Source: Phycisphaeraceae bacterium
GTDB taxonomy: Bacteria > Planctomycetota > Phycisphaerae > Phycisphaerales > Phycisphaeraceae
Direction of reading: 5' to 3'
Length of the DNA stretch: 61,269 nt
Assembly (NCBI GenBank): GCA_020831765.1
Contig: JAFIFY010000192.1
Coordinates: forward strand, 1 to 61,269
The notes beneath the pieces are model-generated. The model was not told where the DNA came from and ran no database searches. It was given only the letters and a program-made list of their open reading frames with translations. Position numbers and translations under genes: made by a program. Numbering within the stretch: the first letter of the stretch is position 1; each line of letters starts with the position of its first letter. Below are positions 1 to 61,269 of the stretch, piece after piece.

Positions 1-52
1 GCAGGAAGCGGGTCAAAGCGGGCTTGAGTTGAAGAATCGTGTCAGCATCCAT
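1..52 (-). CDS. Transposase, N-terminus only (cut by window edge)
   Basis: An ATG at 50-52 on the minus strand opens a frame that runs off the left edge. Seventeen codons are visible, beginning MDADTILQLKPALTRF. An AAGGAG Shine-Dalgarno lies about 9 nt upstream. The peptide resembles the start of DDE transposases of the IS701 type as I remember them from planctomycetes. That match is from memory and covers only 17 residues, so the family is tentative. No catalytic residue lies inside the window. A CTAG at 139-142 could be the 4-bp target (YTAR) used by IS701-type elements, but I could not define a terminal inverted repeat. Confidence 0.45.
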   Translation of the reverse strand, partial: MDADTILQLKPALTRFL

Positions 53-163
53 GCCAAAGGTCTCCTTGCGGGGGAACTCCCACAAGTTGCCTTCGGACAG
101 AAAGATGCGAAAACTTGATCTTTTTTAGCGTTGTAGTACTAGGCAAGCCACTGCGATTGAAGC

Positions 164-556
164 TCAGGTTTGTGCAGGCTCGTTGGTCTCGTCCAAGCGC
201 TTAGGCCAAGACACAGCAAGTTCGCAGACTGGACATTTGAACCGAACAGTGGAGTCCTTCCCGGGATCGTTGTTTCTGGGTGGCGGGCCCGACGGATCGC
301 ACACTGCCACCGGGTAGTCATTATCGGCAGTAACCATCCTCACGGGCTCTTTATCTTTAGCTTGATAACACCTAGCACAGTACGGGCCGACATCGTATCG
401 ACCATATGGCACGTCAAGAAAGAAGGCGTCGCGCTCGGGATCAAAACGCATTCTCGATCCGATCCGATGGAACCAGTACCAATGCCTGATTGTCTGCAAG
501 TGGCTCTTGAATTTGCCGAGTTCCTTCAATGCGGCGAAGATTTCTTCTGTGCCCAT
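164..556 (-). CDS. Small zinc-ribbon-like hypothetical protein
   Basis: This 130-residue protein of unknown function has a CARC pair near residue 63, a lone Cys near 88 and a CPVC pair near 110. That pattern suggests a metal-binding ribbon. The first third is basic and aromatic (HWYWFHRIGSRMRF). The frame stays open upstream to 751, but ATG 556 is chosen because GGAGGA lies about 6 nt before it and a promoter-like pair lies upstream at 609-637. It sits next to the transposase start, so this is probably accessory DNA. I do not recognise the family. Confidence 0.6.
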   Translation of the reverse strand: MGTEEIFAALKELGKFKSHLQTIRHWYWFHRIGSRMRFDPERDAFFLDVPYGRYDVGPYCARCYQAKDKEPVRMVTADNDYPVAVCDPSGPPPRNNDPGKDSTVRFKCPVCELAVSWPKRLDETNEPAQT

Positions 557-608
557 GTTGGTCCTCCATGACGGGGTGACAATGTTACAGGACATGGCAT
601 AGCAATTG

Positions 609-637
609 GATATATCATCCGGCGGGAGCGTTTGCAA
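609..637 (-). promoter_or_regulatory. Sigma-70-like promoter for the zinc-ribbon gene
   Basis: On the minus strand a TTGCAA box (632-637) is followed after 17 nt by TATATC (609-614). Predicted transcription would start near 602, leaving a leader of about 46 nt before ATG 556. Hexamers and spacing are read directly; activity is inferred. Confidence 0.45.
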
Positions 638-743
638 AAATGGCGCAATTTCGTGGAATTCCTGTCTCTTGCAGGCCCACCCGCCAGCGGCCAACCTCCA
701 AAAGCCAGAGCTTTCCCAATCTTGCTTCGAATCGCGGCGACGC

Positions 744-1250
744 CTACGCAAGCCAGTGTTTCGGATCGGCGAGTGTACGGGCGCATTGAACTCGGGCGGG
801 GGTGTGTCTCACGGTTCCGGGTGACAGGGCCTGAACCATCCAGGCATCGGTGTACTCAGGGGGGATGGGGTGGGGCGCTGCATATCCGAGCTTGCCGGCC
901 GGTGAGAAGCCGTGTCTCTGGTAGTAGCCCGGCCCCCCGAGCACAAAGACCAGCCGCACGCCTCGCTCCCGCAGTCGATTGAGACCTTCAGCGATCAGCA
1001 TGCCCCCGATCCGGCGGTTCTGAAAATCGGGGTGGACGGCAAGCGGCGCCAGGATCGATGCCGGCGCGTGCTCCGTGCGCGGCTGAAGGGTTACGGCGGT
1101 GAACAGCACATGTCCCACAATCCGGTCCCGGACGGTGGCCACAAGCGATAGATATGGGAGCGCCGTGGGGTCGGCAAGCAGATCATCGACCAGTGTCGCG
1201 ACCACTTCACCCTCCGTGCCACCGAAAGCCGACCGGATCACGCGCTGCAC
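744..1250 (-). CDS. GNAT family N-acetyltransferase, N-terminus doubtful
   Basis: Acyl-CoA-dependent acetyltransferase of the GNAT fold; substrate unknown. The core reads LAPLAVHPDFQNRRIGGML (beta4 and the acetyl-CoA-binding loop), followed by VLGGPGYYQRHGFSPAG, typical of the YhbS-like branch. The only usual in-frame start is GTG 1250 (MQRVIRSAFGG). However, the family normally has another 10-15 residues, and the frame upstream reads TLREAGQVDTPQ, which looks like the missing first strand. An ATG near 1304 lies in a different frame, so a one-base change may have split off the start. The next gene upstream on this strand ends at 1355. Confidence 0.75.
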   Translation of the reverse strand: MQRVIRSAFGGTEGEVVATLVDDLLADPTALPYLSLVATVRDRIVGHVLFTAVTLQPRTEHAPASILAPLAVHPDFQNRRIGGMLIAEGLNRLRERGVRLVFVLGGPGYYQRHGFSPAGKLGYAAPHPIPPEYTDAWMVQALSPGTVRHTPARVQCARTLADPKHWLA

Positions 1251-1354
1251 CTGGGGCGTATCGACCTGCCCCGCCTCGCGAAGGGTTGGTGAAGATTCGT
1301 CATGGCCCGGCCATGACCGCCTCGCATCGCTCGGATCAGGTGGTTCACCGGTCG

Positions 1355-2362
1355 TCAGGGGACACCTCGTTGATCTTGATCGGCCGATGAGCGATCGCCA
1401 AGGCGCTTGAGATGCCGGCCGATCAGGGCCATGGCGCCGTCCGGGTCCTGGCAGGACCGGGGATAGTAGTAGTACGCCAGGTGATCCCAGTCCATCGCCA
1501 GGACCTCGGGCAGCCGGCGGTCGATCAGTTCATGGCACGAGGCGGGCAGGGCGTGGTTTTCCAGCAGGGCGTAACTTCGCTTGCCCGCGCTCCGGGCGGC
1601 CTCGATGAAGGCCGGTCCCTGGTCGAGCAGCCACTTCGAGGGCGGCCCGCCCGAGCCGTTGTCATCCATGCCACCGTCAGCCCGCCACCACGGCCGGCCA
1701 TCGAGGCCGAACTCATCGAGCGGTTGAATCGCAGCGCAGGCGGCGATTCTTGCCGCATCGCTGTGGCCGAAGATGAAAAGCGCCGTGCGCAGATCGCCGC
1801 GCTGGGCTCGGGCATGGCCATTGACCCGGCCGAAGAATCCGGCCTGCGCGGCAAGCTGCGCGGCCGGGTCATCGATGCGCTCGCCCAGGGCAGCGCGGGC
1901 GCTGGGTGAATAATCGCGGATATGCAGCGTCTTGGGCTCATCCCAGATGATCCCGGCCACGGGCCAGCGATCCAGCAGAACATCCAGGCTCGAACAGAAG
2001 AACTCGAACACCGCCGGATGATGAACGCTCGCCGGCGGGCCGAGGAACTCGATATACGGCTGGCCATCAGGCTTGAGGGCCCAGGTCTCGTGGTGACAGG
2101 CGGTCAGGATGGACGGCACCTTGGGCGCTCCGGCCACGAGATTGCCCCAGCGCGACGGTGTGATCCAGACATCCAATCCCAGCGCCGCGGCGGCTTCAAA
2201 GATTCGGTCGAGGTTCTCCACCGCGGCGGTCAGGTCCTGCTCGAGCACGGGAATGTTCACGCCGCGCGTGCCGTGATCCGCCATCCAGGCCAAATCGTCA
2301 CGGACCTGCCGAGGCACGTGGGTGTAGAGCTGAGCCCGAAAGTAACAGGCGCTCAAGTACAT
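1355..2362 (-). CDS. Uncharacterised protein, possibly TIM-barrel
   Basis: A 335-residue protein without a clear signal peptide. Alternating strand/helix stretches and the motifs WITPSRWGN, AGIIWDEPK and TALFIFGHS recall TIM-barrel glycoside-hydrolase-like proteins. The paired acidic residues in IIWDEPK would suit an active-site strand end. This is a resemblance in pattern, not a family match. ATG 2362 is chosen over the more upstream start at 2416 because GGAG lies 8 nt before it and the protein then begins MYLSACYFRAQ. It precedes the GNAT gene on the same strand. Confidence 0.65.
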   Translation of the reverse strand: MYLSACYFRAQLYTHVPRQVRDDLAWMADHGTRGVNIPVLEQDLTAAVENLDRIFEAAAALGLDVWITPSRWGNLVAGAPKVPSILTACHHETWALKPDGQPYIEFLGPPASVHHPAVFEFFCSSLDVLLDRWPVAGIIWDEPKTLHIRDYSPSARAALGERIDDPAAQLAAQAGFFGRVNGHARAQRGDLRTALFIFGHSDAARIAACAAIQPLDEFGLDGRPWWRADGGMDDNGSGGPPSKWLLDQGPAFIEAARSAGKRSYALLENHALPASCHELIDRRLPEVLAMDWDHLAYYYYPRSCQDPDGAMALIGRHLKRLGDRSSADQDQRGVP

Positions 2363-2560
2363 GATCACAACTCCATGGGTCAGCACCCCCGCTGGATCGC
2401 GGGAAAGATCGGCCATTGTAAGGACCGCTCATCTTGGCAAGCCGCGCCCACCGCATTCGCGCCCGGCGCGATCCGGCTTGATCAGCGAGCACCAGCCCCC
2501 GCGAACCCATCGCCCTGACACCTGGCCCCCAACAACATGCGATGGAGCGGTCCCTACGCG

Positions 2561-4201
2561 CTAAATGCCGGTCGGGGCCATGCTCTGGGGGTCGATCTGT
2601 CTGAGAATGGCGGAGTCGCCAAGGCGCAGGGCCTGTTCGAAGCAGTGCAGAGCCTGGGGGTGTTCGCCCAGGTCGCGGTGGATGGCGGCCTTGAGGGCGT
2701 AGGCCTCGGCGGAGTCGGGCTGGAGGCTGTGGATCATGTTCAGACATAGCAGGGCCTGCTGCGCGCTGCCCAAGAGGCGCATGGATCGAGCCTTGCCCAG
2801 CCAGGCGCGAGTGTCGTGGGCATCCAGCGCCAGGGCGCGATCGAAGCAAATCCGCGCCGGCTGGGCTTGATCGGCCTTGAGGAGTTTTTCGCCCCGCAGC
2901 AGCACCTCCTCGATGCCATCCTCCAGCCGATACGGCATGGCAGGATCGCTCTCATTGCCACTGAACTGGGCCAGCGCCGCGGCCGAGGGCTTGTGGCCGG
3001 CGTCATCGGCCTGGCGAAGCAGTTCTAGGGCACGGGCGCGCCCGGCCGGTCGGCGGAGCAGCAGGACGGCCAGTTCATGTCGCGCTTGTTGATGCCCATC
3101 ATCCATCTCGAGCACCTGCTCCAGCGCGCTGATGGCCGCATCGGCGCGGCGATCACCAATCAACGCCATGGCACGGGTAAAGGCGATATGCACCGAACCC
3201 GGCGAAAGCTCGCGGGCCTGATCGAAACAGGGATGGGCCTCGGTGAACCGGCCCAGATCGACCAGTCCCTGGCCCATCTCCAGCCATTGCAGGGCTGTGA
3301 GCGCTTCAGCGCGTGGCGGGCTGTCGGGCCGGCGACCGGTGAGGTGCTCATACACCGCGATAATGCGCGGCTGCAACGCCGCAAAAGATTCGGGACGCTC
3401 CTCGGGCCAGGGCGACAGACACTGACCCCAGAGCTGCGCGGCGGGAATGTCCATCTCCGGCTCGCTGAGCAGCCGTCGCAATGCGCCCGGCTCGTGCAGC
3501 ACCTGGTCATCGGGCAGTTGCCGGCCCGCGAGCAGCATGACGGCCAAAGCGCCCAGCGCATAGATATCGCCGGCGGTGGTCGGCGGTGAGTGGTCGGCGA
3601 TCAGCTCCGGCGCAAGGAAGATGGCGTGGCGGGGTTCGAGAAATGGGCCACTCGCCCCTTCGCGGTCGAGTGCGGTGCTGCTTCCGGGGGCGGGGGCGGA
3701 GGGGGTCAGTTTGATTCGTTGGTCGGCGGAGAGCAGGCAATGGGCTGGGCAAAGTGCGCCGTGGGGGCCGATGCCGTGCGAGGCGGCGTGTTCCATGGCT
3801 CGTGCGATGCCCAGGAGCCAGTCCAGCCGCCGGGCCAGTTCATCCACGACACGGGTCGGCCGGCGGCACCAGCGCCCGAGATGACCGCCGGGGTGGTAAT
3901 CGGTCTTGAGGACGGTCAGCCCGTCCAGCCGCTCGTAGTTGAGGGCTCGGCAGACATTGGCATGAGCCGGCAGCTCGACCCAGGGGGCAAGTTGCGCCGC
4001 GGCCCGCCAGCTTGCCTCATCTTCGCCCAGGATCGTAAACACCACCGGCCGGCCGGCCAGATGATCGAAACAGACCGCGCTTGGCCGCGCACCGGCGAGC
4101 GGGCGACAGACTTCCCAGCGCTGTCGAATGCGTTGACCGGGTTGCCAGGGGAAAACCTTCATGTCGCGGCCTTGGAGCCTGACGGGTCGAAAGCGGGCCA
4201 T
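2561..4201 (-). CDS. Protein pseudokinase fused to TPR repeats
   Basis: The first ~290 residues follow the Ser/Thr kinase fold: an APE-like LAPELIAD, DIYALGALAVMLLAGR for helix F, and a late conserved Arg in PEERPESF. All catalytic residues are replaced. The VAxK lysine position is Thr56 (VVFTIL). The HxDLKPxN loop reads PHGALCPAH, losing Asp, Lys and Asn. DFG becomes PSA near 166-168. From about residue 300 onward several TPR units follow (ALTALQWLEMGQGLVDLG, GKARSMRLLGSAQQALLCL, AIHRDLGEHPQALHCFEQAL). A scaffold role is inferred. Met14 (4162) is an alternative start with AAGG upstream. A TTCCGGGGG repeat interrupts the domain near residues 168-175. Confidence 0.8.
   Translation of the reverse strand: MARFRPVRLQGRDMKVFPWQPGQRIRQRWEVCRPLAGARPSAVCFDHLAGRPVVFTILGEDEASWRAAAQLAPWVELPAHANVCRALNYERLDGLTVLKTDYHPGGHLGRWCRRPTRVVDELARRLDWLLGIARAMEHAASHGIGPHGALCPAHCLLSADQRIKLTPSAPAPGSSTALDREGASGPFLEPRHAIFLAPELIADHSPPTTAGDIYALGALAVMLLAGRQLPDDQVLHEPGALRRLLSEPEMDIPAAQLWGQCLSPWPEERPESFAALQPRIIAVYEHLTGRRPDSPPRAEALTALQWLEMGQGLVDLGRFTEAHPCFDQARELSPGSVHIAFTRAMALIGDRRADAAISALEQVLEMDDGHQQARHELAVLLLRRPAGRARALELLRQADDAGHKPSAAALAQFSGNESDPAMPYRLEDGIEEVLLRGEKLLKADQAQPARICFDRALALDAHDTRAWLGKARSMRLLGSAQQALLCLNMIHSLQPDSAEAYALKAAIHRDLGEHPQALHCFEQALRLGDSAILRQIDPQSMAPTGI
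3682..3705. repeat. TTCCGGGGG-type dispersed repeat inside the pseudokinase gene
   Basis: The copy reads TTCCGGGGG, then CGGGGGCGG and a further G run. On the coding strand it encodes Ala/Pro/Gly/Ser residues inserted just after the degenerate DFG position. The same core recurs at 9763, 39850, 48265, 60923 and 61240. Confidence 0.5.
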
Positions 4202-4356
4202 GAGTGACAGGCCGATCGACGTCGCGGCCGGCGTTGATCGAACGACCTCGGACTCCGAAGGTGTTTTCGTCCCGATCGCGATGGCCTCTGGACAAATGGC
4301 CCGGCCGCCGGGCGATGGTTGCCGGGGCTCAGGGGTGGGGCCCGCAATCGATGGGC

Positions 4357-4881
4357 TTAGCCGATGAAGGCGGTCTTGAGCTTGTCCTTATCGGGCCTGG
4401 GTTGGCGAAGCATCGCAACGGCCGGCTCGATGACATCCAGCAGGGCTTCGAGCGAGATGGTGGCCGGGCCGAAACCGCCGGGCAGGTTGATGACCAGGCT
4501 GTTGTGGATCATGCCCGCTTCGCAGCAGGCCAGAAAAATCCTGGGGCTTCGCAGGAAGCAGCGGATGCGCATGAGCTCAAGCAGTCCGGGGTGTCGGCGT
4601 TCGAGGACGGCGAGGGTGGCTTCGGGCGTGACGTCGTTGGGCGCCATGCCGGTGCCGCCGCAGGTGAGGATGAGGTCCGGGTGCGGGCCGTTGATGGCCC
4701 AGTTGCGGATTTGCTGACTGATCCGGCCGGGCACACGAGGCACGGCCATCCTCGCCACCACCATCGCCGCCAGTCGGACCTCGACGAACCGGGTCAACCC
4801 CGGCCCGACAGTATCCTCGGCGTTATCGCGACAGACCGAATCGCTGACCAGCAGGATCGCGGCGGTTATCGGCGGGGACAT
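4357..4881 (-). CDS. MogA/MoaB-family molybdopterin-binding protein
   Basis: A 174-residue MoCF_biosynth-domain protein. The family adenylylates molybdopterin or binds it during molybdenum cofactor synthesis. The diagnostic LILTCGGTGMAPNDVTPEAT loop is present (family pattern GGTG...D.TPEA). The N-terminal strand AAILLVSDSV and the C-terminal SLVINLPGG also fit. The usual Arg before Asp in the GTG loop is Asn here. ATG 4881 gives the normal family start (MSPPITAAILLVSDS); a TTG at 4959 would add 26 unconserved residues. No other Mo-cofactor gene is nearby, so MogA cannot be separated from MoaB. Confidence 0.85.
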   Translation of the reverse strand: MSPPITAAILLVSDSVCRDNAEDTVGPGLTRFVEVRLAAMVVARMAVPRVPGRISQQIRNWAINGPHPDLILTCGGTGMAPNDVTPEATLAVLERRHPGLLELMRIRCFLRSPRIFLACCEAGMIHNSLVINLPGGFGPATISLEALLDVIEPAVAMLRQPRPDKDKLKTAFIG

Positions 4882-5048
4882 CGGCGTCTTCACAACTCTT
4901 CTCGCGCAAGGCCACCGGAGTAAGCGGGAAAGCTCGGCTTCCGGATCAACCTGTTGCAACTATCGGAAGGTTTGATGGCCGGGTTTTCTCAATGGGCGCG
5001 GCGAAAGGACGAAAATAACGATCGGTGGCTGTCGCGGTGGCAGGACGA

Positions 5049-5336
5049 TCAAGGTTTCTTGCCCTGGCCACCTTTGAGCCGGGCATCTTCGGCCTCGGTA
5101 TATCGGGCGATGGCCTTCCAGAGATGGGTAAAACCGACGGTGAATCCCAAGGCCAGTCCGGCCAGAGTCAGCCACGGCCCGGTCCCCCACCTGTTGTCCA
5201 GCCACCAGCCGCCGAGGGTAAGGATCGCCACCGAAGCGCCCAGTTCGATCGCCGCGCCCCACAGCAGCCACGGGTTGTAAGCCGGTGGCGCTGGCTTCGA
5301 GCCGGAACCCGATGGTTTGGAAGGAGAATCGCTCAT
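5049..5336 (-). CDS. AtpZ/AtpI-like small membrane protein
   Basis: A 95-residue protein with a Pro/Ser-rich N-terminus and two membrane helices (about 28-45 and 56-75). The pattern GAAIELGASVAILTLGGWW then LAGLALGFTVGFTHLWKAI matches the AtpZ/AtpI family, which usually precedes F-type ATPase genes and helps c-ring assembly or cation entry. No ATPase subunit gene is in the window downstream on this strand; moaB follows. GTG 5339 abuts the ATG. A TATTCT hexamer lies 9 nt before the start, suggesting an almost leaderless mRNA. Confidence 0.75.
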   Translation of the reverse strand: MSDSPSKPSGSGSKPAPPAYNPWLLWGAAIELGASVAILTLGGWWLDNRWGTGPWLTLAGLALGFTVGFTHLWKAIARYTEAEDARLKGGQGKKP

Positions 5337-5344
5337 CACACGGC

Positions 5345-5350
5345 AGAATA
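5345..5350 (-). promoter_or_regulatory. Minus-10-like TATTCT just before the atpZ-like start
   Basis: TATTCT, preceded by GGGG on the minus strand, would place transcription start near 5338, two bases before ATG 5336. No Shine-Dalgarno is visible. One of several similar arrangements in this window. Confidence 0.35.
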
Positions 5351-5496
5351 CCCCACAAGCGACCCAACCGCCCCTGGGGCTTGCCGCCGTCCGATGCGCC
5401 GGGCTTCAGAAGCGCCTTACAAAGCTGAGCCGCTCCCCAAGAACTGGGTGCGCGGTTAAGGGGTGGATTCGGCGACCTGATCGAAGGAGTCGAATC

Positions 5497-5778
5497 ATGG
5501 CAACGAGCGTACGCAAGCGTCGGCGGTTTTCGGCCCAGCTCAAGGCCCGGGTGGCCTTGGAGGTGGTCCGGGAGCAGAAGACCATCGCGCAATTGGCCGG
5601 TCAGTACCAGGTCCATCCCAACCAGATCAGCGAATGGTGGAAGCAGTTGCCGCATGGGGCTGAGGAATTGTTCGCCGGCGGTCTGGCCATGGCCGTACAC
5701 AAAGTGGCCCTGCCACGTCCAGACGGACCGAATCACTCCATACAGACCCGGGAGGAAACGTCTCTATGGTCTGCTTGA
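5497..5778 (+). pseudogene. IS3-family orfA remnant (truncated transposase)
   Basis: Ninety-three residues beginning MATSVRKRRRFSAQLKARV. The helix-turn-helix core (ALEVVREQKTIAQLAG, then VHPNQISEWWKQL) is that of IS3-family OrfA. After AEELFAGG near residue 60 the similarity stops and the reading continues into unrelated sequence. The leucine zipper and orfB are missing. An AAGGAG Shine-Dalgarno remains 7 nt before ATG 5497. The 3' end overlaps the convergent rlmN by 15 bp. This is a dead IS relic; no inverted repeats were found. Confidence 0.75.
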
Positions 5779-6942
5779 ATGATCCGGGGTTCCAATGCGG
5801 GCGTTGCTTGACGCCGGAGCGGGCCGCGCCTTGTGTTCGTGGCGGAGTTGGCCGCAGGCGGCGGCGATGTCTCGGCCTCGGCTTGCTCGGATGTGGGTGT
5901 TGATGCCGGCGCTGCGGAGGATTCGCTGGAACTCGAGGACCGCATCGCTTGCCGGGCGGCTGAAGGGCACATCGCGAACTTCATTGAAGCGGATCAGGTT
6001 GATGTTCGCGCGAAGCTGCCTGGCCACTGTCGCCAACTCGCGGGCGTGCTCGAGTCGGTCGTTGACATCGCGCAGCAGAATGTATTCCAGCGTGACTTCC
6101 CGGCCGGTGCGCTGGAAATAGAACCGGCCCGCTTCCAGTAGTTGCTGGATCGAGACGTAATCGGCCCACGGGATCAATGCGCGGCGAACTTCATCGTTCG
6201 GGGCGTGCAGGCTGATGGCCAGTGTCACGGGAAGATCGATCTCGGCCAGGCGGCGAATCTGGGCCGGCAGGCCGACGGTGCTCACGGTGATGCGGCGGGC
6301 GGAGATGCCCAGCCCCCAGGGCGCGTGGATCATCCGCACCGCGCGAATCACGTTGTCGAAGTTCGCCAGCGGTTCGCCCATACCCATGAAGACCACATGA
6401 CTGATCCGCTGACCGGTCGCCACGCCCAGTCGCCAGACCTGCTCGACGATCTGCCCGGCGGTGAGGTTGCCATCCAGTCCGCCCAGTCCTGAAGCACAGA
6501 ACCGGCACCCGACGGGGCACCCGACCTGACTGGAGATGCAGGCTGTTCGCCGTTTGGCCTCGCCGGATTCCTCATCCCAAGCCGGGATCATGACACACTC
6601 AGTCTCCAGGGCTCGGGCGGCGCTCCCCTCCCCAATGGCCTGATCCAACACCGGAAGCATCGGCCGCGCCGACTCCTCCCAGGCCATCAGCAGTTTGTGC
6701 GTGCCATCACCGGCCAGGGCGTCCTTCACGATCCGGCCTCGCGTGAAAATCATCGAGCGATCCAGCAATCCGCGAAGCTCGATTGGAAGATCGGTCATGG
6801 CCCGCACATCAACCACCTGCCGCTGGTAAACCCATTTCAAAAGCTGCTTTGCGCGAAATGCCGGCAGTTGATGCAGGGCAAACCACGCCCGCAGCGCTTC
6901 GGCATCGAGGTCAAAGAAATGGGAGGGGGTCGTTGATTGCAT
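5764..6942 (-). CDS. rlmN: Dual-specificity RNA methyltransferase RlmN
   Basis: Radical-SAM enzyme that methylates C2 of A2503 in 23S rRNA and, in many bacteria, A37 of some tRNAs. The [4Fe-4S] motif CxxxCxxC is at Cys142, Cys146 and Cys149 (GCPVGCRFCASG). The GMGEPLANFDNV segment, ISLHAPNDEVRRALIP, and the late catalytic Cys in DIAAACGQL are all present. The 392-residue length is slightly above average because of an acidic insertion around residues 90-115 and a Pro/Ala/Ser-rich tail. ATG 6942 has no clear Shine-Dalgarno. It is divergent from pyrD, with a short shared promoter region. Confidence 0.95.
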   Translation of the reverse strand: MQSTTPSHFFDLDAEALRAWFALHQLPAFRAKQLLKWVYQRQVVDVRAMTDLPIELRGLLDRSMIFTRGRIVKDALAGDGTHKLLMAWEESARPMLPVLDQAIGEGSAARALETECVMIPAWDEESGEAKRRTACISSQVGCPVGCRFCASGLGGLDGNLTAGQIVEQVWRLGVATGQRISHVVFMGMGEPLANFDNVIRAVRMIHAPWGLGISARRITVSTVGLPAQIRRLAEIDLPVTLAISLHAPNDEVRRALIPWADYVSIQQLLEAGRFYFQRTGREVTLEYILLRDVNDRLEHARELATVARQLRANINLIRFNEVRDVPFSRPASDAVLEFQRILRSAGINTHIRASRGRDIAAACGQLRHEHKARPAPASSNARIGTPDHSSRP

Positions 6943-7031
6943 GTTCAGTTGGGGCGATCGGGGCGAAGATCGGATCGCATCATCATTCGGACGCGTATCC
7001 TAGCCCATCGCGATGTGCTAAAACATCATGG

Positions 7032-8066
7032 ATGGATGCCACCCCGACAACCCCGGCCAAGCCCGCGACCGAGCCCTCCGCGGCATCGACCCGGACACGC
7101 TCTGATTTTTCGGTTCAACTCGGGCCCATGAAGCTGGCCAATCCGATGATGACCGCTTCGGGCACGTGCGGCTACGCCCTGGAATATGAGCCGTATATGG
7201 ATATGGCGGGGCTGGGCGCTTTTGTCACCAAGAGCATCACCCGGTTGCCTCGTCCGGGCAACGAGGCCTATCGCATCGTTGAGACGCGCGGCGGAATGCT
7301 CAACGCGATCGGACTGGCCAACATCGGGTTGGACGCTTTCCTGGAAGAGAAGATGCCCGAGCTCCGTAAGCTTCGCGACCGCGGGCCACGCATCATCGTC
7401 AATGTGGCCGGGTACAGCGTCGAGGACTACACTCAGACCGCCGGACGCATCAGCCACGAGCCGGATGTCGATGCGATCGAGCTCAATGTCAGTTGCCCCA
7501 ACGTCAAGGACGGCCTGACCTTCGGCACCGATCCGTGTCTTCTCAAGGAGCTGGTCGGTCAGGTCAGGCGTGCCATGCCGCCGGACCGGGCACTGATCGT
7601 CAAGCTTTCGCCCAACGTCGGCGACATCACGGCGACAGCGCGGGCCGCGGTGGAGGGCGGGGCCGATGTGCTGAGCATGATCAACACCTACACGGCCATG
7701 GCCGTGGACATTTTCAAGCGCGTGCCGCGTCTGGCCAACGGCACCGGCGGACTTTCCGGCCCGGCCGTGCGACCGCTGGCGGTCTATCTGGTCAGCCGTG
7801 TCCATCGACAGGTCTGTCGCGCGGCGGGGGTACCGATCATCGGCATGGGCGGCATCCAGTGCTGGCAGGATGCAGCCGAGTTTCTCCTGGCCGGCGCCAC
7901 CGGCCTGGCCGTCGGCACGGCACTCTTCGTCGATCCGGCGACGCCCAACCATGTCCTGGACGGCCTGGATCAGTACCTGGTCGACCAGAAGGCCCAGAGC
8001 GTCCGCCAGATCATCGGCGCCCTGCAACTGCCGGGCGATGGGCACCATGGCCAACCGGCAACCTGA
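7032..8066 (+). CDS. pyrD: Dihydroorotate dehydrogenase, class 1B-like catalytic subunit
   Basis: Flavoprotein (344 aa) oxidising dihydroorotate to orotate in pyrimidine synthesis. Motifs: MKLANPMMTASGTCGYALEY, the active-site loop ELNVSCPNVKDG with its catalytic Cys, IVKLSPNVGDI, and the phosphate-binding IGMGGIQCWQDAAEF. These are class 1B features, a class that normally pairs with the iron-sulphur PyrK subunit; no pyrK is next to it. ATG 7032 is preceded by an unconserved upstream frame overlapping rlmN, so the short start is chosen. An extra N-terminal stretch of about 30 Thr/Pro/Ser-rich residues precedes the conserved domain. TAAAAC at 7019-7024 may give a nearly leaderless mRNA. Confidence 0.92.
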   Translation: MDATPTTPAKPATEPSAASTRTRSDFSVQLGPMKLANPMMTASGTCGYALEYEPYMDMAGLGAFVTKSITRLPRPGNEAYRIVETRGGMLNAIGLANIGLDAFLEEKMPELRKLRDRGPRIIVNVAGYSVEDYTQTAGRISHEPDVDAIELNVSCPNVKDGLTFGTDPCLLKELVGQVRRAMPPDRALIVKLSPNVGDITATARAAVEGGADVLSMINTYTAMAVDIFKRVPRLANGTGGLSGPAVRPLAVYLVSRVHRQVCRAAGVPIIGMGGIQCWQDAAEFLLAGATGLAVGTALFVDPATPNHVLDGLDQYLVDQKAQSVRQIIGALQLPGDGHHGQPAT

Positions 8067-8200
8067 AGCCGGCGATTCCGATCAGCCCTTTGGACCAGCT
8101 CTGCCGGTTATCCGGACTGGGCGAGACGTTCAGAGTCCGATTTTGCCGACTGGGCATGCGGGGTTGAATCCCGGGCCGTTCGGCGGTCGATTTCTTGGCT

Positions 8201-9793
8201 ATGGCCAAAGTGGAAAACTGGCTCTCGGCGATCGGCACGCGCCTGGCGATACTGGTCGCGTTCAGTCTTCTGCTGTTGGTTATCGGTCTGCTGGCATGGT
8301 GGCGAGGCCAGCCGCCGCCGGTCGAAGCCATCGCGGGCGAGGAGTATGAGCTTCCCGTGGTGGTGAGTCTGCCTCTGAACCGGGTGGCCCATCAGCCCAT
8401 TGAACGGTTCTACGGCATCCTCGAACCCGAGGCGGAACTGGAGATGCGCTTCAGTCTTCCGGGGCGGATCCACCGTTACGGCACTGTCCATGTCGAACGA
8501 CAGAACCCGGACTCCGCACACGGCCAGACCGAATTGGTCGAGCAGCCCCTGCGCGAGAGCGCCCGCGTTCGCAAGGGCCAGACCCTGGCATGGCTGGAGC
8601 CGCAGCGTTATGAAGTCGCGGTTCGCTCAGCGCAAGTGCGCGTCGAACAGGCCCAGGCCAACAAGGCCGAAGCGCAGGCCGTGACCGAGGAACGACGCGC
8701 TGCCGTGCTCAGCGCTCGGGTGCAACTGGCCGAGGCTGAATCCAATCGTGATCAGCAACGCCGCCTTCACGAGCGCAATGTCATCACGCAGGCGGAACTC
8801 GATCGACACGAACGCGCCTGGGAGCAGGCCGAGGCGATGTACCAGGCAGCGCAGGCGCTTCATCGGGCCGCGGAGTCCCGGCGTGACGCGGCCAACCATC
8901 AGCTCCACCTTGCGCGTGAAGCCTTGGAGGAGGCACGTATCCAGACCGAGGATGCGACGCTGGTCGCGCCATGGGATGGTGTCATCGCCGCGCTGCCCTA
9001 CCAGGTGGGCCAGAATGTCAGTCCGCGGGAAACCGTGATCCGCATGGTCTCCATGGACCGTGTAAAGCTGGTGTTGCAGGTGCCCCAGAGCCGGATCGCG
9101 GCGTTTGGCGATTCGATCGGTGGCGAGGTGGAAGTTCGGATCAGCGCGTTGGAATCCCGGGCAGCGCGGAATCCCCGATACAGCCGTGATGCGCGGCCGC
9201 GCATGGGCAGGGTGGCGATGGTCCAGCCCGCCGCCGATCCGGTGACGCGGCTCTTCCGTGTCGAGATCGAACTGGACAACACCGATGGCTCTCTGGCCCC
9301 GGGCATGATGGCCCAGGCGCATCTGCCCGGCGATACGGTGCAGGCGGTCCGCCTGCCGCTTGAAGCCGTGCGCTATCGGGATCAGCAAGCATGGGCGTAT
9401 TTCATTCAACGCGGCGCCCGGATCGGCCTTCCGCTGGGGGCGATCGGGGCCGATCGCGACCTGGTCCTGGAGGACATCGATCTGGCCCGCGCGGTGAATC
9501 TTGATCGGCCGATCGAAGAGAATGATGCCGTGCTGGTCACTCATCTGCCGCGCAACATGCAAGGCGTGGTGGCCGGCCATCCACGCGATCTGACCGACGG
9601 GCGACCGGTTCGCACGATCGAGTTGCCGGAACTGACTGGCCAGGCCATGACCGGCTACATGCCCGACGCGATGATGGAGAAAGATGACCTTGGGGCAGGC
9701 GGTCATTCAGACGGCGAACCGGGCAGCGCCGGGGACGGTGCTTCTCCCGGCGGCGGGATCACTTCCGGGGGCGGGGGCGGGGGTGAGCGATGA
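8201..9793 (+). CDS. RND efflux periplasmic adaptor (HlyD/MFP family)
   Basis: Membrane-fusion protein of 530 residues linking an inner-membrane RND pump to an outer-membrane exit duct. An N-terminal anchor helix (about 12-32) is followed by split lipoyl/barrel-sandwich halves: KGQTLAWLEPQRYEV, and DATLVAPWDGVIAALPYQVGQ. A long coiled-coil hairpin lies between them (about 145-250). The C-terminal domain ends in a Gly-rich tail encoded by the TTCCGGGGG repeat. The stop overlaps the pump gene start (ATGA), so the two are translationally coupled. A TTG at 8195 is an alternative start. No outer-membrane factor gene is adjacent. Confidence 0.88.
   Translation: MAKVENWLSAIGTRLAILVAFSLLLLVIGLLAWWRGQPPPVEAIAGEEYELPVVVSLPLNRVAHQPIERFYGILEPEAELEMRFSLPGRIHRYGTVHVERQNPDSAHGQTELVEQPLRESARVRKGQTLAWLEPQRYEVAVRSAQVRVEQAQANKAEAQAVTEERRAAVLSARVQLAEAESNRDQQRRLHERNVITQAELDRHERAWEQAEAMYQAAQALHRAAESRRDAANHQLHLAREALEEARIQTEDATLVAPWDGVIAALPYQVGQNVSPRETVIRMVSMDRVKLVLQVPQSRIAAFGDSIGGEVEVRISALESRAARNPRYSRDARPRMGRVAMVQPAADPVTRLFRVEIELDNTDGSLAPGMMAQAHLPGDTVQAVRLPLEAVRYRDQQAWAYFIQRGARIGLPLGAIGADRDLVLEDIDLARAVNLDRPIEENDAVLVTHLPRNMQGVVAGHPRDLTDGRPVRTIELPELTGQAMTGYMPDAMMEKDDLGAGGHSDGEPGSAGDGASPGGGITSGGGGGGER
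9763..9783. repeat. TTCCGGGGG-type repeat at the adaptor gene 3' end
   Basis: TTCCGGGGG followed by CGGGGG units, located in the last codons of the adaptor gene and encoding a poly-Gly tail. The first 14 bases match the copy at 3682 exactly. Confidence 0.5.
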
Positions 9794-12700
9794 TGGGGTC
9801 TGGGCGCTTGCTGGCGCGGCCGCGGATCATTGTGCTGGTGGCGGTGTTGTGTGTGGCCACCGGCTGGGTGGCGATCACCACGTTGCCCAAGGAGCGCACG
9901 CCGCGCATCAAGCTGCCGGTGGTGCAGGTGCTGGTGGTGAATCCGGGCGCCGGTCCGGCCGTGAACGAGACCGAGATCATTCGGCCCATCGAGGAGGAAT
10001 CGGCGCGGCTGGGCGGGTTGAGGCGTCATGGGCGGGTGATGTCCCAGGCCACGGCCGACGCCGCGCTGGTTCAGTTCATCTTCGATGATCAAACCCGCAT
10101 CGAGGAGGCGAGGCGGGATGTGGAGAACCTGGTCAACCGTGTGCGTGGCCGGTTCCCTGAGCCGGCGCAGCGCAATCCCGGACCCACCATCAGCGAGATC
10201 GCCTTCGAGGATTGGCCGATCGTCCAGGTCTTTCTGGTCGGGGGGGACAGCGGCGATCATCGTCGCCGCGTGGCCGATTCACTGGCCCGGCGGTTGGAGG
10301 GTGTCGGGGGCGTTCAGAACGTGGGCCGATTCGGCGGCCTGGAGCCGGAAGTCCGCGTGGAAGTGCATCCGCATCTGATGGCCGGCTTCGGTCTGTCGTT
10401 TGATGATGTGGCCCACGCCCTGGTCACCGCCAATGATGCATCGCCCGGCGGCACGCTGGAACCGGGCGAGGGTTTCGATCTGGGCGTACGTCTGGGCGGT
10501 CGCCTGGCATCATTGGAAGAGATCGAGCAGGTCTCGTTTCCCATCGCCGGTGGTCGGGTGGTTCGGCTTGAGGACTTCGCGGATGTGCATGCCAACCACA
10601 AGCCGCGCCGCAGCATCGCACGTTACGACAGTCAGGATGCGGTGGTGCTGCTGATCCAGCCGGGACGGGATATCGATGTCCACCGCACAGCGCGTGAAGC
10701 TGAAGAGGTGGTGGCCGATTTCATCGCCGGGGGTCACGGACAGAATCTGGAGATCGGCGTCGTTCGATCGCAGGCCCGCGAGATCGAAGACATGCTGGGC
10801 CAGCTTGGGGCCAGCGCGATCTATGGCACGATGCTGGTGATGCTGCTGCTCTGGCTGGCGATGGGCTGGCGTAACGCATTGCTGGTGGGCATGAGCGTGC
10901 CCATGGCCTTGCTGGGCGCGGCGGCGCTGGGCTGGATGGCCAAACAGAGCTTCGCCCCGAACCTGGCGATCAACAACATGACCCTTTTCGGCACGATCCT
11001 GGTCATCGGGCTGGTCGTGGACGGTTGCATCATCGTGGCCGAGAACATCGATCGCCACCGGCAACTGGGCCGCAGCGCCTTCGAAGCGGCGTGTCGAGGC
11101 GTGGATGAAGTCGGCCCATCGCTGATCTCGGCCTATCTGACGACGTTCGCGGCGTTCGCGCCGATGTTTCTCATCCGCGGGGTGATGGGTGATTATCTGG
11201 AGCTTCTTCCCCTGGTGGTCATGCTGGCCCTGATCGCCGCATCCATGACCGATCACTACCTGTTGCCGATGTTGACGATGTACCTGGGCCGATCGCGGGC
11301 TCAAGGCAAGGAACGGGAGCGGCTGGAAGAGCAGATCGACCCGGAGCTTACGCCCGAGGTGATCGAAATCCGGGATGCCCGGCGTTTCGTCGAGCGCAGC
11401 CGCGCGGCGAGAATCTATGGCCGCGCCATGACCCTGGCACTTCGACACCGCTTCATGGTTCTGGGCATGGCCCTGGTGCTGATGCTGATCCCACTGGGAT
11501 TATTCGGGATGGGTGCGATCGGCATGGAGTTCTTCCCCGAGACCGATGTGCCGATCATCGAGGTCGATTTCGATCTGCCGCTGGGCTCATCGCTCGAGCA
11601 ACGGACCATCGCCGCGGCCGGAGTGCTGGAAGCGGCGGTCATGCGGGCGGTGCGGCATGAAGAGTGGCATCAACCGATCGGCGGCGGGCCGAGATTGCGG
11701 CCGGTGACAACGCTGGGCGATCCGGCAGCGCTAAGCACCAATCTGGATTTTGAAAGCGGCACCGGCCCGGAGTTCGGCAAAATCTATATCGAACTGGAAC
11801 TGGCCGAACACCGGCGACGGTCGGCATCGGAAATCCGTCGGGCGATCCGGGCGGAAATTCAACATCGGATGCGGTCGGACGCGAACCTGGCCGGGCTCCG
11901 CTACCGCGTCCACTCACCGTCGGAGGGGCCACCGGCAGGCTCAGCGTTGCTTGTCCGCGTGTTGGGGCAGGATGAGACAACCCTGGACACGCTGGCGCGA
12001 CGGGCTGAAGCGATCGAAGAAGCGCTGCGTCGCGTTCCGGGCGTCACCGGCATCAGCAACGATTTCCGCGTACGTCCGCAGCTTCGGGCCGCTCCGGATG
12101 TCGCGGTAAGCGGTTTGTATGGCGTGACGCGCCGGCAACTTGGCACTTCGGTCGCCTATCTGCTTGAAGGCGTGCGAGTCGGTGAAGTGGACTTCGGCGG
12201 CGATGAGATGCGCGATCTTCGGCTTCGTGCCGCGCCCGAGTTCCGGCGTACGCTCGAGGATATCCAGATCATGCCCATCCGCGCCCAATCCGGCGCGGTG
12301 GTCACGTTCGGCGATGTCGCTCAGCTTCACCGCACCGAGGAAGCCGACATCATCCGGCGCTACGACCGGCGGAGGGTGATCAATATCCGGGCTGACCTGA
12401 ACGAAGGCGTGCTAGCTGATGCGGTTCGCCTGGCGCTGCTGGAGCAGCTTGATCCAGGTGCCGCCGCCGCCATGAGCCGAACACCGGGCCGCGCCGGACG
12501 GATTCTCCACAGCGACAGCGAAGTGATCGTTGAGTTCGGCGGTGAAACGGAAGTGCGCGATGATGCGGTGGCTGACTTGCAGATGGCACTGCTGCTGGCC
12601 ATGGGCGCGATGCTGCTCGTCCTGACGCTGCATTTCAATCGGTTCCTGCAACCGCTGATCGTGCTGCTGAGCGTGCCGCTGAGCCTGGTGGGCGTCTTTC

Positions 12701-13119
12701 TGGGCCTGATGATCTGCGGCATGGCGTTTTCGGTGGCGGCGCTGATCGGTGTCGTGGCGCTTGCCGGGATCGTGGTCAACGATTCGATCGTGCTGGTCAG
12801 TTTCATCAATCGAATGCGGGCCATGGGCCTGACGATCGAAGAAGCGGTCATCCGCGCGGGTCAACTCCGCTTGAGAGCCATCACCCTGACCACCATGACG
12901 ACCATCGGCGGGCTCCTGCCGCTGTCCTTGAACATTTCCGGCGGCGGAGAGTTCTGGCAACCCCTGACCATCACCATGATGTTCGGGCTCGCGGCGGCGA
13001 CCGTGCTGGAATTGCTCGTGATTCCCCTGCTCTGCTACATGACCGATCGAGCACCGGCCGCGCCTCAAAGCCAATCATCCCACACCGTCGCTCCGATCGA
13101 GCACGCTCAAGCCGCCTGA
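9790..13119 (+). CDS. RND efflux permease (AcrB/HAE-like)
   Basis: Proton-driven inner-membrane pump of 1109 residues, the normal length for the family. The N-terminal helix LLARPRIIVLVAVLCVATGW, two large periplasmic loops and two blocks of membrane helices are visible. Helix 4 reads IGLVVDGCIIVAENIDRH, with Asp-Gly where AcrB has the Asp-Asp pair. The helix 10 region reads GIVVNDSIVLVSFINRMR, with Asn where AcrB has its proton-relay Lys. Both are seen in other RND branches, so the pump need not be inactive, but drug specificity cannot be assigned. It starts within the adaptor stop codon (ATGA). Confidence 0.93.
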   Translation: MMGSGRLLARPRIIVLVAVLCVATGWVAITTLPKERTPRIKLPVVQVLVVNPGAGPAVNETEIIRPIEEESARLGGLRRHGRVMSQATADAALVQFIFDDQTRIEEARRDVENLVNRVRGRFPEPAQRNPGPTISEIAFEDWPIVQVFLVGGDSGDHRRRVADSLARRLEGVGGVQNVGRFGGLEPEVRVEVHPHLMAGFGLSFDDVAHALVTANDASPGGTLEPGEGFDLGVRLGGRLASLEEIEQVSFPIAGGRVVRLEDFADVHANHKPRRSIARYDSQDAVVLLIQPGRDIDVHRTAREAEEVVADFIAGGHGQNLEIGVVRSQAREIEDMLGQLGASAIYGTMLVMLLLWLAMGWRNALLVGMSVPMALLGAAALGWMAKQSFAPNLAINNMTLFGTILVIGLVVDGCIIVAENIDRHRQLGRSAFEAACRGVDEVGPSLISAYLTTFAAFAPMFLIRGVMGDYLELLPLVVMLALIAASMTDHYLLPMLTMYLGRSRAQGKERERLEEQIDPELTPEVIEIRDARRFVERSRAARIYGRAMTLALRHRFMVLGMALVLMLIPLGLFGMGAIGMEFFPETDVPIIEVDFDLPLGSSLEQRTIAAAGVLEAAVMRAVRHEEWHQPIGGGPRLRPVTTLGDPAALSTNLDFESGTGPEFGKIYIELELAEHRRRSASEIRRAIRAEIQHRMRSDANLAGLRYRVHSPSEGPPAGSALLVRVLGQDETTLDTLARRAEAIEEALRRVPGVTGISNDFRVRPQLRAAPDVAVSGLYGVTRRQLGTSVAYLLEGVRVGEVDFGGDEMRDLRLRAAPEFRRTLEDIQIMPIRAQSGAVVTFGDVAQLHRTEEADIIRRYDRRRVINIRADLNEGVLADAVRLALLEQLDPGAAAAMSRTPGRAGRILHSDSEVIVEFGGETEVRDDAVADLQMALLLAMGAMLLVLTLHFNRFLQPLIVLLSVPLSLVGVFLGLMICGMAFSVAALIGVVALAGIVVNDSIVLVSFINRMRAMGLTIEEAVIRAGQLRLRAITLTTMTTIGGLLPLSLNISGGGEFWQPLTITMMFGLAAATVLELLVIPLLCYMTDRAPAAPQSQSSHTVAPIEHAQAA

Positions 13120-13258
13120 AGCGATCGCATCCCACGGAAAGCCTGATCCGGGGCTGACCATGCGATAATCCATCGCCTTGGACGTTCCACCCTACCGCAT
13201 CCAATCCGCGGCGATGGACGCCAGTGTCCACCCCTTGCCATCCTCGGAGAGCTCGCCC

Positions 13259-14899
13259 ATGCCAACCATCGCCAGAGTCTTACTGCCTGCCTTGTTAATG
13301 ATGGGGTTTTCGGCCGCGCCTGCATGGGCCGATCTGGTGTTCCAATATCGGCTCGAGGTTCCCGCCGGTGGTGAGCGGACGACCGAAGTGTTTCTCTGGA
13401 TCCCCCACGAAGCCGGGACCATTCGGGGCGCGGTCGTCGCGGGAATGACCTCGGCCGAACGGGAGCTGGTGAAAGATGCGGGTGTTCGCCAGGCATGTGC
13501 CGATCACCAACTGGCGATCGTGTTTTTCAAGTCCGGACTTGGGGCGGTGAACATCGAGCAGGTGCTTGGATCCCTTGCCGAGCTCTCGGGTTACTCGGAA
13601 CTGAAGGTCGCGCCGCTTCTGTTCATCGGACACTCGGCCGGTGGCCCGCAGGCCAAGAACGCGGCCGTGGCCATGGCGGACCGATGTTTCGGATTGATTC
13701 AATCGCGCGGCGGTGGGCCGTGGCATGGCGAGCATCAGGATCAGCCGCTTCCCCCGGTTCCCGAGGGCATTCCATGCCTGATGCTGGTCGGGCAGTTCGA
13801 TGAGTTCGGCGGCTGGATGCGGGATGAGGAAGGCAATGAACCGGCATGGGAGCAGCCTCGCGATGCGATGGTCCACTACCGCACGCGATATCCCGACAGC
13901 CTCCTGGCCATGATCGTCGAGCCCGGCGCCGGCCACTTCGCCGGCTCTCCGGTCAGCGCCCGGTTCGCGGCCATGTTCATCGCCAAGTCGGCTGAAAATG
14001 TGATTCCCCGGTCATGGGACCCGGCCTCCGGCCACGCTGCCCGACTCCATCGACCCAAAGTCGAAAGCGGCTGGCTGACGCCATTGAATCTACGCGATGC
14101 CGATCGGCCCGCGCCCGCACCGTTCGAGGATTACACCGGACCACGCAGCGCGGCCAACTGGCATTTCGACCGCGAATTCGCCGAGGCCGCCGCGCAACTT
14201 CATGCCCAAATGGGACGCAAGGACCAGTTCATTCGGTGGAACGAACGATACTGGGTCGATGCCGGTGTTCGCTACTACTTCCACGGCTTCAATTGGATTG
14301 ATGATGGGCAGAGCTTCCGGCTGCGATTCGAATACGCCGATCGTTACCCCACCCAGCACAACAACCAGGGGCCGCGTTGGGTCAGGGCCGGCGAACCGGT
14401 GGGCAACAGTGGGACGCCCATTCGGCTCAGGCGGGTCAACGGCCCGCTGATCGTCACCGGACCGGACACCATGCGCATCCACTACGATGCCCTGACGCCG
14501 GCCACCGAACATGTTCGGCCGACGTTTCTGGCCTACAGCGAAGGCGACGAAACCTATCGTCATACGGAAGTGGCGGGCATGTTCCCCCGTGGTTTTCGAG
14601 GGTTGACGCAGGGCCGGCAACAGATCATCGATTTTCCGCAGCCCCAGAATATGCGCATCGGCGATGCACCCCAAGCGCTCCATGCCACCAGCGATGCGGA
14701 CCTGCCCGTGGGCTATCACGTCTCCTTCGGCCCGGCCGTTGTCGAAGACGGTCGGTTGCGGATCGCCCAGGTGCCGCAACGAGCGAAGTTTCCCATCCGA
14801 ATCGGCATCATGGCCCATCAATTCGGCAGCGGGGTGGAACCGCACGTTCGCACGGCCGCGCCCGTCGAGCGGATCATCACGCTGCATGGTCCGCGCTGA
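13259..14899 (+). CDS. Secreted alpha/beta-hydrolase-like protein
   Basis: A 546-residue exported protein. A signal peptide spans residues 1-24 (ending SAAPAWA). The nucleophile elbow is LLFIGHSAGGPQAKNA, a GxSxG serine-hydrolase motif, and GAGHFAGS could hold the catalytic His. The domain resembles the PHB-depolymerase/esterase group. About 250 further residues, rich in Tyr/Trp, follow and match nothing I recognise. ATG 13259 is chosen because the signal peptide starts there and GGAG lies 9 nt upstream; the frame is also open from a TTG at 13178. No PEP-CTERM tail is present. Substrate unknown. Confidence 0.8.
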   Translation: MPTIARVLLPALLMMGFSAAPAWADLVFQYRLEVPAGGERTTEVFLWIPHEAGTIRGAVVAGMTSAERELVKDAGVRQACADHQLAIVFFKSGLGAVNIEQVLGSLAELSGYSELKVAPLLFIGHSAGGPQAKNAAVAMADRCFGLIQSRGGGPWHGEHQDQPLPPVPEGIPCLMLVGQFDEFGGWMRDEEGNEPAWEQPRDAMVHYRTRYPDSLLAMIVEPGAGHFAGSPVSARFAAMFIAKSAENVIPRSWDPASGHAARLHRPKVESGWLTPLNLRDADRPAPAPFEDYTGPRSAANWHFDREFAEAAAQLHAQMGRKDQFIRWNERYWVDAGVRYYFHGFNWIDDGQSFRLRFEYADRYPTQHNNQGPRWVRAGEPVGNSGTPIRLRRVNGPLIVTGPDTMRIHYDALTPATEHVRPTFLAYSEGDETYRHTEVAGMFPRGFRGLTQGRQQIIDFPQPQNMRIGDAPQALHATSDADLPVGYHVSFGPAVVEDGRLRIAQVPQRAKFPIRIGIMAHQFGSGVEPHVRTAAPVERIITLHGPR

Positions 14900-14966
14900 G
14901 CCCTGGCCGGGAGAGATCGGAAGCCGGGCGGCGGGGGCGGCGATGGATGGTCATGTCGCGGTGATG

Positions 14967-16688
14967 CTACGGAAGCATGAGTTGATCGATGAAGCACTCT
15001 TCGAAGCCGGGGTCGAGGTTCAGCTCGACAGTTTCGATGCGCCCGGCGATCGCGGCCAATTCATCCAGCAAGGCACAGTCAAGCAGCGTTACATAGGCGG
15101 CGGCAAGGGAGCCGTTGCCGATCACCTCCACCTGATCGGCACGAAAGCCGGGGAGCAGGCCGCAGGCGATGGCATGGTCAACGTTCAGATGCATGCCAAA
15201 CCCGCCGGCGAGATAGAGACGATCCACATCCGATGCCGTGATGTCTGCTCGGCGCATGAGGGTCAGGATGCCCGCCGCGATGGCCGCCTTGGCCGGCAGC
15301 AGGTGGGCGATATCGGCCTCGGTCAGGATGATGTCGCCGTCGGCTGTGGGCCTGCCGTGACCGCCCCGCTTCCGGGCCACGATCATCGCCAGTCCACCGG
15401 GCGTCTTATCGATCAGCCCCGCATCCAACGCATCGGTCAACTCATCATTGATCCGGCCGCGACGATCAAGCAAACCCGCGGCTCTGCCCTGGGCCAGGAG
15501 GTCAATGCATGCCGAGCCACACAAACCGATCGGGACCAGGCGCCCATCGCCGATCCGCTCGATTTCCAAGCTCCACGGCTGCTGGTGAATCACCACTCGA
15601 CTGATCGCTCCTTCGGTGGCCCGAACGCCGCACGTAAGCCTTCCGCCCTCGAACGCCGGCCCGGCGGCGGTCGCGCAGCCCAGGAGTCGATCGCCATGGC
15701 GAAGCACCACTTCCCCGTTGGTGCCGACATCGACCAGCATGGCCGTCCGGCCAGAATACGCCATCCCGCTGATCAGACAGTCGCCAACCAGATCAGCACC
15801 CAGGTAAGCAGCGCTTGAAGGCAGCAACCACACGGGCACATCGCCTTCGTGGATGCCCAGTTGCCGGGCGCTGATCTGCCGTTGGTCCAGGAACACCGGT
15901 TTGAACGGTGCGATCCCCAGTGGCGTCGGATCAACGCCCGCCAGCAGGTGGAGCATGGTGGTGTTGCCCGCGCAGGTTATCGCCTTGAGGCTTCCGGGGA
16001 TTGCGCCCGCCTCAGTCAGGGCCCTGGCGAGCATCGGCGCAAGCGTCTCTTTGATCAGAGCGCTTTGCAGCCGACCGGCGGCCTTCACATCCATCGCGCA
16101 AAGATTGATCCGGGTCAGGACATCATCGCCAAGATGCATCTGGCGGTTGAAATCGGTGGATCGGGCAACGATTCTTCCATCGGCAAGATCTACCAGGGCC
16201 AGCGCGACCGTGGTGGTACCGATATCGATCGCCGCGCCAAGCGCACCGGTGGTCGAAGCCACGATCGGGTCATGCCCGATGGGCACCAGCACGCTGAACT
16301 GATCAACCACTCGAGGGCGATGGGCCAGAACGGACCTTGCCGGCAGGCGCAATTCGACTTCACCCGCCGCATCCAACCCGGAGCCCCCGAAACCGCCATC
16401 ACTCCCGGAACGCCCAACAGCCCCGGAAAGCTGATGCCTGCAAGCTCGAAGCTGAACCGGTTGACCATCGGTCTGCGTCCACGTTGCCTGACTCTCATTC
16501 CAAAGGCGGCCCGAGACCAACTCGCACAGACATCCCTGGCACATATCGCGTCCGCCACACCGGGTGTTGAGCGGCAGCCCCTCGTGACGAAGCAACTGCG
16601 TCAATGGCTGCGATAATCGATCACCACTGACCTCGATCTTCAGCGATGTATCCGGAGCATGGACATGCAGGCGAACGCTCGGGCTCAT
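14967..16688 (-). CDS. RACo-type reductive activator of corrinoid proteins (ASKHA domain)
   Basis: A 573-residue protein. The N-terminal [2Fe-2S] ferredoxin domain has Cys44, Cys50, Cys53 and Cys83 in the CX5CX2CXnC arrangement (RCGGRDMCQGC; RACRHQ). From about residue 150 an ASKHA/actin-like ATPase fold follows: GAAIDIGTTTVALALVDL, LVDVGTNGEVVL, LYLAGGFGMHLN. This is the architecture of RACo/RamA proteins, which use ATP to drive reduction of inactive Co(II) corrinoid back to Co(I). It begins inside the last codon of the DUF1638 gene (ATGA overlap). The divergent corrinoid protein is the obvious client. Confidence 0.9.
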   Translation of the reverse strand: MSPSVRLHVHAPDTSLKIEVSGDRLSQPLTQLLRHEGLPLNTRCGGRDMCQGCLCELVSGRLWNESQATWTQTDGQPVQLRACRHQLSGAVGRSGSDGGFGGSGLDAAGEVELRLPARSVLAHRPRVVDQFSVLVPIGHDPIVASTTGALGAAIDIGTTTVALALVDLADGRIVARSTDFNRQMHLGDDVLTRINLCAMDVKAAGRLQSALIKETLAPMLARALTEAGAIPGSLKAITCAGNTTMLHLLAGVDPTPLGIAPFKPVFLDQRQISARQLGIHEGDVPVWLLPSSAAYLGADLVGDCLISGMAYSGRTAMLVDVGTNGEVVLRHGDRLLGCATAAGPAFEGGRLTCGVRATEGAISRVVIHQQPWSLEIERIGDGRLVPIGLCGSACIDLLAQGRAAGLLDRRGRINDELTDALDAGLIDKTPGGLAMIVARKRGGHGRPTADGDIILTEADIAHLLPAKAAIAAGILTLMRRADITASDVDRLYLAGGFGMHLNVDHAIACGLLPGFRADQVEVIGNGSLAAAYVTLLDCALLDELAAIAGRIETVELNLDPGFEECFIDQLMLP

Positions 16689-17482
16689 GGCGCGGCCACT
16701 CCATCCGGTTCACCCCCGATGTTCTGCCCATCGATGGTGACGGCCGTGAGAATGTTTTCATCACCGGTCATCTCGATCGCCTGCCCCGGCTCGACGATCA
16801 CGAAGCGGTCTTGATCCCAACGGCCGGCCAGGAGATCGAGCAGAAGCTCTCGATCGCCGCGCAACCGTTCGAACGACCAGTTCAGCCACCTGGCACATTG
16901 GCGCGTTTGCTCGATGCCTGCTTCGATCGCCCCGCAACCCATGTCCACCCAGGCGGCGTTCCGGTATGAGCGATACCAGCTCTGCTCGGTTTCCATGAGG
17001 TATTGGGCGTTATCCGGTCCGTATTGCGCTGTATAGCGTTCGGCGAGTTGGCGATATCGCTCCGGCCCGGGCGGCAGATGGCAGCGATTCCAGCCCGGCG
17101 AATACCAGTAAGTGCCCGGATGCTCTCGCACATACCGGTCATACCGATCCCGTGAGCCCAGCAGGATGGTGATGCAGTCATGGGCGCGTGGCATCGCCAG
17201 CCTGCATCGCCGGGGAGAGATGCCCGCCAATCCACCGCTGCACAGGCCGTAGACCAGGGCAATCCGGGTAATCCCCGGCTGCGCTTCGAGCGTCTGGACC
17301 GCTTCCTGAAGCACCGATCGTAACCTGGCCGGCTCATTGTGCAGGCCCTGCTCCATAAACGTAATCACTTTATTTTCAGACTCTTGAGACAACGCAAACT
17401 CGACCTCGTCCCGCAGGACATCGCAGGCGATGACGCCAAGGCCGGAATATGATGCTGCGGTGGCCGCGATGTTCGGGCTCAT
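16685..17482 (-). CDS. DUF1638 family protein
   Basis: A 265-residue cytosolic protein of the DUF1638 family. Typical stretches are LGVIACDVLRDEVEFAL, RIALVYGLCSGGLAGI, MPRAHDCITILLGSRDRY and QSWYRSYRNAAWVDMG. The conserved Cys residues and the PRAHDC motif suggest a metal or corrinoid-linked role. The biochemical function is not known to me. Such genes are often found beside corrinoid methyltransferases. It leads the two-gene leftward operon with the RACo-like gene and diverges from the corrinoid protein gene, sharing a 128-bp promoter region. Confidence 0.82.
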   Translation of the reverse strand: MSPNIAATAASYSGLGVIACDVLRDEVEFALSQESENKVITFMEQGLHNEPARLRSVLQEAVQTLEAQPGITRIALVYGLCSGGLAGISPRRCRLAMPRAHDCITILLGSRDRYDRYVREHPGTYWYSPGWNRCHLPPGPERYRQLAERYTAQYGPDNAQYLMETEQSWYRSYRNAAWVDMGCGAIEAGIEQTRQCARWLNWSFERLRGDRELLLDLLAGRWDQDRFVIVEPGQAIEMTGDENILTAVTIDGQNIGGEPDGVAAP

Positions 17483-17574
17483 TGGCGTTTGCCCTGTTCT
17501 GGTGATCCGGGCGGGTGCTCAGGCAGGAAATCGGCATCCGTTTCGTTTGCCCGCCCGGCAATCATCGGATAAAA

Positions 17575-17588
17575 GTATACGCTTATAC
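17575..17588. promoter_or_regulatory. Inverted repeat GTATA-CGCT-TATAC between the divergent corrinoid operons
   Basis: Two 5-bp arms around a 4-bp spacer, 23 nt before the corrinoid protein start codon, in an AT-rich patch that could also hold a minus-10 box. It may be an operator or just promoter sequence. It is the only obvious symmetric element in the divergent region. Confidence 0.3.
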
Positions 17589-17610
17589 GCTCTCTGGAAA
17601 GGGATTCGCC

Positions 17611-18243
17611 ATGAAGACGCTCGAGCAACTCACCGAGGCCGTTGGGCGAGGCGATCGTGAAGCGGTGTCCAGCCTGATCGAATCCGCCATGATGCAGGAG
17701 ATCGGACCTAAGGCGATCCTCGATGCCCTCGTCGCCGGCATGGACGATATCGGGCGGCGATTCAAGGCCAACGAGGTGTTCGTCCCCGAAGTGCTCATCG
17801 CGGCCCGAGCCATGAAGACCGCCATGGCCAAGCTGGAACCGATTCTGTCCGAAGCCGGCATACGACCGGCCTTCACGGCGGTCATTGGCACGGTCGAGGG
17901 TGATCTTCATGACATTGGCAAGAACCTGGTGGCAATGATGTGGCGCGGGGCGAATTTCGATGTGATCGACCTGGGCACCAATGTATCGGCCCAACGCTTC
18001 GTTGTCGCCGCGCGTGAGCATAAGGCCTCGATCATCGGCCTCTCGGCTCTGCTGACCACGACCATGCCGGCCATGCGTCAAACCGTTCAAACGCTCCGCG
18101 AGGCTGATCTGAACGGAGCCAAGATCGTCATCGGCGGAGCGCCCATCACCCAGTCGTTCGCCGACCAGATCGGAGCCGATGGTTTTGCGCCCGATGCGGC
18201 CAGCGCTGTGGATAAAGTTCGGCAACTGGTCGGCGCAGCATAG
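17611..18243 (+). CDS. Methyltransferase corrinoid protein (MtaC/MtbC-like)
   Basis: A 210-residue two-domain cobamide carrier. Residues 1-85 form the helical cap domain (IGPKAILDALVAGMDDIGRRF, then FVPEVLIAARAMK). The Rossmann B12-binding domain follows, with the DxHxxG motif at Asp98, His100 and Gly103 (GDLHDIGKNLVAMM). His100 would be the lower cobalt ligand. GLSALLTTTMPAM and IVIGGAPI complete the site. ATG 17611 has GGAAAGG upstream and gives the usual start. It carries the methyl group between partner enzymes and heads the rightward operon with two UroD-family proteins and a homocysteine methyltransferase. Confidence 0.93.
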   Translation: MKTLEQLTEAVGRGDREAVSSLIESAMMQEIGPKAILDALVAGMDDIGRRFKANEVFVPEVLIAARAMKTAMAKLEPILSEAGIRPAFTAVIGTVEGDLHDIGKNLVAMMWRGANFDVIDLGTNVSAQRFVVAAREHKASIIGLSALLTTTMPAMRQTVQTLREADLNGAKIVIGGAPITQSFADQIGADGFAPDAASAVDKVRQLVGAA

Positions 18244-18310
18244 GCGCTTCGATCCGCCGAAATTCGATCGATCCACCACGCCTCACCGCCCTACCGAAAG
18301 CGCAGTCGCC

Positions 18311-19396
18311 TTGCCCAAGACCCTGACCAGCCAGGAACGTGTCCATCGGATGTTCGAGCGCCAGGACCATGATCGGGTGCCCCGTCATGACACGTTCTGG
18401 TGGGAAACCATCGAGCGATGGCGCGGCGAAGGACTTGAAGACGGACAAAATGGTGCGCTGGCGGAACTGGAGAGCGACTTTCACTGTCTGTGCTGGAACT
18501 GGCCCGCGCCCTGGCCCGGCCGGGAAGAGTTGATCGAGGAGGATGAGCGAACACGCATCATCATTGATCAGTTCGGCCAGAAAGCCCGATATTGGAAGGG
18601 ACGATCCGGCACGCCCGAGCACCTGGGTTGGGCCTGCCAGTCCTCGGATGATTGGCATGGGAGCATCCGACGGCAATTCCTTGAAACACCGCTTCATGTT
18701 CAAATTGATGAGGTCGCCAAGGCGTTCGATCGGGCCCGCGCCCAGAACCAATGGACTTACCTGTCTGGAGCCGAGTCGTTCGAGATGACTCGGAAGCTCA
18801 TGGGCGATGAGGTCACTCTGATCGCCATGGCGACCGAACCGGAATGGATCATCGATGTCTCGAAGGTCCATACCGACCTGTTGATTCGCGATTACCAGGC
18901 GATTCTCGACGCCGGCATCCAACCGGATGGGCTGTTCATCTACGGCGACATGGCGTTCAACCACGCGACGATGTGTTCACCGGCGATGTACCGCCAGTTG
19001 ATCTGGCCGGACCATAAGCGGCTGGCTGATTTCGCCCATGAGAACGGCATGAAGATGATCTACCACACCGATGGCAACATAAACGGTGTGCTGGATTTAT
19101 ACATCGAAGCGGGATTCGACTGCGTGCAGCCGCTCGAGGCCAAGGCGGGCATGGATGTCCGTGCCCTTGCTCCGAAGCTGGGTGATCGGCTGGCGCTGTT
19201 CGGCAATGTGGATGTGATGGTCATGGCCACTAACGATCTGAGTCACATCGAGGCGGAACTGGTCGCCAAGCTCAAGGCGGGCATGGCCACTCGGGGCTAT
19301 GCCTATCACAGCGACCATTCGATACCGCCGTCGGTGAGCTGGCAAACGTATCGCTCGCTGATCCGCCTCCTTGATCAACACGGCAACTATCACTGA
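18311..19396 (+). CDS. UroD-family (MtaA/CmuA-like) methyltransferase 1
   Basis: A 361-residue TIM-barrel of the uroporphyrinogen decarboxylase superfamily. Next to a corrinoid protein, such enzymes act as methyltransferases. The zinc-site region reads MIYHTDGNINGVLDLYIEAG, with Asp where MtaA-type enzymes have the Cys of HxC. HSDHSIPPSVSWQTY closes the barrel. The loss of the Cys argues against simple MtaA chemistry with a thiol acceptor. The likely start is TTG 18311 (LPKTLTSQERV), where conserved sequence begins; the frame is open further upstream into the preceding gene. It may be the donor-specific enzyme of the locus. Confidence 0.85.
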   Translation: MPKTLTSQERVHRMFERQDHDRVPRHDTFWWETIERWRGEGLEDGQNGALAELESDFHCLCWNWPAPWPGREELIEEDERTRIIIDQFGQKARYWKGRSGTPEHLGWACQSSDDWHGSIRRQFLETPLHVQIDEVAKAFDRARAQNQWTYLSGAESFEMTRKLMGDEVTLIAMATEPEWIIDVSKVHTDLLIRDYQAILDAGIQPDGLFIYGDMAFNHATMCSPAMYRQLIWPDHKRLADFAHENGMKMIYHTDGNINGVLDLYIEAGFDCVQPLEAKAGMDVRALAPKLGDRLALFGNVDVMVMATNDLSHIEAELVAKLKAGMATRGYAYHSDHSIPPSVSWQTYRSLIRLLDQHGNYH

Positions 19397-19464
19397 CCAG
19401 CGGACCGAACGCGCGGTCATGACCGGAGCATCGGGGCAACCGCCCCCAAACACGAACTGAGACC

Positions 19465-20664
19465 ATGATGAACCATCGAGAGCGCTTTCTGGCCACGATG
19501 AGCTATCAGCCGCGCGACCGTTCGCCGCTGTATGACTTCGGCCTGTGGGACGAGACCCCCGGAGCATGGAGACCTCAGGGATTACCCGACGGTATCGATC
19601 GATCCAACGCCGCGCGGTTCTTCGGGCTCGATGCCGGGCTGGGTGGCGGTGAACCCGAAGGTTGGTCGGGCGTGGCGGGTGTCAGCCTTTGTCCGGGGTT
19701 TCCGACGGCGATCCTGGATGATGATGGCGATGAATACACCCAGCGCCAGTCCGATGGGGTCATCGTCCGCAAGCAGCGGTCGAGCGTCTCAATTCCCATG
19801 CATATCGGACACACGCTCGTGGATCGGGAAAGCTGGGCCGAGCACTACCTGCCCCGGCTGAATCCCGATACCGCGGCGCGATATCCATCGGATGATGATC
19901 CACAATGGAGCCGATGGAGGAATCCGCATCGCGATACACCGCTTTTTGCCCACGGTGGCAGCCTCTTTGGCAGGCTTCGCGACTGGATGGGGCTCGAGAA
20001 CATCTCCATGGTGGTCTACGACGACCCCGGCTGGTTCGAATCCATGGTGAGCACCAAGGCCGATCTGATCGTCACCGTCCTGAAGCGGATGTTCGATCGG
20101 GGCGTCCACATCGATGCGATCGGCATGTGGGAGGATATGTGCTACAACGCCGGCCCGCTGCTCTCACCGGCGCACTTCAAGCGATTCCTCGTGCCCCACT
20201 ACCGCCGCATCGCTGAGCTTGCCCGGGCTCACGGCTGCAACATCATCTGGGTCGATTGCGATGGATGCATCGATGCCCTGATCCCGCTGTGGCTCGATGC
20301 GGGCATCAACTGCATGTTTCCGATTGAAGTCGGGACATGGAGCGCTGACCCGATCACCATGAGGAAGCGATACGGACGCGATCTGCTGCTCATGGGCGGA
20401 TTCGATAAGCGAATCCTGGCCCGCGATCCCCAAGCCATCGATCACGAAATCCTTCGCCTCGCCCCGCTTGTCGAGGAAGGCGGCTTCATCCCGATGCCCG
20501 ATCACCGCGTCCCACCGGATGTGCCCCTGGCCAACTACATCCATTACACCCAAAGCGCCAGGAAAATCTGGGGAGGAGGCGTCAACCTCGAGTCAGCGCC
20601 CGTCGAGTCGATCATCCGTGCGAGGCAGGTAACCCCGAACCCTATCCAGAGGACCCACCCATGA
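19465..20664 (+). CDS. UroD-family methyltransferase-like protein 2
   Basis: A 399-residue second member of the UroD superfamily, clearly divergent from its neighbour. It begins MNHRERFLATMSYQPRDR, the common opening of this group (ATG 19465 or 19468). The site corresponding to HxC reads IIWVDCDGCIDALIPLWLDAG, with Asp-Cys-Asp. PDHRVPPDVPLANYIHY ends the barrel. Relatives are common in planctomycetes and related bacteria, and most have no assigned substrate. Its 3' end overlaps the homocysteine methyltransferase by 4 bp, so the two are co-translated. Confidence 0.85.
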   Translation: MMNHRERFLATMSYQPRDRSPLYDFGLWDETPGAWRPQGLPDGIDRSNAARFFGLDAGLGGGEPEGWSGVAGVSLCPGFPTAILDDDGDEYTQRQSDGVIVRKQRSSVSIPMHIGHTLVDRESWAEHYLPRLNPDTAARYPSDDDPQWSRWRNPHRDTPLFAHGGSLFGRLRDWMGLENISMVVYDDPGWFESMVSTKADLIVTVLKRMFDRGVHIDAIGMWEDMCYNAGPLLSPAHFKRFLVPHYRRIAELARAHGCNIIWVDCDGCIDALIPLWLDAGINCMFPIEVGTWSADPITMRKRYGRDLLLMGGFDKRILARDPQAIDHEILRLAPLVEEGGFIPMPDHRVPPDVPLANYIHYTQSARKIWGGGVNLESAPVESIIRARQVTPNPIQRTHP

Positions 20665-21575
20665 ACCAACGCTTTCAGGACCGACTCGACGCGGGCATTC
20701 TGTTCTGTGATGGGGGCATGGGAACCCAGTTGATGGCCGCGGGCATGAACCTCGGTCAATGCGCGACGCTTTTCAATGTCGAGCGTCCCGAGGTGGTCAG
20801 CGACATTCATCGCCGCTACGCCGAGGCGGGTTGCGATCTGCTGACGGTCAATACCTTCCAGGGTTCAGCCACGGCGCTGGCGCAACACGGCCTTGAGGGC
20901 CGCGTCGAGGAGCTGAACGAAGCTGGAGCACGACTTGCCCGGCAGGTGGCTGACGACCTTGCGAAGGCGGATCGACCCGCGCCGCTGGTGTTGGCCGATA
21001 TCGGCCCGTTCGGCGGATTCCTCGAGCCGCTGGGTGAAACGAGTCGGGATGAGCTGACTCGGTTGTTCACCCAGCAGCTTGCCGCGCAGCAGCGCGGCGG
21101 CGCCGATGCGGTGATCATCGAGACGATGAGTGATGCCACTGAGATGGATGTGGCGCTTCGGACAGCGCGTGCGCTGGGCGATTGGACGCTGATCGCCAGC
21201 TTCGCGTTCGAGAGAGGTGCCGGCGGCGGTTTTCACACCATGATGGGCCTGGACGTGGAGGCGGCCGTGCAGGGCGCGCTGGAGTCGGGCGCGGATGTCG
21301 TGGGCGCCAATTGCGGAAGTTCTCTCTCCCTGGATGATTATGTCACCCTCGCCGAAAGGCTGGTCGCGGCCGCGGGCGATCATCCGGTGATTATCCAGCC
21401 CAATGCCGGCACGCCGGTGTTGATCGAGGATCGTTCGGTCCACCCGGCCACGCCCGAACAGATGGCCGCGCTGGTGCCCCGCCTGATCGACGCCGGCGTC
21501 CGCATCATCGGGGGCTGCTGCGGCACGACGCCCGAGCATCTTCGAGCGATGAGCACCATGAAACCGGCCGTTTAG
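20661..21575 (+). CDS. Homocysteine S-methyltransferase family protein
   Basis: A 304-residue zinc-dependent TIM-barrel of the type forming the N-terminal homocysteine domain of MetH, and also BHMT and MmuM. Motifs: FCDGGMGTQLMAAG at the N-terminus, DLLTVNTFQGS, ADVVGANCGSS with the first zinc Cys, and RIIGGCCGTTPEHL with the two other zinc Cys residues. It has no pterin or B12 domain of its own. In this operon the acceptor would be homocysteine and the donor methyl-corrinoid, giving methionine. AGAGGA lies 8 nt before the ATG. It is the last gene of the corrinoid operon. Confidence 0.92.
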   Translation: MNQRFQDRLDAGILFCDGGMGTQLMAAGMNLGQCATLFNVERPEVVSDIHRRYAEAGCDLLTVNTFQGSATALAQHGLEGRVEELNEAGARLARQVADDLAKADRPAPLVLADIGPFGGFLEPLGETSRDELTRLFTQQLAAQQRGGADAVIIETMSDATEMDVALRTARALGDWTLIASFAFERGAGGGFHTMMGLDVEAAVQGALESGADVVGANCGSSLSLDDYVTLAERLVAAAGDHPVIIQPNAGTPVLIEDRSVHPATPEQMAALVPRLIDAGVRIIGGCCGTTPEHLRAMSTMKPAV

Positions 21576-21685
21576 TCCCCGCCGAAGGCCCTGATGAACC
21601 CCAACCGACCCCGCGGCCCGTTACCGATTAAGCTCGGACATCGGAAAATAATCCAATTGGCGTTCCGTTTTCGCCCCGGATCGGG

Positions 21686-21691
21686 TACAAT
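21686..21691 (+). promoter_or_regulatory. Minus-10-like TACAAT upstream of rsmH
   Basis: GGGTACAAT; the predicted start of transcription near 21698 lies 7 nt before a small upstream frame (21705) and 45 nt before rsmH. A convincing minus-35 box is not seen at 16-18 nt; a TTGGCG lies 23 nt upstream. Confidence 0.4.
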
Positions 21692-21704
21692 AAACCTGCG
21701 GCGC

Positions 21705-21746
21705 ATGGAAGCGCTGATTTTCGCCAGCGGTTGGAATCAAGGATGA
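21705..21746 (+). CDS. Possible 13-residue leader peptide coupled to rsmH
   Basis: ATG 21705 opens a frame encoding MEALIFASGWNQG and stopping at TGA 21744-21746, which overlaps the rsmH ATG as ATGA. The promoter-like TACAAT would give only a 7-nt leader. Overlap coupling could explain why rsmH lacks a usable Shine-Dalgarno (AAGG directly abuts its ATG). Chance cannot be excluded at this length. Confidence 0.3.
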   Translation: MEALIFASGWNQG

Positions 21747-22795
21747 GCGTGGCAACCCCGCCTCACATCCCGGTCCTTTTCAATCAGGTCTTCGAGCTTC
21801 TCGAGCCCGAGCCGGGTGATTTTGTCGTGGACTGCACGCTGGGCATGTCGGGACACGCACGCGAGCTGGTTGAGCGGATCGGGCCGACTGGCCGCCTGCT
21901 GGGCTTCGATCTTGACCCTCAGCACATCGCCGAGGCCCGAGTCACGCTAGGTGGCATGCCGCTTGATTCGCTGGAGTTGCGGCAGGAGAGCTTTAGCGCG
22001 CTGGGCGGATTGGTTGAATCAGGCAAGGTTCCACCAGTGGACCGCCTGCTGGCCGACCTGGGCTTTGCCTCCAGCCAGATGGATGACCATGAGCGGGGCT
22101 TGAGCTTCAGTCACGATGGGCCGCTGGACATGCGGCTGGGGCCGGATGTCGGCCCCAGCGCGGCGGACCTGGTCAACACCTTGGATGAGCAGGAGCTTGC
22201 CGGACTGATCCATCGTTTCGGCGAAGAACGCCGCGCCAGGCCCATCGCCCGAGCGATCATTCACGCCCGCAGCCAGCAGCCGATCCAGACCACCGGACAA
22301 CTGGCCGACCTGGTCCGACAGGTGTTCGGATTGCGGCCGGGTCAGCCGATGTTCACACGTCGAGGCCGCATCGATCCAGCGACCCGAACGTTCATGGCGC
22401 TGCGCATCGCGGTCAATCAGGAATTGGAGCACCTGGATCGTCTCTTGCGGGATATGCCCGCAATCATGGCACCTGGTGGCCGGGTCGCGATCATCAGCTT
22501 TCACTCGCTGGAGGATCGCCCGGTCAAGCAGGCCATGCGTTCCTGGTCGGATCAGGGCTGGGGCCGGAGGATTACCCGCAAGCCGGTGGTTGCCGATGAG
22601 CGTGAACGGTGCGAGAATCCACGAAGTCGATCAGCGAAACTTCGTGTCTTTGCCTTTGAAAGCGCAAGAGAAGCCCGGTGCCCGGACCGGAACACCATGG
22701 AACGATTCGGCGCCCGTGGCGGCGACTGGATCGGGGAACGACCTGAAGACCCGGCCGCGGACCCGTATCGCCCGCAACGAAAACGGCGCCGGTAG
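21743..22795 (+). CDS. rsmH: 16S rRNA (cytosine1402-N4)-methyltransferase RsmH
   Basis: A 350-residue SAM-dependent enzyme (MraW) that N4-methylates C1402 of 16S rRNA in the P site. Motifs: HIPVLFNQVFELLEPEPGDF, the SAM-binding DCTLGMSGHARELVERI, DLGFASSQMDDHERGLSF, RVAIISFHSLEDRPVKQAM and ENPRSRSAKLRVF. It opens a dcw-like cluster, as mraW does in many bacteria, but mraZ is missing upstream. ATG 21743 is chosen by homology; TTG 21731 is in the same frame. Confidence 0.95.
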   Translation: MSVATPPHIPVLFNQVFELLEPEPGDFVVDCTLGMSGHARELVERIGPTGRLLGFDLDPQHIAEARVTLGGMPLDSLELRQESFSALGGLVESGKVPPVDRLLADLGFASSQMDDHERGLSFSHDGPLDMRLGPDVGPSAADLVNTLDEQELAGLIHRFGEERRARPIARAIIHARSQQPIQTTGQLADLVRQVFGLRPGQPMFTRRGRIDPATRTFMALRIAVNQELEHLDRLLRDMPAIMAPGGRVAIISFHSLEDRPVKQAMRSWSDQGWGRRITRKPVVADERERCENPRSRSAKLRVFAFESAREARCPDRNTMERFGARGGDWIGERPEDPAADPYRPQRKRRR

Positions 22796-22798
22796 AAT
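22793..22798 (+). promoter_or_regulatory. Minus-10-like TAGAAT before the LysM gene
   Basis: TAGAAT, preceded by GG, overlaps the rsmH stop codon. It would give a leader of about 58 nt carrying the AAGGA Shine-Dalgarno of the LysM gene. Confidence 0.3.
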
Positions 22799-22863
22799 GA
22801 ACGGACTAGAACCCTTCGAAAGCAGGGAAACCAAAGCCTTCGAGCATCCAAGGACGGATGGCC

Positions 22864-23688
22864 ATGACACGAGAAACCAAACTTGCGTTGCTGTTGGGCC
22901 TGGGACTGATCATTCTGGTCGGAATCATCGTCAGCGAATATGTGGCCATGCAGGGCCGGGAGGAATCGCCGACGCCCGTCGCCCATATCCCCGACGATGG
23001 TGTGGCGACCGTTGCGCCGCCATCGGATGGGAGCCGGGATCGAGCCACGCATGCGCCCCCCCCGGGGCCCGACGGTCGCCGCCGCGATGCCAACCAGACG
23101 CGGTCGAATGATGTCACAACATTCATCACCAACCATGGACTGCTCAATCACGCCACCGAAGAACGGCGGCGATCCGAGACGCCCCACGGAACCCCCACGG
23201 AACTTCGCGCCGGTGATGTTCGCCCGCCCGATGACACAGAGACGCGCCGGCGCGATCCATCACCGCCCGGCGAGACGCGAACCCATCGCGTCGCCAACGG
23301 CGAATCCCTCTGGACCATCGCCGAGCGCTACTACGGTCGTGGGTCCGACTGGGAACTCATCCGGGACGCCAACCCGCAGCACGTCGGCCGGAACGGATCG
23401 GTTCGCGATGGGGTGGTCCTGATCATTCCGGATCGCTCGCGGGAAGATGGCGGCGTTGCGCCGGGCACCGGCGGCACAACCACCGAAGAACGGCGATCCG
23501 AGCCGCGGGACACCGCTCCGCCGCGCCAGCGCACCCATACCGTGCGGCAGAACGACACGCTCTGGTCGATCGCGCAGCAATATCTCAACGATGGAAACCG
23601 CTATCGGGAGATCGTCGAACTCAACCGGCAGTCCATCCCCAATCCTGACCGACTGACCGTCGGGGTCGAGCTCCGGATTCCCCAGTGA
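22864..23688 (+). CDS. Membrane-anchored protein with two LysM domains
   Basis: A 274-residue protein. An N-terminal membrane helix (ALLLGLGLIILVGIIVSEYV) is followed by a charged, Pro/Arg-rich linker and two LysM domains. The first starts HRVANGESLWTIAERYYG, the second HTVRQNDTLWSIAQQYL. LysM binds peptidoglycan GlcNAc. The position between rsmH and the FtsL-like/PBP pair suggests a cell-wall or septum role. ATG 22864 has AAGGA 9 nt upstream; ATG 22858 is too close to it. Confidence 0.88.
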   Translation: MTRETKLALLLGLGLIILVGIIVSEYVAMQGREESPTPVAHIPDDGVATVAPPSDGSRDRATHAPPPGPDGRRRDANQTRSNDVTTFITNHGLLNHATEERRRSETPHGTPTELRAGDVRPPDDTETRRRDPSPPGETRTHRVANGESLWTIAERYYGRGSDWELIRDANPQHVGRNGSVRDGVVLIIPDRSREDGGVAPGTGGTTTEERRSEPRDTAPPRQRTHTVRQNDTLWSIAQQYLNDGNRYREIVELNRQSIPNPDRLTVGVELRIPQ

Positions 23689-23733
23689 TTCGTACGATCC
23701 CGCCGAGCCGCCCCAGGGCCCTTACCTGTAATC

Positions 23734-24069
23734 ATGCTGGCACGCTACCTCTTCATCATCCTGGCCTTGGCATCCATCGGCCTTGTCCGTCTGGCCCAGA
23801 GGCAGACCGAGGTTGATCTTCGTCACACCAAGGTGATGGCTCATCGCCAGGTGCAGGAGGATGCGGTGGCCATGCGCATCATCGGGGCGCGCATCGCCCG
23901 CGAGATTTCGAATCAGTCGCTGGATCAGAAGCTCGAGTTCGCCAGCCTCCACCCGTTCCTCGTGCCGATGCACGATACCCCGAGTCCCTATCACGATCCG
24001 GGCGATCGCGCGGTTGCCCACCTGATCTTCAACCCGGACCACCCGGACCATGTCGCAGATCAGCCATGA
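23734..24069 (+). CDS. FtsL-like small bitopic protein
   Basis: A 111-residue protein with a membrane helix at about 3-20 (LFIILALASIGLVRLA), then a helical stretch with charged and hydrophobic alternation (RQTEVDLRHTKVMAHRQVQ) that could be a short coiled coil. No sequence match is claimed. The FtsL call rests on size, topology and position directly before the class B PBP gene, which it overlaps by 20 bp. A non-conserved Pro/His-rich tail follows the helix. Confidence 0.5.
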   Translation: MLARYLFIILALASIGLVRLAQRQTEVDLRHTKVMAHRQVQEDAVAMRIIGARIAREISNQSLDQKLEFASLHPFLVPMHDTPSPYHDPGDRAVAHLIFNPDHPDHVADQP

Positions 24070-25846
24070 ACAACCAGTGCGTCGGGCGGGACTTCGCATT
24101 CCGATCGGCGCTTCGGGAACCTCGACGCGATCGCGACGGCGATCCGCTTCGCCTGATCCGTCAGCTTGGCGAACCGCATCGCTGCGGCGATCCTGGACCT
24201 GGGGACTCCTGGGCATCGCCCTGCTCTGCATCGCGCTGAGCCTGCTGGTCGTTCGCGCGGTCGCGGTGATGCGACACCCCGATCAACCCATCCAGACCCT
24301 GGTCAACACACAGGTCTCGACAATGCCGTTCACCGCGCGTCGAGGCGATCTTCTGGACCGCAAAGGACAGGTTCTGGCCACCAGCGACATCCGCCTGCGG
24401 CTTTTTGTCGATCCGAAGCTGATCGGGGACCGCGAGGCGTTTCTTCGGGATGTCGCTCGGGTCACAGGCCTTGATGCGGCGGACATCGCGGCGCGGATCG
24501 ATCGCCGTCCCAACAGCCGGTACGTGGTGCTCGATCCGGACCTCGATCCCATCCGCGTGTCAGCCATCCGTGAACTGGGCCATCGGGCACTGGGCATCGA
24601 GCGTTACAGCCAGCGCATCTATCCACATGCTTCGCTGGCGGGCCAGACCCTGGGCATTCGTACCGATCACGCGGCCATGGGCGTCGAGCGCGCGATGGAT
24701 GGGTTGCTGGCCGGCCGCGATGGGCGTCTCCGTTTCGTGCGTGATGCACGGTTCCGCCCGCTGGCGGTGCCTGAAGACGGGTTCATCCCGGCCGTCGATG
24801 GCCACGATGTGCGTCTGAGCCTGGATGTCAACATTCAACGGATCGTCGAGCGCCACCTCGCGGAGACTTGTGAGCAGTTCGAGGCGCCCAGGGGCCAGGT
24901 CGTGGTGATGGACCCGCATACGGGCGAGGTTCTGGCCATGGCCAATTATCCATCGATGAATCCGATGGAGCTTTCGGCCTCCTCGCCGCGCGACTGGAAC
25001 AACGCCTGCATCAGCGAGGTCTTCGAGCCGGGCTCGATCTTCAAGCCGTTTGTCTGGGCACTGCTGATCGAATCGGGCAAGGTGCGTCCGGATCACATGT
25101 TCGATTGTGGTGATGGCGTCTGGAGAGCGCCATTCGGCAGGCGAATGCGCGATGTTTCGCCGCACGGGCGGATCGACTTCGACGAGATTCTGATCAAGAG
25201 CAGCAATATCGGCATGGCTCAGGCGGCCCTGCGGATGCGCGGCGGTGCGTTGCGGGATCGGCTCCGCGAACTGGGCTTCGGGCAACCGACCGGCATCGGC
25301 CTGCCCGGCGAGGCCGGAGGTCTGATGACCTCGGCCGGTCGGTGGTCGCTTTATACCCAGACCAGCGTGAGCATGGGACACGAGATCGCCGTGACGCCGC
25401 TTCAGATGATGACGGCGTTTTCGGCCCTGGCCAACGGTGGGCGGCAGGTTCGGCCGACGGTCAGGATGGTCGATCCGGAGCGAAACGGTGACCGCCATAT
25501 CCAAACCCCCATCATCCTGAGCGAGCCGGTCTCGGCGCACACCCGGTCGGTGCTGCATCGCGCCGTGATGGAAGGCACGGGCAGGGCCCTGCGCAACAGC
25601 CGATATCCCATCTTCGGCAAGACGGGCACCGCACAGGTCCCGGCCACCGATGCGCGCGGCTACGAGCCTGGCGCTTATATCGCCTCCTTCGTTGGCGGCG
25701 CTCCGGTGGCCCAGCCGCGCATCGTCATCGGGTGCTTCATCCACCGGCCGAACCCGGCTCGGGGCTATTACGGCGGCGTAGTGGCAGCGCCACTGGCCGG
25801 TAGAATTATCGAGGATGTGCTGGCCTACATGGGCACAAAGCAATAG
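24050..25846 (+). CDS. Class B penicillin-binding protein, FtsI-like transpeptidase
   Basis: A 598-residue peptidoglycan DD-transpeptidase. The basic cytoplasmic start is followed by one membrane helix (LGIALLCIALSLLVVRAV) and a PBP dimer domain opening with FTARRGDLLDRKGQVLA. The transpeptidase has the three signature motifs: S329-I-F-K332 (GSIFKPF), SSN (IKSSNIGM) and KTGTAQ near the C-terminus. Placement after rsmH and an FtsL-like gene favours the septal FtsI role over elongation PBP2. There is no PASTA domain. It shows that this planctomycete-like organism retains peptidoglycan cross-linking. Confidence 0.92.
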   Translation: MSQISHEQPVRRAGLRIPIGASGTSTRSRRRSASPDPSAWRTASLRRSWTWGLLGIALLCIALSLLVVRAVAVMRHPDQPIQTLVNTQVSTMPFTARRGDLLDRKGQVLATSDIRLRLFVDPKLIGDREAFLRDVARVTGLDAADIAARIDRRPNSRYVVLDPDLDPIRVSAIRELGHRALGIERYSQRIYPHASLAGQTLGIRTDHAAMGVERAMDGLLAGRDGRLRFVRDARFRPLAVPEDGFIPAVDGHDVRLSLDVNIQRIVERHLAETCEQFEAPRGQVVVMDPHTGEVLAMANYPSMNPMELSASSPRDWNNACISEVFEPGSIFKPFVWALLIESGKVRPDHMFDCGDGVWRAPFGRRMRDVSPHGRIDFDEILIKSSNIGMAQAALRMRGGALRDRLRELGFGQPTGIGLPGEAGGLMTSAGRWSLYTQTSVSMGHEIAVTPLQMMTAFSALANGGRQVRPTVRMVDPERNGDRHIQTPIILSEPVSAHTRSVLHRAVMEGTGRALRNSRYPIFGKTGTAQVPATDARGYEPGAYIASFVGGAPVAQPRIVIGCFIHRPNPARGYYGGVVAAPLAGRIIEDVLAYMGTKQ

Positions 25847-25880
25847 AATGCCTTGATTCACCGGTGGATGCCTGTCGTTA

Positions 25881-25892
25881 CGAAACGTTTCG
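25881..25892. promoter_or_regulatory. Perfect 12-bp palindrome CGAAACGTTTCG
   Basis: Exact palindrome in the 129-bp gap between the PBP gene and the histidine kinase gene, 84 bp before the kinase start. A regulator site is possible; no protein can be named. Confidence 0.3.
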
Positions 25893-25975
25893 AGGAGACA
25901 TCGCCCGGGGATTGCGGGTTACGAATTGTGGTATCAATCCGTCCCTTTAGCGGGGTGTGACGCGGGGAATTCGGC

Positions 25976-28900
25976 ATGCGGGAGTCCGGACCGTCATCCA
26001 TGGGAAAACCAACACCGGCACAGGTGTTGGGAGATATCCCTGATGCCGATTCCATCGATGCCCTGGCCGGTGCCGCCACAGCCACCACATCCTGCGGGTT
26101 CCTTCTGCTCGATGAATCGGGCCGGGTGACCCATGCCAACATCGCCGCTGGAAAACAGTTGGGCATCGATCCAGCCTCAATGGTCGGCCGGCCGCTCTGG
26201 ACGTTCATCGATCCCGAGCAACGCCAAGGCATCCAGGAGCGCCTGGAAACCCTCGGCCAGGCGTTCACCGAACCCGCGACGATGACCGTCACCGTGTCGC
26301 ACCCCGATGGGTTGCGGCATCTTCGTTGGGAAATGATTCCCCACTCCGGCTCATCTCCAACCGGAACATCAAGCCTCGCGATCGCCAGCATCGAATGGAC
26401 GGTCCAGGTTAAAGCTGAACATATCCAGCGCAAACGCCGAGCGCTGGATGAGCTGTTCTGGGAAATCTCCGGACTGCTCGAGGATGTGTCGGCCCAGTCG
26501 CCGCAGACGGCGATGGAGCGGATCGTCTCCGGGTTGGCCGACATCATCAGTTGCTCATCGGTGGTGGCTTCTTCGATCGATCTTCGGCAGGGGAGAATCA
26601 TCGCAGTCGCCGAATGGCGCCGACCCGGTCTGCCCTCGCGCCTAGAGATGCTTCAAGGAGTCGATCCGCGGCAGTTTGACTTGTCCATGAGGCGGCTTCG
26701 CGAAGACGGGGCGCTGGTGCTGACCGATGTCCGCGAGGACTTGCCGCTGGCGAGCCCCGATGCCCGACTGCTGGCCGAATGCGGGCTGGTCGCCCTTCTG
26801 GAAGTGCCCATCATGGTCGAGGGCGACATCGCCGGTAGCATCGGCATCGAAGACGATCAACCGCGACAATGGCTTGAGCACGAAATCGAATCCCTCAAGC
26901 TCCTCGCGGGGATGATCGGCTATTGCATGGAACGGGTCCGAAGTCGCGCCACCATCGCCATCAGCGAGGAGCGCTTTCGTGTCGCTCTCGATGCCACGAC
27001 CGACGGCCTCTTTGACTGGAACATCGCGACCGGCAAGGTTCATTACGGGGCGCACTGGACGGGCATGCTTGGCTATGGGCCTGACGATGTTCAAGGCGTG
27101 CTGGACGATTTCTGGCGATTGCTGCATCCCGACGACCGGCCGCGCATCGAAGGGGACGTCCGCAAGCACCTGGCTGGGGAGACACTTCGCTACCACACCG
27201 AGTTCCGCCTCAGAACCAGGAGCGGAGATTACCGCTGGATTCTGGCGCGCGGCCAGATCGTCAGCCGCGACGAAAAGGGGCACCCGACACGTATGGTCGG
27301 CACGCACAGCGACATCACCGACCGCAAGATCGCCGAACAGAACCTCCACGACCTGCGCATGGATCTGGAAAGACGCGTCGAGGCCCGCACCGAAGCGCTG
27401 ATCAAGGCCAATCAGCAGCTCAGGGATGAAATCGCGCTTCGTGAAAACACCGAGCGAAGCCTTCGCCTGAGCGAGGCCCGGTATCGAACGGTTTCGGAGC
27501 TGCTGATGCATTGCGCCTATGCGGCTCAGATCGACGATGCCGGACGCATGCATCTGCTGTGGGCCTCGGATGGTCTTCGAACCCTCACCGGATACGAACT
27601 GGCCGCGCTGCGTGAGCGTGGCGACTGGATGTCGCTGATCCACAAGGAAGACCTTGGGAAGTTTCAAGGTCGTCTGGACTCCGCCGCCGAGGGGCAGGTC
27701 CAGATTCTGGAATACCGTATTGTTCGAAGCGATGGCGTGGTTCGATGGATTCGTGATCTGGCGCGTCCGATGGAGCAATCCTCGGCGCGGCAGGGAAGGC
27801 TTGTGCTCGGGGCCGCGGTGGACATCACCGACGAACGCCGAACCCAGAACCGGCTGAAGGTGGCCCGCTTCGCGCTGGACAGCGCGGTGGACGGCGTGAT
27901 CTGGCTTGATGCCCGGGGGACGATCCTGGATGCGAACGAATCGGCGTCGAAACTGCTGCTTCCCCCGGATGGTCAACTCATTCATCGATCCTGGTGGCAG
28001 TTTGAACGACGCATTTCGCCGCGCATCTGGCGTGAGCGATGGGAGATTCTCCAGCGCGAGCACGCCTGGCGGCTTGAGACCCAGCTCGCCTCAGCCTTGT
28101 CGGGGTTGGTGGATGTTGAACTGACGGCGAGTCTTGTGCGTAACGAAAATGAATTGATCGCGTGCGTGTTCATCCGCGACATCCGAGATAAGCTCGAGGC
28201 CCAGCGACGTCAGAGCCGCTATCAGCAGGAGCTTCGCGAGGCCCAGAAGTATGAGGCGCTGGGCAGCCTCGCCGCGGGAATCGCCCACGACTTCAACAAC
28301 CTCATCCTTGCCATCGATGCCGCGAATCGGGCGACGCTCATGCAATTGGATGCCCAGCACCCGGCGCAACCGACCCTGGCCATCGTTGGCGATGTCTGCC
28401 AGACCGCGCGGGAGATCACGACAAGTCTTCTCATGTTCGCCCGTCGGGAGTCGCCGGAGAAGCGCGCCCTGGATATGGTCGCGCTGGTGGCCGGCAGCAT
28501 CCGTCTTGTCACCCGGCTGTTGCCCCGTTCCATCCGGCTTCGAATCAAGTTGCCGCCGCTGCGAAACATTCGTGTGCTGGGCAACGCCACCAGCCTGAAT
28601 CAGCTTCTGATCAACCTCGCGGTGAACGCCCGCGATGCCATGCCCGAAGGCGGGCTACTGACCATCTCCGTCCACACTTGCAGACACCAGGGAGTCGATG
28701 TCGCGGTTCTGAGCGTCAGCGACACCGGGCACGGTATGGATGAAGTCACGGTCAAGCGGATTTTCGAACCGTTCTTCACCACTCGGCCGCGCGGCCGGGG
28801 AACCGGCCTTGGCCTGCCGGTGGTTCACGGCATCGCGCAGGATCACGACGCGACCATTGATGTTCGATCCGCCCCCGATCGAGGCAGCAGTTTTCAGTTC

Positions 28901-29356
28901 CGGTTCCGGTTGCTGGACGATGAAAAGCCGCCGCGCGGCGACCAAGCCGTCAAGGATGAGCCGCCCGTCCCCGCGATGAACGGCCGACGCATCGTCCTGG
29001 TTGATGATCTGCCCGACCACCGAGCTGTCCTGGCCCGACTCCTGGCACAGCAAGGCGTTGAAGTTGAAGAACTCGATACGCTCAGCGCCCTGCTCGACGC
29101 TCGAACCCGACCGGACTTTTCTCCCCCGTCCGCGCTGGTCATCGATGCGGATCAGTCAAACGCGCCAATTCTGCCCGATGAGCTGAATGCACCCGCCGAG
29201 GACATACCCATTGTGTTGCTCCAATGGCCGGCGATCCATAAGCCGACACCTTCGCACGTGATGGCCCAACGATGCCGAATCATTGAGAAGCCCTACGAAT
29301 TCCGGAACCTGCTTCGAACGCTTGGCGAGCTTCCTGTTCGAAGCCCAACCACCTGA
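25976..29356 (+). CDS. Hybrid sensor histidine kinase, PAS-GAF-PAS-PAS-PAS-HisKA-HATPase-REC
   Basis: A 1126-residue cytosolic kinase without membrane helices. In order: PAS (~38-140), GAF (~155-325), PAS with PAC (~332-450), a coiled linker, PAS (~500-625), PAS (~627-740), HisKA with phospho-acceptor His771 (AAGIAHDFNN), and HATPase with N-box INLAVNARDAM, DTGHGM and GTGLGLPVVHG. The final receiver (~1005-1117) has LVDD, Asp1057 and IEKPY, but its acidic pocket is less standard. Signals are probably intracellular. GGGGA lies 9 nt before ATG 25976; Met9 is an alternative. The regulator gene follows after 8 bp and is the likely partner. Confidence 0.93.
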   Translation: MRESGPSSMGKPTPAQVLGDIPDADSIDALAGAATATTSCGFLLLDESGRVTHANIAAGKQLGIDPASMVGRPLWTFIDPEQRQGIQERLETLGQAFTEPATMTVTVSHPDGLRHLRWEMIPHSGSSPTGTSSLAIASIEWTVQVKAEHIQRKRRALDELFWEISGLLEDVSAQSPQTAMERIVSGLADIISCSSVVASSIDLRQGRIIAVAEWRRPGLPSRLEMLQGVDPRQFDLSMRRLREDGALVLTDVREDLPLASPDARLLAECGLVALLEVPIMVEGDIAGSIGIEDDQPRQWLEHEIESLKLLAGMIGYCMERVRSRATIAISEERFRVALDATTDGLFDWNIATGKVHYGAHWTGMLGYGPDDVQGVLDDFWRLLHPDDRPRIEGDVRKHLAGETLRYHTEFRLRTRSGDYRWILARGQIVSRDEKGHPTRMVGTHSDITDRKIAEQNLHDLRMDLERRVEARTEALIKANQQLRDEIALRENTERSLRLSEARYRTVSELLMHCAYAAQIDDAGRMHLLWASDGLRTLTGYELAALRERGDWMSLIHKEDLGKFQGRLDSAAEGQVQILEYRIVRSDGVVRWIRDLARPMEQSSARQGRLVLGAAVDITDERRTQNRLKVARFALDSAVDGVIWLDARGTILDANESASKLLLPPDGQLIHRSWWQFERRISPRIWRERWEILQREHAWRLETQLASALSGLVDVELTASLVRNENELIACVFIRDIRDKLEAQRRQSRYQQELREAQKYEALGSLAAGIAHDFNNLILAIDAANRATLMQLDAQHPAQPTLAIVGDVCQTAREITTSLLMFARRESPEKRALDMVALVAGSIRLVTRLLPRSIRLRIKLPPLRNIRVLGNATSLNQLLINLAVNARDAMPEGGLLTISVHTCRHQGVDVAVLSVSDTGHGMDEVTVKRIFEPFFTTRPRGRGTGLGLPVVHGIAQDHDATIDVRSAPDRGSSFQFRFRLLDDEKPPRGDQAVKDEPPVPAMNGRRIVLVDDLPDHRAVLARLLAQQGVEVEELDTLSALLDARTRPDFSPPSALVIDADQSNAPILPDELNAPAEDIPIVLLQWPAIHKPTPSHVMAQRCRIIEKPYEFRNLLRTLGELPVRSPTT

Positions 29357-29364
29357 CTGGGAGT

Positions 29365-30087
29365 ATGGACATGCCCGACTCCGGGGTTATTCGAATCATC
29401 CTGATCGACGATCACCACCTGGTTCGAGAATCGCTATCGCGCCTGCTCATGGCCTCAAAGGGCTTTGAGGTCGTCGCCCAGGCCGGGGATGCCAAGACCG
29501 GTGTCGAGCAGGCGCTCCGTTTCGAACCGGACATGGTCCTGCTGGATATCGATATGCCGGGCATGTGCGCTTTCGCCGCGGCCAAGGAGGTGAGTGAGCA
29601 CCGGCCCGAGACGGCCATCGTTTTTCTCAGCGGATATTGGCATGACGGCTACATCACCCGTGCGCTGGAGGTTGATGCGTCCGGTTACCTGATCAAGTCC
29701 ATCAGCCCACCGGAGCTGATTGCCGCACTGACGCGAATCGGCAGGGGCGGGTTCGTGGTATCGCGCGAAGTCCGTCCGCGTATCGTCAATTTCATCAGGC
29801 CGAACACCCGTCCGGAGAAGGCCAAGACCCGACTCGACACCCTCTCGGCACGCGAGCGGGAGATCCTGTGCATGATCGGCGAGGGCAAGCTGCGCGACGA
29901 GATTGCCCAGTCATTGGGGCTTGCCAGGCGGACGGTTTCGGTCCACATCACCTCGATCATGCGAAAACTTGATATCCATAAGGCGAGCCATCTCGTCCGC
30001 TTCGCCATTCGCGAAGGTCTAGTGGAGTTCGATGCGCCCGATGGGGACATGATCCAGCGTCCAGTCGATCCGGGCGATCCGGATTAG
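29365..30087 (+). CDS. LuxR/NarL-type response regulator
   Basis: A 240-residue regulator. The receiver (about 8-125) has LIDDHH, phospho-acceptor Asp61 (MVLLDIDMPGM) and the YLIKS lysine. A LuxR helix-turn-helix follows at about 155-220 (LSAREREILCMIGEGKLRDEIAQ; RRTVSVHITSIMRKLDIHKAS). It starts 8 bp after the hybrid kinase stop and should be its output, a DNA-binding transcription factor. The target is unknown; the neighbouring chemotaxis-type genes are candidates. Confidence 0.93.
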   Translation: MDMPDSGVIRIILIDDHHLVRESLSRLLMASKGFEVVAQAGDAKTGVEQALRFEPDMVLLDIDMPGMCAFAAAKEVSEHRPETAIVFLSGYWHDGYITRALEVDASGYLIKSISPPELIAALTRIGRGGFVVSREVRPRIVNFIRPNTRPEKAKTRLDTLSAREREILCMIGEGKLRDEIAQSLGLARRTVSVHITSIMRKLDIHKASHLVRFAIREGLVEFDAPDGDMIQRPVDPGDPD

Positions 30088-30143
30088 CCGGCCCGCGACG
30101 ATCGCCCGGCATCCGGCGGCATCGCCCCGATCGCCCCGTCGAT

Positions 30144-30281
30144 TCAGCCGCCGGCGATCAGCCCACGCTCGCCAACCCGTCCGATAATGCCGCGATCACG
30201 CTGGTTGCGCATCGCGGTGGTGAATGCCCGGAACTGACCGGCACGGGACAGCGCCGATCCAATCGCGGACCGGTACGACAT
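30144..30281 (-). CDS. Candidate small protein, 45 residues
   Basis: A frame from ATG 30281 to TGA 30144 encodes a basic peptide starting MSYRSAIGSALSRAGQF and ending in GLIAGG. About three quarters of codons end in G or C, as in neighbouring genes. The start codon lies in the 5-nt loop of a perfect hairpin (CCGGTAC arms at 30270-30276 and 30282-30288). It lies 8 bp after another small minus-strand frame. No known family. Confidence 0.35.
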   Translation of the reverse strand: MSYRSAIGSALSRAGQFRAFTTAMRNQRDRGIIGRVGERGLIAGG

Positions 30282-30289
30282 GTACCGGC

Positions 30290-30448
30290 CTAAAGGTCAA
30301 GCCCCACCGCACCGATGCTGAACCTGAGCGATTCGGGGAGTGAGTGGGCTATGGCCCCCGCCAGGTGTTCAGTCTCCGGCATCTGGCCTCGGATCGAACC
30401 TTCCCGAGCAACCCCTGACCGTGTCCGGTCGGTGAGCTTGACCGTCAT
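30290..30448 (-). CDS. Candidate small protein, 52 residues
   Basis: Minus-strand frame beginning MTVKLTDRTRSGVAREGSI and ending FSIGAVGLDL. The frame is open further upstream, overlapping the divergent cheW-like start. Mixed charge, a plausible helix (HLAGAIAHSLPESL) and good third-position GC suggest coding. It precedes the 45-residue frame by 8 bp as in an operon. No Shine-Dalgarno and no known family, so it may be a shadow frame. Confidence 0.28.
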   Translation of the reverse strand: MTVKLTDRTRSGVAREGSIRGQMPETEHLAGAIAHSLPESLRFSIGAVGLDL

Positions 30449-30503
30449 CGTCCGCCGGTGAAGCTGGAACGTGACCCGCTTCGAATTCACGTGGAGAAAG
30501 CAC

Positions 30504-31052
30504 ATGGCCTTGACCATTGCGCAACGGTCACTTGAGCCAACAGAGCATCCTGCCCCCGGGCCTGGTATCGCCGCATCCATGGTCGGCAATGGTCATGAGC
30601 CGATGTCGCTGCTGAGTGTTCGAATCGATGACCGGAACCTGGCCATACCGCTGGATGCGGTTCAGGCGGTCATTCGAATTGCCGACGAGCGCTCATCCCG
30701 ACCCAGCACGATTGGCCATCAGGGATCGGTCCGGTTTCGCGGCCGCGCTCTGAGGCTTCTTGATACAACCCGGCACGAGCCAGAATGGCAAGCCGGTGCC
30801 CTGGCCGCACAACGAATACTTCTGATCGAGTGCCGCCAGGAACTGGTCGGGCTGGTGGTCGATCGGATCAACGGCGTGATGCGCATTCCATCGAGCACGA
30901 TCGAGCGGGCATCCACCGGGCGACGAGGCCCGGTCGGCGATCCCATCCCCCACACCCTACCGGTGGGTACCGAGCCGATCGAGCTGGTATTTCCCGACCA
31001 GTTGCCCGATCTTGCGCCGTGCCAACCCCTTGAGGCATCGGAGCAATCATGA
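30504..31052 (+). CDS. CheW-like coupling protein
   Basis: A 182-residue single CheW domain. The beta-rich core is visible: LLSVRIDDRNLAIPLDAVQAV, then RGRALRLLDTTRH, ILLIECRQELVGLVVDRINGV and MRIPSSTIE. CheW proteins link receptors to the CheA kinase. The last ~35 residues are an unconserved acidic/Pro-rich tail. ATG 30504 is chosen because GGAG lies 8 nt upstream. It heads a tight run of cheW-cheR-cheY-fapA-like genes that lacks cheA, cheB and any receptor. Confidence 0.85.
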   Translation: MALTIAQRSLEPTEHPAPGPGIAASMVGNGHEPMSLLSVRIDDRNLAIPLDAVQAVIRIADERSSRPSTIGHQGSVRFRGRALRLLDTTRHEPEWQAGALAAQRILLIECRQELVGLVVDRINGVMRIPSSTIERASTGRRGPVGDPIPHTLPVGTEPIELVFPDQLPDLAPCQPLEASEQS

Positions 31053-31146
31053 CACCCAGACCTCCCGCAACCGGATGGTCCGGAAATCCAACGGACCCTC
31101 GAACCGGCCCGATGGATTCACCGGCCTGGAGCCGCGGCGCCTGACG

Positions 31147-32010
31147 ATGAACGGGTTCAGGATCAACATGACCGCCGCGCAGTTCGATGCGCTACGCGGG
31201 CTCATTTATGATCGCTCAGGGATTCATTACCCCGAGTCGCGCCGTCCCGCGCTTGAGAGTCGCTTGTCACGGCGGTTGCGCGACTTGGGCATACCGGACT
31301 ACGACCGCTATATCCGATCGCTGCTGAGCCCCGAAACGCGTGATATCGAATTCCGTGAGTTGATCAACCACATCACCGTCAATGAAACCAGTTTCCTCCG
31401 CAATCCTCCGCAACTTGAAGTCTTCGAGCATCATCTCCTGCCGGATCTGATCCGGCGAAGACGACCCCACCGCCAACTTCGCATCTGGTCGGCGGCGTGC
31501 TCGACCGGACAGGAGCCCTATACCCTGGCCATGCAGGTTCATCGCACCATCGGCCGGGAGATCGCGGACTGGAACATTCACATCCTTGGCACGGATATCA
31601 GCGAGAAAGCGCTGGCCGCCGCCTGGCTGGGACGTTACGCCCGCGAAGCCGTGCGCACCCTGCCTCCGGCCATGCTGGAAGCCTATTTCATCGAGCATGG
31701 CGATGATGTGCGGGTCGTTCCCGCGATCCGGAACATGGTCCAGTTCAAGACGTTGAACCTCAAGGACGCGGCCAGGGTGATGTGCATGGAGATCTTCGAT
31801 GTCATTTTTTGTCGCAATGTGATGATTTATTTTGACGATGAAATGAAGGAGCGGTGCGCGGCTCTGCTGGCGGCCCGACTGGCCGATGATGGGGCGATGT
31901 TTATCGGACATTCGGAGTCGCTGCGAAATCTGAAGGTACCCCTGGAAGCGATGGGTCTGCCCCATGCATTCGCCTATCGAAAGGTCACTGGGCTTGGACA
32001 TGCGGCCTGA
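31147..32010 (+). CDS. cheR: CheR-type protein-glutamate O-methyltransferase
   Basis: A 287-residue SAM-dependent enzyme that methylates receptor glutamates. The N-terminal helical domain reads FDALRGLIYDRSGIHYPESRR, then NHITVNETSFLRNP. The catalytic domain has the SAM motif IWSAACSTGQEPYTLAM, ILGTDISEKALAAA and DVIFCRNVMIYFDDE. ATG 31147 is a compromise: 31168 (MTAAQFDALR) has AGGA close by and is as plausible. No receptor with methylation sites is in the window, so the substrate is elsewhere or non-chemotactic. Confidence 0.92.
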   Translation: MNGFRINMTAAQFDALRGLIYDRSGIHYPESRRPALESRLSRRLRDLGIPDYDRYIRSLLSPETRDIEFRELINHITVNETSFLRNPPQLEVFEHHLLPDLIRRRRPHRQLRIWSAACSTGQEPYTLAMQVHRTIGREIADWNIHILGTDISEKALAAAWLGRYAREAVRTLPPAMLEAYFIEHGDDVRVVPAIRNMVQFKTLNLKDAARVMCMEIFDVIFCRNVMIYFDDEMKERCAALLAARLADDGAMFIGHSESLRNLKVPLEAMGLPHAFAYRKVTGLGHAA

Positions 32011-32075
32011 AGGAGATGCGGGCGAACGCCCATCCGACCGTTCGAACCAGGGCATTTCCGGCCGGAGATCGTGAC

Positions 32076-32447
32076 ATGAACGTCCTGCTTGCCGACGATT
32101 CGCGAACCATGCGGAACATCATCAAGGGCATACTGGCCAAGCTCGACTTTACGGACATCGAGGAGGCCGCGGATGGGCTCGATGCGTTTTCCAAAGCCCT
32201 GGCCAGGGATCCCGGTCTGATCCTGATCGATCGGGACATGCCGAAGATGGATGGGCTGGCTTTCGTCCGTCAGTATCGCGCAAGGAACGGGGCATCCCCG
32301 ATCATCATGTTCGCCGCGGAATCCGATAAACATAAGGTGATCGAAGCCATCAAGGCCGGAGTCAACAACTTCGTGGTCAAGCCTTTCACGCCCGAAGGCC
32401 TCAGCCAGCGCATCAAGGAAACGATCGCCCGTGCTTCGGCCGCGTAG
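32076..32447 (+). CDS. CheY-like single-domain response regulator
   Basis: A 123-residue stand-alone receiver. Acidic pocket LLADDSRTMRN, phospho-acceptor Asp52 (LILIDRDMPKMDG), the Thr/Ser position as Ala-Ala-Glu (MFAAESDK) and the conserved Lys in FVVKPFTPEG. The exchange of the usual Thr/Ser for Ala may alter the signalling switch. GGAG lies 8 nt before ATG 32076. In this context a CheY role at a motor or a related output is likely. Confidence 0.9.
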   Translation: MNVLLADDSRTMRNIIKGILAKLDFTDIEEAADGLDAFSKALARDPGLILIDRDMPKMDGLAFVRQYRARNGASPIIMFAAESDKHKVIEAIKAGVNNFVVKPFTPEGLSQRIKETIARASAA

Positions 32448-32471
32448 CGATGGAAGGGTATGGAGAGAATC

Positions 32472-33923
32472 ATGGCGGTGGACACGGCACAACACGCGAT
32501 CACGGTGGTCATCAGTCCGGACCGCTGCGAGGCTCGCCTGGTCTTCGCCCCCGGTCGCGCCGGGGCCATGGTGACCGTGGACGACTGTATCGCCGCGCTT
32601 GAGCATCAGAATGTGCGGATCGATGAGACCGTCCAGGGGTCCGTCGAATCCGCCGTCCATTCCGACCACGACGCTCAGGAAGGGCGATCGCTGGTGGTCG
32701 CGACCGGCCAGGCCCCGGAACACGGCGAAGATGCACGGATCGAATGGCTGGTGGACCGGGAGGAACCAGAGGAGGAAGGAACCGCTGACGCCAACGGCGG
32801 CATCTGCCACTATTCCAAGAGCGCTTTCATCCTGGTGCGGGTCGATGATGTGGTCGCCAGGATGCATCCGCCAACCGAGGGGGTGGACGGCGTGGATGTC
32901 TGCGGCGAGGCAATCGCGGCAAGGCACGGCAAGCCGCTCGAGTTGGAGTTGGATGAAAACCTGGCGTGGGACGCCGAGGGCCAACTGATCGCCAAGAGCC
33001 AGGGGGTACTCAAGCGGGACCATGGTCGCGTCGCCATCTCGCCCCGTATCGAGGTCGCCGAGTACGTCGATTTTTCGACCGGGCACATCGATTTCAACGG
33101 CGATGTGGTAATCAAAAAGGGAGTACGCGATCGGTTCAAGGTGCAGGCGTCGGGCAATATTGAAGTCGATGGCATGATCGAGGCCGCGTTCCTTGAATCG
33201 GGCGGCGACTTGATTTCCCGGGGCGGATTCGCCGGCCGGGAGCAGGGGCATGCACGGGTGGGCCGCAACCTCGTGGCCCGGTATCTGGACAACGTCGAGG
33301 CCGTCATCGGCAAAAACCTCCTCTTCGAGCGTGAGATCATCAACTGCCAGCTCAAGGTGCGCGGCGAAGTGACCGGCCCTCACGGAGCGATCATCGGCGG
33401 CCGGCTTCTGGCCGGCGGCGCGATTCAGGTGGCCGTCATCGGATCACCGGCTGGGGTACCGACGGACCTGGTGCTCGGCAGCGTGCCCTGGTTGGAGCCC
33501 ATCTATGAAGAGCTGGGTGCCCTGCTGAACCAATCGCGGGAAAGACTGGACACGCTGATGACCGAACGAAAGCGCATCATGCTCGCGATCAAGAACCGCC
33601 GGGCCACATCCGTGGATCGGGAGTTTCTCAGCGAAGTCGATTTCGAGATCGGCCCGATTTCGGAAACGCTCCACCGCACCGAATCCGTGCGGGAAGTTCT
33701 CCGTCAGCGGATCGTCAAACGACGACGTGTCTCACTGACCATCCTCAAGAGGCTCAACATCGGCGTGACCCTGCACTACGATGGCCGCGCCTTTCGGATT
33801 CAGCAGGAATGCCGGGGTCCGTTGAAGATCGGAGCACGGGGGCGGGAGTTGCTGATCGTCCAGGGCGACGCCAATCCCGCGCGGCTTTCGGATATCTGCG
33901 ATGTTCAGGCCAGCCGCCGGTAA
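32472..33923 (+). CDS. FapA/DUF342 family beta-helix protein
   Basis: A 483-residue protein with the DUF342/FapA fold. The N-terminal part binds polymer or folds before MHPPTEGVDGVDVCGEAI, which is diagnostic. A right-handed parallel beta-helix follows (HIDFNGDVVIKKGVRD, GNIEVDGMIEAAFLESGGDL, VGRNLVARYLDNVEAVIGKNL). A helical segment at about 340-420 precedes a short C-terminal beta region. Such genes often sit with motility or chemotaxis genes, with unknown function. ATG 32472 has GGAGAG about 4 nt upstream; ATG 32460 is in frame. Confidence 0.85.
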   Translation: MAVDTAQHAITVVISPDRCEARLVFAPGRAGAMVTVDDCIAALEHQNVRIDETVQGSVESAVHSDHDAQEGRSLVVATGQAPEHGEDARIEWLVDREEPEEEGTADANGGICHYSKSAFILVRVDDVVARMHPPTEGVDGVDVCGEAIAARHGKPLELELDENLAWDAEGQLIAKSQGVLKRDHGRVAISPRIEVAEYVDFSTGHIDFNGDVVIKKGVRDRFKVQASGNIEVDGMIEAAFLESGGDLISRGGFAGREQGHARVGRNLVARYLDNVEAVIGKNLLFEREIINCQLKVRGEVTGPHGAIIGGRLLAGGAIQVAVIGSPAGVPTDLVLGSVPWLEPIYEELGALLNQSRERLDTLMTERKRIMLAIKNRRATSVDREFLSEVDFEIGPISETLHRTESVREVLRQRIVKRRRVSLTILKRLNIGVTLHYDGRAFRIQQECRGPLKIGARGRELLIVQGDANPARLSDICDVQASRR

Positions 33924-34268
33924 GCCCGGCCAAGGCGCTGGATAACGCACCCAGCGACCGCGGCCCCAGATCGCCGAACATCGCTTGCGATTTGCATCAA
34001 TGAGCCAACCGATCCGGTTCAGGCTCGTCTCAACCGCGCCCGGTGACGGGCGTGACCGCTAAACCGGGATATGATCTAACGTTACCCAACCGCCGGGAGG
34101 CGAATTCCCGCACGCGGCCCTGGTCTACGCCGATCGAGATCGGAAGCGACGTGGAACGGCCACGCCGGGCACCGAGGCTTGTCAAGTACCGTGCTGGAAG
34201 GCCGCTGTCCGGCCGATGCGTCCCTGCTACGCTTAATCATGCCGAGTTTGGAGCGGTAGTCGCTTTCG
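33924..34268. other. Intergenic region, no gene seen
   Basis: This 345-bp stretch has no convincing frame. A short hairpin with GCCCG arms around GTGA lies near 34037 and one with GGCCG arms near 34200; neither has a T-run. A TACGCT at 34228-34233 might be a weak minus-10 box for the M48 protease gene. Confidence 0.5.
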
Positions 34269-35816
34269 ATGCACCTGCAAATCTTCATCATCCTGCTGAT
34301 CGCCACCCTCCTGGGTTATCAGTGGATGGTCGATTCCGGCCTGATCCATACCGAGTCGGTCGTTGGGTTTCCAAGCGCGCTGGTGCTACTGATCGTTCCC
34401 CGGCTGGTGCTGGGGCTGATTTACTGGCTGATGTGCCGCATGACGCTGAGAAGGCTTGCCGAGCCGACGGCGGCCGTCAGCCTGCATCGACTCGATCAGT
34501 TGGGCACGATCTACCGGCTGGGGATCATTGTCTGCGTGGTCCTGGATTTTCAGACCACCTGGCCGCTCTGGTTGTACCGCGAACTGGGACTGGCTCATGT
34601 GCCGCTGGTCTGGGAGATCATCATGCTGGCACCGGCCATGCTCATGCTGGGCTGGAGCTGGTGGTGCTACTTCCCGATCGAACAGCGCCTGCGCCAGGCG
34701 GTCCTGATCCGTCGCATGGATGAAGGCATGCCGATCTATCCCATCGCCGGGAGACTCCAGTTCGTCATCGGCGAATTTCGCCACAAGATCGCGCTGTTGC
34801 TGGTCCCGATGCTGCTGATGCTGGGCTGGGTGAACATCATCACGGTCTGGATTCCCGCCGATGCCAGGCTCTGGGGCATGGCGCTTCATGTGCCGCTGCT
34901 GCTGCTGGGCGTGGGCGGCATTCTGCTCTTCTCGCCCCTGGTCGTCCGCTGGGTTTGGGACACCCATGCCATGGCGGATGGAGAACTTCGCCACCGGCTG
35001 ATCGAGATGTGCCGGATGCACGGGGTCCATGTCCGCGGCATCCTGGTCTGGAATACCTGGGGCACGATGATCAATGGTGCGGTGGTTGGATTCACCCGCC
35101 GACTCCGCTTCATTCTGTTGACCGATGCCCTTCTGGAAACGATGAAGAAGGACCATGTCGAGGCGGTCATGGCCCATGAACTGGGGCACGTTCGCAAGCG
35201 ACACATGCCTTGGATGCTGCTGGCGGCGATGACCGCGATGATCTGGATCAACCTTTTCACCCATCAGGTGGCCCGCTTCCTGGAAGTTAGGCTGCCGTTC
35301 CTCGGCGATGCGTTGGGCGATTCCTGGGCGTTGCATGGCCATGTGCTTTTTCTGACCGCCGCGGTCTTCGGGCTGGCCGTATGGCTCGTGGTGTTCGGAT
35401 GGATTTCCCGACGATTCGAGCGACAGGCCGATACGTTCGCGGCGATTCATCTGGCTCGGTATCGTTTGGCCCCCCAACCCGGGGACGAGCAGCGCGGCGA
35501 CGAAGCCGCGGAGCCGGCGGAACATGATGCCGACGACCGGAATCCGGCGATCATTCAACACAGCGATTCAGAAACGGTGGCCGAAGCGCTGCTCAGCGTG
35601 GCCCGACTCAACCACTTTCCACCTCAAAGAAGCAGTTGGCGGCATGGCTCCATTCAATGGCGCTGCGATTATCTCAAGACTCTGCCCGGTCGGACGACCG
35701 ATGATCTGCCCATCGACCGGCTCGTCAGCGGGATACAGGTCACGACCGTCATCGGCCTGATCGGGCTGATCCTGCTGGCCTGGCAATTGCCCCATCTCAT
35801 GCCCATCATGCCGTAG
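34269..35816 (+). CDS. M48 family membrane metalloprotease
   Basis: A 515-residue zinc protease of the HtpX/Ste24 kind. About six membrane helices occupy residues 1-230. The catalytic HExxH is H303-E-L-G-H307 (AVMAHELGHVRKRH), and the third zinc ligand is in ERQADTFAAIHL near residue 395. Two more helices flank residues 315-330 and 345-370, and one closes the protein. An acidic, poorly conserved insert (DEQRGDEAAEPAEHDADD) follows the Glu ligand. No Shine-Dalgarno at a usual distance. The family removes misfolded membrane proteins; substrate unknown. Confidence 0.88.
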   Translation: MHLQIFIILLIATLLGYQWMVDSGLIHTESVVGFPSALVLLIVPRLVLGLIYWLMCRMTLRRLAEPTAAVSLHRLDQLGTIYRLGIIVCVVLDFQTTWPLWLYRELGLAHVPLVWEIIMLAPAMLMLGWSWWCYFPIEQRLRQAVLIRRMDEGMPIYPIAGRLQFVIGEFRHKIALLLVPMLLMLGWVNIITVWIPADARLWGMALHVPLLLLGVGGILLFSPLVVRWVWDTHAMADGELRHRLIEMCRMHGVHVRGILVWNTWGTMINGAVVGFTRRLRFILLTDALLETMKKDHVEAVMAHELGHVRKRHMPWMLLAAMTAMIWINLFTHQVARFLEVRLPFLGDALGDSWALHGHVLFLTAAVFGLAVWLVVFGWISRRFERQADTFAAIHLARYRLAPQPGDEQRGDEAAEPAEHDADDRNPAIIQHSDSETVAEALLSVARLNHFPPQRSSWRHGSIQWRCDYLKTLPGRTTDDLPIDRLVSGIQVTTVIGLIGLILLAWQLPHLMPIMP

Positions 35817-35860
35817 TCTGAATCCCCGCTCCGGCCCGCGGCTTCCTTCGGCAAGGAAAC

Positions 35861-37480
35861 TCAACCGCCTCGCCCCATGCGAATGATCCGACGGTAGTTG
35901 TCGCGAAAGAAGAGCGTCCAGCGGATCCGGTCGTGAAGCTCCTGATCAGCATCCAGCCGCCAGGGCGTTCGAATCGACGCCAGAAACTCGCGTTTGGCGT
36001 CAACCAGTTCCTTGTGATCCGGGTGTTCGGCATCGGACAGGATCGCCGGCCAGTCATCCCGCATCGGCCCGAGGTCCATGAACAGTTCCGGGGGCATGGC
36101 ATCGAACAATTCAAGCATGGCGGCCCGCCGTTGAGGATCGGTCTCCCGCTGAATGGTGGCCCATGCACGCTGCAAGTCATCATGAATATCGATCGCCATG
36201 GCATGGACGATCGTCGGCACCACGCCAAACCAGTCCGGCATGCCCGCCGGCACCTCGCTGGCCAGCGCCCAGGCATCGATCTCCGGATCGGTCCAGAGGT
36301 CACGCTCAGCCTGGTTGACCGGGTCGCGCGTGTAATCCGGCTCGGCGTTGGGCGCAGGCCGCCGGAACAGGTCGTATCGAATGGGCATTCGCCGCAGCTC
36401 GAACTGGTGCGGCCCTCCTTCCACGCCGCGCTTCCGCTGCCAGAGTCGTTGACCCTCGGCCGAGATGGTGAAGCGAATGAACTCAACGGCCAACTCGCGA
36501 TTGGGCGCTCCGCGCATCAGGGTGATGGGGTCGGCCGTGATGGCGGTCATGCGCGCGGGATCGACATAGCCCAGGCGCCCCTCGGCCACGGCCCCGACCT
36601 GCTGGCGGCCGAAGAAATCGATGCACATCCCCGCCGCCGCTTCCATCTGCGAGACATCGATGGGCACCTTGCCGGCATCCGCCGTGAAATAACGCGCATT
36701 GGCGAAAGATCGGCGAAGCATGGCCCAGCCTTCGTTCCAGCCCATCCGGCGAAGGATCACGTTGTAGGTCTGGCGGATCGAGCCCGAGTGCGCCGGGTCG
36801 GCCAGGGCCACCCATTGCCGCAACCGGGGATCGGCCAGGTCGCTCCACGTCGTCGGCGCTCCATCACCCCATCCCAGCATCTTCAGCGCATCATTGTTGT
36901 ACACCACGCCGAAACTCGAAAGCGCGGTTCCGATCCACAGAACCCGGCCCTCATCATTGGTCAGGTACAACGGCTCACCGGCCAGATATTGAAACGCAAA
37001 CGCCTCCCGCAGCACCTCTTCATGGGTCCGTCCATCCGTGGATAAGTCCGGAAAATCGATAATGCGCACCGCCTCTTCGCGGCCATCCAGACGAACCGGC
37101 ACGCCGCGCGCCAGCCGCGTGTGTTCGAACGCTCCACCGCCGAAGAACAGGTCATAGGTTCCTGAATCCAGCGTCCCACGACGGGCCGAGGCGACCGACT
37201 CGCTGGCCACCTGCCGGCTCAGCTCACTCGTGCCTCCGGTGCGCCAATCGATCTCCACCCATGGCGCATCAGGCCGCTGTGCCCGCCGCCACTGATTGAA
37301 CGCCCGTGCGAACTCATAGCGAATCTGCTCGTTGTGCGGGGTGATGATGATCAGACGCTCACTGGCCGTTTCCGTCCCGGCATGCCCGGCGGACTGGGGC
37401 GATGCGCGAAAGGCCATGGGCACAACGACCACAACCAGCAGCAGGGCGATGACGATCAACCGGGGAATCCAGTCCTTCAT
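35861..37480 (-). CDS. Extracellular solute-binding protein (Fbp-like)
   Basis: A 539-residue periplasmic or membrane-tethered binding protein. The N-terminal hydrophobic segment (LIVIALLLVVVVVPMAF) is a signal anchor. The bilobal fold starts LIIITPHNEQIRYEFARAF and includes IGTALSSFGVVYNNDALKMLG, VALADPAHSGSIRQTYNVIL and ITLMRGAPNRELAVEFIRF, which match the iron/thiamine-type ABC binding proteins. About 100 extra helical residues follow. No permease or ATPase of that type is adjacent; the nearby ATPases are Opp-type. AAGG lies 6 nt before ATG 37480. Confidence 0.82.
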   Translation of the reverse strand: MKDWIPRLIVIALLLVVVVVPMAFRASPQSAGHAGTETASERLIIITPHNEQIRYEFARAFNQWRRAQRPDAPWVEIDWRTGGTSELSRQVASESVASARRGTLDSGTYDLFFGGGAFEHTRLARGVPVRLDGREEAVRIIDFPDLSTDGRTHEEVLREAFAFQYLAGEPLYLTNDEGRVLWIGTALSSFGVVYNNDALKMLGWGDGAPTTWSDLADPRLRQWVALADPAHSGSIRQTYNVILRRMGWNEGWAMLRRSFANARYFTADAGKVPIDVSQMEAAAGMCIDFFGRQQVGAVAEGRLGYVDPARMTAITADPITLMRGAPNRELAVEFIRFTISAEGQRLWQRKRGVEGGPHQFELRRMPIRYDLFRRPAPNAEPDYTRDPVNQAERDLWTDPEIDAWALASEVPAGMPDWFGVVPTIVHAMAIDIHDDLQRAWATIQRETDPQRRAAMLELFDAMPPELFMDLGPMRDDWPAILSDAEHPDHKELVDAKREFLASIRTPWRLDADQELHDRIRWTLFFRDNYRRIIRMGRGG

Positions 37481-37588
37481 GACAAACCTTATTCAACTCC
37501 CCCGCCCCTGGATAATCGATTTATGTGAGCATTCGGTCAGGAACCGGGCGCTCGAACTTCATCGACCCACCCTTTTCGATTCGGACGG

Positions 37589-38644
37589 TCAATCCCCACC
37601 GGCCCGGTTACCGGCGACGGCTTCACTGGTGCCGGCCTTGTCCCGATGTGCGGGGTCGTGCAGGTGGCAAGCCACCAGGCGCTTGCCCTCGATGGAGAGC
37701 AGCTCCGGCCGATGGCGATCGCAGGGTTCAAAGCATTCGGGACAGCGTGGATGAAACGCACAACCCGACGGCAACTTGGCCGGGTCGGCCGCCTCGCCGG
37801 CCAGCGTATCGCGCATGCGGACATCCGGATCGGGCATCGGCACCGCCGCGATCAGCGCCCGCGTGTAAGGGTGCTGTGGGTCTTCGAATATCTGCTGGGT
37901 CGAGGCCAGTTCGACCAGTCGCCCGGCGTACATCACCGCCACGTTGTCGCAGATGTGTCGAACGACACTCAGATCATGGGCCACGAAGATGTACGTCAGC
38001 TTGAACTCATCCTGGATATCTTCTAGAAGGTTGATCACTTGCGCCTGGACCGAGACATCCAGTGCCGAGACCGCTTCATCGGCGATCACCAGCGATGGCC
38101 GCATGATCAACGCCCGGGCGATGCCGATCCGCTGACGCTGTCCACCGCTGAAGGCATGGGGATAACGCACGCGGTGCTCGGGCCGCAGTCCGACCTTTTC
38201 CAGAATCTCCTCGACGCGCCGAACCTTCTCACGACCACTGGCCAGCCCGTGGATCACCAGCGGTTCACTGACAATGTCACCCACCGTCATGCGCGGGTTG
38301 AGCGATGAGAACGGATCCTGAAAGATCATCTGCATCTTCGTTCGCAGGGGTCGAAGCTCGCGCGAGCCCAGCCGGGCCAGGTCCACCGTCCGGTCGCCAT
38401 CACGGAATAGAATCTCGCCCGCCGTCGGTGCCAAAGCGCGCAGGATCGTCCGCGCGCAGGTCGTCTTGCCCGATCCGCTTTCACCCACCAGCCCCAGTGT
38501 CTGGCCCGGCATCAGGTCGAAATCCACGTCATCGACCGCGCGGACCGTGCCCACCTGTCGGCGCAGCAGGCCCTTGCTGTAGATGGGAAAGTGCTTGCAC
38601 AGGCCGCGCACCCGCAGCAGGGGCTGATCTGAGCTCTGAATCAC
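37589..38644 (-). CDS. Oligopeptide/dipeptide ABC transporter ATPase, OppF-like
   Basis: A 351-residue ATPase. Walker [15 protein letters not shown], signature [15 protein letters not shown] and Walker [13 protein letters not shown] are present. The C-terminal oligopeptide extension carries the CxxxxxC-type cluster ([15 protein letters not shown]) expected for Opp/Dpp ATPases. The ATG overlaps the OppD-like stop as ATGA. The partner permeases and a peptide-binding protein are not in this window. Confidence 0.92.
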
Positions 38645-39804
38645 CGCTGACCTCCAGCCGCCGAATCGGCCTTACCCCCGGCCCCGCTCCCGGTCCCCGC
38701 GCTCGACATCGGCACCGGCTCAGACGCGGCCTGGCCGGCATCCGTTCGGCCCACCGTCAGGGGAATCTCCGCCGGACGGGCCGTGCCGTCGCGAATCTCC
38801 TCAGCACGCACACACGCCACGGTATGGCCTTCGCCGACCGACCGCTCCTCGGGCGGCTGCCCGATATCGCACAAACCCGGCTCGGCGTATGGGCAACGCG
38901 GGTGAAACGGGCAGCCCGGTGGAATCGCCTGGAGCGATGGAACACTGCCGACGATGGCGGTCAATCGCGCTTTCTTGGCATTGAGGCTGGGCAGCGAGGC
39001 CAGCAACCCACGCGTGTAAGGGTGTATCGGACGCTTGAGGATCGTGCGGACATCCGACCGCTCGACAACGCGGCCGAGGTACATCACCGCCACTTCGTCG
39101 GCCGTCTGGGCCACCACACCCAGATCGTGGGTAATCAGCAGCACGCTGGTGTGAAGCTGGCTCTGCAGTGAGCGGATCAACTGAAGGATCTGTGCCTGGA
39201 TCGTCACATCCAGCGCGGTGGTCGGTTCATCGGCGATCAGCAGTTCGGGATTGCAGACCAGGGCCATGGCGATGACCACGCGCTGGCGCATGCCGCCGGA
39301 GAACTCGAAAGGATATTGATCCAGACGCTGCTCCGCTCCGGGAATGCCGACCTTCTTGAGCATATCGGCGGCCTGCTTGCGGGCCTGGGTCTTGGTCACA
39401 TCCTGGTGCAGCAGGATGGCTTCACAGAGTTGATTGCCGATGGTGTGAACGGGACTGAGCGCGGTCATCGGTTCCTGGAAGATCATGCTGATCAGCCCGC
39501 CGCGCACGGTGTAAAGCAGCGGCGATTTTTCCGTCAGCGCGGCCAAGTCGATCATCGGTTGGCCACGCGGGTGGAATCGCATCTGTCCGCCGGCGATTCG
39601 GCCCGGAGGCCGGATCAGGCGAAGGATCGAATACGCCGTGACACTCTTGCCACAGCCGCTTTCGCCCACGATGGCCAGAATCTTTCCTCGCGGAATGTCA
39701 AAGCTGACGCCGTCCACGGCGCGTAAAACCCCCTCTTCCGTATCGAAATACGTCCGAAGATCACGCACTTCCAGCACATGATCCGCCCGCGGGCGCTCCG
39801 CCAT
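38641..39804 (-). CDS. Oligopeptide/dipeptide ABC transporter ATPase, OppD-like
   Basis: A 387-residue ATPase. Walker [16 protein letters not shown]-loop [15 protein letters not shown], signature [15 protein letters not shown], Walker [13 protein letters not shown] and the C-terminal cluster [16 protein letters not shown] are present. The last ~60 residues are Ala/Gly/Ser-rich, again in sequence resembling the C/G-rich repeat. ATG 39804 has GGAG 7 nt upstream; the open frame continues to 39933 through repeat DNA, which is rejected as the start. It forms a two-gene operon with the OppF-like gene. Confidence 0.92.
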
Positions 39805-39849
39805 CAGACAACTCCAAGCCAAGCCAACAACGCCAACAACACCATGCCG

Positions 39850-39901
39850 CCCCCGGAACCCTCCCCCGGAATCCTTCCCCCGAATCCCTACCCGGAACTC
39901 G
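39850..39901. repeat. CCCCCGGAA-type repeat array upstream of the oppD-like gene
   Basis: Four imperfect units of about 13-15 bp (CCCCCGGAACCCT, CCCCCGGAATCCTT, CCCCCGAATCCCT, ACCCGGAACTCGCC). It lies 46 bp before the oppD-like start, outside any gene, so the repeat is not limited to coding DNA. Together with the short GCCAACAAC repeats at 39822-39842 it fills most of the upstream region. Confidence 0.55.
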
Positions 39902-40106
39902 CCGCCGATATCCAGCCCCGGACCACGAACCATGGCCCCCGGTCCAGCGGCTTGGGCATGATATCACCCCCGACGCGCTGCCGCGCCTCAACCGGCCACG
40001 ACGGGCCGTTATCGAGGCATCACGACCGTTCCCATCACGAGCACACGCTGCGATGGCCAGGGAACCCAAGCGCCGAGGCTGGCAGATTCGGCCCTGCAAC
40101 GCCCGG

Positions 40107-40144
40107 CAAAAACAACCGGACCCCGGGGTGTGCCGGGGTCCGGT
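40107..40144 (-). terminator. Rho-independent terminator of the PEP-CTERM gene
   Basis: A perfect 12-bp inverted repeat (ACCGGACCCCGG at 40115-40126, its complement at 40133-40144) with a 6-nt loop. On the minus strand it is followed by a TGTTTTTG tract. It lies about 45 bp after the stop of the gene ending at 40190. Confidence 0.85.
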
Positions 40145-40189
40145 CAGAATCATGAATGTTGATCAGCCATATTGGCCGGTGCCCATGGA

Positions 40190-40939
40190 TCAGCGCCGAC
40201 GCCTCAGGCTGGTCAGTGCGAGCGCTGCCATGCCCAGGACCGCCAGGCCGCCGGTCACCGGCTCGGGGATGGCGCTCGGATCGGGGCCGGGATCGCCATT
40301 CTGGTTGAGCAGGAAGCTGATCTTGTTGGCCATCAGCAGTTCGCCTTCGGCCAGATCCGCATAGGTGTCAAAGAGCGGACCGGAAAGGATGGTGCGGCCC
40401 TCGTTACCCAGGATCGCCGCCGATCCAGCTCCCAGCGAACCAATGCCGACGGCTGAGCCCACCGGATTCCAAGCACGTGAAAAGGCAACAGGCCAACCCG
40501 GGTTTGCCAAGTCGATGCTTGCCGGAAGGCCGGTGAAGATCGGGTGCCCATCGTTGCCGATCAAGGGAGCATTTGTTCCCGCAGCAGTCGCCTGGAAGAG
40601 CGGTGGCAGAGCATCATCCTGCCAGGTCGTGGCCAGCGCCAGACCACCGCCAGCGATATACGCGGCCAATTCCGTGGCAATGTTGTTGTCCGTTGGGAAA
40701 AAAAATTGATGGCCGACAATCACCAGATCGAACGCGCCCGAACTGATCTGGGTGTTGAAATCCGTGGTGTTGAACACCTGCGTGGTGGTGCCCATCAACC
40801 CAAGCTGAGTCAATGCGCCGGGGATCGCGCTGGTTCCCAACGTACCGTCTTCGTAATAAAGCACGGGGACCGCACTGGCGATCGATGTACTCCCCAACGT
40901 CACCGCCACCGCCACGATCAAGCCTTGAAATTTTTTCAC
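40190..40939 (-). CDS. Exported PEP-CTERM protein
   Basis: A 249-residue secreted protein. The signal peptide starts at a GTG (VKKFQGLIVAVAVTLG, cleavage after SIASA). The body looks like a ThuA/gatase-type fold: VLYYEDGTLGTSAI, FDLVIVGHQFFFP, IAGGGLALATTWQ. Function unknown. The C-terminus is a classic PEP-CTERM tail: IPEP, a hydrophobic helix (LAVLGMAALALTSL) and RRRR, which is cut by an exosortase. GTG 40939 is chosen because AAAAAGG lies about 10 nt before it and the signal peptide starts there. A strong terminator follows the gene. Confidence 0.88.
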   Translation of the reverse strand: MKKFQGLIVAVAVTLGSTSIASAVPVLYYEDGTLGTSAIPGALTQLGLMGTTTQVFNTTDFNTQISSGAFDLVIVGHQFFFPTDNNIATELAAYIAGGGLALATTWQDDALPPLFQATAAGTNAPLIGNDGHPIFTGLPASIDLANPGWPVAFSRAWNPVGSAVGIGSLGAGSAAILGNEGRTILSGPLFDTYADLAEGELLMANKISFLLNQNGDPGPDPSAIPEPVTGGLAVLGMAALALTSLRRRR

Positions 40940-41175
40940 GGTCGTTTTTCCTTTTTCCGAGGTTATAGATTCCCCGACAGACCCCAAATGGTCAATCTCA
41001 TACGTCCTTACACTATGCGCCAATCATGCAAAAATGCAAATGTGATAGGATATTTCTTACTTCAGACTCCTAGGTTCAAATATGTATAGTGCAATCGAGC
41101 GACGCCGTCGGCAGTCATGAATGGCCATTCCAGCTTCAAAATCGACATTTTCCGCCAAATGTCGCCCATTCACGG

Positions 41176-42462
41176 TTACCGCCCGGCGATCGAGCGACGG
41201 ATGTGCCCAACTCGCCCGCATCGCCGCGAAGCCAGCATCATCATCCCCAGCATCATCAGGGTGACCGAGCCCGGCTCCGGTATGGAAATATATGTAGTCT
41301 GGGCAACCGGGCTTCCGTAATGCTCCAAAAGCACGAATGCGTCCCTTAGGCCGACGCGGCCATCTTCCGTGAAGTCGCCCTGCTCCCAGGCGGCATCCAA
41401 CATGCCGAGATTGGCCTGTACGATCGCCAAGTCCAGATCATCCACGACCCCATCGCCGTTGGCATCGCCGGGCAGCAGGATGATTTGATCAAGGTCCAAT
41501 TGAACGAGGCGGAAGCCGATGTATCGGGACCGGTAGAGCGGGCTCTCGCCGTTGCGGTCGGTGCTTCTTGTGGCTTCCTCACTGATGGTGAACGCCCCGC
41601 CGCGCACTGAGCGGGTCACCGCGCCGTTGATCGGCGTGTAGTCGATGATGGCCTCGGTCCATTCATGGACATTGCCCGCCTGATCGAATGTGCCCCACGG
41701 GCTTGGCGAATTATGGAACTGGCCGACGATGGTGGTGTAAAGGTCACCGTCGATGGGCTGGGGGATGACCGTACCGATCATGATGTTGGCGTTGTTGCCC
41801 GATTCATCGTCCAGATCATTGCCCGGCGCGGTGTTGCTCTGAGTCGGGTAGTGCCAGTAGTCATCCAACGCCGGATCATAATACGCCGCCTTGTACCACT
41901 CATCCTCGCTGGGAATCGCCCATCGCGCATCGGCCTGGCGCTCGACGGCCAGAAACGCTTGGGCGGTGGTGGCGCCGTTGATCCAATACGCTCCGCTTTC
42001 GGTGGTGGACAGGCCGGCGGCACCGGCGGGCTGACCGTGATGCATCCAGTTGGCGAACCGTGCCGCTTCGGCCCAACTGACGAAATTGACGGGCCGATCA
42101 ACGAACAGCGGCGCAACTTCATAGCTGTAAGCCCCTGCGCTGCCATGGCGCGTGATGCCGCTGCCCCATTCCATGTGCGCCATGGAGGTGTGATACAGGC
42201 CGAAAGGATCGTCCGCCGCGACACTGTTAAGAAACTGGGTGTACTGACCGGCGGTGACCGCGTACGTGCCGATCATATATTCGTAATCCACACCGCCGAA
42301 GTGGCCACCGAACTGGCCGCCACCGGCCGAATCATGGGCGTTACCCGGCTGACCGACCTCCACCAGAGGCATCTGAATCGCCGGCGCGGCCGTTGCCTGC
42401 GAAAAACCTGACAGAGACACGATCATCGCCTGGAGAAATACGACAACAGCAAACGATCTCAT
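41176..42462 (-). CDS. Exported SUMF1-like / dockerin-like / PEP-CTERM protein
   Basis: A 428-residue protein. Signal peptide 1-26 (FAVVVFLQAMIVSLSGF). The SUMF1/FGE-type domain includes YMIGTYAVTAGQYTQFLN, FVSWAEAARFANWM, IPSEDEWYKAAYYD, DQAGNVHEWTEAI and RSVRGGAFTISEEATRS. The catalytic Cys pair of true formylglycine-generating enzymes is absent, so a structural or binding role is likely. Next comes a dockerin-like pair of calcium loops (GDANGDGVVDDLDLAIVQ; GDFTEDGRVGLRDAFVLL). The tail is IPEP, a hydrophobic Met-rich helix and Arg, with 14 unusual extra basic residues. GGAGG lies 8 nt before ATG 42462. Confidence 0.87.
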   Translation of the reverse strand: MRSFAVVVFLQAMIVSLSGFSQATAAPAIQMPLVEVGQPGNAHDSAGGGQFGGHFGGVDYEYMIGTYAVTAGQYTQFLNSVAADDPFGLYHTSMAHMEWGSGITRHGSAGAYSYEVAPLFVDRPVNFVSWAEAARFANWMHHGQPAGAAGLSTTESGAYWINGATTAQAFLAVERQADARWAIPSEDEWYKAAYYDPALDDYWHYPTQSNTAPGNDLDDESGNNANIMIGTVIPQPIDGDLYTTIVGQFHNSPSPWGTFDQAGNVHEWTEAIIDYTPINGAVTRSVRGGAFTISEEATRSTDRNGESPLYRSRYIGFRLVQLDLDQIILLPGDANGDGVVDDLDLAIVQANLGMLDAAWEQGDFTEDGRVGLRDAFVLLEHYGSPVAQTTYISIPEPGSVTLMMLGMMMLASRRCGRVGHIRRSIAGR

Positions 42463-42690
42463 CAGGTTGCCTCCACGGTGACACGATCGGCTTCTTTCGA
42501 GTTCACGGACGACGTGACATCCAGCGCGTTGCGCAACCTGGTCTGACATCCGAGCCAGGATCAGGAAAGGGCCACCGAACACCGTTGTTTGATGAGAAGT
42601 ACTGGCCGGTCGCTTGCCACGCATGTTCCCAATCCCCTTCAAAACGTTCTCCGGCGGCATCAGGAAACCTGATTGCGCGCTTTAACTCGA

Positions 42691-42718
42691 AATATACCCG
42701 CGCTTTACGACCAGGCAA
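42691..42718 (-). promoter_or_regulatory. Sigma-70-like promoter for the SUMF1-like gene
   Basis: On the minus strand TTGCCT (42713-42718), 16 nt, then TATATT (42691-42696). This predicts a long leader of about 220 nt before ATG 42462. A 6-bp hairpin with ATCAGG arms (42659-42673) lies just downstream of the predicted start. Confidence 0.45.
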
Positions 42719-42914
42719 GCACAACACGACCGGTGCAACCATAACCATCGCTTCCGGTCGCCTCGGATCGGGATCGGGCCAAGGGAACCCCCCATCCGGT
42801 TCGCAGCGGCCGGCCACGCCCAAAGTGCAGGAAAAATCCGAATCGCATTTGTGAAATAACGCTTATTTTCCGCAAGATTTATATCCGCTTGCCTGGAAAA
42901 TCCGTCATCTTTTC

Positions 42915-42942
42915 TTGACTATGGCTCAAAATGGTGTAGAGT
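42915..42942 (+). promoter_or_regulatory. Sigma-70-like promoter of the candidate small RNA
   Basis: TTGACT (42915-42920), 16 nt, then TAGAGT (42937-42942), in an AT-rich setting. Transcription should start near 42949. No protein gene on the plus strand follows; leuS lies on the other strand and ends at 43208. Confidence 0.55.
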
Positions 42943-42948
42943 TATCAC

Positions 42949-43024
42949 AGGCTACGGGAACGAGAGAGAGAGTCTCGTGGTACGAGAGAGAGGGTTCTCT
43001 AACGAAGAGCCCCTCTCTTTTTTT
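42949..43024 (+). ncRNA. Candidate small RNA of about 76 nt
   Basis: Bounded by a promoter and a terminator. Hairpin 1 has perfect ACGAGA/TCTCGT arms (42960-42965, 42973-42978) around a 7-nt GA-rich loop. Hairpin 2 is the terminator: outer AGAGAGGG (42987-42994) with CCCTCTCT (43011-43018), inner CTCT/AGAG with loop AACGA, then seven T (43018-43024). There is no ATG inside. The GAGAGAG loop could pair with CU-rich mRNA. Its family, if any, is unknown to me. Confidence 0.5.
42987..43024 (+). terminator. Rho-independent terminator of the candidate small RNA
   Basis: A stem of 8 outer and 4 inner base pairs, closed by AACGA and followed directly by TTTTTTT. The T-run is on the plus strand only, so it does not serve leuS. 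Confidence 0.7.
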
Positions 43025-43026
43025 AT

Positions 43027-43056
43027 GCGCCGACTTTTTTGCGCCGACTTTTTTTT
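43027..43056. repeat. Tandem repeat GCGCCGACTTTTTT x2
   Basis: Two direct copies of GCGCCGAC, each followed by six to eight T, with a third GCGC behind. It starts three bases after the small-RNA terminator and could act as a backup termination signal. Confidence 0.55.
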
Positions 43057-43207
43057 GCGCTGTCCCAACTCACCTGACTGACCCCAACCAATTCTTCGCC
43101 TGCGGCCATCGATCGACGGCCCGGCCGACAGGCCCAGCCGATTGCTGGCCGGGATCGCCCATGCTCGATATGGACGCGTCGGCCCGATGGCCGGGCTCCA
43201 AGTCGCA

Positions 43208-46200
43208 TCAGCCCGCCACGATGTTGACCAGCTTGCCGGGGATGATGATGACTTTGCGAATGGTCTTGCCTTCAAGCGAAGCGGCGATTTTCGCATCGCT
43301 TCGAGCGGCGGCTTCCACCTGATCGTTCTCACTGTCGGCCGGGACCGTGATCCGGCCGCGCAGCTTGCCATTGACCTGCACGGGCAGCTCGATCTGTTCA
43401 TCGATCAGCAACTTTGGATCGGCCTCGGGCCAGGATTGCCCGGCGATGGAATCGTGATTGCCGATTCGATTCCAAAGTTCTTCGCAGATGTGCGGGGCGA
43501 ACGGACCCAGCAGCCTGAGCATCGGGTCGGCGATCGCGCGTTCCAGGTGCGGCCGGTTGACGAGTTGGTTGTTCAGTTCGATCATCGCGGCGATGGCCAC
43601 ATTGAACGCCATGGCCTCCATCGACTGCGTGACCTTATCGATCGTTCGATGCGTTGCCCGCGATAGCTCCTCCGGCGGCTGCTCATCGACCACCCGAAGA
43701 TCGCCCGTCTGCTCATCCACGAAGTTCCGCCACAGGCGATGCAGGAAGCGGTGTACGCCCACGATATCCCGCGTGTTCCAGATTTTGCTCTGATCCAGCG
43801 GGCCCATGTACATCTCATACAGCCGGAGCGTGTCGCAGCCATATTGCTCGCAGATATCGTCCGGGGCAATGGCGTTCTTCAGCGACTTACCCATCTTCCC
43901 GAACTCGCGCTTGACCAGCCGCCCCTCGTGGTAATACCCGCCATCGCGTTCCTCAACTTCCTCGGCCGGGACATACACGCCACGCTCATCGGTATAGGCA
44001 TACGCCTGGATGTAGCCCTGGTTGAACAGTCTGCCGAACGGCTCGGGCGAGGATACATGGCCCAGGTCAAAAAGTATCTTGTGCCAGAAACGGGCATAAA
44101 GCAGATGCAGCACCGCATGCTCAACGCCTCCGACGTAGAGATCAACGCCGCCGGGGTCGGGACGTTCATCACGCTTGCCCTTTTCCCCGCCCTTGGGCGC
44201 CATCCAGTATTTTTCAACCTCGCGGCCGGCCAGCCGGTCGGAGCATTTGGGATCGAGATAGCGCAGGTAATACCAGCAGGAACCGGCCCACTGGGGCATG
44301 GTGTTCAACTCGCGTTCCCAGGTGATGCCATCGCGCTCGACCAGGCGCCAGGCTTCATCGGCCCGGGCCAGGGGTGGGCGCGGCCGCGCATCAGGGTCTT
44401 CACCAGCCTCGGGCCGGAAATCATCCATCTCCGGGAGCGGCACCGGAAGCTCCGATTCATCGACCGATCGAATCCGCCCATCCGGGCCATGCAGAATCGG
44501 GAACGGTTCACCCCAGTACCGCTGTCGGCTGAACAGCCAGTCGCGAAGCTTGAAGTGCACACGACGCCGACCCGCGCCATGCTGCTCAAGCCAACGGATC
44601 ACCTCGGCCTTGGCACGCCTGGTCTTCATGCCATCAATCGACAAATCACCGTGGCTGGAATTGATCCCGACACCCTCGCCCGTATCGGCATCACCCAGCA
44701 GACTGATCAACTCGCCCCGGCGACACGCCTCAGCCAGACGTTCGAACCCGTCCGGCCACCGCGGAAAGGCATCCTGCCAGATCGATGCGATGGCGCCTCT
44801 GCCCGATTCAAGCGGTTCCTCCTGATCGGAATCCGCATCGCGACGGGTCAGCACGATCTGAAACGCTCCATCAAAATCATCTTCCGCCTGGTTCATGCAC
44901 AGTCCGACAAAGTCGGCCAGCCGATCCGGGCCGTCTTCGCGCGGCGGATTCACACGGTCCCACCGCTCGAAAAAGGCATAAATCGCTGCGATGATCGGCC
45001 CGGCCACCACATCGCGGATCGGCAATCCATACTCACGCGCGAACTCGAAGTCACGCTCATCGTGAGCCGGCACCGCCATGATCGCGCCGGTGCCGTAACC
45101 CATCATGACGTAATCGGCGATCCAGATCGGGATCCGCTCCTGGTTGACCGGATTGATCGCCCGGGCCCCGATGAACACGCCGGTCTTGGCCTTGGCATCG
45201 GCGGTGCGGTCCTTCTCGCTACGCCGCGCGGCCTGTTGCTGATAAGCCTTCACCGCCGGCCGGTGCTCATCGGTGGTCAATTCATCCACCAGCGGATGCT
45301 CAGGCGCCAGGACCATGTAGGTCGCACCGAAAAGCGTGTCCGGCCGCGTGGTGAACACCTCGATGGTCTCACCCGGCTTGCCTTCGATCTCGAACAGCAC
45401 CCGAGCCCCTTCGCTGCGGCCGATCCAGTTGCGTTGCAGAAGCTTCAGCGACTCCGGCCAGTTGACCAGGTCAAGATCATCGGCCAGTCGCTGGGCGTAG
45501 GCCGTGATGCGAAGCATCCATTGCTTGAGCGGCCGCTTGAACACCGGGTGATTGCCGCGCTCGCTGCGGCCCTCGGCGGTGACTTCCTCGTTGGCCAGCA
45601 CCGTGCCCAGGGCAGGACACCAGTTCACCGGCACCTCATCCAGATAAGCCAGCCGCTGGCTGTTGATGAATTCGTGCTGCTCCAGCTCATCCAGTTCCTG
45701 CAGCTTTCGGCAGCCCGGCGGCAAGCCCGTGATCGCCTCGAGCCCCTCGCCAACCGGCGCGGCGGGCTCACCATCCGGCCCGATCAGCAGTTCGCCACTT
45801 TCCAGTTGATGAATCAATTCGCGGATCGGCCTGGCCTGCTTATGGAACGGATCGAACCACGAATTGAAAATCTGGATGAATATCCACTGGGTCCAGCGGT
45901 AGTAATCCGGATCGATCGTGGCGATCTGCCGATCCCAGTCGTAGCCCAGGCCCAGCCGCTTGAGCTGCCGGGTCATGTTGGCGATGTTGCGTTCGGTGGT
46001 GATCCGTGGATGGACGCCGTGCTCGATGGCGAACTGCTCGGCCGGAAGCCCGAAGGCATCGTAGCCCATGGGGTGAAGCACGTTGAAGCCGCGCATCCGC
46101 TTGTAGCGGGCGACGATGTCCGTGGCGATGTATCCCAGGGGATGGCCCACATGCAGCCCCACGCCGGACGGATACGGGAACATATCCAGGACGTAGAACT

Positions 46201-46315
46201 TGGGGCGTGCGGGATCGAATCCGGCATCACCGGGATTGGGGGTGCGGAAGGTCTGTTCCCGGGCCCAGTAATTCTGCCAGCGGGACTCGATCGCGTTGAA
46301 GTCGTAGGTGCTCAT
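43208..46315 (-). CDS. leuS: Leucyl-tRNA synthetase with an enlarged editing region
   Basis: A class Ia synthetase of 1035 residues that charges tRNA-Leu; typical bacterial enzymes have about 860. The HIGH motif reads HVGH (residues 55-58, GLHVGHPLGY). The KMSKS motif reads KMGKS (FGKMGKSLKNAI). The CP1 editing domain has FTTRPDTLFGATYMVLAPEHP and the GTGAIMAVPAHDERD loop. About 110 extra residues lie between REYGLPIRDVV and GEGVGINSSHGD. Another Gly/Pro-rich insert precedes LQELDELEQHEF. ATG 46315 matches the family start; TATGTT ends 9 nt before it and no Shine-Dalgarno is evident. Confidence 0.95.
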   Translation of the reverse strand: MSTYDFNAIESRWQNYWAREQTFRTPNPGDAGFDPARPKFYVLDMFPYPSGVGLHVGHPLGYIATDIVARYKRMRGFNVLHPMGYDAFGLPAEQFAIEHGVHPRITTERNIANMTRQLKRLGLGYDWDRQIATIDPDYYRWTQWIFIQIFNSWFDPFHKQARPIRELIHQLESGELLIGPDGEPAAPVGEGLEAITGLPPGCRKLQELDELEQHEFINSQRLAYLDEVPVNWCPALGTVLANEEVTAEGRSERGNHPVFKRPLKQWMLRITAYAQRLADDLDLVNWPESLKLLQRNWIGRSEGARVLFEIEGKPGETIEVFTTRPDTLFGATYMVLAPEHPLVDELTTDEHRPAVKAYQQQAARRSEKDRTADAKAKTGVFIGARAINPVNQERIPIWIADYVMMGYGTGAIMAVPAHDERDFEFAREYGLPIRDVVAGPIIAAIYAFFERWDRVNPPREDGPDRLADFVGLCMNQAEDDFDGAFQIVLTRRDADSDQEEPLESGRGAIASIWQDAFPRWPDGFERLAEACRRGELISLLGDADTGEGVGINSSHGDLSIDGMKTRRAKAEVIRWLEQHGAGRRRVHFKLRDWLFSRQRYWGEPFPILHGPDGRIRSVDESELPVPLPEMDDFRPEAGEDPDARPRPPLARADEAWRLVERDGITWERELNTMPQWAGSCWYYLRYLDPKCSDRLAGREVEKYWMAPKGGEKGKRDERPDPGGVDLYVGGVEHAVLHLLYARFWHKILFDLGHVSSPEPFGRLFNQGYIQAYAYTDERGVYVPAEEVEERDGGYYHEGRLVKREFGKMGKSLKNAIAPDDICEQYGCDTLRLYEMYMGPLDQSKIWNTRDIVGVHRFLHRLWRNFVDEQTGDLRVVDEQPPEELSRATHRTIDKVTQSMEAMAFNVAIAAMIELNNQLVNRPHLERAIADPMLRLLGPFAPHICEELWNRIGNHDSIAGQSWPEADPKLLIDEQIELPVQVNGKLRGRITVPADSENDQVEAAARSDAKIAASLEGKTIRKVIIIPGKLVNIVAG

Positions 46316-46324
46316 CTCATGAGT

Positions 46325-46330
46325 AACATA
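46325..46330 (-). promoter_or_regulatory. Minus-10-like TATGTT just before leuS
   Basis: It predicts transcription start near 46318, three bases before the leuS ATG, so the mRNA would be nearly leaderless. Confidence 0.35.
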
Positions 46331-46483
46331 CCGTAAACGGGTCGGTACGGTGATGTTGACGATTCCGGCAAGGGTCCGAGATGTTGCCCGCGGACGAGGC
46401 TCCCGCATGCCCAGGGGAACGTAAACGTGGATCGGCCCGCGCGGCCAGAGCGCTGGGCCGGCGAATCGATCGGTGGCCCGGGG

Positions 46484-47308
46484 TCAGTCGATGATCCGCT
46501 TGGGCGCGGCAACTTTCCTGGAAACCGCCTGCACCAGCAGCTTTCGGAGGATGACCCGCATCCATTTCTGGCGGTGATCCGGCAGCATGGAGCCAAAGTC
46601 GATCTCCCGATCGGCCTGGATCAGAATGGATTCCGAAACGCTTCCGCTTTCGCTGTCGCGCTTTGTCTTGACGCCGACCTTTGAAACCGAATTGGGATCA
46701 AATCGCCGGGGCCAGGCAAGTGGACCGATTCCGGTTCGCACTTCCGCTCGGTCCGGCGTGATGATCACCGTGTAGCTGCCCATCGCCGCCAGCAGGATGT
46801 AACCGATCATGCCCAGGCCGATGGTCACGAACGGGATGAGGAAGATGCACATGAAAATGGTCATGCCCAGGCCCATCTGGCCGCCGGATGAACTTGTGGG
46901 CGCTGGAAACCAGTGTGGCAGCGGGCCGACGAGGTTGGTGTACAGGCCGGCAAGCGCAATGAGAACGAATACCGAGACGATGCCGTTCCAGAACGCGGCC
47001 ATCGCCAATCCCCCCAAAACGCCGGCCAGTGAGCGCATGCTGGCCCGCACAATGATCCGATCACCGAACTCTTCCACATGGCAGCCCGCCGGCGGCTCAT
47101 CCAGAATCTGCTCTTCCTTGGGGTTATGGTGGACGACCGCCGACAGAGGCGAAAGCTCCCCGCAGACCGGACAAAGCGCAACGCCTTCGCTGATGTTGAT
47201 GTCCTTGGCCTTCAGTTCGCCATCACACCCTGGGCAATATTTCCCCTCCCGGCTCGCACCAGCCGCGCGAATGATCCCACTCAGGCGTTGGAAGGACGAT
47301 TGGTTCAT
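46484..47308 (-). CDS. Zinc-ribbon membrane protein of unknown function
   Basis: A 274-residue protein. A zinc ribbon lies at residues 25-51 (YCPGCDGELKAKD, ALCPVCGELS). A beta-rich stretch (CHVEEFGDRIIVRAS) leads into two membrane helices (about 97-125 and 150-175). The C-terminal cytosolic part is a bPH-like beta domain (YTVIITPDRAEVRTGIG; SESILIQADREIDFGSML). I do not know a named family. A TATGAT box at 47407-47412 is the likely promoter. It lies upstream of leuS on the same strand, with a gap of 168 bp. Confidence 0.75.
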   Translation of the reverse strand: MNQSSFQRLSGIIRAAGASREGKYCPGCDGELKAKDINISEGVALCPVCGELSPLSAVVHHNPKEEQILDEPPAGCHVEEFGDRIIVRASMRSLAGVLGGLAMAAFWNGIVSVFVLIALAGLYTNLVGPLPHWFPAPTSSSGGQMGLGMTIFMCIFLIPFVTIGLGMIGYILLAAMGSYTVIITPDRAEVRTGIGPLAWPRRFDPNSVSKVGVKTKRDSESGSVSESILIQADREIDFGSMLPDHRQKWMRVILRKLLVQAVSRKVAAPKRIID

Positions 47309-47406
47309 GATCGTGTGCGGTCCTGTCGGCGGCTCGATCCGCCACTCGCGGAATCTGCCAAAGCCCCGGCATCAACCGGAAACCAAGGGCTCCATTCACG
47401 CCCTAA

Positions 47407-47412
47407 ATCATA
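47407..47412 (-). promoter_or_regulatory. Minus-10-like TATGAT before the zinc-ribbon membrane gene
   Basis: The predicted start of transcription near 47400 would leave a 92-nt leader before ATG 47308. No clear minus-35 box. Confidence 0.3.
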
Positions 47413-47580
47413 TCAGGGCCGGGCGCATAATCGGTCTTATCCTTGACCGCGGCGATTCGGGCAACCGCCTGAGGCGGCTGGAGAATCGAAAGGAGAAAGG
47501 AGAGCGTCAAGGGCGGACTTCCCTCACCGAGCGGGCCATCAGGTGCGCGGAAACGTGTCGGGGCTTTATGATGCCGGTCG

Positions 47581-48735
47581 ATGACCGATGACCAGCATTC
47601 AACTTCTTCCCACGTCCAGGATCGGCGGGAATCGGCCCAGCGGCTTTCGGTCCATCCTCCTTCCTGGGTATGGCAGCGAAGCTGGGCCGAATCGGCCCCG
47701 GCGTGGCTGCCGCGCGCCATGTTCGCCGCCGGTTGCCTCTTCATCCTGACCGCCGCGGCGATTGCGGTGGCGGCGTGGACCCTGCCGCGCGGCCATCCAC
47801 TGCTGAGCCTCACGGCATTGCCGTTCGCCCTCATCGGCCTGGCCATGATGCGGCCGTGGCTGACGCTGCTTCAATCGCTGCGCCGACGTCAGAAGCGGCT
47901 TGAGCGCGTGCGATCCTCCGAAGCCAGCGCCGGGCCATCGGACCAGCCACACGAGCCAACCTCGCGCTTCGGCCGGGCACTGCCCCTGAACGATCCGGGC
48001 CGATCGCTGATCGTGGCCATCGCCCTGGTCATGGTGGGGTTCACCCTGCCCTTCACCTTTCTCATGCCGCTTAACCGTGGATTGATGGGCTGGACCATGA
48101 CCGTCGTCCTCCTGGTCGGGGCGATCGCGATGTGCGGATTCGGCTGGGTAATCTTCCGCCGCATCCTGTTGAGTCGCCGACTGCATGTGTGGTTCGCCCC
48201 ATACCCCCTGCGGGAAGGAACGACACTGGAGCTCTACCTGGAGCCGGCCGACTTGCTGGCCCCGCCCCCGGAATCGCCGCCCCCGGAACCACTGCCCCCG
48301 GAATCACCGCACCCGGAATCACCGCACCCGGGGTCAAGGCACCCGGAATCAACACGCCCCAAAGCGTTCGGCCCCGTTCATGCCGAGGGCGACAAGCCGG
48401 CTCGATGGCGGGTCATGCTCCACTGTCTGCGGGAGCGATGGGTCGAGCAAGGCGATGAATCGATGCCGGTGTTTGATGTACTGCACCAGGTGGCGATCGA
48501 CCCGCGGCAGGCATCGTCGGTGGCCTCGCCGCAGTCGGGCAATGGCCTGAGCGTGATGCTCAAGATTCCCGACACAGCCGGATCGATCGGGGGCGGCGGG
48601 ACGGATGAACGCGACGAAGACCGGGCGGATACGCCATCGCCTCCTGACTGGCTGATCGAGATCATCCCGCCCGATGCATCCAGTCAGCCCGAAGAGCGGT
48701 TCTGGTTCCGGATGCCGGTGATTGGCGATGAATGA
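47581..48735 (+). CDS. Four-helix membrane protein with a Pro-rich repeat tail
   Basis: A 384-residue protein. Membrane helices lie at about 44-68, 73-90, 143-163 and 170-192, followed by a cytosolic or periplasmic beta-rich tail (LHVWFAPYPLREGTTLELYLEP). Six pentapeptide units of the PPESP type (~229-258) separate this from a second beta-rich part (WRVMLHCLRERWVEQGDES; LSVMLKIPDT). The layout recalls DUF3592-like proteins, but no firm match is claimed. TATGAT at 47567-47572 would start transcription 2 nt before the ATG, and no Shine-Dalgarno is seen. Confidence 0.7.
   Translation: MTDDQHSTSSHVQDRRESAQRLSVHPPSWVWQRSWAESAPAWLPRAMFAAGCLFILTAAAIAVAAWTLPRGHPLLSLTALPFALIGLAMMRPWLTLLQSLRRRQKRLERVRSSEASAGPSDQPHEPTSRFGRALPLNDPGRSLIVAIALVMVGFTLPFTFLMPLNRGLMGWTMTVVLLVGAIAMCGFGWVIFRRILLSRRLHVWFAPYPLREGTTLELYLEPADLLAPPPESPPPEPLPPESPHPESPHPGSRHPESTRPKAFGPVHAEGDKPARWRVMLHCLRERWVEQGDESMPVFDVLHQVAIDPRQASSVASPQSGNGLSVMLKIPDTAGSIGGGGTDERDEDRADTPSPPDWLIEIIPPDASSQPEERFWFRMPVIGDE
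48265..48354. repeat. Six tandem 15-bp units, core CCCCCGGAA
   Basis: Units start at 48265, 48280, 48295, 48310, 48325 and 48340; the consensus is CCCCCGGAATCACCG. The length is a multiple of three, so the frame is kept, and each unit encodes a PPESP-like pentapeptide. This is the most regular copy of the dispersed repeat in the window. Confidence 0.85.
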
Positions 48736-48799
48736 TCCCCAAGCGAATCGGGCTTTCATTCCGGGATGATCGGGTCCCTCGGGCGTGAAGCGCCTTGGA

Positions 48800-50380
48800 T
48801 CACTCGTTCTTCCAGAAGCGCGGCGTGAGGATGACCAGGATGGTGAAAATCTCAAGACGACCCAGCAGCATCATTGCGCTCATCAGCACGAGGCTTGGAC
48901 TTGAGAACCAGCCGTAACTGCCGGTGGGTCCAACCTGGTGAAGACCGGGACCGATGTTGTTGAGTGTGGCGATCGATGCGGTCGCGGCCGTCGTAAAGGT
49001 CATGGCCTTGTCCTGCTCGGCCAGGACCGAGTTCCCATCCTCCAGCACCATCAGCGCCAAGCTGCCCAGCGCCCACAGCGACAAGCCGGTGATCAGGTAG
49101 ACCAGCACAGCCAGGCGGAGTTCAGGCGCGATGGGCTGGCGGCCCAGGCGGATCGGTCGGACGACGTTGGGTCGGAAGTATCGCTCGAACTCGGCCATGA
49201 TCGCCTTGATCGCGACCAGCACGCGAACCACCTTGAACCCGCCACTGGTCGATCCGGCCGAACCGCCGACGAACATCAGGAACACCAGCATGAATTTGCC
49301 GGCGAAGTTCCACTGGTCATAGTCGGCCGTGGCGAATCCGCTGCTGGTCTGCAGGGAGACGGTCTGGAAGGTCGAGTATCGCAGGGCCTCGAAGAAGCCG
49401 CGGCCGATCACCACCGGCTCGCCGGTTTCCGGGTCCATCGCGGTGGTGATGAAGGTCTTGTTCAGGATGATCAGGGCGATGGTCAGCGATGCCACGATCA
49501 TCAGGCAGGCATAGAGGCGGAATTCCGGATCCTTGATCAGTTCGCGCAGACCGTGGCGACTGACCCGGTACAGCAGGCCGTAATTGATGCCGCTGATGAA
49601 CATGAACAGGATGGCGACGCCGTCGATCCAGAAGCTCTGGAAGTGCCCCATGCTGGCGTTTTTCGTCGAGAAGCCGCCGGTCGCCATCACGGTGAACGTG
49701 TGATTGATGCCATCGAACCAACCCATGCCCAGGATGCGGAAGATGATCAGCAGGGTGAGGCTCAGCAGGAGGTAGATGATCCAGAGGATCTTGGCGGTTT
49801 CGCTGATGCGCGGCTTGACGCTGGAATGGGCGGGGGCCGTCGATTCGACGTTGTAGATGCGCTTGCCGCTGACGCCGAGATTGGGCAGCACGGCCACGAA
49901 GAGCACGACGATGCCCAGGCCGCCGAGCCATTGGGTCAGGCTCCGCCAGAGCAGCAAGCCGCGCGGCATGGCTTCGATGTCGCCCAGAACGGTGGCCCCG
50001 GTCGTGGTCAGGCCGCTGACCGCTTCGAAGTACGCCGCGCTCCAACGCCCGAAGACGTGGCCCGTCGGTCCGCTGTCCCAGGCCCAGAACAGATATGGCA
50101 CCGCGGCCACCAGGCAACCCAGAATCCACGTCAACGCGACCAGGAACAAGCCCTCCCGGCGGCCGAGATACGTCCGGCCCGATCCGTGACCGATCCGCCA
50201 CAACCCAAGCCCCAGCAGCGAGCCGAAGATCATGCCGATCGCAAGGCTTCGCGTCGCGCCCCGCGCATCGGCGTGGCCCATGCCGTAATCGATCAATGAC
50301 CACACCGCCACCCCACTGAGCGTGATGCTCAGCACGATCATCAACTGGCCCAGCGCTCGCAGCACGCCACGGAGGTTCAT
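48800..50380 (-). CDS. trkH: TrkH-type potassium uptake channel subunit
   Basis: A 526-residue membrane protein of the TrkH/KtrB family, built from four M1-P-M2 repeats. Recognisable segments: VSGLTTTGATVLGDIEAMP (first pore loop), TVMATGGFSTKNASMGHF (second), LQTSSGFATADYDQWNF (third) and AATASIATLNNIGPG (fourth). Each P-loop keeps its selectivity-filter Gly. It pairs with the regulatory TrkA subunit, whose gene it overlaps by 4 bp (ATGA). Confidence 0.95.
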   Translation of the reverse strand: MNLRGVLRALGQLMIVLSITLSGVAVWSLIDYGMGHADARGATRSLAIGMIFGSLLGLGLWRIGHGSGRTYLGRREGLFLVALTWILGCLVAAVPYLFWAWDSGPTGHVFGRWSAAYFEAVSGLTTTGATVLGDIEAMPRGLLLWRSLTQWLGGLGIVVLFVAVLPNLGVSGKRIYNVESTAPAHSSVKPRISETAKILWIIYLLLSLTLLIIFRILGMGWFDGINHTFTVMATGGFSTKNASMGHFQSFWIDGVAILFMFISGINYGLLYRVSRHGLRELIKDPEFRLYACLMIVASLTIALIILNKTFITTAMDPETGEPVVIGRGFFEALRYSTFQTVSLQTSSGFATADYDQWNFAGKFMLVFLMFVGGSAGSTSGGFKVVRVLVAIKAIMAEFERYFRPNVVRPIRLGRQPIAPELRLAVLVYLITGLSLWALGSLALMVLEDGNSVLAEQDKAMTFTTAATASIATLNNIGPGLHQVGPTGSYGWFSSPSLVLMSAMMLLGRLEIFTILVILTPRFWKNE

Positions 50381-51720
50381 TCGCGGATTCCGAATAGCTT
50401 GCGCAACGGCCTGTGCATTCCCGATGGGCCGATGAGGATCAGGGTGTCACCGCCTTCAAAGCTGTCCTCGGCGTTGGGTACGAAGGTCCGCTCGCCACGC
50501 TGTATCGCCGCCACCATGCAATGAACGGGAAACTTGATCATCTTCAGCGGCTTATCGAGCATCGGACTCTGATCGTGAACACGAACCTGGTAGACATCGG
50601 CGATCCCCGCGGCCAGCGAGGCGAGCTTGCGAACCGGCGATACATCGATCAGGTTCTGAATCTCGGTCACGGCCGTGATGCGCGGCGAATACGCCCGGTC
50701 GATCCCGACGTGCTCGATCAGGTGCAGATACGTCGGCCGCTGCAACACGCTGATGGCGTGGCGAACGCCCATGGACTTGGCCCGGGCGCTGGCCAGGATG
50801 TTGCGCTCATCATCATCGGTCAGGGCCACGAAGGCATCGACCTGCTCGATGTGCTCCTCTTCCAGGATGGTCTGACCCGTGGCATCGGCGTGCAGGATGG
50901 TGACCCACTCCAGCTTCTCGGCGAGCTGGCGGCAGCGGCGCATGTCCTCTTCAAAAAGCTTGACGGTGAATCGGTGATGATGCAGCGCGCGGCAGAGCCA
51001 GACGCCCAGCGCCGTGCCGCCCATGATGATCACGCGGAAACGGCTGGGCGGGCTGGGCTGAAAGAGGCCGCGGGCCTTCTGGAAGTGTTCGCTGTCGCCG
51101 ATGAGCGTGACCACATCGCCGGCCTGGATCACCGTGCGGGCATCGGGGATGAACGACTCACCCTCGCGCGAGATCGCGGCCAGGCGCGTGGAAGTCGGCA
51201 GACGCGCTTCGGAAAGCGAATGGCCGATCAGCGCCGCGCTATCGTCCACGGCCAGCTCCTGAATCTCGATCCGGCCACCGGCGAAACGCTCCACCGCCAG
51301 CGCGCCGGGACTTCGAAGACCCTGGGCAATCGTCGTCGCGGTGGTGTGATCCGGGCACACCATGTGGTCGATACCCAGTTGCCGGGCGTAATCGAAGCCC
51401 TGGCCTTCGAAGTACCGGCTGTGATGAACCCGGGCGATGACCTTGCCGCAGCCCATGCCCTTGGCGATCGCGGCGCTGAGCATGTTGGTTTCGTCAAGAT
51501 GGGTCACCCCCAGGAAGAGATCGGCGTTGTCCACCCCCGCCTCGCGCATCGTCTGGGCATCCAGCCCCGAGCCCCGCAGGATGCGGATATCCATCTCATC
51601 CTCGACCAGCGCCAGCTTGGCGCGGTTCCGATCCACCAACGTGATATTGTGCCCGGCGCTGCCGAGGACTTCCGCGCTGTGTCTGCCCACTTCGCCGGCG
51701 CCGAGGATGACGATATCCAT
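50377..51720 (-). CDS. trkA: TrkA, NAD-binding regulator of potassium uptake
   Basis: A 447-residue cytosolic protein with two RCK units. RCK-N1 starts MDIVILGAGEVGRHSAEVL (Rossmann GxGxxG) with LVDRNRAKL. TrkA-C1 spans about 140-220. RCK-N2 starts VIIMGGTALGVWLCRAL, a less perfect glycine motif. TrkA-C2 ends in AEDSFEGGDTLILIGPSG. It gates TrkH in response to NADH/ATP. The stop overlaps the trkH start. TAATCT ends 8 nt before the ATG; there is no clear Shine-Dalgarno. Confidence 0.95.
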   Translation of the reverse strand: MDIVILGAGEVGRHSAEVLGSAGHNITLVDRNRAKLALVEDEMDIRILRGSGLDAQTMREAGVDNADLFLGVTHLDETNMLSAAIAKGMGCGKVIARVHHSRYFEGQGFDYARQLGIDHMVCPDHTTATTIAQGLRSPGALAVERFAGGRIEIQELAVDDSAALIGHSLSEARLPTSTRLAAISREGESFIPDARTVIQAGDVVTLIGDSEHFQKARGLFQPSPPSRFRVIIMGGTALGVWLCRALHHHRFTVKLFEEDMRRCRQLAEKLEWVTILHADATGQTILEEEHIEQVDAFVALTDDDERNILASARAKSMGVRHAISVLQRPTYLHLIEHVGIDRAYSPRITAVTEIQNLIDVSPVRKLASLAAGIADVYQVRVHDQSPMLDKPLKMIKFPVHCMVAAIQRGERTFVPNAEDSFEGGDTLILIGPSGMHRPLRKLFGIRE

Positions 51721-51824
51721 GCTTCAGAGATTACCAGACCTTTGAACCGACGGCATGTCGATGTCAGCGACCGGATCGATCCTCGGGATGAATTCGCCGC
51801 AAGCGCGGAACCCGCGCCGGACAC

Positions 51825-52688
51825 TCAATGCCAGCCCAGGGCGTAGAACATGCCGGTGAAGATCAGGTCGCTGAAGATGATCAGCGTCACGGAATGGACC
51901 ACCGTTCGCGTCGTCGCCAGACCCACGCCCGAAGCGCCGCCGGTCACGCTCAGGCCGTTGTGGCAGGCGATCGAGCTGATGATCAGGCCGAACACCGCCG
52001 CCTTCCAGAGCCCGGTCAGGACATCGGATACGCTCAGTTGGTCGATGGTGTTGTTGAAGTAAACCAGCGATGGGATATCCAGGATCAGCACGCCGACCAT
52101 CCACCCGGCACCGATGGCGACCACCTCGCCGATGACACAGACGATCACCAGGCTGATGGTGGTGGCCAGGATTCGCGGAACGACGAGGAACCTGACGGGA
52201 TTGAGCGCATGGGCTTCGAGGGCTTCGATTTCTTCGTTGACGACCATCGTGCCCAGCTCCGCCGCGATCGCCGCGCCGGCGAATCCGGTCATCACCACCG
52301 CCGCGATCAGCGGCCCCAACTCGCGGAAGATCGCCACGGCGATGATGTTGGGCACGGTCTGAACCTGCCCGAACTCCTCCAGCGGCGGGGCCATCTGCAG
52401 CGCGAGAATGAACCCGATGCACGCCGAAACCAGCGTGACCACACCGATGGCGCGGACGCCCAGGCGGACCATCTGCGCATAAAAGGCGGGACGTCCGAAA
52501 CGCACCCGCGGCCCGAACGGCCTGAAGCTCCGCCACAGCCAGCGCAGGCTCTGAGTGATGATCAGGGCGACGCCGCCGAGATATTCAAGCCCGCGAAGCA
52601 CCGGTGCGCCGAGATTGGAGAGCAGTTTGACAAGCATGCTGAGGAGCGTGGTGGTATGTCGGATGCGGCGGATGACCCGCTGAACCAT
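51825..52688 (-). CDS. MlaE-family ABC lipid transporter permease
   Basis: A 287-residue permease of the MlaE/YrbE type, which moves phospholipids between the membranes. Typical stretches are FYAQMVRLGVRAIGVVTLV, GPLIAAVVMTGFAGAAIAAELGTM, NPVRFLVVPRILATTISL and GLIISSIACHNGLSVTGGASGVG. Five or six membrane helices. The usual partners MlaF (ATPase) and MlaD (MCE) are not adjacent. A STAS protein is encoded 72 bp upstream on the same strand. GAGGG lies just before the ATG. Confidence 0.92.
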   Translation of the reverse strand: MVQRVIRRIRHTTTLLSMLVKLLSNLGAPVLRGLEYLGGVALIITQSLRWLWRSFRPFGPRVRFGRPAFYAQMVRLGVRAIGVVTLVSACIGFILALQMAPPLEEFGQVQTVPNIIAVAIFRELGPLIAAVVMTGFAGAAIAAELGTMVVNEEIEALEAHALNPVRFLVVPRILATTISLVIVCVIGEVVAIGAGWMVGVLILDIPSLVYFNNTIDQLSVSDVLTGLWKAAVFGLIISSIACHNGLSVTGGASGVGLATTRTVVHSVTLIIFSDLIFTGMFYALGWH

Positions 52689-52760
52689 GACCCTCGTGCC
52701 ATCCGATCCCGTCTCCGCGGGGCATCGCGGCGGACCGCACGGGTTCGGGGTGTCCGGGCA

Positions 52761-53111
52761 CTACCCGGCCTGCTTGGCCTCCTCAAGGGTTTTGACGACG
52801 GTAAAGACACTGCCCAGACGGGCGATCTCGAAAATTCCGTTGACCTTTTCACTCAGGCAGCAGAGGATCAGGGCTCGATCGGCCTTGCGGCAGGCCTGAA
52901 GCGTCTCGACCAGCGTCGCCAGTCCTGAGCTATCCATATAAGCCACGTCGTGAAGGTCCAGCACCAGGACGCCACTTCCCGCACGCGTGATCTTGAGCAA
53001 CTGCTGTCGCAGGGCCGGCGTCTTGGCGTAATCGATTTCACCATGGACCGTGACGATCTCGCCGCGCTCGAAGATTACCGGTTCGTCGATCATTGGGTCT
53101 TCGGTGGCCAT
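52761..53111 (-). CDS. STAS-domain protein (anti-sigma antagonist or MlaB-like)
   Basis: A 116-residue STAS domain. The phospho-acceptor motif reads VAYMDSSGLATLVETL, matching SpoIIAA/RsbV; VLVLDLHD precedes it. FERGEIVTVHGEIDYAKTPAL is the first strand pair. It starts 6 bp after the stop of a RsbW-like kinase gene, which supports the partner-switch role. It also precedes an MlaE permease gene, and MlaB is a STAS protein, so a lipid-transport role is the alternative. Confidence 0.9.
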   Translation of the reverse strand: MATEDPMIDEPVIFERGEIVTVHGEIDYAKTPALRQQLLKITRAGSGVLVLDLHDVAYMDSSGLATLVETLQACRKADRALILCCLSEKVNGIFEIARLGSVFTVVKTLEEAKQAG

Positions 53112-53117
53112 GACAGA

Positions 53118-53570
53118 TCAAGTCCTGAATGTCCGTGGGTCCGCGGAACGAATGCGCTTGCGGATCGTCAGTTCCAGCCCCTTGCCATCGGGAGCACGCC
53201 GGTATTCGGCAAAGTCTACCGTATGTTGGATGATGCCGATGCCAAGTCCTCCGGGAGTGGTCGGATCGTAGGGCCGGGCACGCACCTGTTCGGGCCGAAC
53301 GCCGGACTGATCGCGGATCGTCACTTCCAGCACCGCCAGTCCATCTTCGTCGATGATTCTCAGGCTGATGACGATCTGCCCGTCCTTGCGGCCACGATAG
53401 CCGTGGCGCATGACATTGCACACCGCCTCATCGACCGCCATGACCAGTTCAAGAGCTTCACGTCCAGATACACCGGCCTTAGCACACACCCCTTCTACCC
53501 AGTGACGAACCTTGCACAGGTTGGCCGGGTCGCTGAGGCATCGGTACTCGATGTTCCCTTCGAAACTCAA
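53118..53570 (-). CDS. RsbW/SpoIIAB-like anti-sigma serine kinase
   Basis: A 150-residue HATPase_c_2 protein. The N-box reads ELVMAVDEAVCNVMRHGY, the middle box VTIRDQSG, and the G-box GGLGIGIIQHTVD. Such kinases phosphorylate a STAS antagonist and hold a sigma factor. TTG 53570 is chosen: a perfect AAGGAGG lies 9 nt before it (53580-53586). An ATG at 53615 would overlap the preceding gene as ATGA and add 15 Arg-rich residues encoded partly by that Shine-Dalgarno. No sigma factor gene is adjacent. Confidence 0.88.
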   Translation of the reverse strand: MSFEGNIEYRCLSDPANLCKVRHWVEGVCAKAGVSGREALELVMAVDEAVCNVMRHGYRGRKDGQIVISLRIIDEDGLAVLEVTIRDQSGVRPEQVRARPYDPTTPGGLGIGIIQHTVDFAEYRRAPDGKGLELTIRKRIRSADPRTFRT

Positions 53571-53611
53571 TCCGTTGAGCCTCCTTGCGCGGCGGGTTGG
53601 TGGAGCCCGCC

Positions 53612-54061
53612 TCATGATTCAGGCACACAACCCGAACCGGTCCGCGAATCCACCGGCCCATCATCGCTCGCCGATGGCACCTGATCCGGCGGAAGCGACC
53701 ACTTCCCGCGCTCAAGCCATTGTGCCCAGCCCTCGCGGCCATCTTCCCGCACCCAATTCACCCATCGATGCACCGCCCGATCGCGCTCCGCCATCGAGCC
53801 GTACGGATCGTAGCCCAGCCGGCAATCGAGTTGCGTGATCCGCTCCAGGGCCATGATGGACAGGAGTCGGACCGCCCCATCGTCGTGTTCGAGCAGCTCG
53901 ACCAACGTCGGAATCCGACGCTCATCCCGGTCGTGCGCCGCCTGACGGATGCCGTACAGAATGGCCGCCGGATCGGCCGAATCCAGGTCGCCCCGCTGGG
54001 CGGATTGAAAGCATCCGCCCAGAATCAGCACCGCCAGCAGCAGGAAGGAGAACGACTTCAT
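53612..54061 (-). CDS. Small lipoprotein with HEAT-like segment
   Basis: A 149-residue protein. The signal peptide ends in a lipobox (FLLLAVLILGGC), so the mature protein is lipid-anchored at Cys18. The region RRIPTLVELLEHDDGAVRLLSIMALERIT resembles one HEAT repeat. A Trp-rich tail follows (VHRWVNWVREDGREGWAQWL). ATG 54061 is chosen by the signal peptide. It is the first gene of the lipoprotein-RsbW-STAS-MlaE operon, with a consensus TATAAT 72 nt upstream. Confidence 0.78.
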   Translation of the reverse strand: MKSFSFLLLAVLILGGCFQSAQRGDLDSADPAAILYGIRQAAHDRDERRIPTLVELLEHDDGAVRLLSIMALERITQLDCRLGYDPYGSMAERDRAVHRWVNWVREDGREGWAQWLERGKWSLPPDQVPSASDDGPVDSRTGSGCVPES

Positions 54062-54132
54062 GAATACGCGTCGGTATTTCAAGCCGGAGCGGGGCCGATC
54101 AAGCCCGACCCTAACCCGGCAGCTTTCGAGCA

Positions 54133-54138
54133 ATTATA
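54133..54138 (-). promoter_or_regulatory. Consensus TATAAT for the lipoprotein/RsbW/STAS/MlaE operon
   Basis: Exact minus-10 hexamer on the minus strand; the start of transcription is predicted near 54126 with a 65-nt leader. No good minus-35 box at normal spacing. Confidence 0.45.
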
Positions 54139-54204
54139 GCCAACTTCAATGAATAAGCCTTGGTGCGGCCCGCCATTGTATTCGCCCGCCGCGCCGCTCG
54201 GGGG

Positions 54205-54210
54205 TACAAT
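54205..54210 (+). promoter_or_regulatory. Minus-10-like TACAAT exactly placed for a leaderless lipA mRNA
   Basis: GGGGTACAAT; seven bases beyond the hexamer is A54217, the first base of the lipA ATG. No Shine-Dalgarno could fit. The minus-35 position shows no TTGACA-like box. Confidence 0.5.
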
Positions 54211-54216
54211 TCGCCG

Positions 54217-55212
54217 ATGATTTCCCTCAGCGACAGGATTCTGGACAATCAGGCGGGCGACTTTGTCAAGCGCAACAAGCCCAAGTGGCTCCGCGCCAAG
54301 ATGCCCGGCGGCCCTGGCTATGCCGAAACTCGATCGATCATCGATCGTCACAACCTCCATACCGTATGTGAATCGGCCAAGTGCCCGAACCTCGGTGAAT
54401 GCTGGAGCCGCCGGACCGCGACGATCATGATCCTCGGCGATGTCTGCACCCGCTCATGCGGCTTCTGTCACATCAAGACCGGCAAGCCGCCGATCCTCGA
54501 TACCGATGAACCGCGCCGCGTCGGCGAAGCCGCGGGTCTGATGAAGCTTCGACACCTGGTCATCACCAGTGTCAATCGCGATGAACTGCCCGACGGGGGC
54601 GCGGCGATCTGGGCCGAATCGATCCGCGAGATTCGCCGCAACTCGCCCGAGACCAGCGTCGAAGTCCTCATCCCCGATTTCTGCGGCGATTGGGATGCGC
54701 TTCAGGTCGTGCTCGATGAGCGGCCGGAAATCCTCAACCACAACATGGAATCGGTCAAGCGACTCTACGGCGTGGTTCGACCGCAAGCCAAATATCAGCG
54801 GTCCATCGAACTGCTCCGCCGATCCAAGGAACAGGGCCTGACCACCAAGACCGGCATCATGGTCGGCATCGGCGAGAACGACGATGAGATCATCGAGCTG
54901 TTCGAAGACCTGATCGAGGGCACGCGAACCGCCGAAGGCTGCTGCGACATCCTGACCATCGGCCAGTATCTCCAGCCGACGCGAAACCATCTGCCCATCT
55001 CACGGTGGGTCACGCCCGATCAGTTCCTCCGCTACAAGCAGGTCGGCCAGGCCATGGGCATCCGCCATGTTGAATCCGGCCCGATGGTCCGATCCAGCTA
55101 CCACGCCGAAGACCAGGTCCTGCACCTGGAAGATGCCCCCGAACGGCCGACCGATGGCGCGGCCACCGGCGTGGCCGGCGTGGCAGGACTCCCGGCCGAT
55201 CAGACCGGCTGA
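54217..55212 (+). CDS. lipA: Lipoyl synthase
   Basis: A 331-residue radical-SAM enzyme that inserts two sulphurs into octanoyl groups on E2/H proteins. The auxiliary cluster motif CX4CX5C reads CESAKCPNLGEC, and the radical-SAM CX3CX2C reads CTRSCGFC. The C-terminal RSSYHAE holds the Ser ligand of the auxiliary cluster. NRDELPDGGAAIWA and NHNMESVKRLY are family signatures. A ~20-residue Ala/Gly tail follows. No lipB is nearby. The ATG probably starts the mRNA itself. Confidence 0.97.
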   Translation: MISLSDRILDNQAGDFVKRNKPKWLRAKMPGGPGYAETRSIIDRHNLHTVCESAKCPNLGECWSRRTATIMILGDVCTRSCGFCHIKTGKPPILDTDEPRRVGEAAGLMKLRHLVITSVNRDELPDGGAAIWAESIREIRRNSPETSVEVLIPDFCGDWDALQVVLDERPEILNHNMESVKRLYGVVRPQAKYQRSIELLRRSKEQGLTTKTGIMVGIGENDDEIIELFEDLIEGTRTAEGCCDILTIGQYLQPTRNHLPISRWVTPDQFLRYKQVGQAMGIRHVESGPMVRSSYHAEDQVLHLEDAPERPTDGAATGVAGVAGLPADQTG

Positions 55213-55251
55213 CTTCCATCGCTTTGGCCATAACTTCAGGATGAACCGTCC

Positions 55252-56172
55252 ATGCGCATCGCTCTTACCGGGGCCACCGGCTTTCTCGGTCGCCACATCG
55301 CCAACCTGCTCCTTCAAGATGGCCACCAGCTTCGATGCTGGTATCGACCCGGCAGCGATCGGGGCGGCTTTCACGATGAGGGAGCGGGCATCGAGTGGGT
55401 TCCCGGCGCGCTGACCGATGGCGGCTCGGTGGCCGCGCTGGTGTCGGGCGTCGATGCCGTGGTCCATGCGGCGTTGTCACGCCAGGGCGCTGGGTTCTCC
55501 GGCGCTGAAGGCGATCTGCTGGCCTTTGTCCAGGCGAACATCTCCGGATCGCTCGATCTGATGCAGCGTTCGGTGGAATCGGGTGTCGGCCGCTTCGTCT
55601 TCATCTCCACCTGTGCCGTCCACGACCGCATCCTTGATGATCGTCCGCTGGATGAGGCCCACCCCCTGTGGCCGGCCGGCCATTACGGAGCGCACAAAGC
55701 GGCGATCGAGAAGTTCGTCCACAGCTTCGGCCTGGGTACCGGGTGGCCGATCTGTTCGCTACGCCCATCCGGCATCTACGGCATCAGTCGCCCGATGGAA
55801 GCCAGCAAGTGGTACGCGCTGTTGCAGCGAGTCATCGCCGGTGAACCGCTTCGCCTGGATAAGGGCGGCAAGGAGGTTCACGCCGAGGATGTCGCCCGGG
55901 CGGTGAAGCTGCTTCTCGAAGCGCCGGCCGATCGCATCACCGGCGAGGCGTTCAACTGCTGCGATGGATACATCGCCGATCAGGACGTCGCGAAGCTGGC
56001 GTGCGGCGCGGCGGGAATCCAGCCTCGCTTCGAAGCGCTCAACCGCGGTCCGAAGAACCAGATCAAGACCGACAAGCTCAAAGCCCTGGGCATGCGCTTC
56101 GGCGGCGGCGAGATACTCCAACGCACCATCACCCAACTGGTCGAACACCTGCAACGACGGAGGGACGCATGA
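55252..56172 (+). CDS. NAD-dependent epimerase/dehydratase (extended SDR)
   Basis: A 306-residue extended short-chain dehydrogenase. The dinucleotide motif is ALTGATGFLGRHIANLL, the catalytic pair is in YGAHKAAIEKF (YxxxK), and the active-site Ser/Thr is in FVFISTCAVHD. LRPSGIYGISRP and HAEDVARAVKLLLE match sugar-nucleotide epimerases and related reductases. The substrate cannot be named. AGGA lies 9 nt before ATG 55252. Its stop overlaps the next gene (ATGA). Confidence 0.9.
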   Translation: MRIALTGATGFLGRHIANLLLQDGHQLRCWYRPGSDRGGFHDEGAGIEWVPGALTDGGSVAALVSGVDAVVHAALSRQGAGFSGAEGDLLAFVQANISGSLDLMQRSVESGVGRFVFISTCAVHDRILDDRPLDEAHPLWPAGHYGAHKAAIEKFVHSFGLGTGWPICSLRPSGIYGISRPMEASKWYALLQRVIAGEPLRLDKGGKEVHAEDVARAVKLLLEAPADRITGEAFNCCDGYIADQDVAKLACGAAGIQPRFEALNRGPKNQIKTDKLKALGMRFGGGEILQRTITQLVEHLQRRRDA

Positions 56173-56552
56173 TTCTCTACGCATGCGGTGACCTGATCTT
56201 TTCCACCCGAATATCCTCCACGGCCGGGAGCATGGGAATCGCCTCGCGCGGCGTGAGGTCGATCGAGCAATTGGAAAAGGCGTTGGACCATCCGGGCGAT
56301 GGTGAAGCAGCCGCGCCTTGCGGGCTCATCGTCGATCTGGACCTCGAAGAGACGGCATTGAACCTGATCGAACACGCCCATCAAACCCAACCGCGATTGC
56401 CGGTCCTGGCCTTTGGTTCCCATGTCGAAGTCCAGCTCCTGCGCGAGGCAAGGAAGCGCGGAGCCGACCCGGTCCTGCCACGCAGCGCCTTTACCCAGAA
56501 CCTCGTGGACATCCTCCGCAAGCTGGCGGCGGGCAATGCAAGCGCGCCCTGA
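56169..56552 (+). CDS. Degenerate receiver-like protein
   Basis: A 127-residue protein with the alternating pattern of a CheY fold: GLIVDLDLEETALNLIEHA, LPVLAFGSHVEVQLLREARKRGADPVLPRSAFTQNL. The first acidic pair is replaced (ILYACGDLIF) and the conserved Lys is Arg (VLPRSAF). Asp remains at the phospho-acceptor position. It is probably a pseudo-receiver. The ATG overlaps the epimerase stop, so the two are made together. Confidence 0.65.
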   Translation: MILYACGDLIFSTRISSTAGSMGIASRGVRSIEQLEKALDHPGDGEAAAPCGLIVDLDLEETALNLIEHAHQTQPRLPVLAFGSHVEVQLLREARKRGADPVLPRSAFTQNLVDILRKLAAGNASAP

Positions 56553-56724
56553 ACATTCCCATCCATCCCGCCGAACATCCGGGCCACCGGGCCGCCCAAC
56601 TCCGCAACCCATTGCCCGATCGGAACTCCCGACCGCTCAAGTCTTCCGCCCCCGGCTGACCGGAGTCGCAAGCCCAACGGCTGCGCATCAACCGGGATTT
56701 GACGAATCGAGCTGTGTCGGGTAG

Positions 56725-58233
<1,509 letters not shown>

Positions 58234-58387
58234 ACAAAGCCGGCCACGACCGCAACCGCCCACCCAAAGCCAACCCGATCTCCGCCCTTCGGTCTTTCGG
58301 CACGGTTGTGGCTCATGCGCGAATCGACCGCCGGAGGATGGCTCAACCCACCGGCAATCCGCTCCGATGCGCACAATTCGTACTCGT

Positions 58388-58393
58388 TACAAT
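58388..58393 (+). promoter_or_regulatory. Minus-10-like TACAAT exactly placed for a leaderless GNAT mRNA
   Basis: Seven bases beyond the hexamer is A58400, the first base of the start codon, the same geometry as at lipA. No Shine-Dalgarno and no good minus-35 box. Confidence 0.45.
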
Positions 58394-58399
58394 GATTCG

Positions 58400-59212
58400 A
58401 TGTCACAAAGCCACTTCAATGGTACGAAATCATACCCGGTGGTCCAACGGCTGACCCGATCATTCTCGGTCACCGTTAACCAAGCTGATCGACAGGCGGT
58501 GATCACGCGACCGGAACCATATCTTTCTGGATTCTCGCCCGGCGAATGGGCGGATGCGCTGAGGATGGTTGCCGAGAATCAATTGGCAAACGGCCTGCGA
58601 AGCGTGATCACTTGGCCGGCCATGAACGATATCGAGTGGTGTACCGTGCTGGAGAAGGCGGGATTCGTTCGTACCGGCCTGTTCATGAAGCGCGCGGCTA
58701 TCGGTGAGGACCAGGACATTGCCTTGAAAACCTTGGACGACAAGCGGCTTGCCGACTTTCTTGAGCAACACGCGGCCAAAACCGCTGAAGCGACGGCAAT
58801 GCATCGACAGATTGAGCGCGATGATGTCATCGGTCACGTCATGGACGATTACCGCACACGGTTTTCCAATGGAAGTATCGCCTCCTCTGAAGCCATCCTT
58901 TCGATCGTTGATCGGCCTGCTTCCCGCGCAGTTGGGCTGATATGGTTGTCCTTTCACACCGAAGGCGACTCTCCAACTGCGTTCATTGAAGAGATTCAGA
59001 TCGAGCCCGCATATCGAAGAAAGGGCTACGCACGCAGATGCATCCGTAGTCTGGGCTCGATGTCGCTTGCCCGACCTATCGATGTGATCAGCCTTTTCGT
59101 TCAACCTGAGAATATTCCTGCCTATCTTCTCTATCAAAGTCTCGGGTTTGAACCAGGGCGCTCTGAATACCTGTATCGGAACCATGAGCATCGCCACGCA
59201 ACGAAAAGCTGA
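58400..59212 (+). CDS. GNAT family N-acetyltransferase with N-terminal extension
   Basis: A 270-residue protein. The acetyl-CoA site is in the C-terminal half: FIEEIQIEPAYRRKGYARRC (R/Q-x-x-G-x-A loop), then VISLFVQPENIPAYLLYQSLGFEP. The first 100 residues end in WCTVLEKAGFVRTGLFMKR, which resembles the last strands of a second, reduced GNAT domain, so this may be a tandem GNAT. Substrate unknown. Codon usage is visibly less GC-biased than in guaB, hinting at later acquisition. ATG 58400 is supported by the TACAAT spacing. Confidence 0.82.
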   Translation: MSQSHFNGTKSYPVVQRLTRSFSVTVNQADRQAVITRPEPYLSGFSPGEWADALRMVAENQLANGLRSVITWPAMNDIEWCTVLEKAGFVRTGLFMKRAAIGEDQDIALKTLDDKRLADFLEQHAAKTAEATAMHRQIERDDVIGHVMDDYRTRFSNGSIASSEAILSIVDRPASRAVGLIWLSFHTEGDSPTAFIEEIQIEPAYRRKGYARRCIRSLGSMSLARPIDVISLFVQPENIPAYLLYQSLGFEPGRSEYLYRNHEHRHATKS

Positions 59213-59310
59213 CCCTCGGATGAAGTGGATCCTGTTCCAAACCGCAGCGCAGAACTCACACCAACCTCGCATTCGGCCAACTGAGTAAGATGTCGCCGCT
59301 GGTCTCGGCC

Positions 59311-60228
59311 TCAGCGTTGACGATGGCGGCCAGTCAGGAGCAGCCCACCCAGACCGAGCAGGGCCAGGTTTGCCGGCTCGGGAATGATCGGCGCTGGGCC
59401 TGTCCAGTCGATCGATCCCTCGACCGATGCGCCTTCGGGCAGATCATCCATGCCCATCCACCGCAAACTGTTGGGAAACGTGGCAAAACCAAAACCCTGA
59501 ATCCCCCCACCGCCACCCAACCCGGTCCACCACATGCCCGCATAGGTCGAAAGATCCACTTCCACGACAAAAGGGGTACCAAAGACAAACGTGACGGGAA
59601 TCGCCAGGCTTTCGGGAATATCGCCCTGGGTCTCGGTATGACCGTTGATGTTGATGACCCGGGTCTCCATCTGGAAGTTGGCCACGGTTCCCGCCAGGTT
59701 GATGGTCAGCGACGATTCCGCACTGGCTGACTTGGTCAGATTGCCGAGTGGGTTCGCCTCGGGATTGGTCACCAGAGCGTGGGCGTGGACGATATCAAAC
59801 AGCGCTGTAAAGGTGCCCTGCGTGCCGATCAGGCTCGGATCCTGCGGATTGATCACCACCGTGTCGGTGAACCGGGCACGTGAACTGGCCTCCATATACC
59901 AGCCGGAAGCCCCCAGAAAACCATCGAAATGGGAGAAAGCCTGAATGTACCCATAGCCAACCGCCGCGGCCCCGGTGGTCTGCCCGCCGCCATCGGTGAC
60001 GGTTCCGCCGGAATAGCCGGTCGAGCCAAGCAGCCATGGAAGCGAATCGCTGGTGAACGTATGGGTATCGTGAAACTCAATGCTGTCGGGCAGCACATTC
60101 CCCTGATCATCCGTTCCACTTCCGACACTCACTTCGGTTGTGGCCCTGACAAAAAGCTGCTGGGCCCAGGCATCGGAAGCAAGCCCGATCGCGCCCGCCA
60201 ACGCGACGGCAACGTATCGCATGTCCAT
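59311..60228 (-). CDS. Exported PEP-CTERM protein, beta-rich
   Basis: A 305-residue protein. Signal peptide about 1-22 (MRYVAVALAGAIGLASDAWA). The mature part is Gly/Thr-rich and strand-forming (TTEVSVGSGTDDQG; SLTINLAGTVANFQMETRV), with no family recognised. It ends in PEP-CTERM form: IIPEPANLALLGLGGLLLTG, then RHRQR. GGGAGGT lies about 5 nt before ATG 60228. Expression should be strong, given a TTGACA-17-TATTCT promoter, and may be regulated through a 16-bp palindrome in its leader. Confidence 0.87.
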   Translation of the reverse strand: MDMRYVAVALAGAIGLASDAWAQQLFVRATTEVSVGSGTDDQGNVLPDSIEFHDTHTFTSDSLPWLLGSTGYSGGTVTDGGGQTTGAAAVGYGYIQAFSHFDGFLGASGWYMEASSRARFTDTVVINPQDPSLIGTQGTFTALFDIVHAHALVTNPEANPLGNLTKSASAESSLTINLAGTVANFQMETRVININGHTETQGDIPESLAIPVTFVFGTPFVVEVDLSTYAGMWWTGLGGGGGIQGFGFATFPNSLRWMGMDDLPEGASVEGSIDWTGPAPIIPEPANLALLGLGGLLLTGRHRQR

Positions 60229-60251
60229 GAGACCTCCCTCTTGATAGCAAT

Positions 60252-60267
60252 ATGTCTTTAAAGACAT
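60252..60267. promoter_or_regulatory. Perfect 16-bp palindrome ATGTCTTTAAAGACAT
   Basis: It lies in the 55-nt leader of the PEP-CTERM gene, between the predicted transcription start (60283) and the Shine-Dalgarno. It could be an operator or an RNA hairpin. A quasi-palindrome CAACGTGTTG (60280-60289) overlaps the predicted start. Confidence 0.5.
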
Positions 60268-60289
60268 TCTCTCTTAAAACAACGTGTTG

Positions 60290-60318
60290 AGAATACCACG
60301 TTAAATGCAACATGTCAA
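60290..60318 (-). promoter_or_regulatory. Strong sigma-70-like promoter of the PEP-CTERM gene
   Basis: Perfect TTGACA (60313-60318), 17 nt, then TATTCT (60290-60295) on the minus strand. It is the best minus-35 box seen in the window. Confidence 0.7.
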
Positions 60319-60639
60319 CCTTTATGGAAGGTTTTTGGCATCCTCTCTCGTGCTCGCCGCGCGGCCGGGCCTGGCCGATGTGGGCCCGAGTGAAGCGGAT
60401 GAAACACGCGGAGCCGGACCCACCACATCCGGACAACGCGATGGCTTCACCGAATCGGGCAAGCCCCGGAGGTCGCATGCATAGCACCCGGTCAACAGGA
60501 CTGGATGCCATGATGCTCCGAGTGCGGGCGCACAGTGAGCACAACAACTTTGACCTTGTTGCGTGACGCACCGAGTGCCACAACAGTGGAACCAGCGCCC
60601 AGATCCTGATGATGAGATCGCGCAATACAGCGCGGCCAA

Positions 60640-61269
60640 TCACGGCGGAGCGCGTTCCTGCGCGGCGGGGTTGGATGACATGGCGCTTTCCTGGCCGGCG
60701 ATCATCCCACTGGATGCCGAAACCGCCACACCGCCCCGCGATGAAACGCCCGCCTTCAATTGCGCCGCCACGCCGGCCTTACGCGCACGCTTGGCCGCTT
60801 CCGCCGCGACGAACTGGGCCGTGAGTCGTCGATACACACCCTCGAGATCATCACCGGATTGCATGGACAAGCCGGCATCGTACCCCCGCTGATGATGAGG
60901 CATCGAAGAATAACCGCCCCCGCCCCCGGAACCTTCGGAACCCCCGGAAGTGCCCCTGCCCCCGGAAGCGGCAGTGCCCGGGATGACCGTGTCACGCGAG
61001 TTCACTGAAGGCGTCGCTGCTCGCTCTCCACGAGGCGCATCATTACGCTCCGGTTCTGAACGCGGGTTGGATTCAACGCCGGTGTCTGAACTCGAAGCGC
61101 ACCGGTCCATCGAGCCCGATGCAACACCGCTCCATGAATCGCCTGAATGGCTTGAGCTTGCCACACCGCCCCAGTCGCCCGATGCGCTGCCACTTTCGTA
61201 GCCGCGCACGGATCGATTTTCATGCGAAAACCGTCCAGAACTTCCGGGGCTTCCGGGGGCACTTCCGGG
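60640..61269 (-). CDS. Ser/Gly-rich protein, 5' end beyond the window
   Basis: The frame is open to the right edge, so the start is not visible; GTG 61209 is only an internal candidate. The visible ~209 residues are Ser/Gly-rich and low in complexity, except for DDLEGVYRRLTAQFVAAEAAK, a plausible helix. Two stretches (SGGRGTSGGSEGSGGGGG and PGSAPGSPGSSG) are encoded by TTCCGGGGG-type repeats. Third-position GC is consistent with coding. Function unknown; structural or surface roles are guesses. Confidence 0.5.
   Translation of the reverse strand, partial: PGSAPGSPGSSGRFSHENRSVRGYESGSASGDWGGVASSSHSGDSWSGVASGSMDRCASSSDTGVESNPRSEPERNDAPRGERAATPSVNSRDTVIPGTAASGGRGTSGGSEGSGGGGGYSSMPHHQRGYDAGLSMQSGDDLEGVYRRLTAQFVAAEAAKRARKAGVAAQLKAGVSSRGGVAVSASSGMIAGQESAMSSNPAAQERAPP
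60923..60976. repeat. Three tandem 18-bp units, core CCCCCGGAA
   Basis: Units start at 60923, 60941 and 60959. All begin CCCCCGGAA, with the second half varying. They are in frame in the minus-strand Ser/Gly-rich gene. Confidence 0.75.
61240..61269. repeat. TTCCGGGG repeat units at the right edge
   Basis: Three closely spaced TTCCGGG cores (from 61243, 61252 and 61263), continuing past the window. They encode Pro-Gly-Ser repeats on the minus strand. Confidence 0.6.

Follow-up and report, generated by a model that had tools for sequence, protein, structure and literature searches.

Where would the methyl groups come from in a locus that combines a corrinoid protein with a homocysteine methyltransferase, and does the cell depend on such a locus for its methionine? 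The question is raised by six genes in the window examined here, i.e. the whole stretch of 61,269 nucleotides that was analysed, which forms one contig of a Phycisphaeraceae-like MAG with a completeness of 98.4%. The initial annotation had read these genes as a split methionine-forming pathway fed by a UroD-like enzyme rather than by methyl-folate.

Gene content of the locus

The six genes were recovered on the strands annotated earlier by means of the ORF list and domain searches (Table 1). ORF coordinates bear out the overlaps that had been described between RACo and DUF1638 and between UroD-2 and the homocysteine S-methyltransferase (HMT), each of 4 bases, and the locus is indeed devoid of a pterin-binding domain.

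Table 1. Genes of the corrinoid locus and their domain, structure and fold matches.
Predicted product	Position	Strand	Matches
RACo-like [2Fe-2S]/ASKHA activator of the corrinoid protein (predicted)	14967..16688	-	PF14574 (E 2.2e-71), PF17651 (E 1.9e-43); PDB 3zyy (E 2.2e-79), 4c1n
DUF1638 protein	16685..17482	-	PF07796 (E 6.1e-40)
Corrinoid protein, 210 aa	17611..18243	+	PF02607, PF02310; PDB 1y80 (E 5e-51)
UroD-1, UroD superfamily, candidate methyl donor enzyme	18311..19396	+	PF01208 (URO-D, E 3.6e-16); fold nearest MtaA 4ay7
UroD-2, UroD superfamily, candidate second donor enzyme	19465..20664	+	PF01208 (URO-D, E 1.7e-14); UroD fold
HMT, free-standing, predicted three-Cys zinc site	20661..21575	+	PF02574 (E 5.5e-62)

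The corrinoid protein is free-standing and consists of a B12 cap and a B12-binding domain with the D-x-H-x-x-G motif; its frame is open from GTG 17515 and homology begins only at ATG 17611. Its identity to the counterparts in relatives without a full-length MetH is 54-59% in all seven relatives compared, and 29% to the MetH of its own genome. The HMT carries a Cys triad (C218, C286, C287), has a Thermotoga MetH fragment (1q7m) as nearest PDB match and reaches a score of 206.2 in the betaine-homocysteine methyltransferase comparison (PRK07534), where the cut-off is 338. It falls into one group with 18 further HMTs that are free-standing, whereas the MetH of its own genome and five HMT-MTHFR fusions lie outside; the support for this grouping (94/94) is slightly below the program's star. 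Because the corrinoid protein resembles those of MetH-less relatives and the HMT groups with free HMTs, the core of the locus can be regarded as that of a split methionine synthase.

On the opposite strand, the RACo-like protein has a [2Fe-2S]-type set of cysteines (Cys 44, 50, 53 and 83) and scores 19.7 bits against PF00111, slightly below the 21-bit cut-off. The DUF1638 protein is probably its partner in reactivation. In one relative (G026) DUF1638 is joined in frame to RACo, a fusion which strengthens the link between DUF1638 and the reactivation of corrinoids. No riboswitch was found with Rfam at gathering thresholds in the window or in loci L067, L081 and L078; the Rfam match in L067 is one tRNA.

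Relatives of UroD-1 begin near residue 36-48 of the frame open from 18179. Judging from the sequence, translation probably does not begin at 18179 and TTG 18311 would be the likeliest start, from which the gene would therefore not overlap that of the corrinoid protein. A search of PDB sequences returned no match for UroD-1 and a single weak one for UroD-2 (4wsh, E 0.003). Both were placed by a fold search, with 13-16% identity to MtaA in the fold alignment, the structures of CdmB and MtoB not being among the PDB matches obtained for these proteins. By fold, both belong with the UroD-type methyltransferase I proteins, their activity being predicted. The same genome has three more UroD-family genes besides HemE.

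As annotated earlier, the HxC zinc motif is missing from both proteins, which have H-T-D...H (UroD-1) and D-C-D...H (UroD-2). The columns of the His-Cys-Cys zinc site, in which UroD3 of locus L040 aligns H/C/C, are occupied here by H/D/H and D/D/H. These residues are kept in every alignment row, namely H254, D256 and H338 of UroD-1 (numbering from 18305) in 17 of 17 and D264, D266 and H347 of UroD-2 in 12 of 12, and such hard-ligand sites agree with the rule given in the consulted portion of PMC10418091. The type 1 mlp clusters of that account likewise combine several UroD-superfamily genes with a corrinoid protein and an activator, and no folate methyltransferase is described with them in that portion, a likeness which speaks for salvage of S- or Se-methyl groups by the present locus. 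However, the mlp proteins have His-Cys-Cys zinc sites and are close to coenzyme M methyltransferases, whereas His-Asp-His and Asp-Asp-His sites are found here; the absence of the His-Cys-Cys site from both UroD proteins makes S- or Se-methyl salvage, in our estimation, very improbable.

MetH, pterin enzymes and candidate donors in the genome

Contig C93 encodes a MetH of 1218 aa with every domain, including the activation domain PF02965, and the locus departs from this canonical one-chain layout in having its domains in separate genes. The possibility that the locus substitutes for a missing MetH, and with it the earlier suggestion that it is the methionine synthase needed by the cell, was rejected on finding this complete enzyme. 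Among the 12 genomes searched, the other six with a free HMT likewise have a long MetH-type frame. The initial annotation had held that its reading would fail if a full MetH were present elsewhere and gene order were not conserved; the MetH is present, and gene order is kept in several genera, partly also in Verrucomicrobiota.

Pterin-binding proteins are restricted to FolP and MetH in the whole genome. A third match, on contig C186, was considered as a cut-off folate methyltransferase and discarded, being the end of FolP on two overlapping contig ends that share 141 identical bases. Searches of the genome revealed neither a free, MtgD-like pterin-binding module nor a donor enzyme of the MttB family (PF06253) or of the MtaB type, and a pterin methyltransferase II was found neither in the locus nor elsewhere in the genome. 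Since FolP and MetH are the only pterin binders, MttB and MtaB are absent and the active sites are conserved, UroD-1 and UroD-2 are the likely donor enzymes. The earlier view of a split corrinoid/homocysteine system without pterin module, in which the UroD proteins are the sole donor candidates of the locus, is upheld.

Related loci and alternative acceptors

A free HMT occurs in 24 of the 45 genomes with DUF1638 and in 22 of the 347 without it, which gives an odds ratio of 16.9 in a test that ignores shared ancestry. Twelve of 16 genomes with both DUF1638 and a free HMT lack a full MetH and have separate homocysteine, corrinoid and pterin pieces. No MetE match was obtained in nine of these 12, and three of the nine (G253, G471 and G274) also showed no fused HMT, which makes the free HMT the clear candidate there. 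A second HMT match, which may serve in place of the free one, lies in a long frame (616-1368 aa) in nine of the 12, their pterin pieces being weak (48-73 bits); in G488 (locus L148) the long-frame HMT is an HMT-MTHFR fusion adjoining a pterin methyltransferase. None of the 18 genomes with a long-frame HMT match only has DUF1638 at the E cut-off used, an absence that is no evidence because G488 has both DUF1638 and the fusion, the latter scoring below that cut-off.

A plain split methionine synthase working on methyl-folate, to which MetH would lend its pterin part in trans while the UroD genes belong elsewhere, would fit the similarity of the core to that of split synthases. It would also fit the position of the pterin piece in the relatives, apart from the other methionine synthase pieces, as in Phaeobacter according to the part of PMC5764234 consulted. 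Yet the genome has no free pterin methyltransferase, MetH already performs that reaction, UroD-2 overlaps the HMT gene by 4 bases, and UroD genes are found in all ten corrinoid loci having a free HMT. We regard a methyl-folate synthase at this locus as unlikely.

Thirty-one distinct corrinoid loci were compared, of which ten have a free HMT, five a pterin methyltransferase with an MTHFR-like gene replacing the HMT, and 16 neither; the two methyltransferases never occur together (0 observed versus 1.6 expected, not significant). Some related loci add MtaB. Both methyltransferases lie beside DUF1638 in locus L152, which has no corrinoid gene within the fetched stretch. L152, the five loci with a pterin enzyme and the 16 with neither enzyme would all be accommodated by a demethylation system whose true acceptor lies elsewhere, such as a UroD acceptor enzyme or the folate module of MetH, the HMT being an occasional outlet. 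This is difficult to reconcile with an HMT gene that overlaps UroD-2 and retains its three zinc cysteines, and with a genome that has no spare pterin enzyme, and we consider an acceptor other than homocysteine improbable.

Several observations count against the reading favoured below, in which UroD-derived methyl groups go to homocysteine: the low identity of the UroD proteins to MtaA, the three additional UroD-family genes, the second HMT matches and weak pterin pieces of the relatives, and the two methyltransferases of L152. Moreover, the complete MetH makes a second methionine route redundant, and a corrinoid gene was present near the UroD-1 homologue in only seven of 24 fetched regions of other genomes, the other 17 having none in the stretch. 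Stray UroD-1 homologues adjoin L-rhamnose isomerase (L080, L083), PhyH (L053) or enolase-superfamily proteins (L051, L075); naming the donor from these neighbours was rejected, as they are too mixed.

Proposed pathway and closest known systems

On balance, and with modest confidence, we favour a split cobalamin-dependent methionine synthase core in which two UroD methyltransferases replace the folate module, beside MetH. UroD-1 and/or UroD-2 would transfer a methyl group to Co(I) of the corrinoid protein from a donor that is probably an O-methyl compound (less likely an N-methyl one). The corrinoid protein would then methylate zinc-bound homocysteine on the HMT to give methionine, while RACo and DUF1638 would re-reduce the carrier once oxidised to Co(II). 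The pathway would operate alongside the normal MetH, and because MetH runs beside it, its role would be demethylation or methyl salvage and not the sole supply of methionine. Gene content, kinship of the core with split synthases, a genome lacking MttB, MtaB and any spare pterin enzyme, and the conserved active-site residues were observed; from there we infer the reactions, their direction, the donor and the acceptance of the methyl group by the HMT. The outline annotated earlier, from donor through UroD and corrinoid protein to homocysteine, is retained in this conditional form, without replacement of metH.

The closest known systems are the split methionine synthase of Phaeobacter inhibens (PMC5764234) and MtgBCDE of Ruegeria pomeroyi, in which a single corrinoid protein serves demethylation and methionine formation (PMC12478193). 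In the portions of both accounts consulted, these systems share with ours a free corrinoid protein, a free HMT, a RamA/RACo-like activator and DUF1638. They have a folate module, MtgD, and the MttB-family MtgB for betaine, whereas two UroD-superfamily proteins are found here and, unlike in those systems, the locus has no pterin module and the genome a full MetH. Because a free pterin module is lacking, the locus is a variant and not a member of this group. The UroD-superfamily three-component systems, i.e. the O-demethylases MtvB, OdmB, VdmB and MtoB and the chloromethane system CdmBCA, likewise comprise a UroD-fold donor enzyme (predicted here), a free corrinoid protein and an activating enzyme, but their dedicated methyltransferase II delivers the methyl group to a pterin, as far as the cited part of PMC13222342 goes, while an HMT is present in our locus instead. 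Methylcobalamin-dependent methylation of homocysteine without folate, as proposed here, is described for core-MetE of Dehalococcoides in the available text of PMC7005905; that protein is a MetE-type enzyme, whereas ours belongs to PF02574 and has a corrinoid protein of its own. Among open-licence PMC papers, a search for UroD proteins and demethylation in Planctomycetes gave no paper, and the titles and opening abstracts listed for cobalamin demethylation of methylated polysaccharides, or for corrinoid demethylation with homocysteine as the acceptor, held no description of the UroD/corrinoid/HMT combination.

More tentatively, and with considerable doubt, the locus may represent a methoxy-to-methionine route, in which UroD demethylases would take O-methyl groups, e.g. 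from methylated sugars or algal and plant methoxy compounds, and the corrinoid protein would pass them to homocysteine, bypassing folate. Planctomycetota and Verrucomicrobiota might then swap donor (UroD, MtaB) and acceptor (HMT, pterin methyltransferase) modules on one conserved corrinoid core. If true, the removal of methyl groups from an outside compound would feed methionine and SAM with no folate step in between, by an enzyme family different from the MttB proteins known for such coupling in Ruegeria. It would also illustrate the swapping of donor and acceptor modules on a single corrinoid core, and some members of the large and mostly uncharacterised UroD family of Planctomycetota and Verrucomicrobiota would gain a role that can be tested.

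The locus and its host genome

The genome carrying the locus measures 4.71 Mb, with 98.38% completeness and 0.06% contamination, and the window is its contig C130. All six genes claimed by the initial annotation were matched in the window by Pfam, and ORF coordinates bore out the 4-base overlaps between RACo and DUF1638 and between UroD-2 and the free-standing homocysteine methyltransferase (HMT). Among NCBIfam models, MtgC types ranked best for the corrinoid protein (CorrP), and HMT was matched best by PRK08645 and PRK07534; each of these scored under its cut-off. PRK07534 probably covers the family of Bmt of S. meliloti, which PMC12478193 identifies as MtgE, the homocysteine module in a split system. 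A DUF1638-RACo fusion in genome G026 links DUF1638 to corrinoid activation, and it agrees with the nearly identical presence patterns in alpha-Proteobacteria given in PMC5764234.

Coordinates of features in the window and in loci of other genomes
Feature	Location	Remarks
AcrB-family efflux gene	window 9790-13119	ahead of the 573-aa frame
573-aa reading frame	window 13178-14899	adjoins the locus; no Pfam match
CorrP start	window 17611	ATG; most likely start
UroD-1 start	window 18311	TTG; most likely start
DUF1638-RACo fusion	L134:8486-10897 (G026)	in frame, 804 aa
570-aa fusion frame	L167:10150-11859 (G447)	two B12-binding domains, then URO-D domain; CmuA-like in its parts
HMT-DUF1638 pair	L086:5586-9029 (G064)	free HMT overlaps DUF1638 gene; RACo divergent; no corrinoid gene in stretch

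The split pathway proposed initially did not hold as the methionine synthase needed by the cell, since a 1218-aa MetH (PF02574, PF00809, PF02607, PF02310 and PF02965) is encoded elsewhere in the genome; the PF01717 match was partial only (43 bits). Among 11 other genomes searched, ten, including all six with a free HMT, carry PF02574 in frames of 928-1225 aa. In the remaining one (G091) neither PF02574 nor PF01717 was found, and it has no recognisable methionine synthase. This 95% complete genome (loci L039, L068) carries MtaB with a row of UroD genes and one pterin-binding protein.

Gene order and acceptor genes

Of 201 genomes in the order, 17 encode relatives of UroD-1 at E <= 1e-40 (8/176 among those of good quality). 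The 18 named loci belong to Phycisphaeraceae, other Planctomycetota, Verrucomicrobiota and one Anaerolineae MAG, which makes a host resembling Phycisphaeraceae probable for the window. A corrinoid gene lies beside UroD-1 in seven of 24 regions taken from 16 genomes other than the window's (L038, L039, L040, L041, L042, L044, L045), and the profile scan found none within the fetched stretch in 17; the named loci yielded nine such cases, three of which duplicate L038, L039 and L045. The window's layout, RACo-DUF1638 divergent from CorrP...UroD1-UroD2...HMT, recurs in L038 (G151) and L040 (G073) with additional UroD-like genes inside it, in L044 (G145) without DUF1638, and in L078 without free HMT. 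In verrucomicrobial L069, L072 and L082 the layout contains UroD genes in rows, and its UroD-2 is more distant; L071 is like them but has no DUF1638 match. The order is RACo-DUF1638 / CorrP-MtaB-UroD1-HMT in L081, CorrP-MTHFR-like-pterin MT-amidohydrolase-UroD1-UroD1'-UroD2 in L041 (G094; HMT absent by Pfam), and CorrP-MtaB plus a row of UroD genes in L039 (no acceptor nearby by Pfam).

At least eight UroD-type frames surround one corrinoid protein in L069, L071, L072, L078 and L082 (Verrucomicrobiota), as if a single carrier served many substrates. In stretches with no corrinoid gene, UroD-1 homologues lie near L-rhamnose isomerase (L080, L083), with alcohol dehydrogenases confirmed nearby in L083, or adjoin a PhyH oxygenase (L053).

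Acceptors were counted at loci picked by presence of UroD-1 or DUF1638, a free HMT being here a frame without MTHFR match. The 34 corrinoid matches represent 31 distinct loci, one of them the L167 fusion protein, once L067, L068 and L076, which duplicate the records of L038, L039 and L045, are left out. Ten have a free HMT (in L072 and L082 the stop-free frame exceeds gene length), five a pterin MT, or folate-side methyltransferase (weak in L142 and L151, 44-47 bits), none both, and 16 neither, several of the latter ending at contig ends (L042, L045, L124). Mutual exclusion is only suggestive (0 observed vs 1.6 expected); L152 has both beside DUF1638, in a stretch with no corrinoid gene. At least one UroD gene is present at 10/10 corrinoid loci with free HMT. 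An amidohydrolase accompanies MTHFR-like and pterin MT genes beside the corrinoid protein in L041, L090, L140, L142 and L151.

Candidate donor enzymes

In the window genome, the pterin-binding proteins comprise FolP and MetH; a third match was rejected as a separate protein, since it repeats FolP where two contig ends overlap. Neither MttB nor MtaB was found in this genome (12 genomes searched: MttB in 2, MtaB in 3). A donor enzyme from outside the locus is possible because three further UroD-family genes exist besides HemE and the locus pair; that on contig C179 has H/D/H residues as in UroD-1.

The UroD-1 model (17 sequences, pLDDT 91.0) matched best the fold of MtaA (4ay7, E 4e-11, 15% identity); for UroD-2 (12 sequences, pLDDT 82.5) uroporphyrinogen decarboxylases came first and MtaA at rank 14. 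At the columns holding His, Cys and Cys in UroD3 of L040, UroD-1 has His, Asp, His (17/17) and UroD-2 Asp, Asp, His (12/12), in a distant alignment whose third column is less sure, the genome's own HemE also having His there. Superfamily O-methyltransferases are reported to have one or both Cys replaced by carboxylates or non-ligands (PMC10418091), and CdmB is active without zinc (PMC13222342). Read with these reports, the putative metal-site residues favour an oxygen over a thiol donor. UroD-1, UroD-2 or both probably supply the methyl group; an O-methyl compound is a tentative choice of donor.

Probable split methionine synthases in the phylum

Among 392 genomes of the phylum, 45 have DUF1638, 46 carry a free-standing HMT (best frame < 450 aa at E <= 1e-50) and 24 combine the two (odds ratio 16.9, p 6e-14, ancestry ignored). 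The MetH search covered 16 of these 24, the window genome (G000) being searched separately: MetH scored above cut-off in three (G362, G491, G254) and was split over two adjoining frames in G366, and 12 have separate pieces only, with no one-chain MetH. MetE is full in two of the 12 (G391, G440), a weak partial match in G555 and was not found in nine. In 9/12 (G307, G323, G338, G391, G440, G465, G488, G508, G555) the free HMT is accompanied by a second, long-frame HMT match, which tells against a simple reading of the free HMT; the long frame of G488 (L148), the single such case looked at, is an HMT-MTHFR fusion beside a pterin MT, and pterin pieces in the nine reach 48-73 bits only. The free HMT is the clear candidate in G253, G471 and G274, since neither long-frame HMT nor MetE was found there.

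In the seven of these 12 genomes that were compared, the corrinoid protein is 54-59% identical to the window's, against 29% between the latter and its own genome's MetH. These identities and the separate pieces therefore place the window's core with the split methionine synthases, which mutants demonstrated in Phaeobacter (PMC5764234) and Ruegeria (PMC12478193). HMT quite likely takes the methyl group from the CorrP of the locus, at odds reduced because relatives carry fused HMTs. On the best reading, a UroD-type donor system has recruited the core of a split methionine synthase at this locus.
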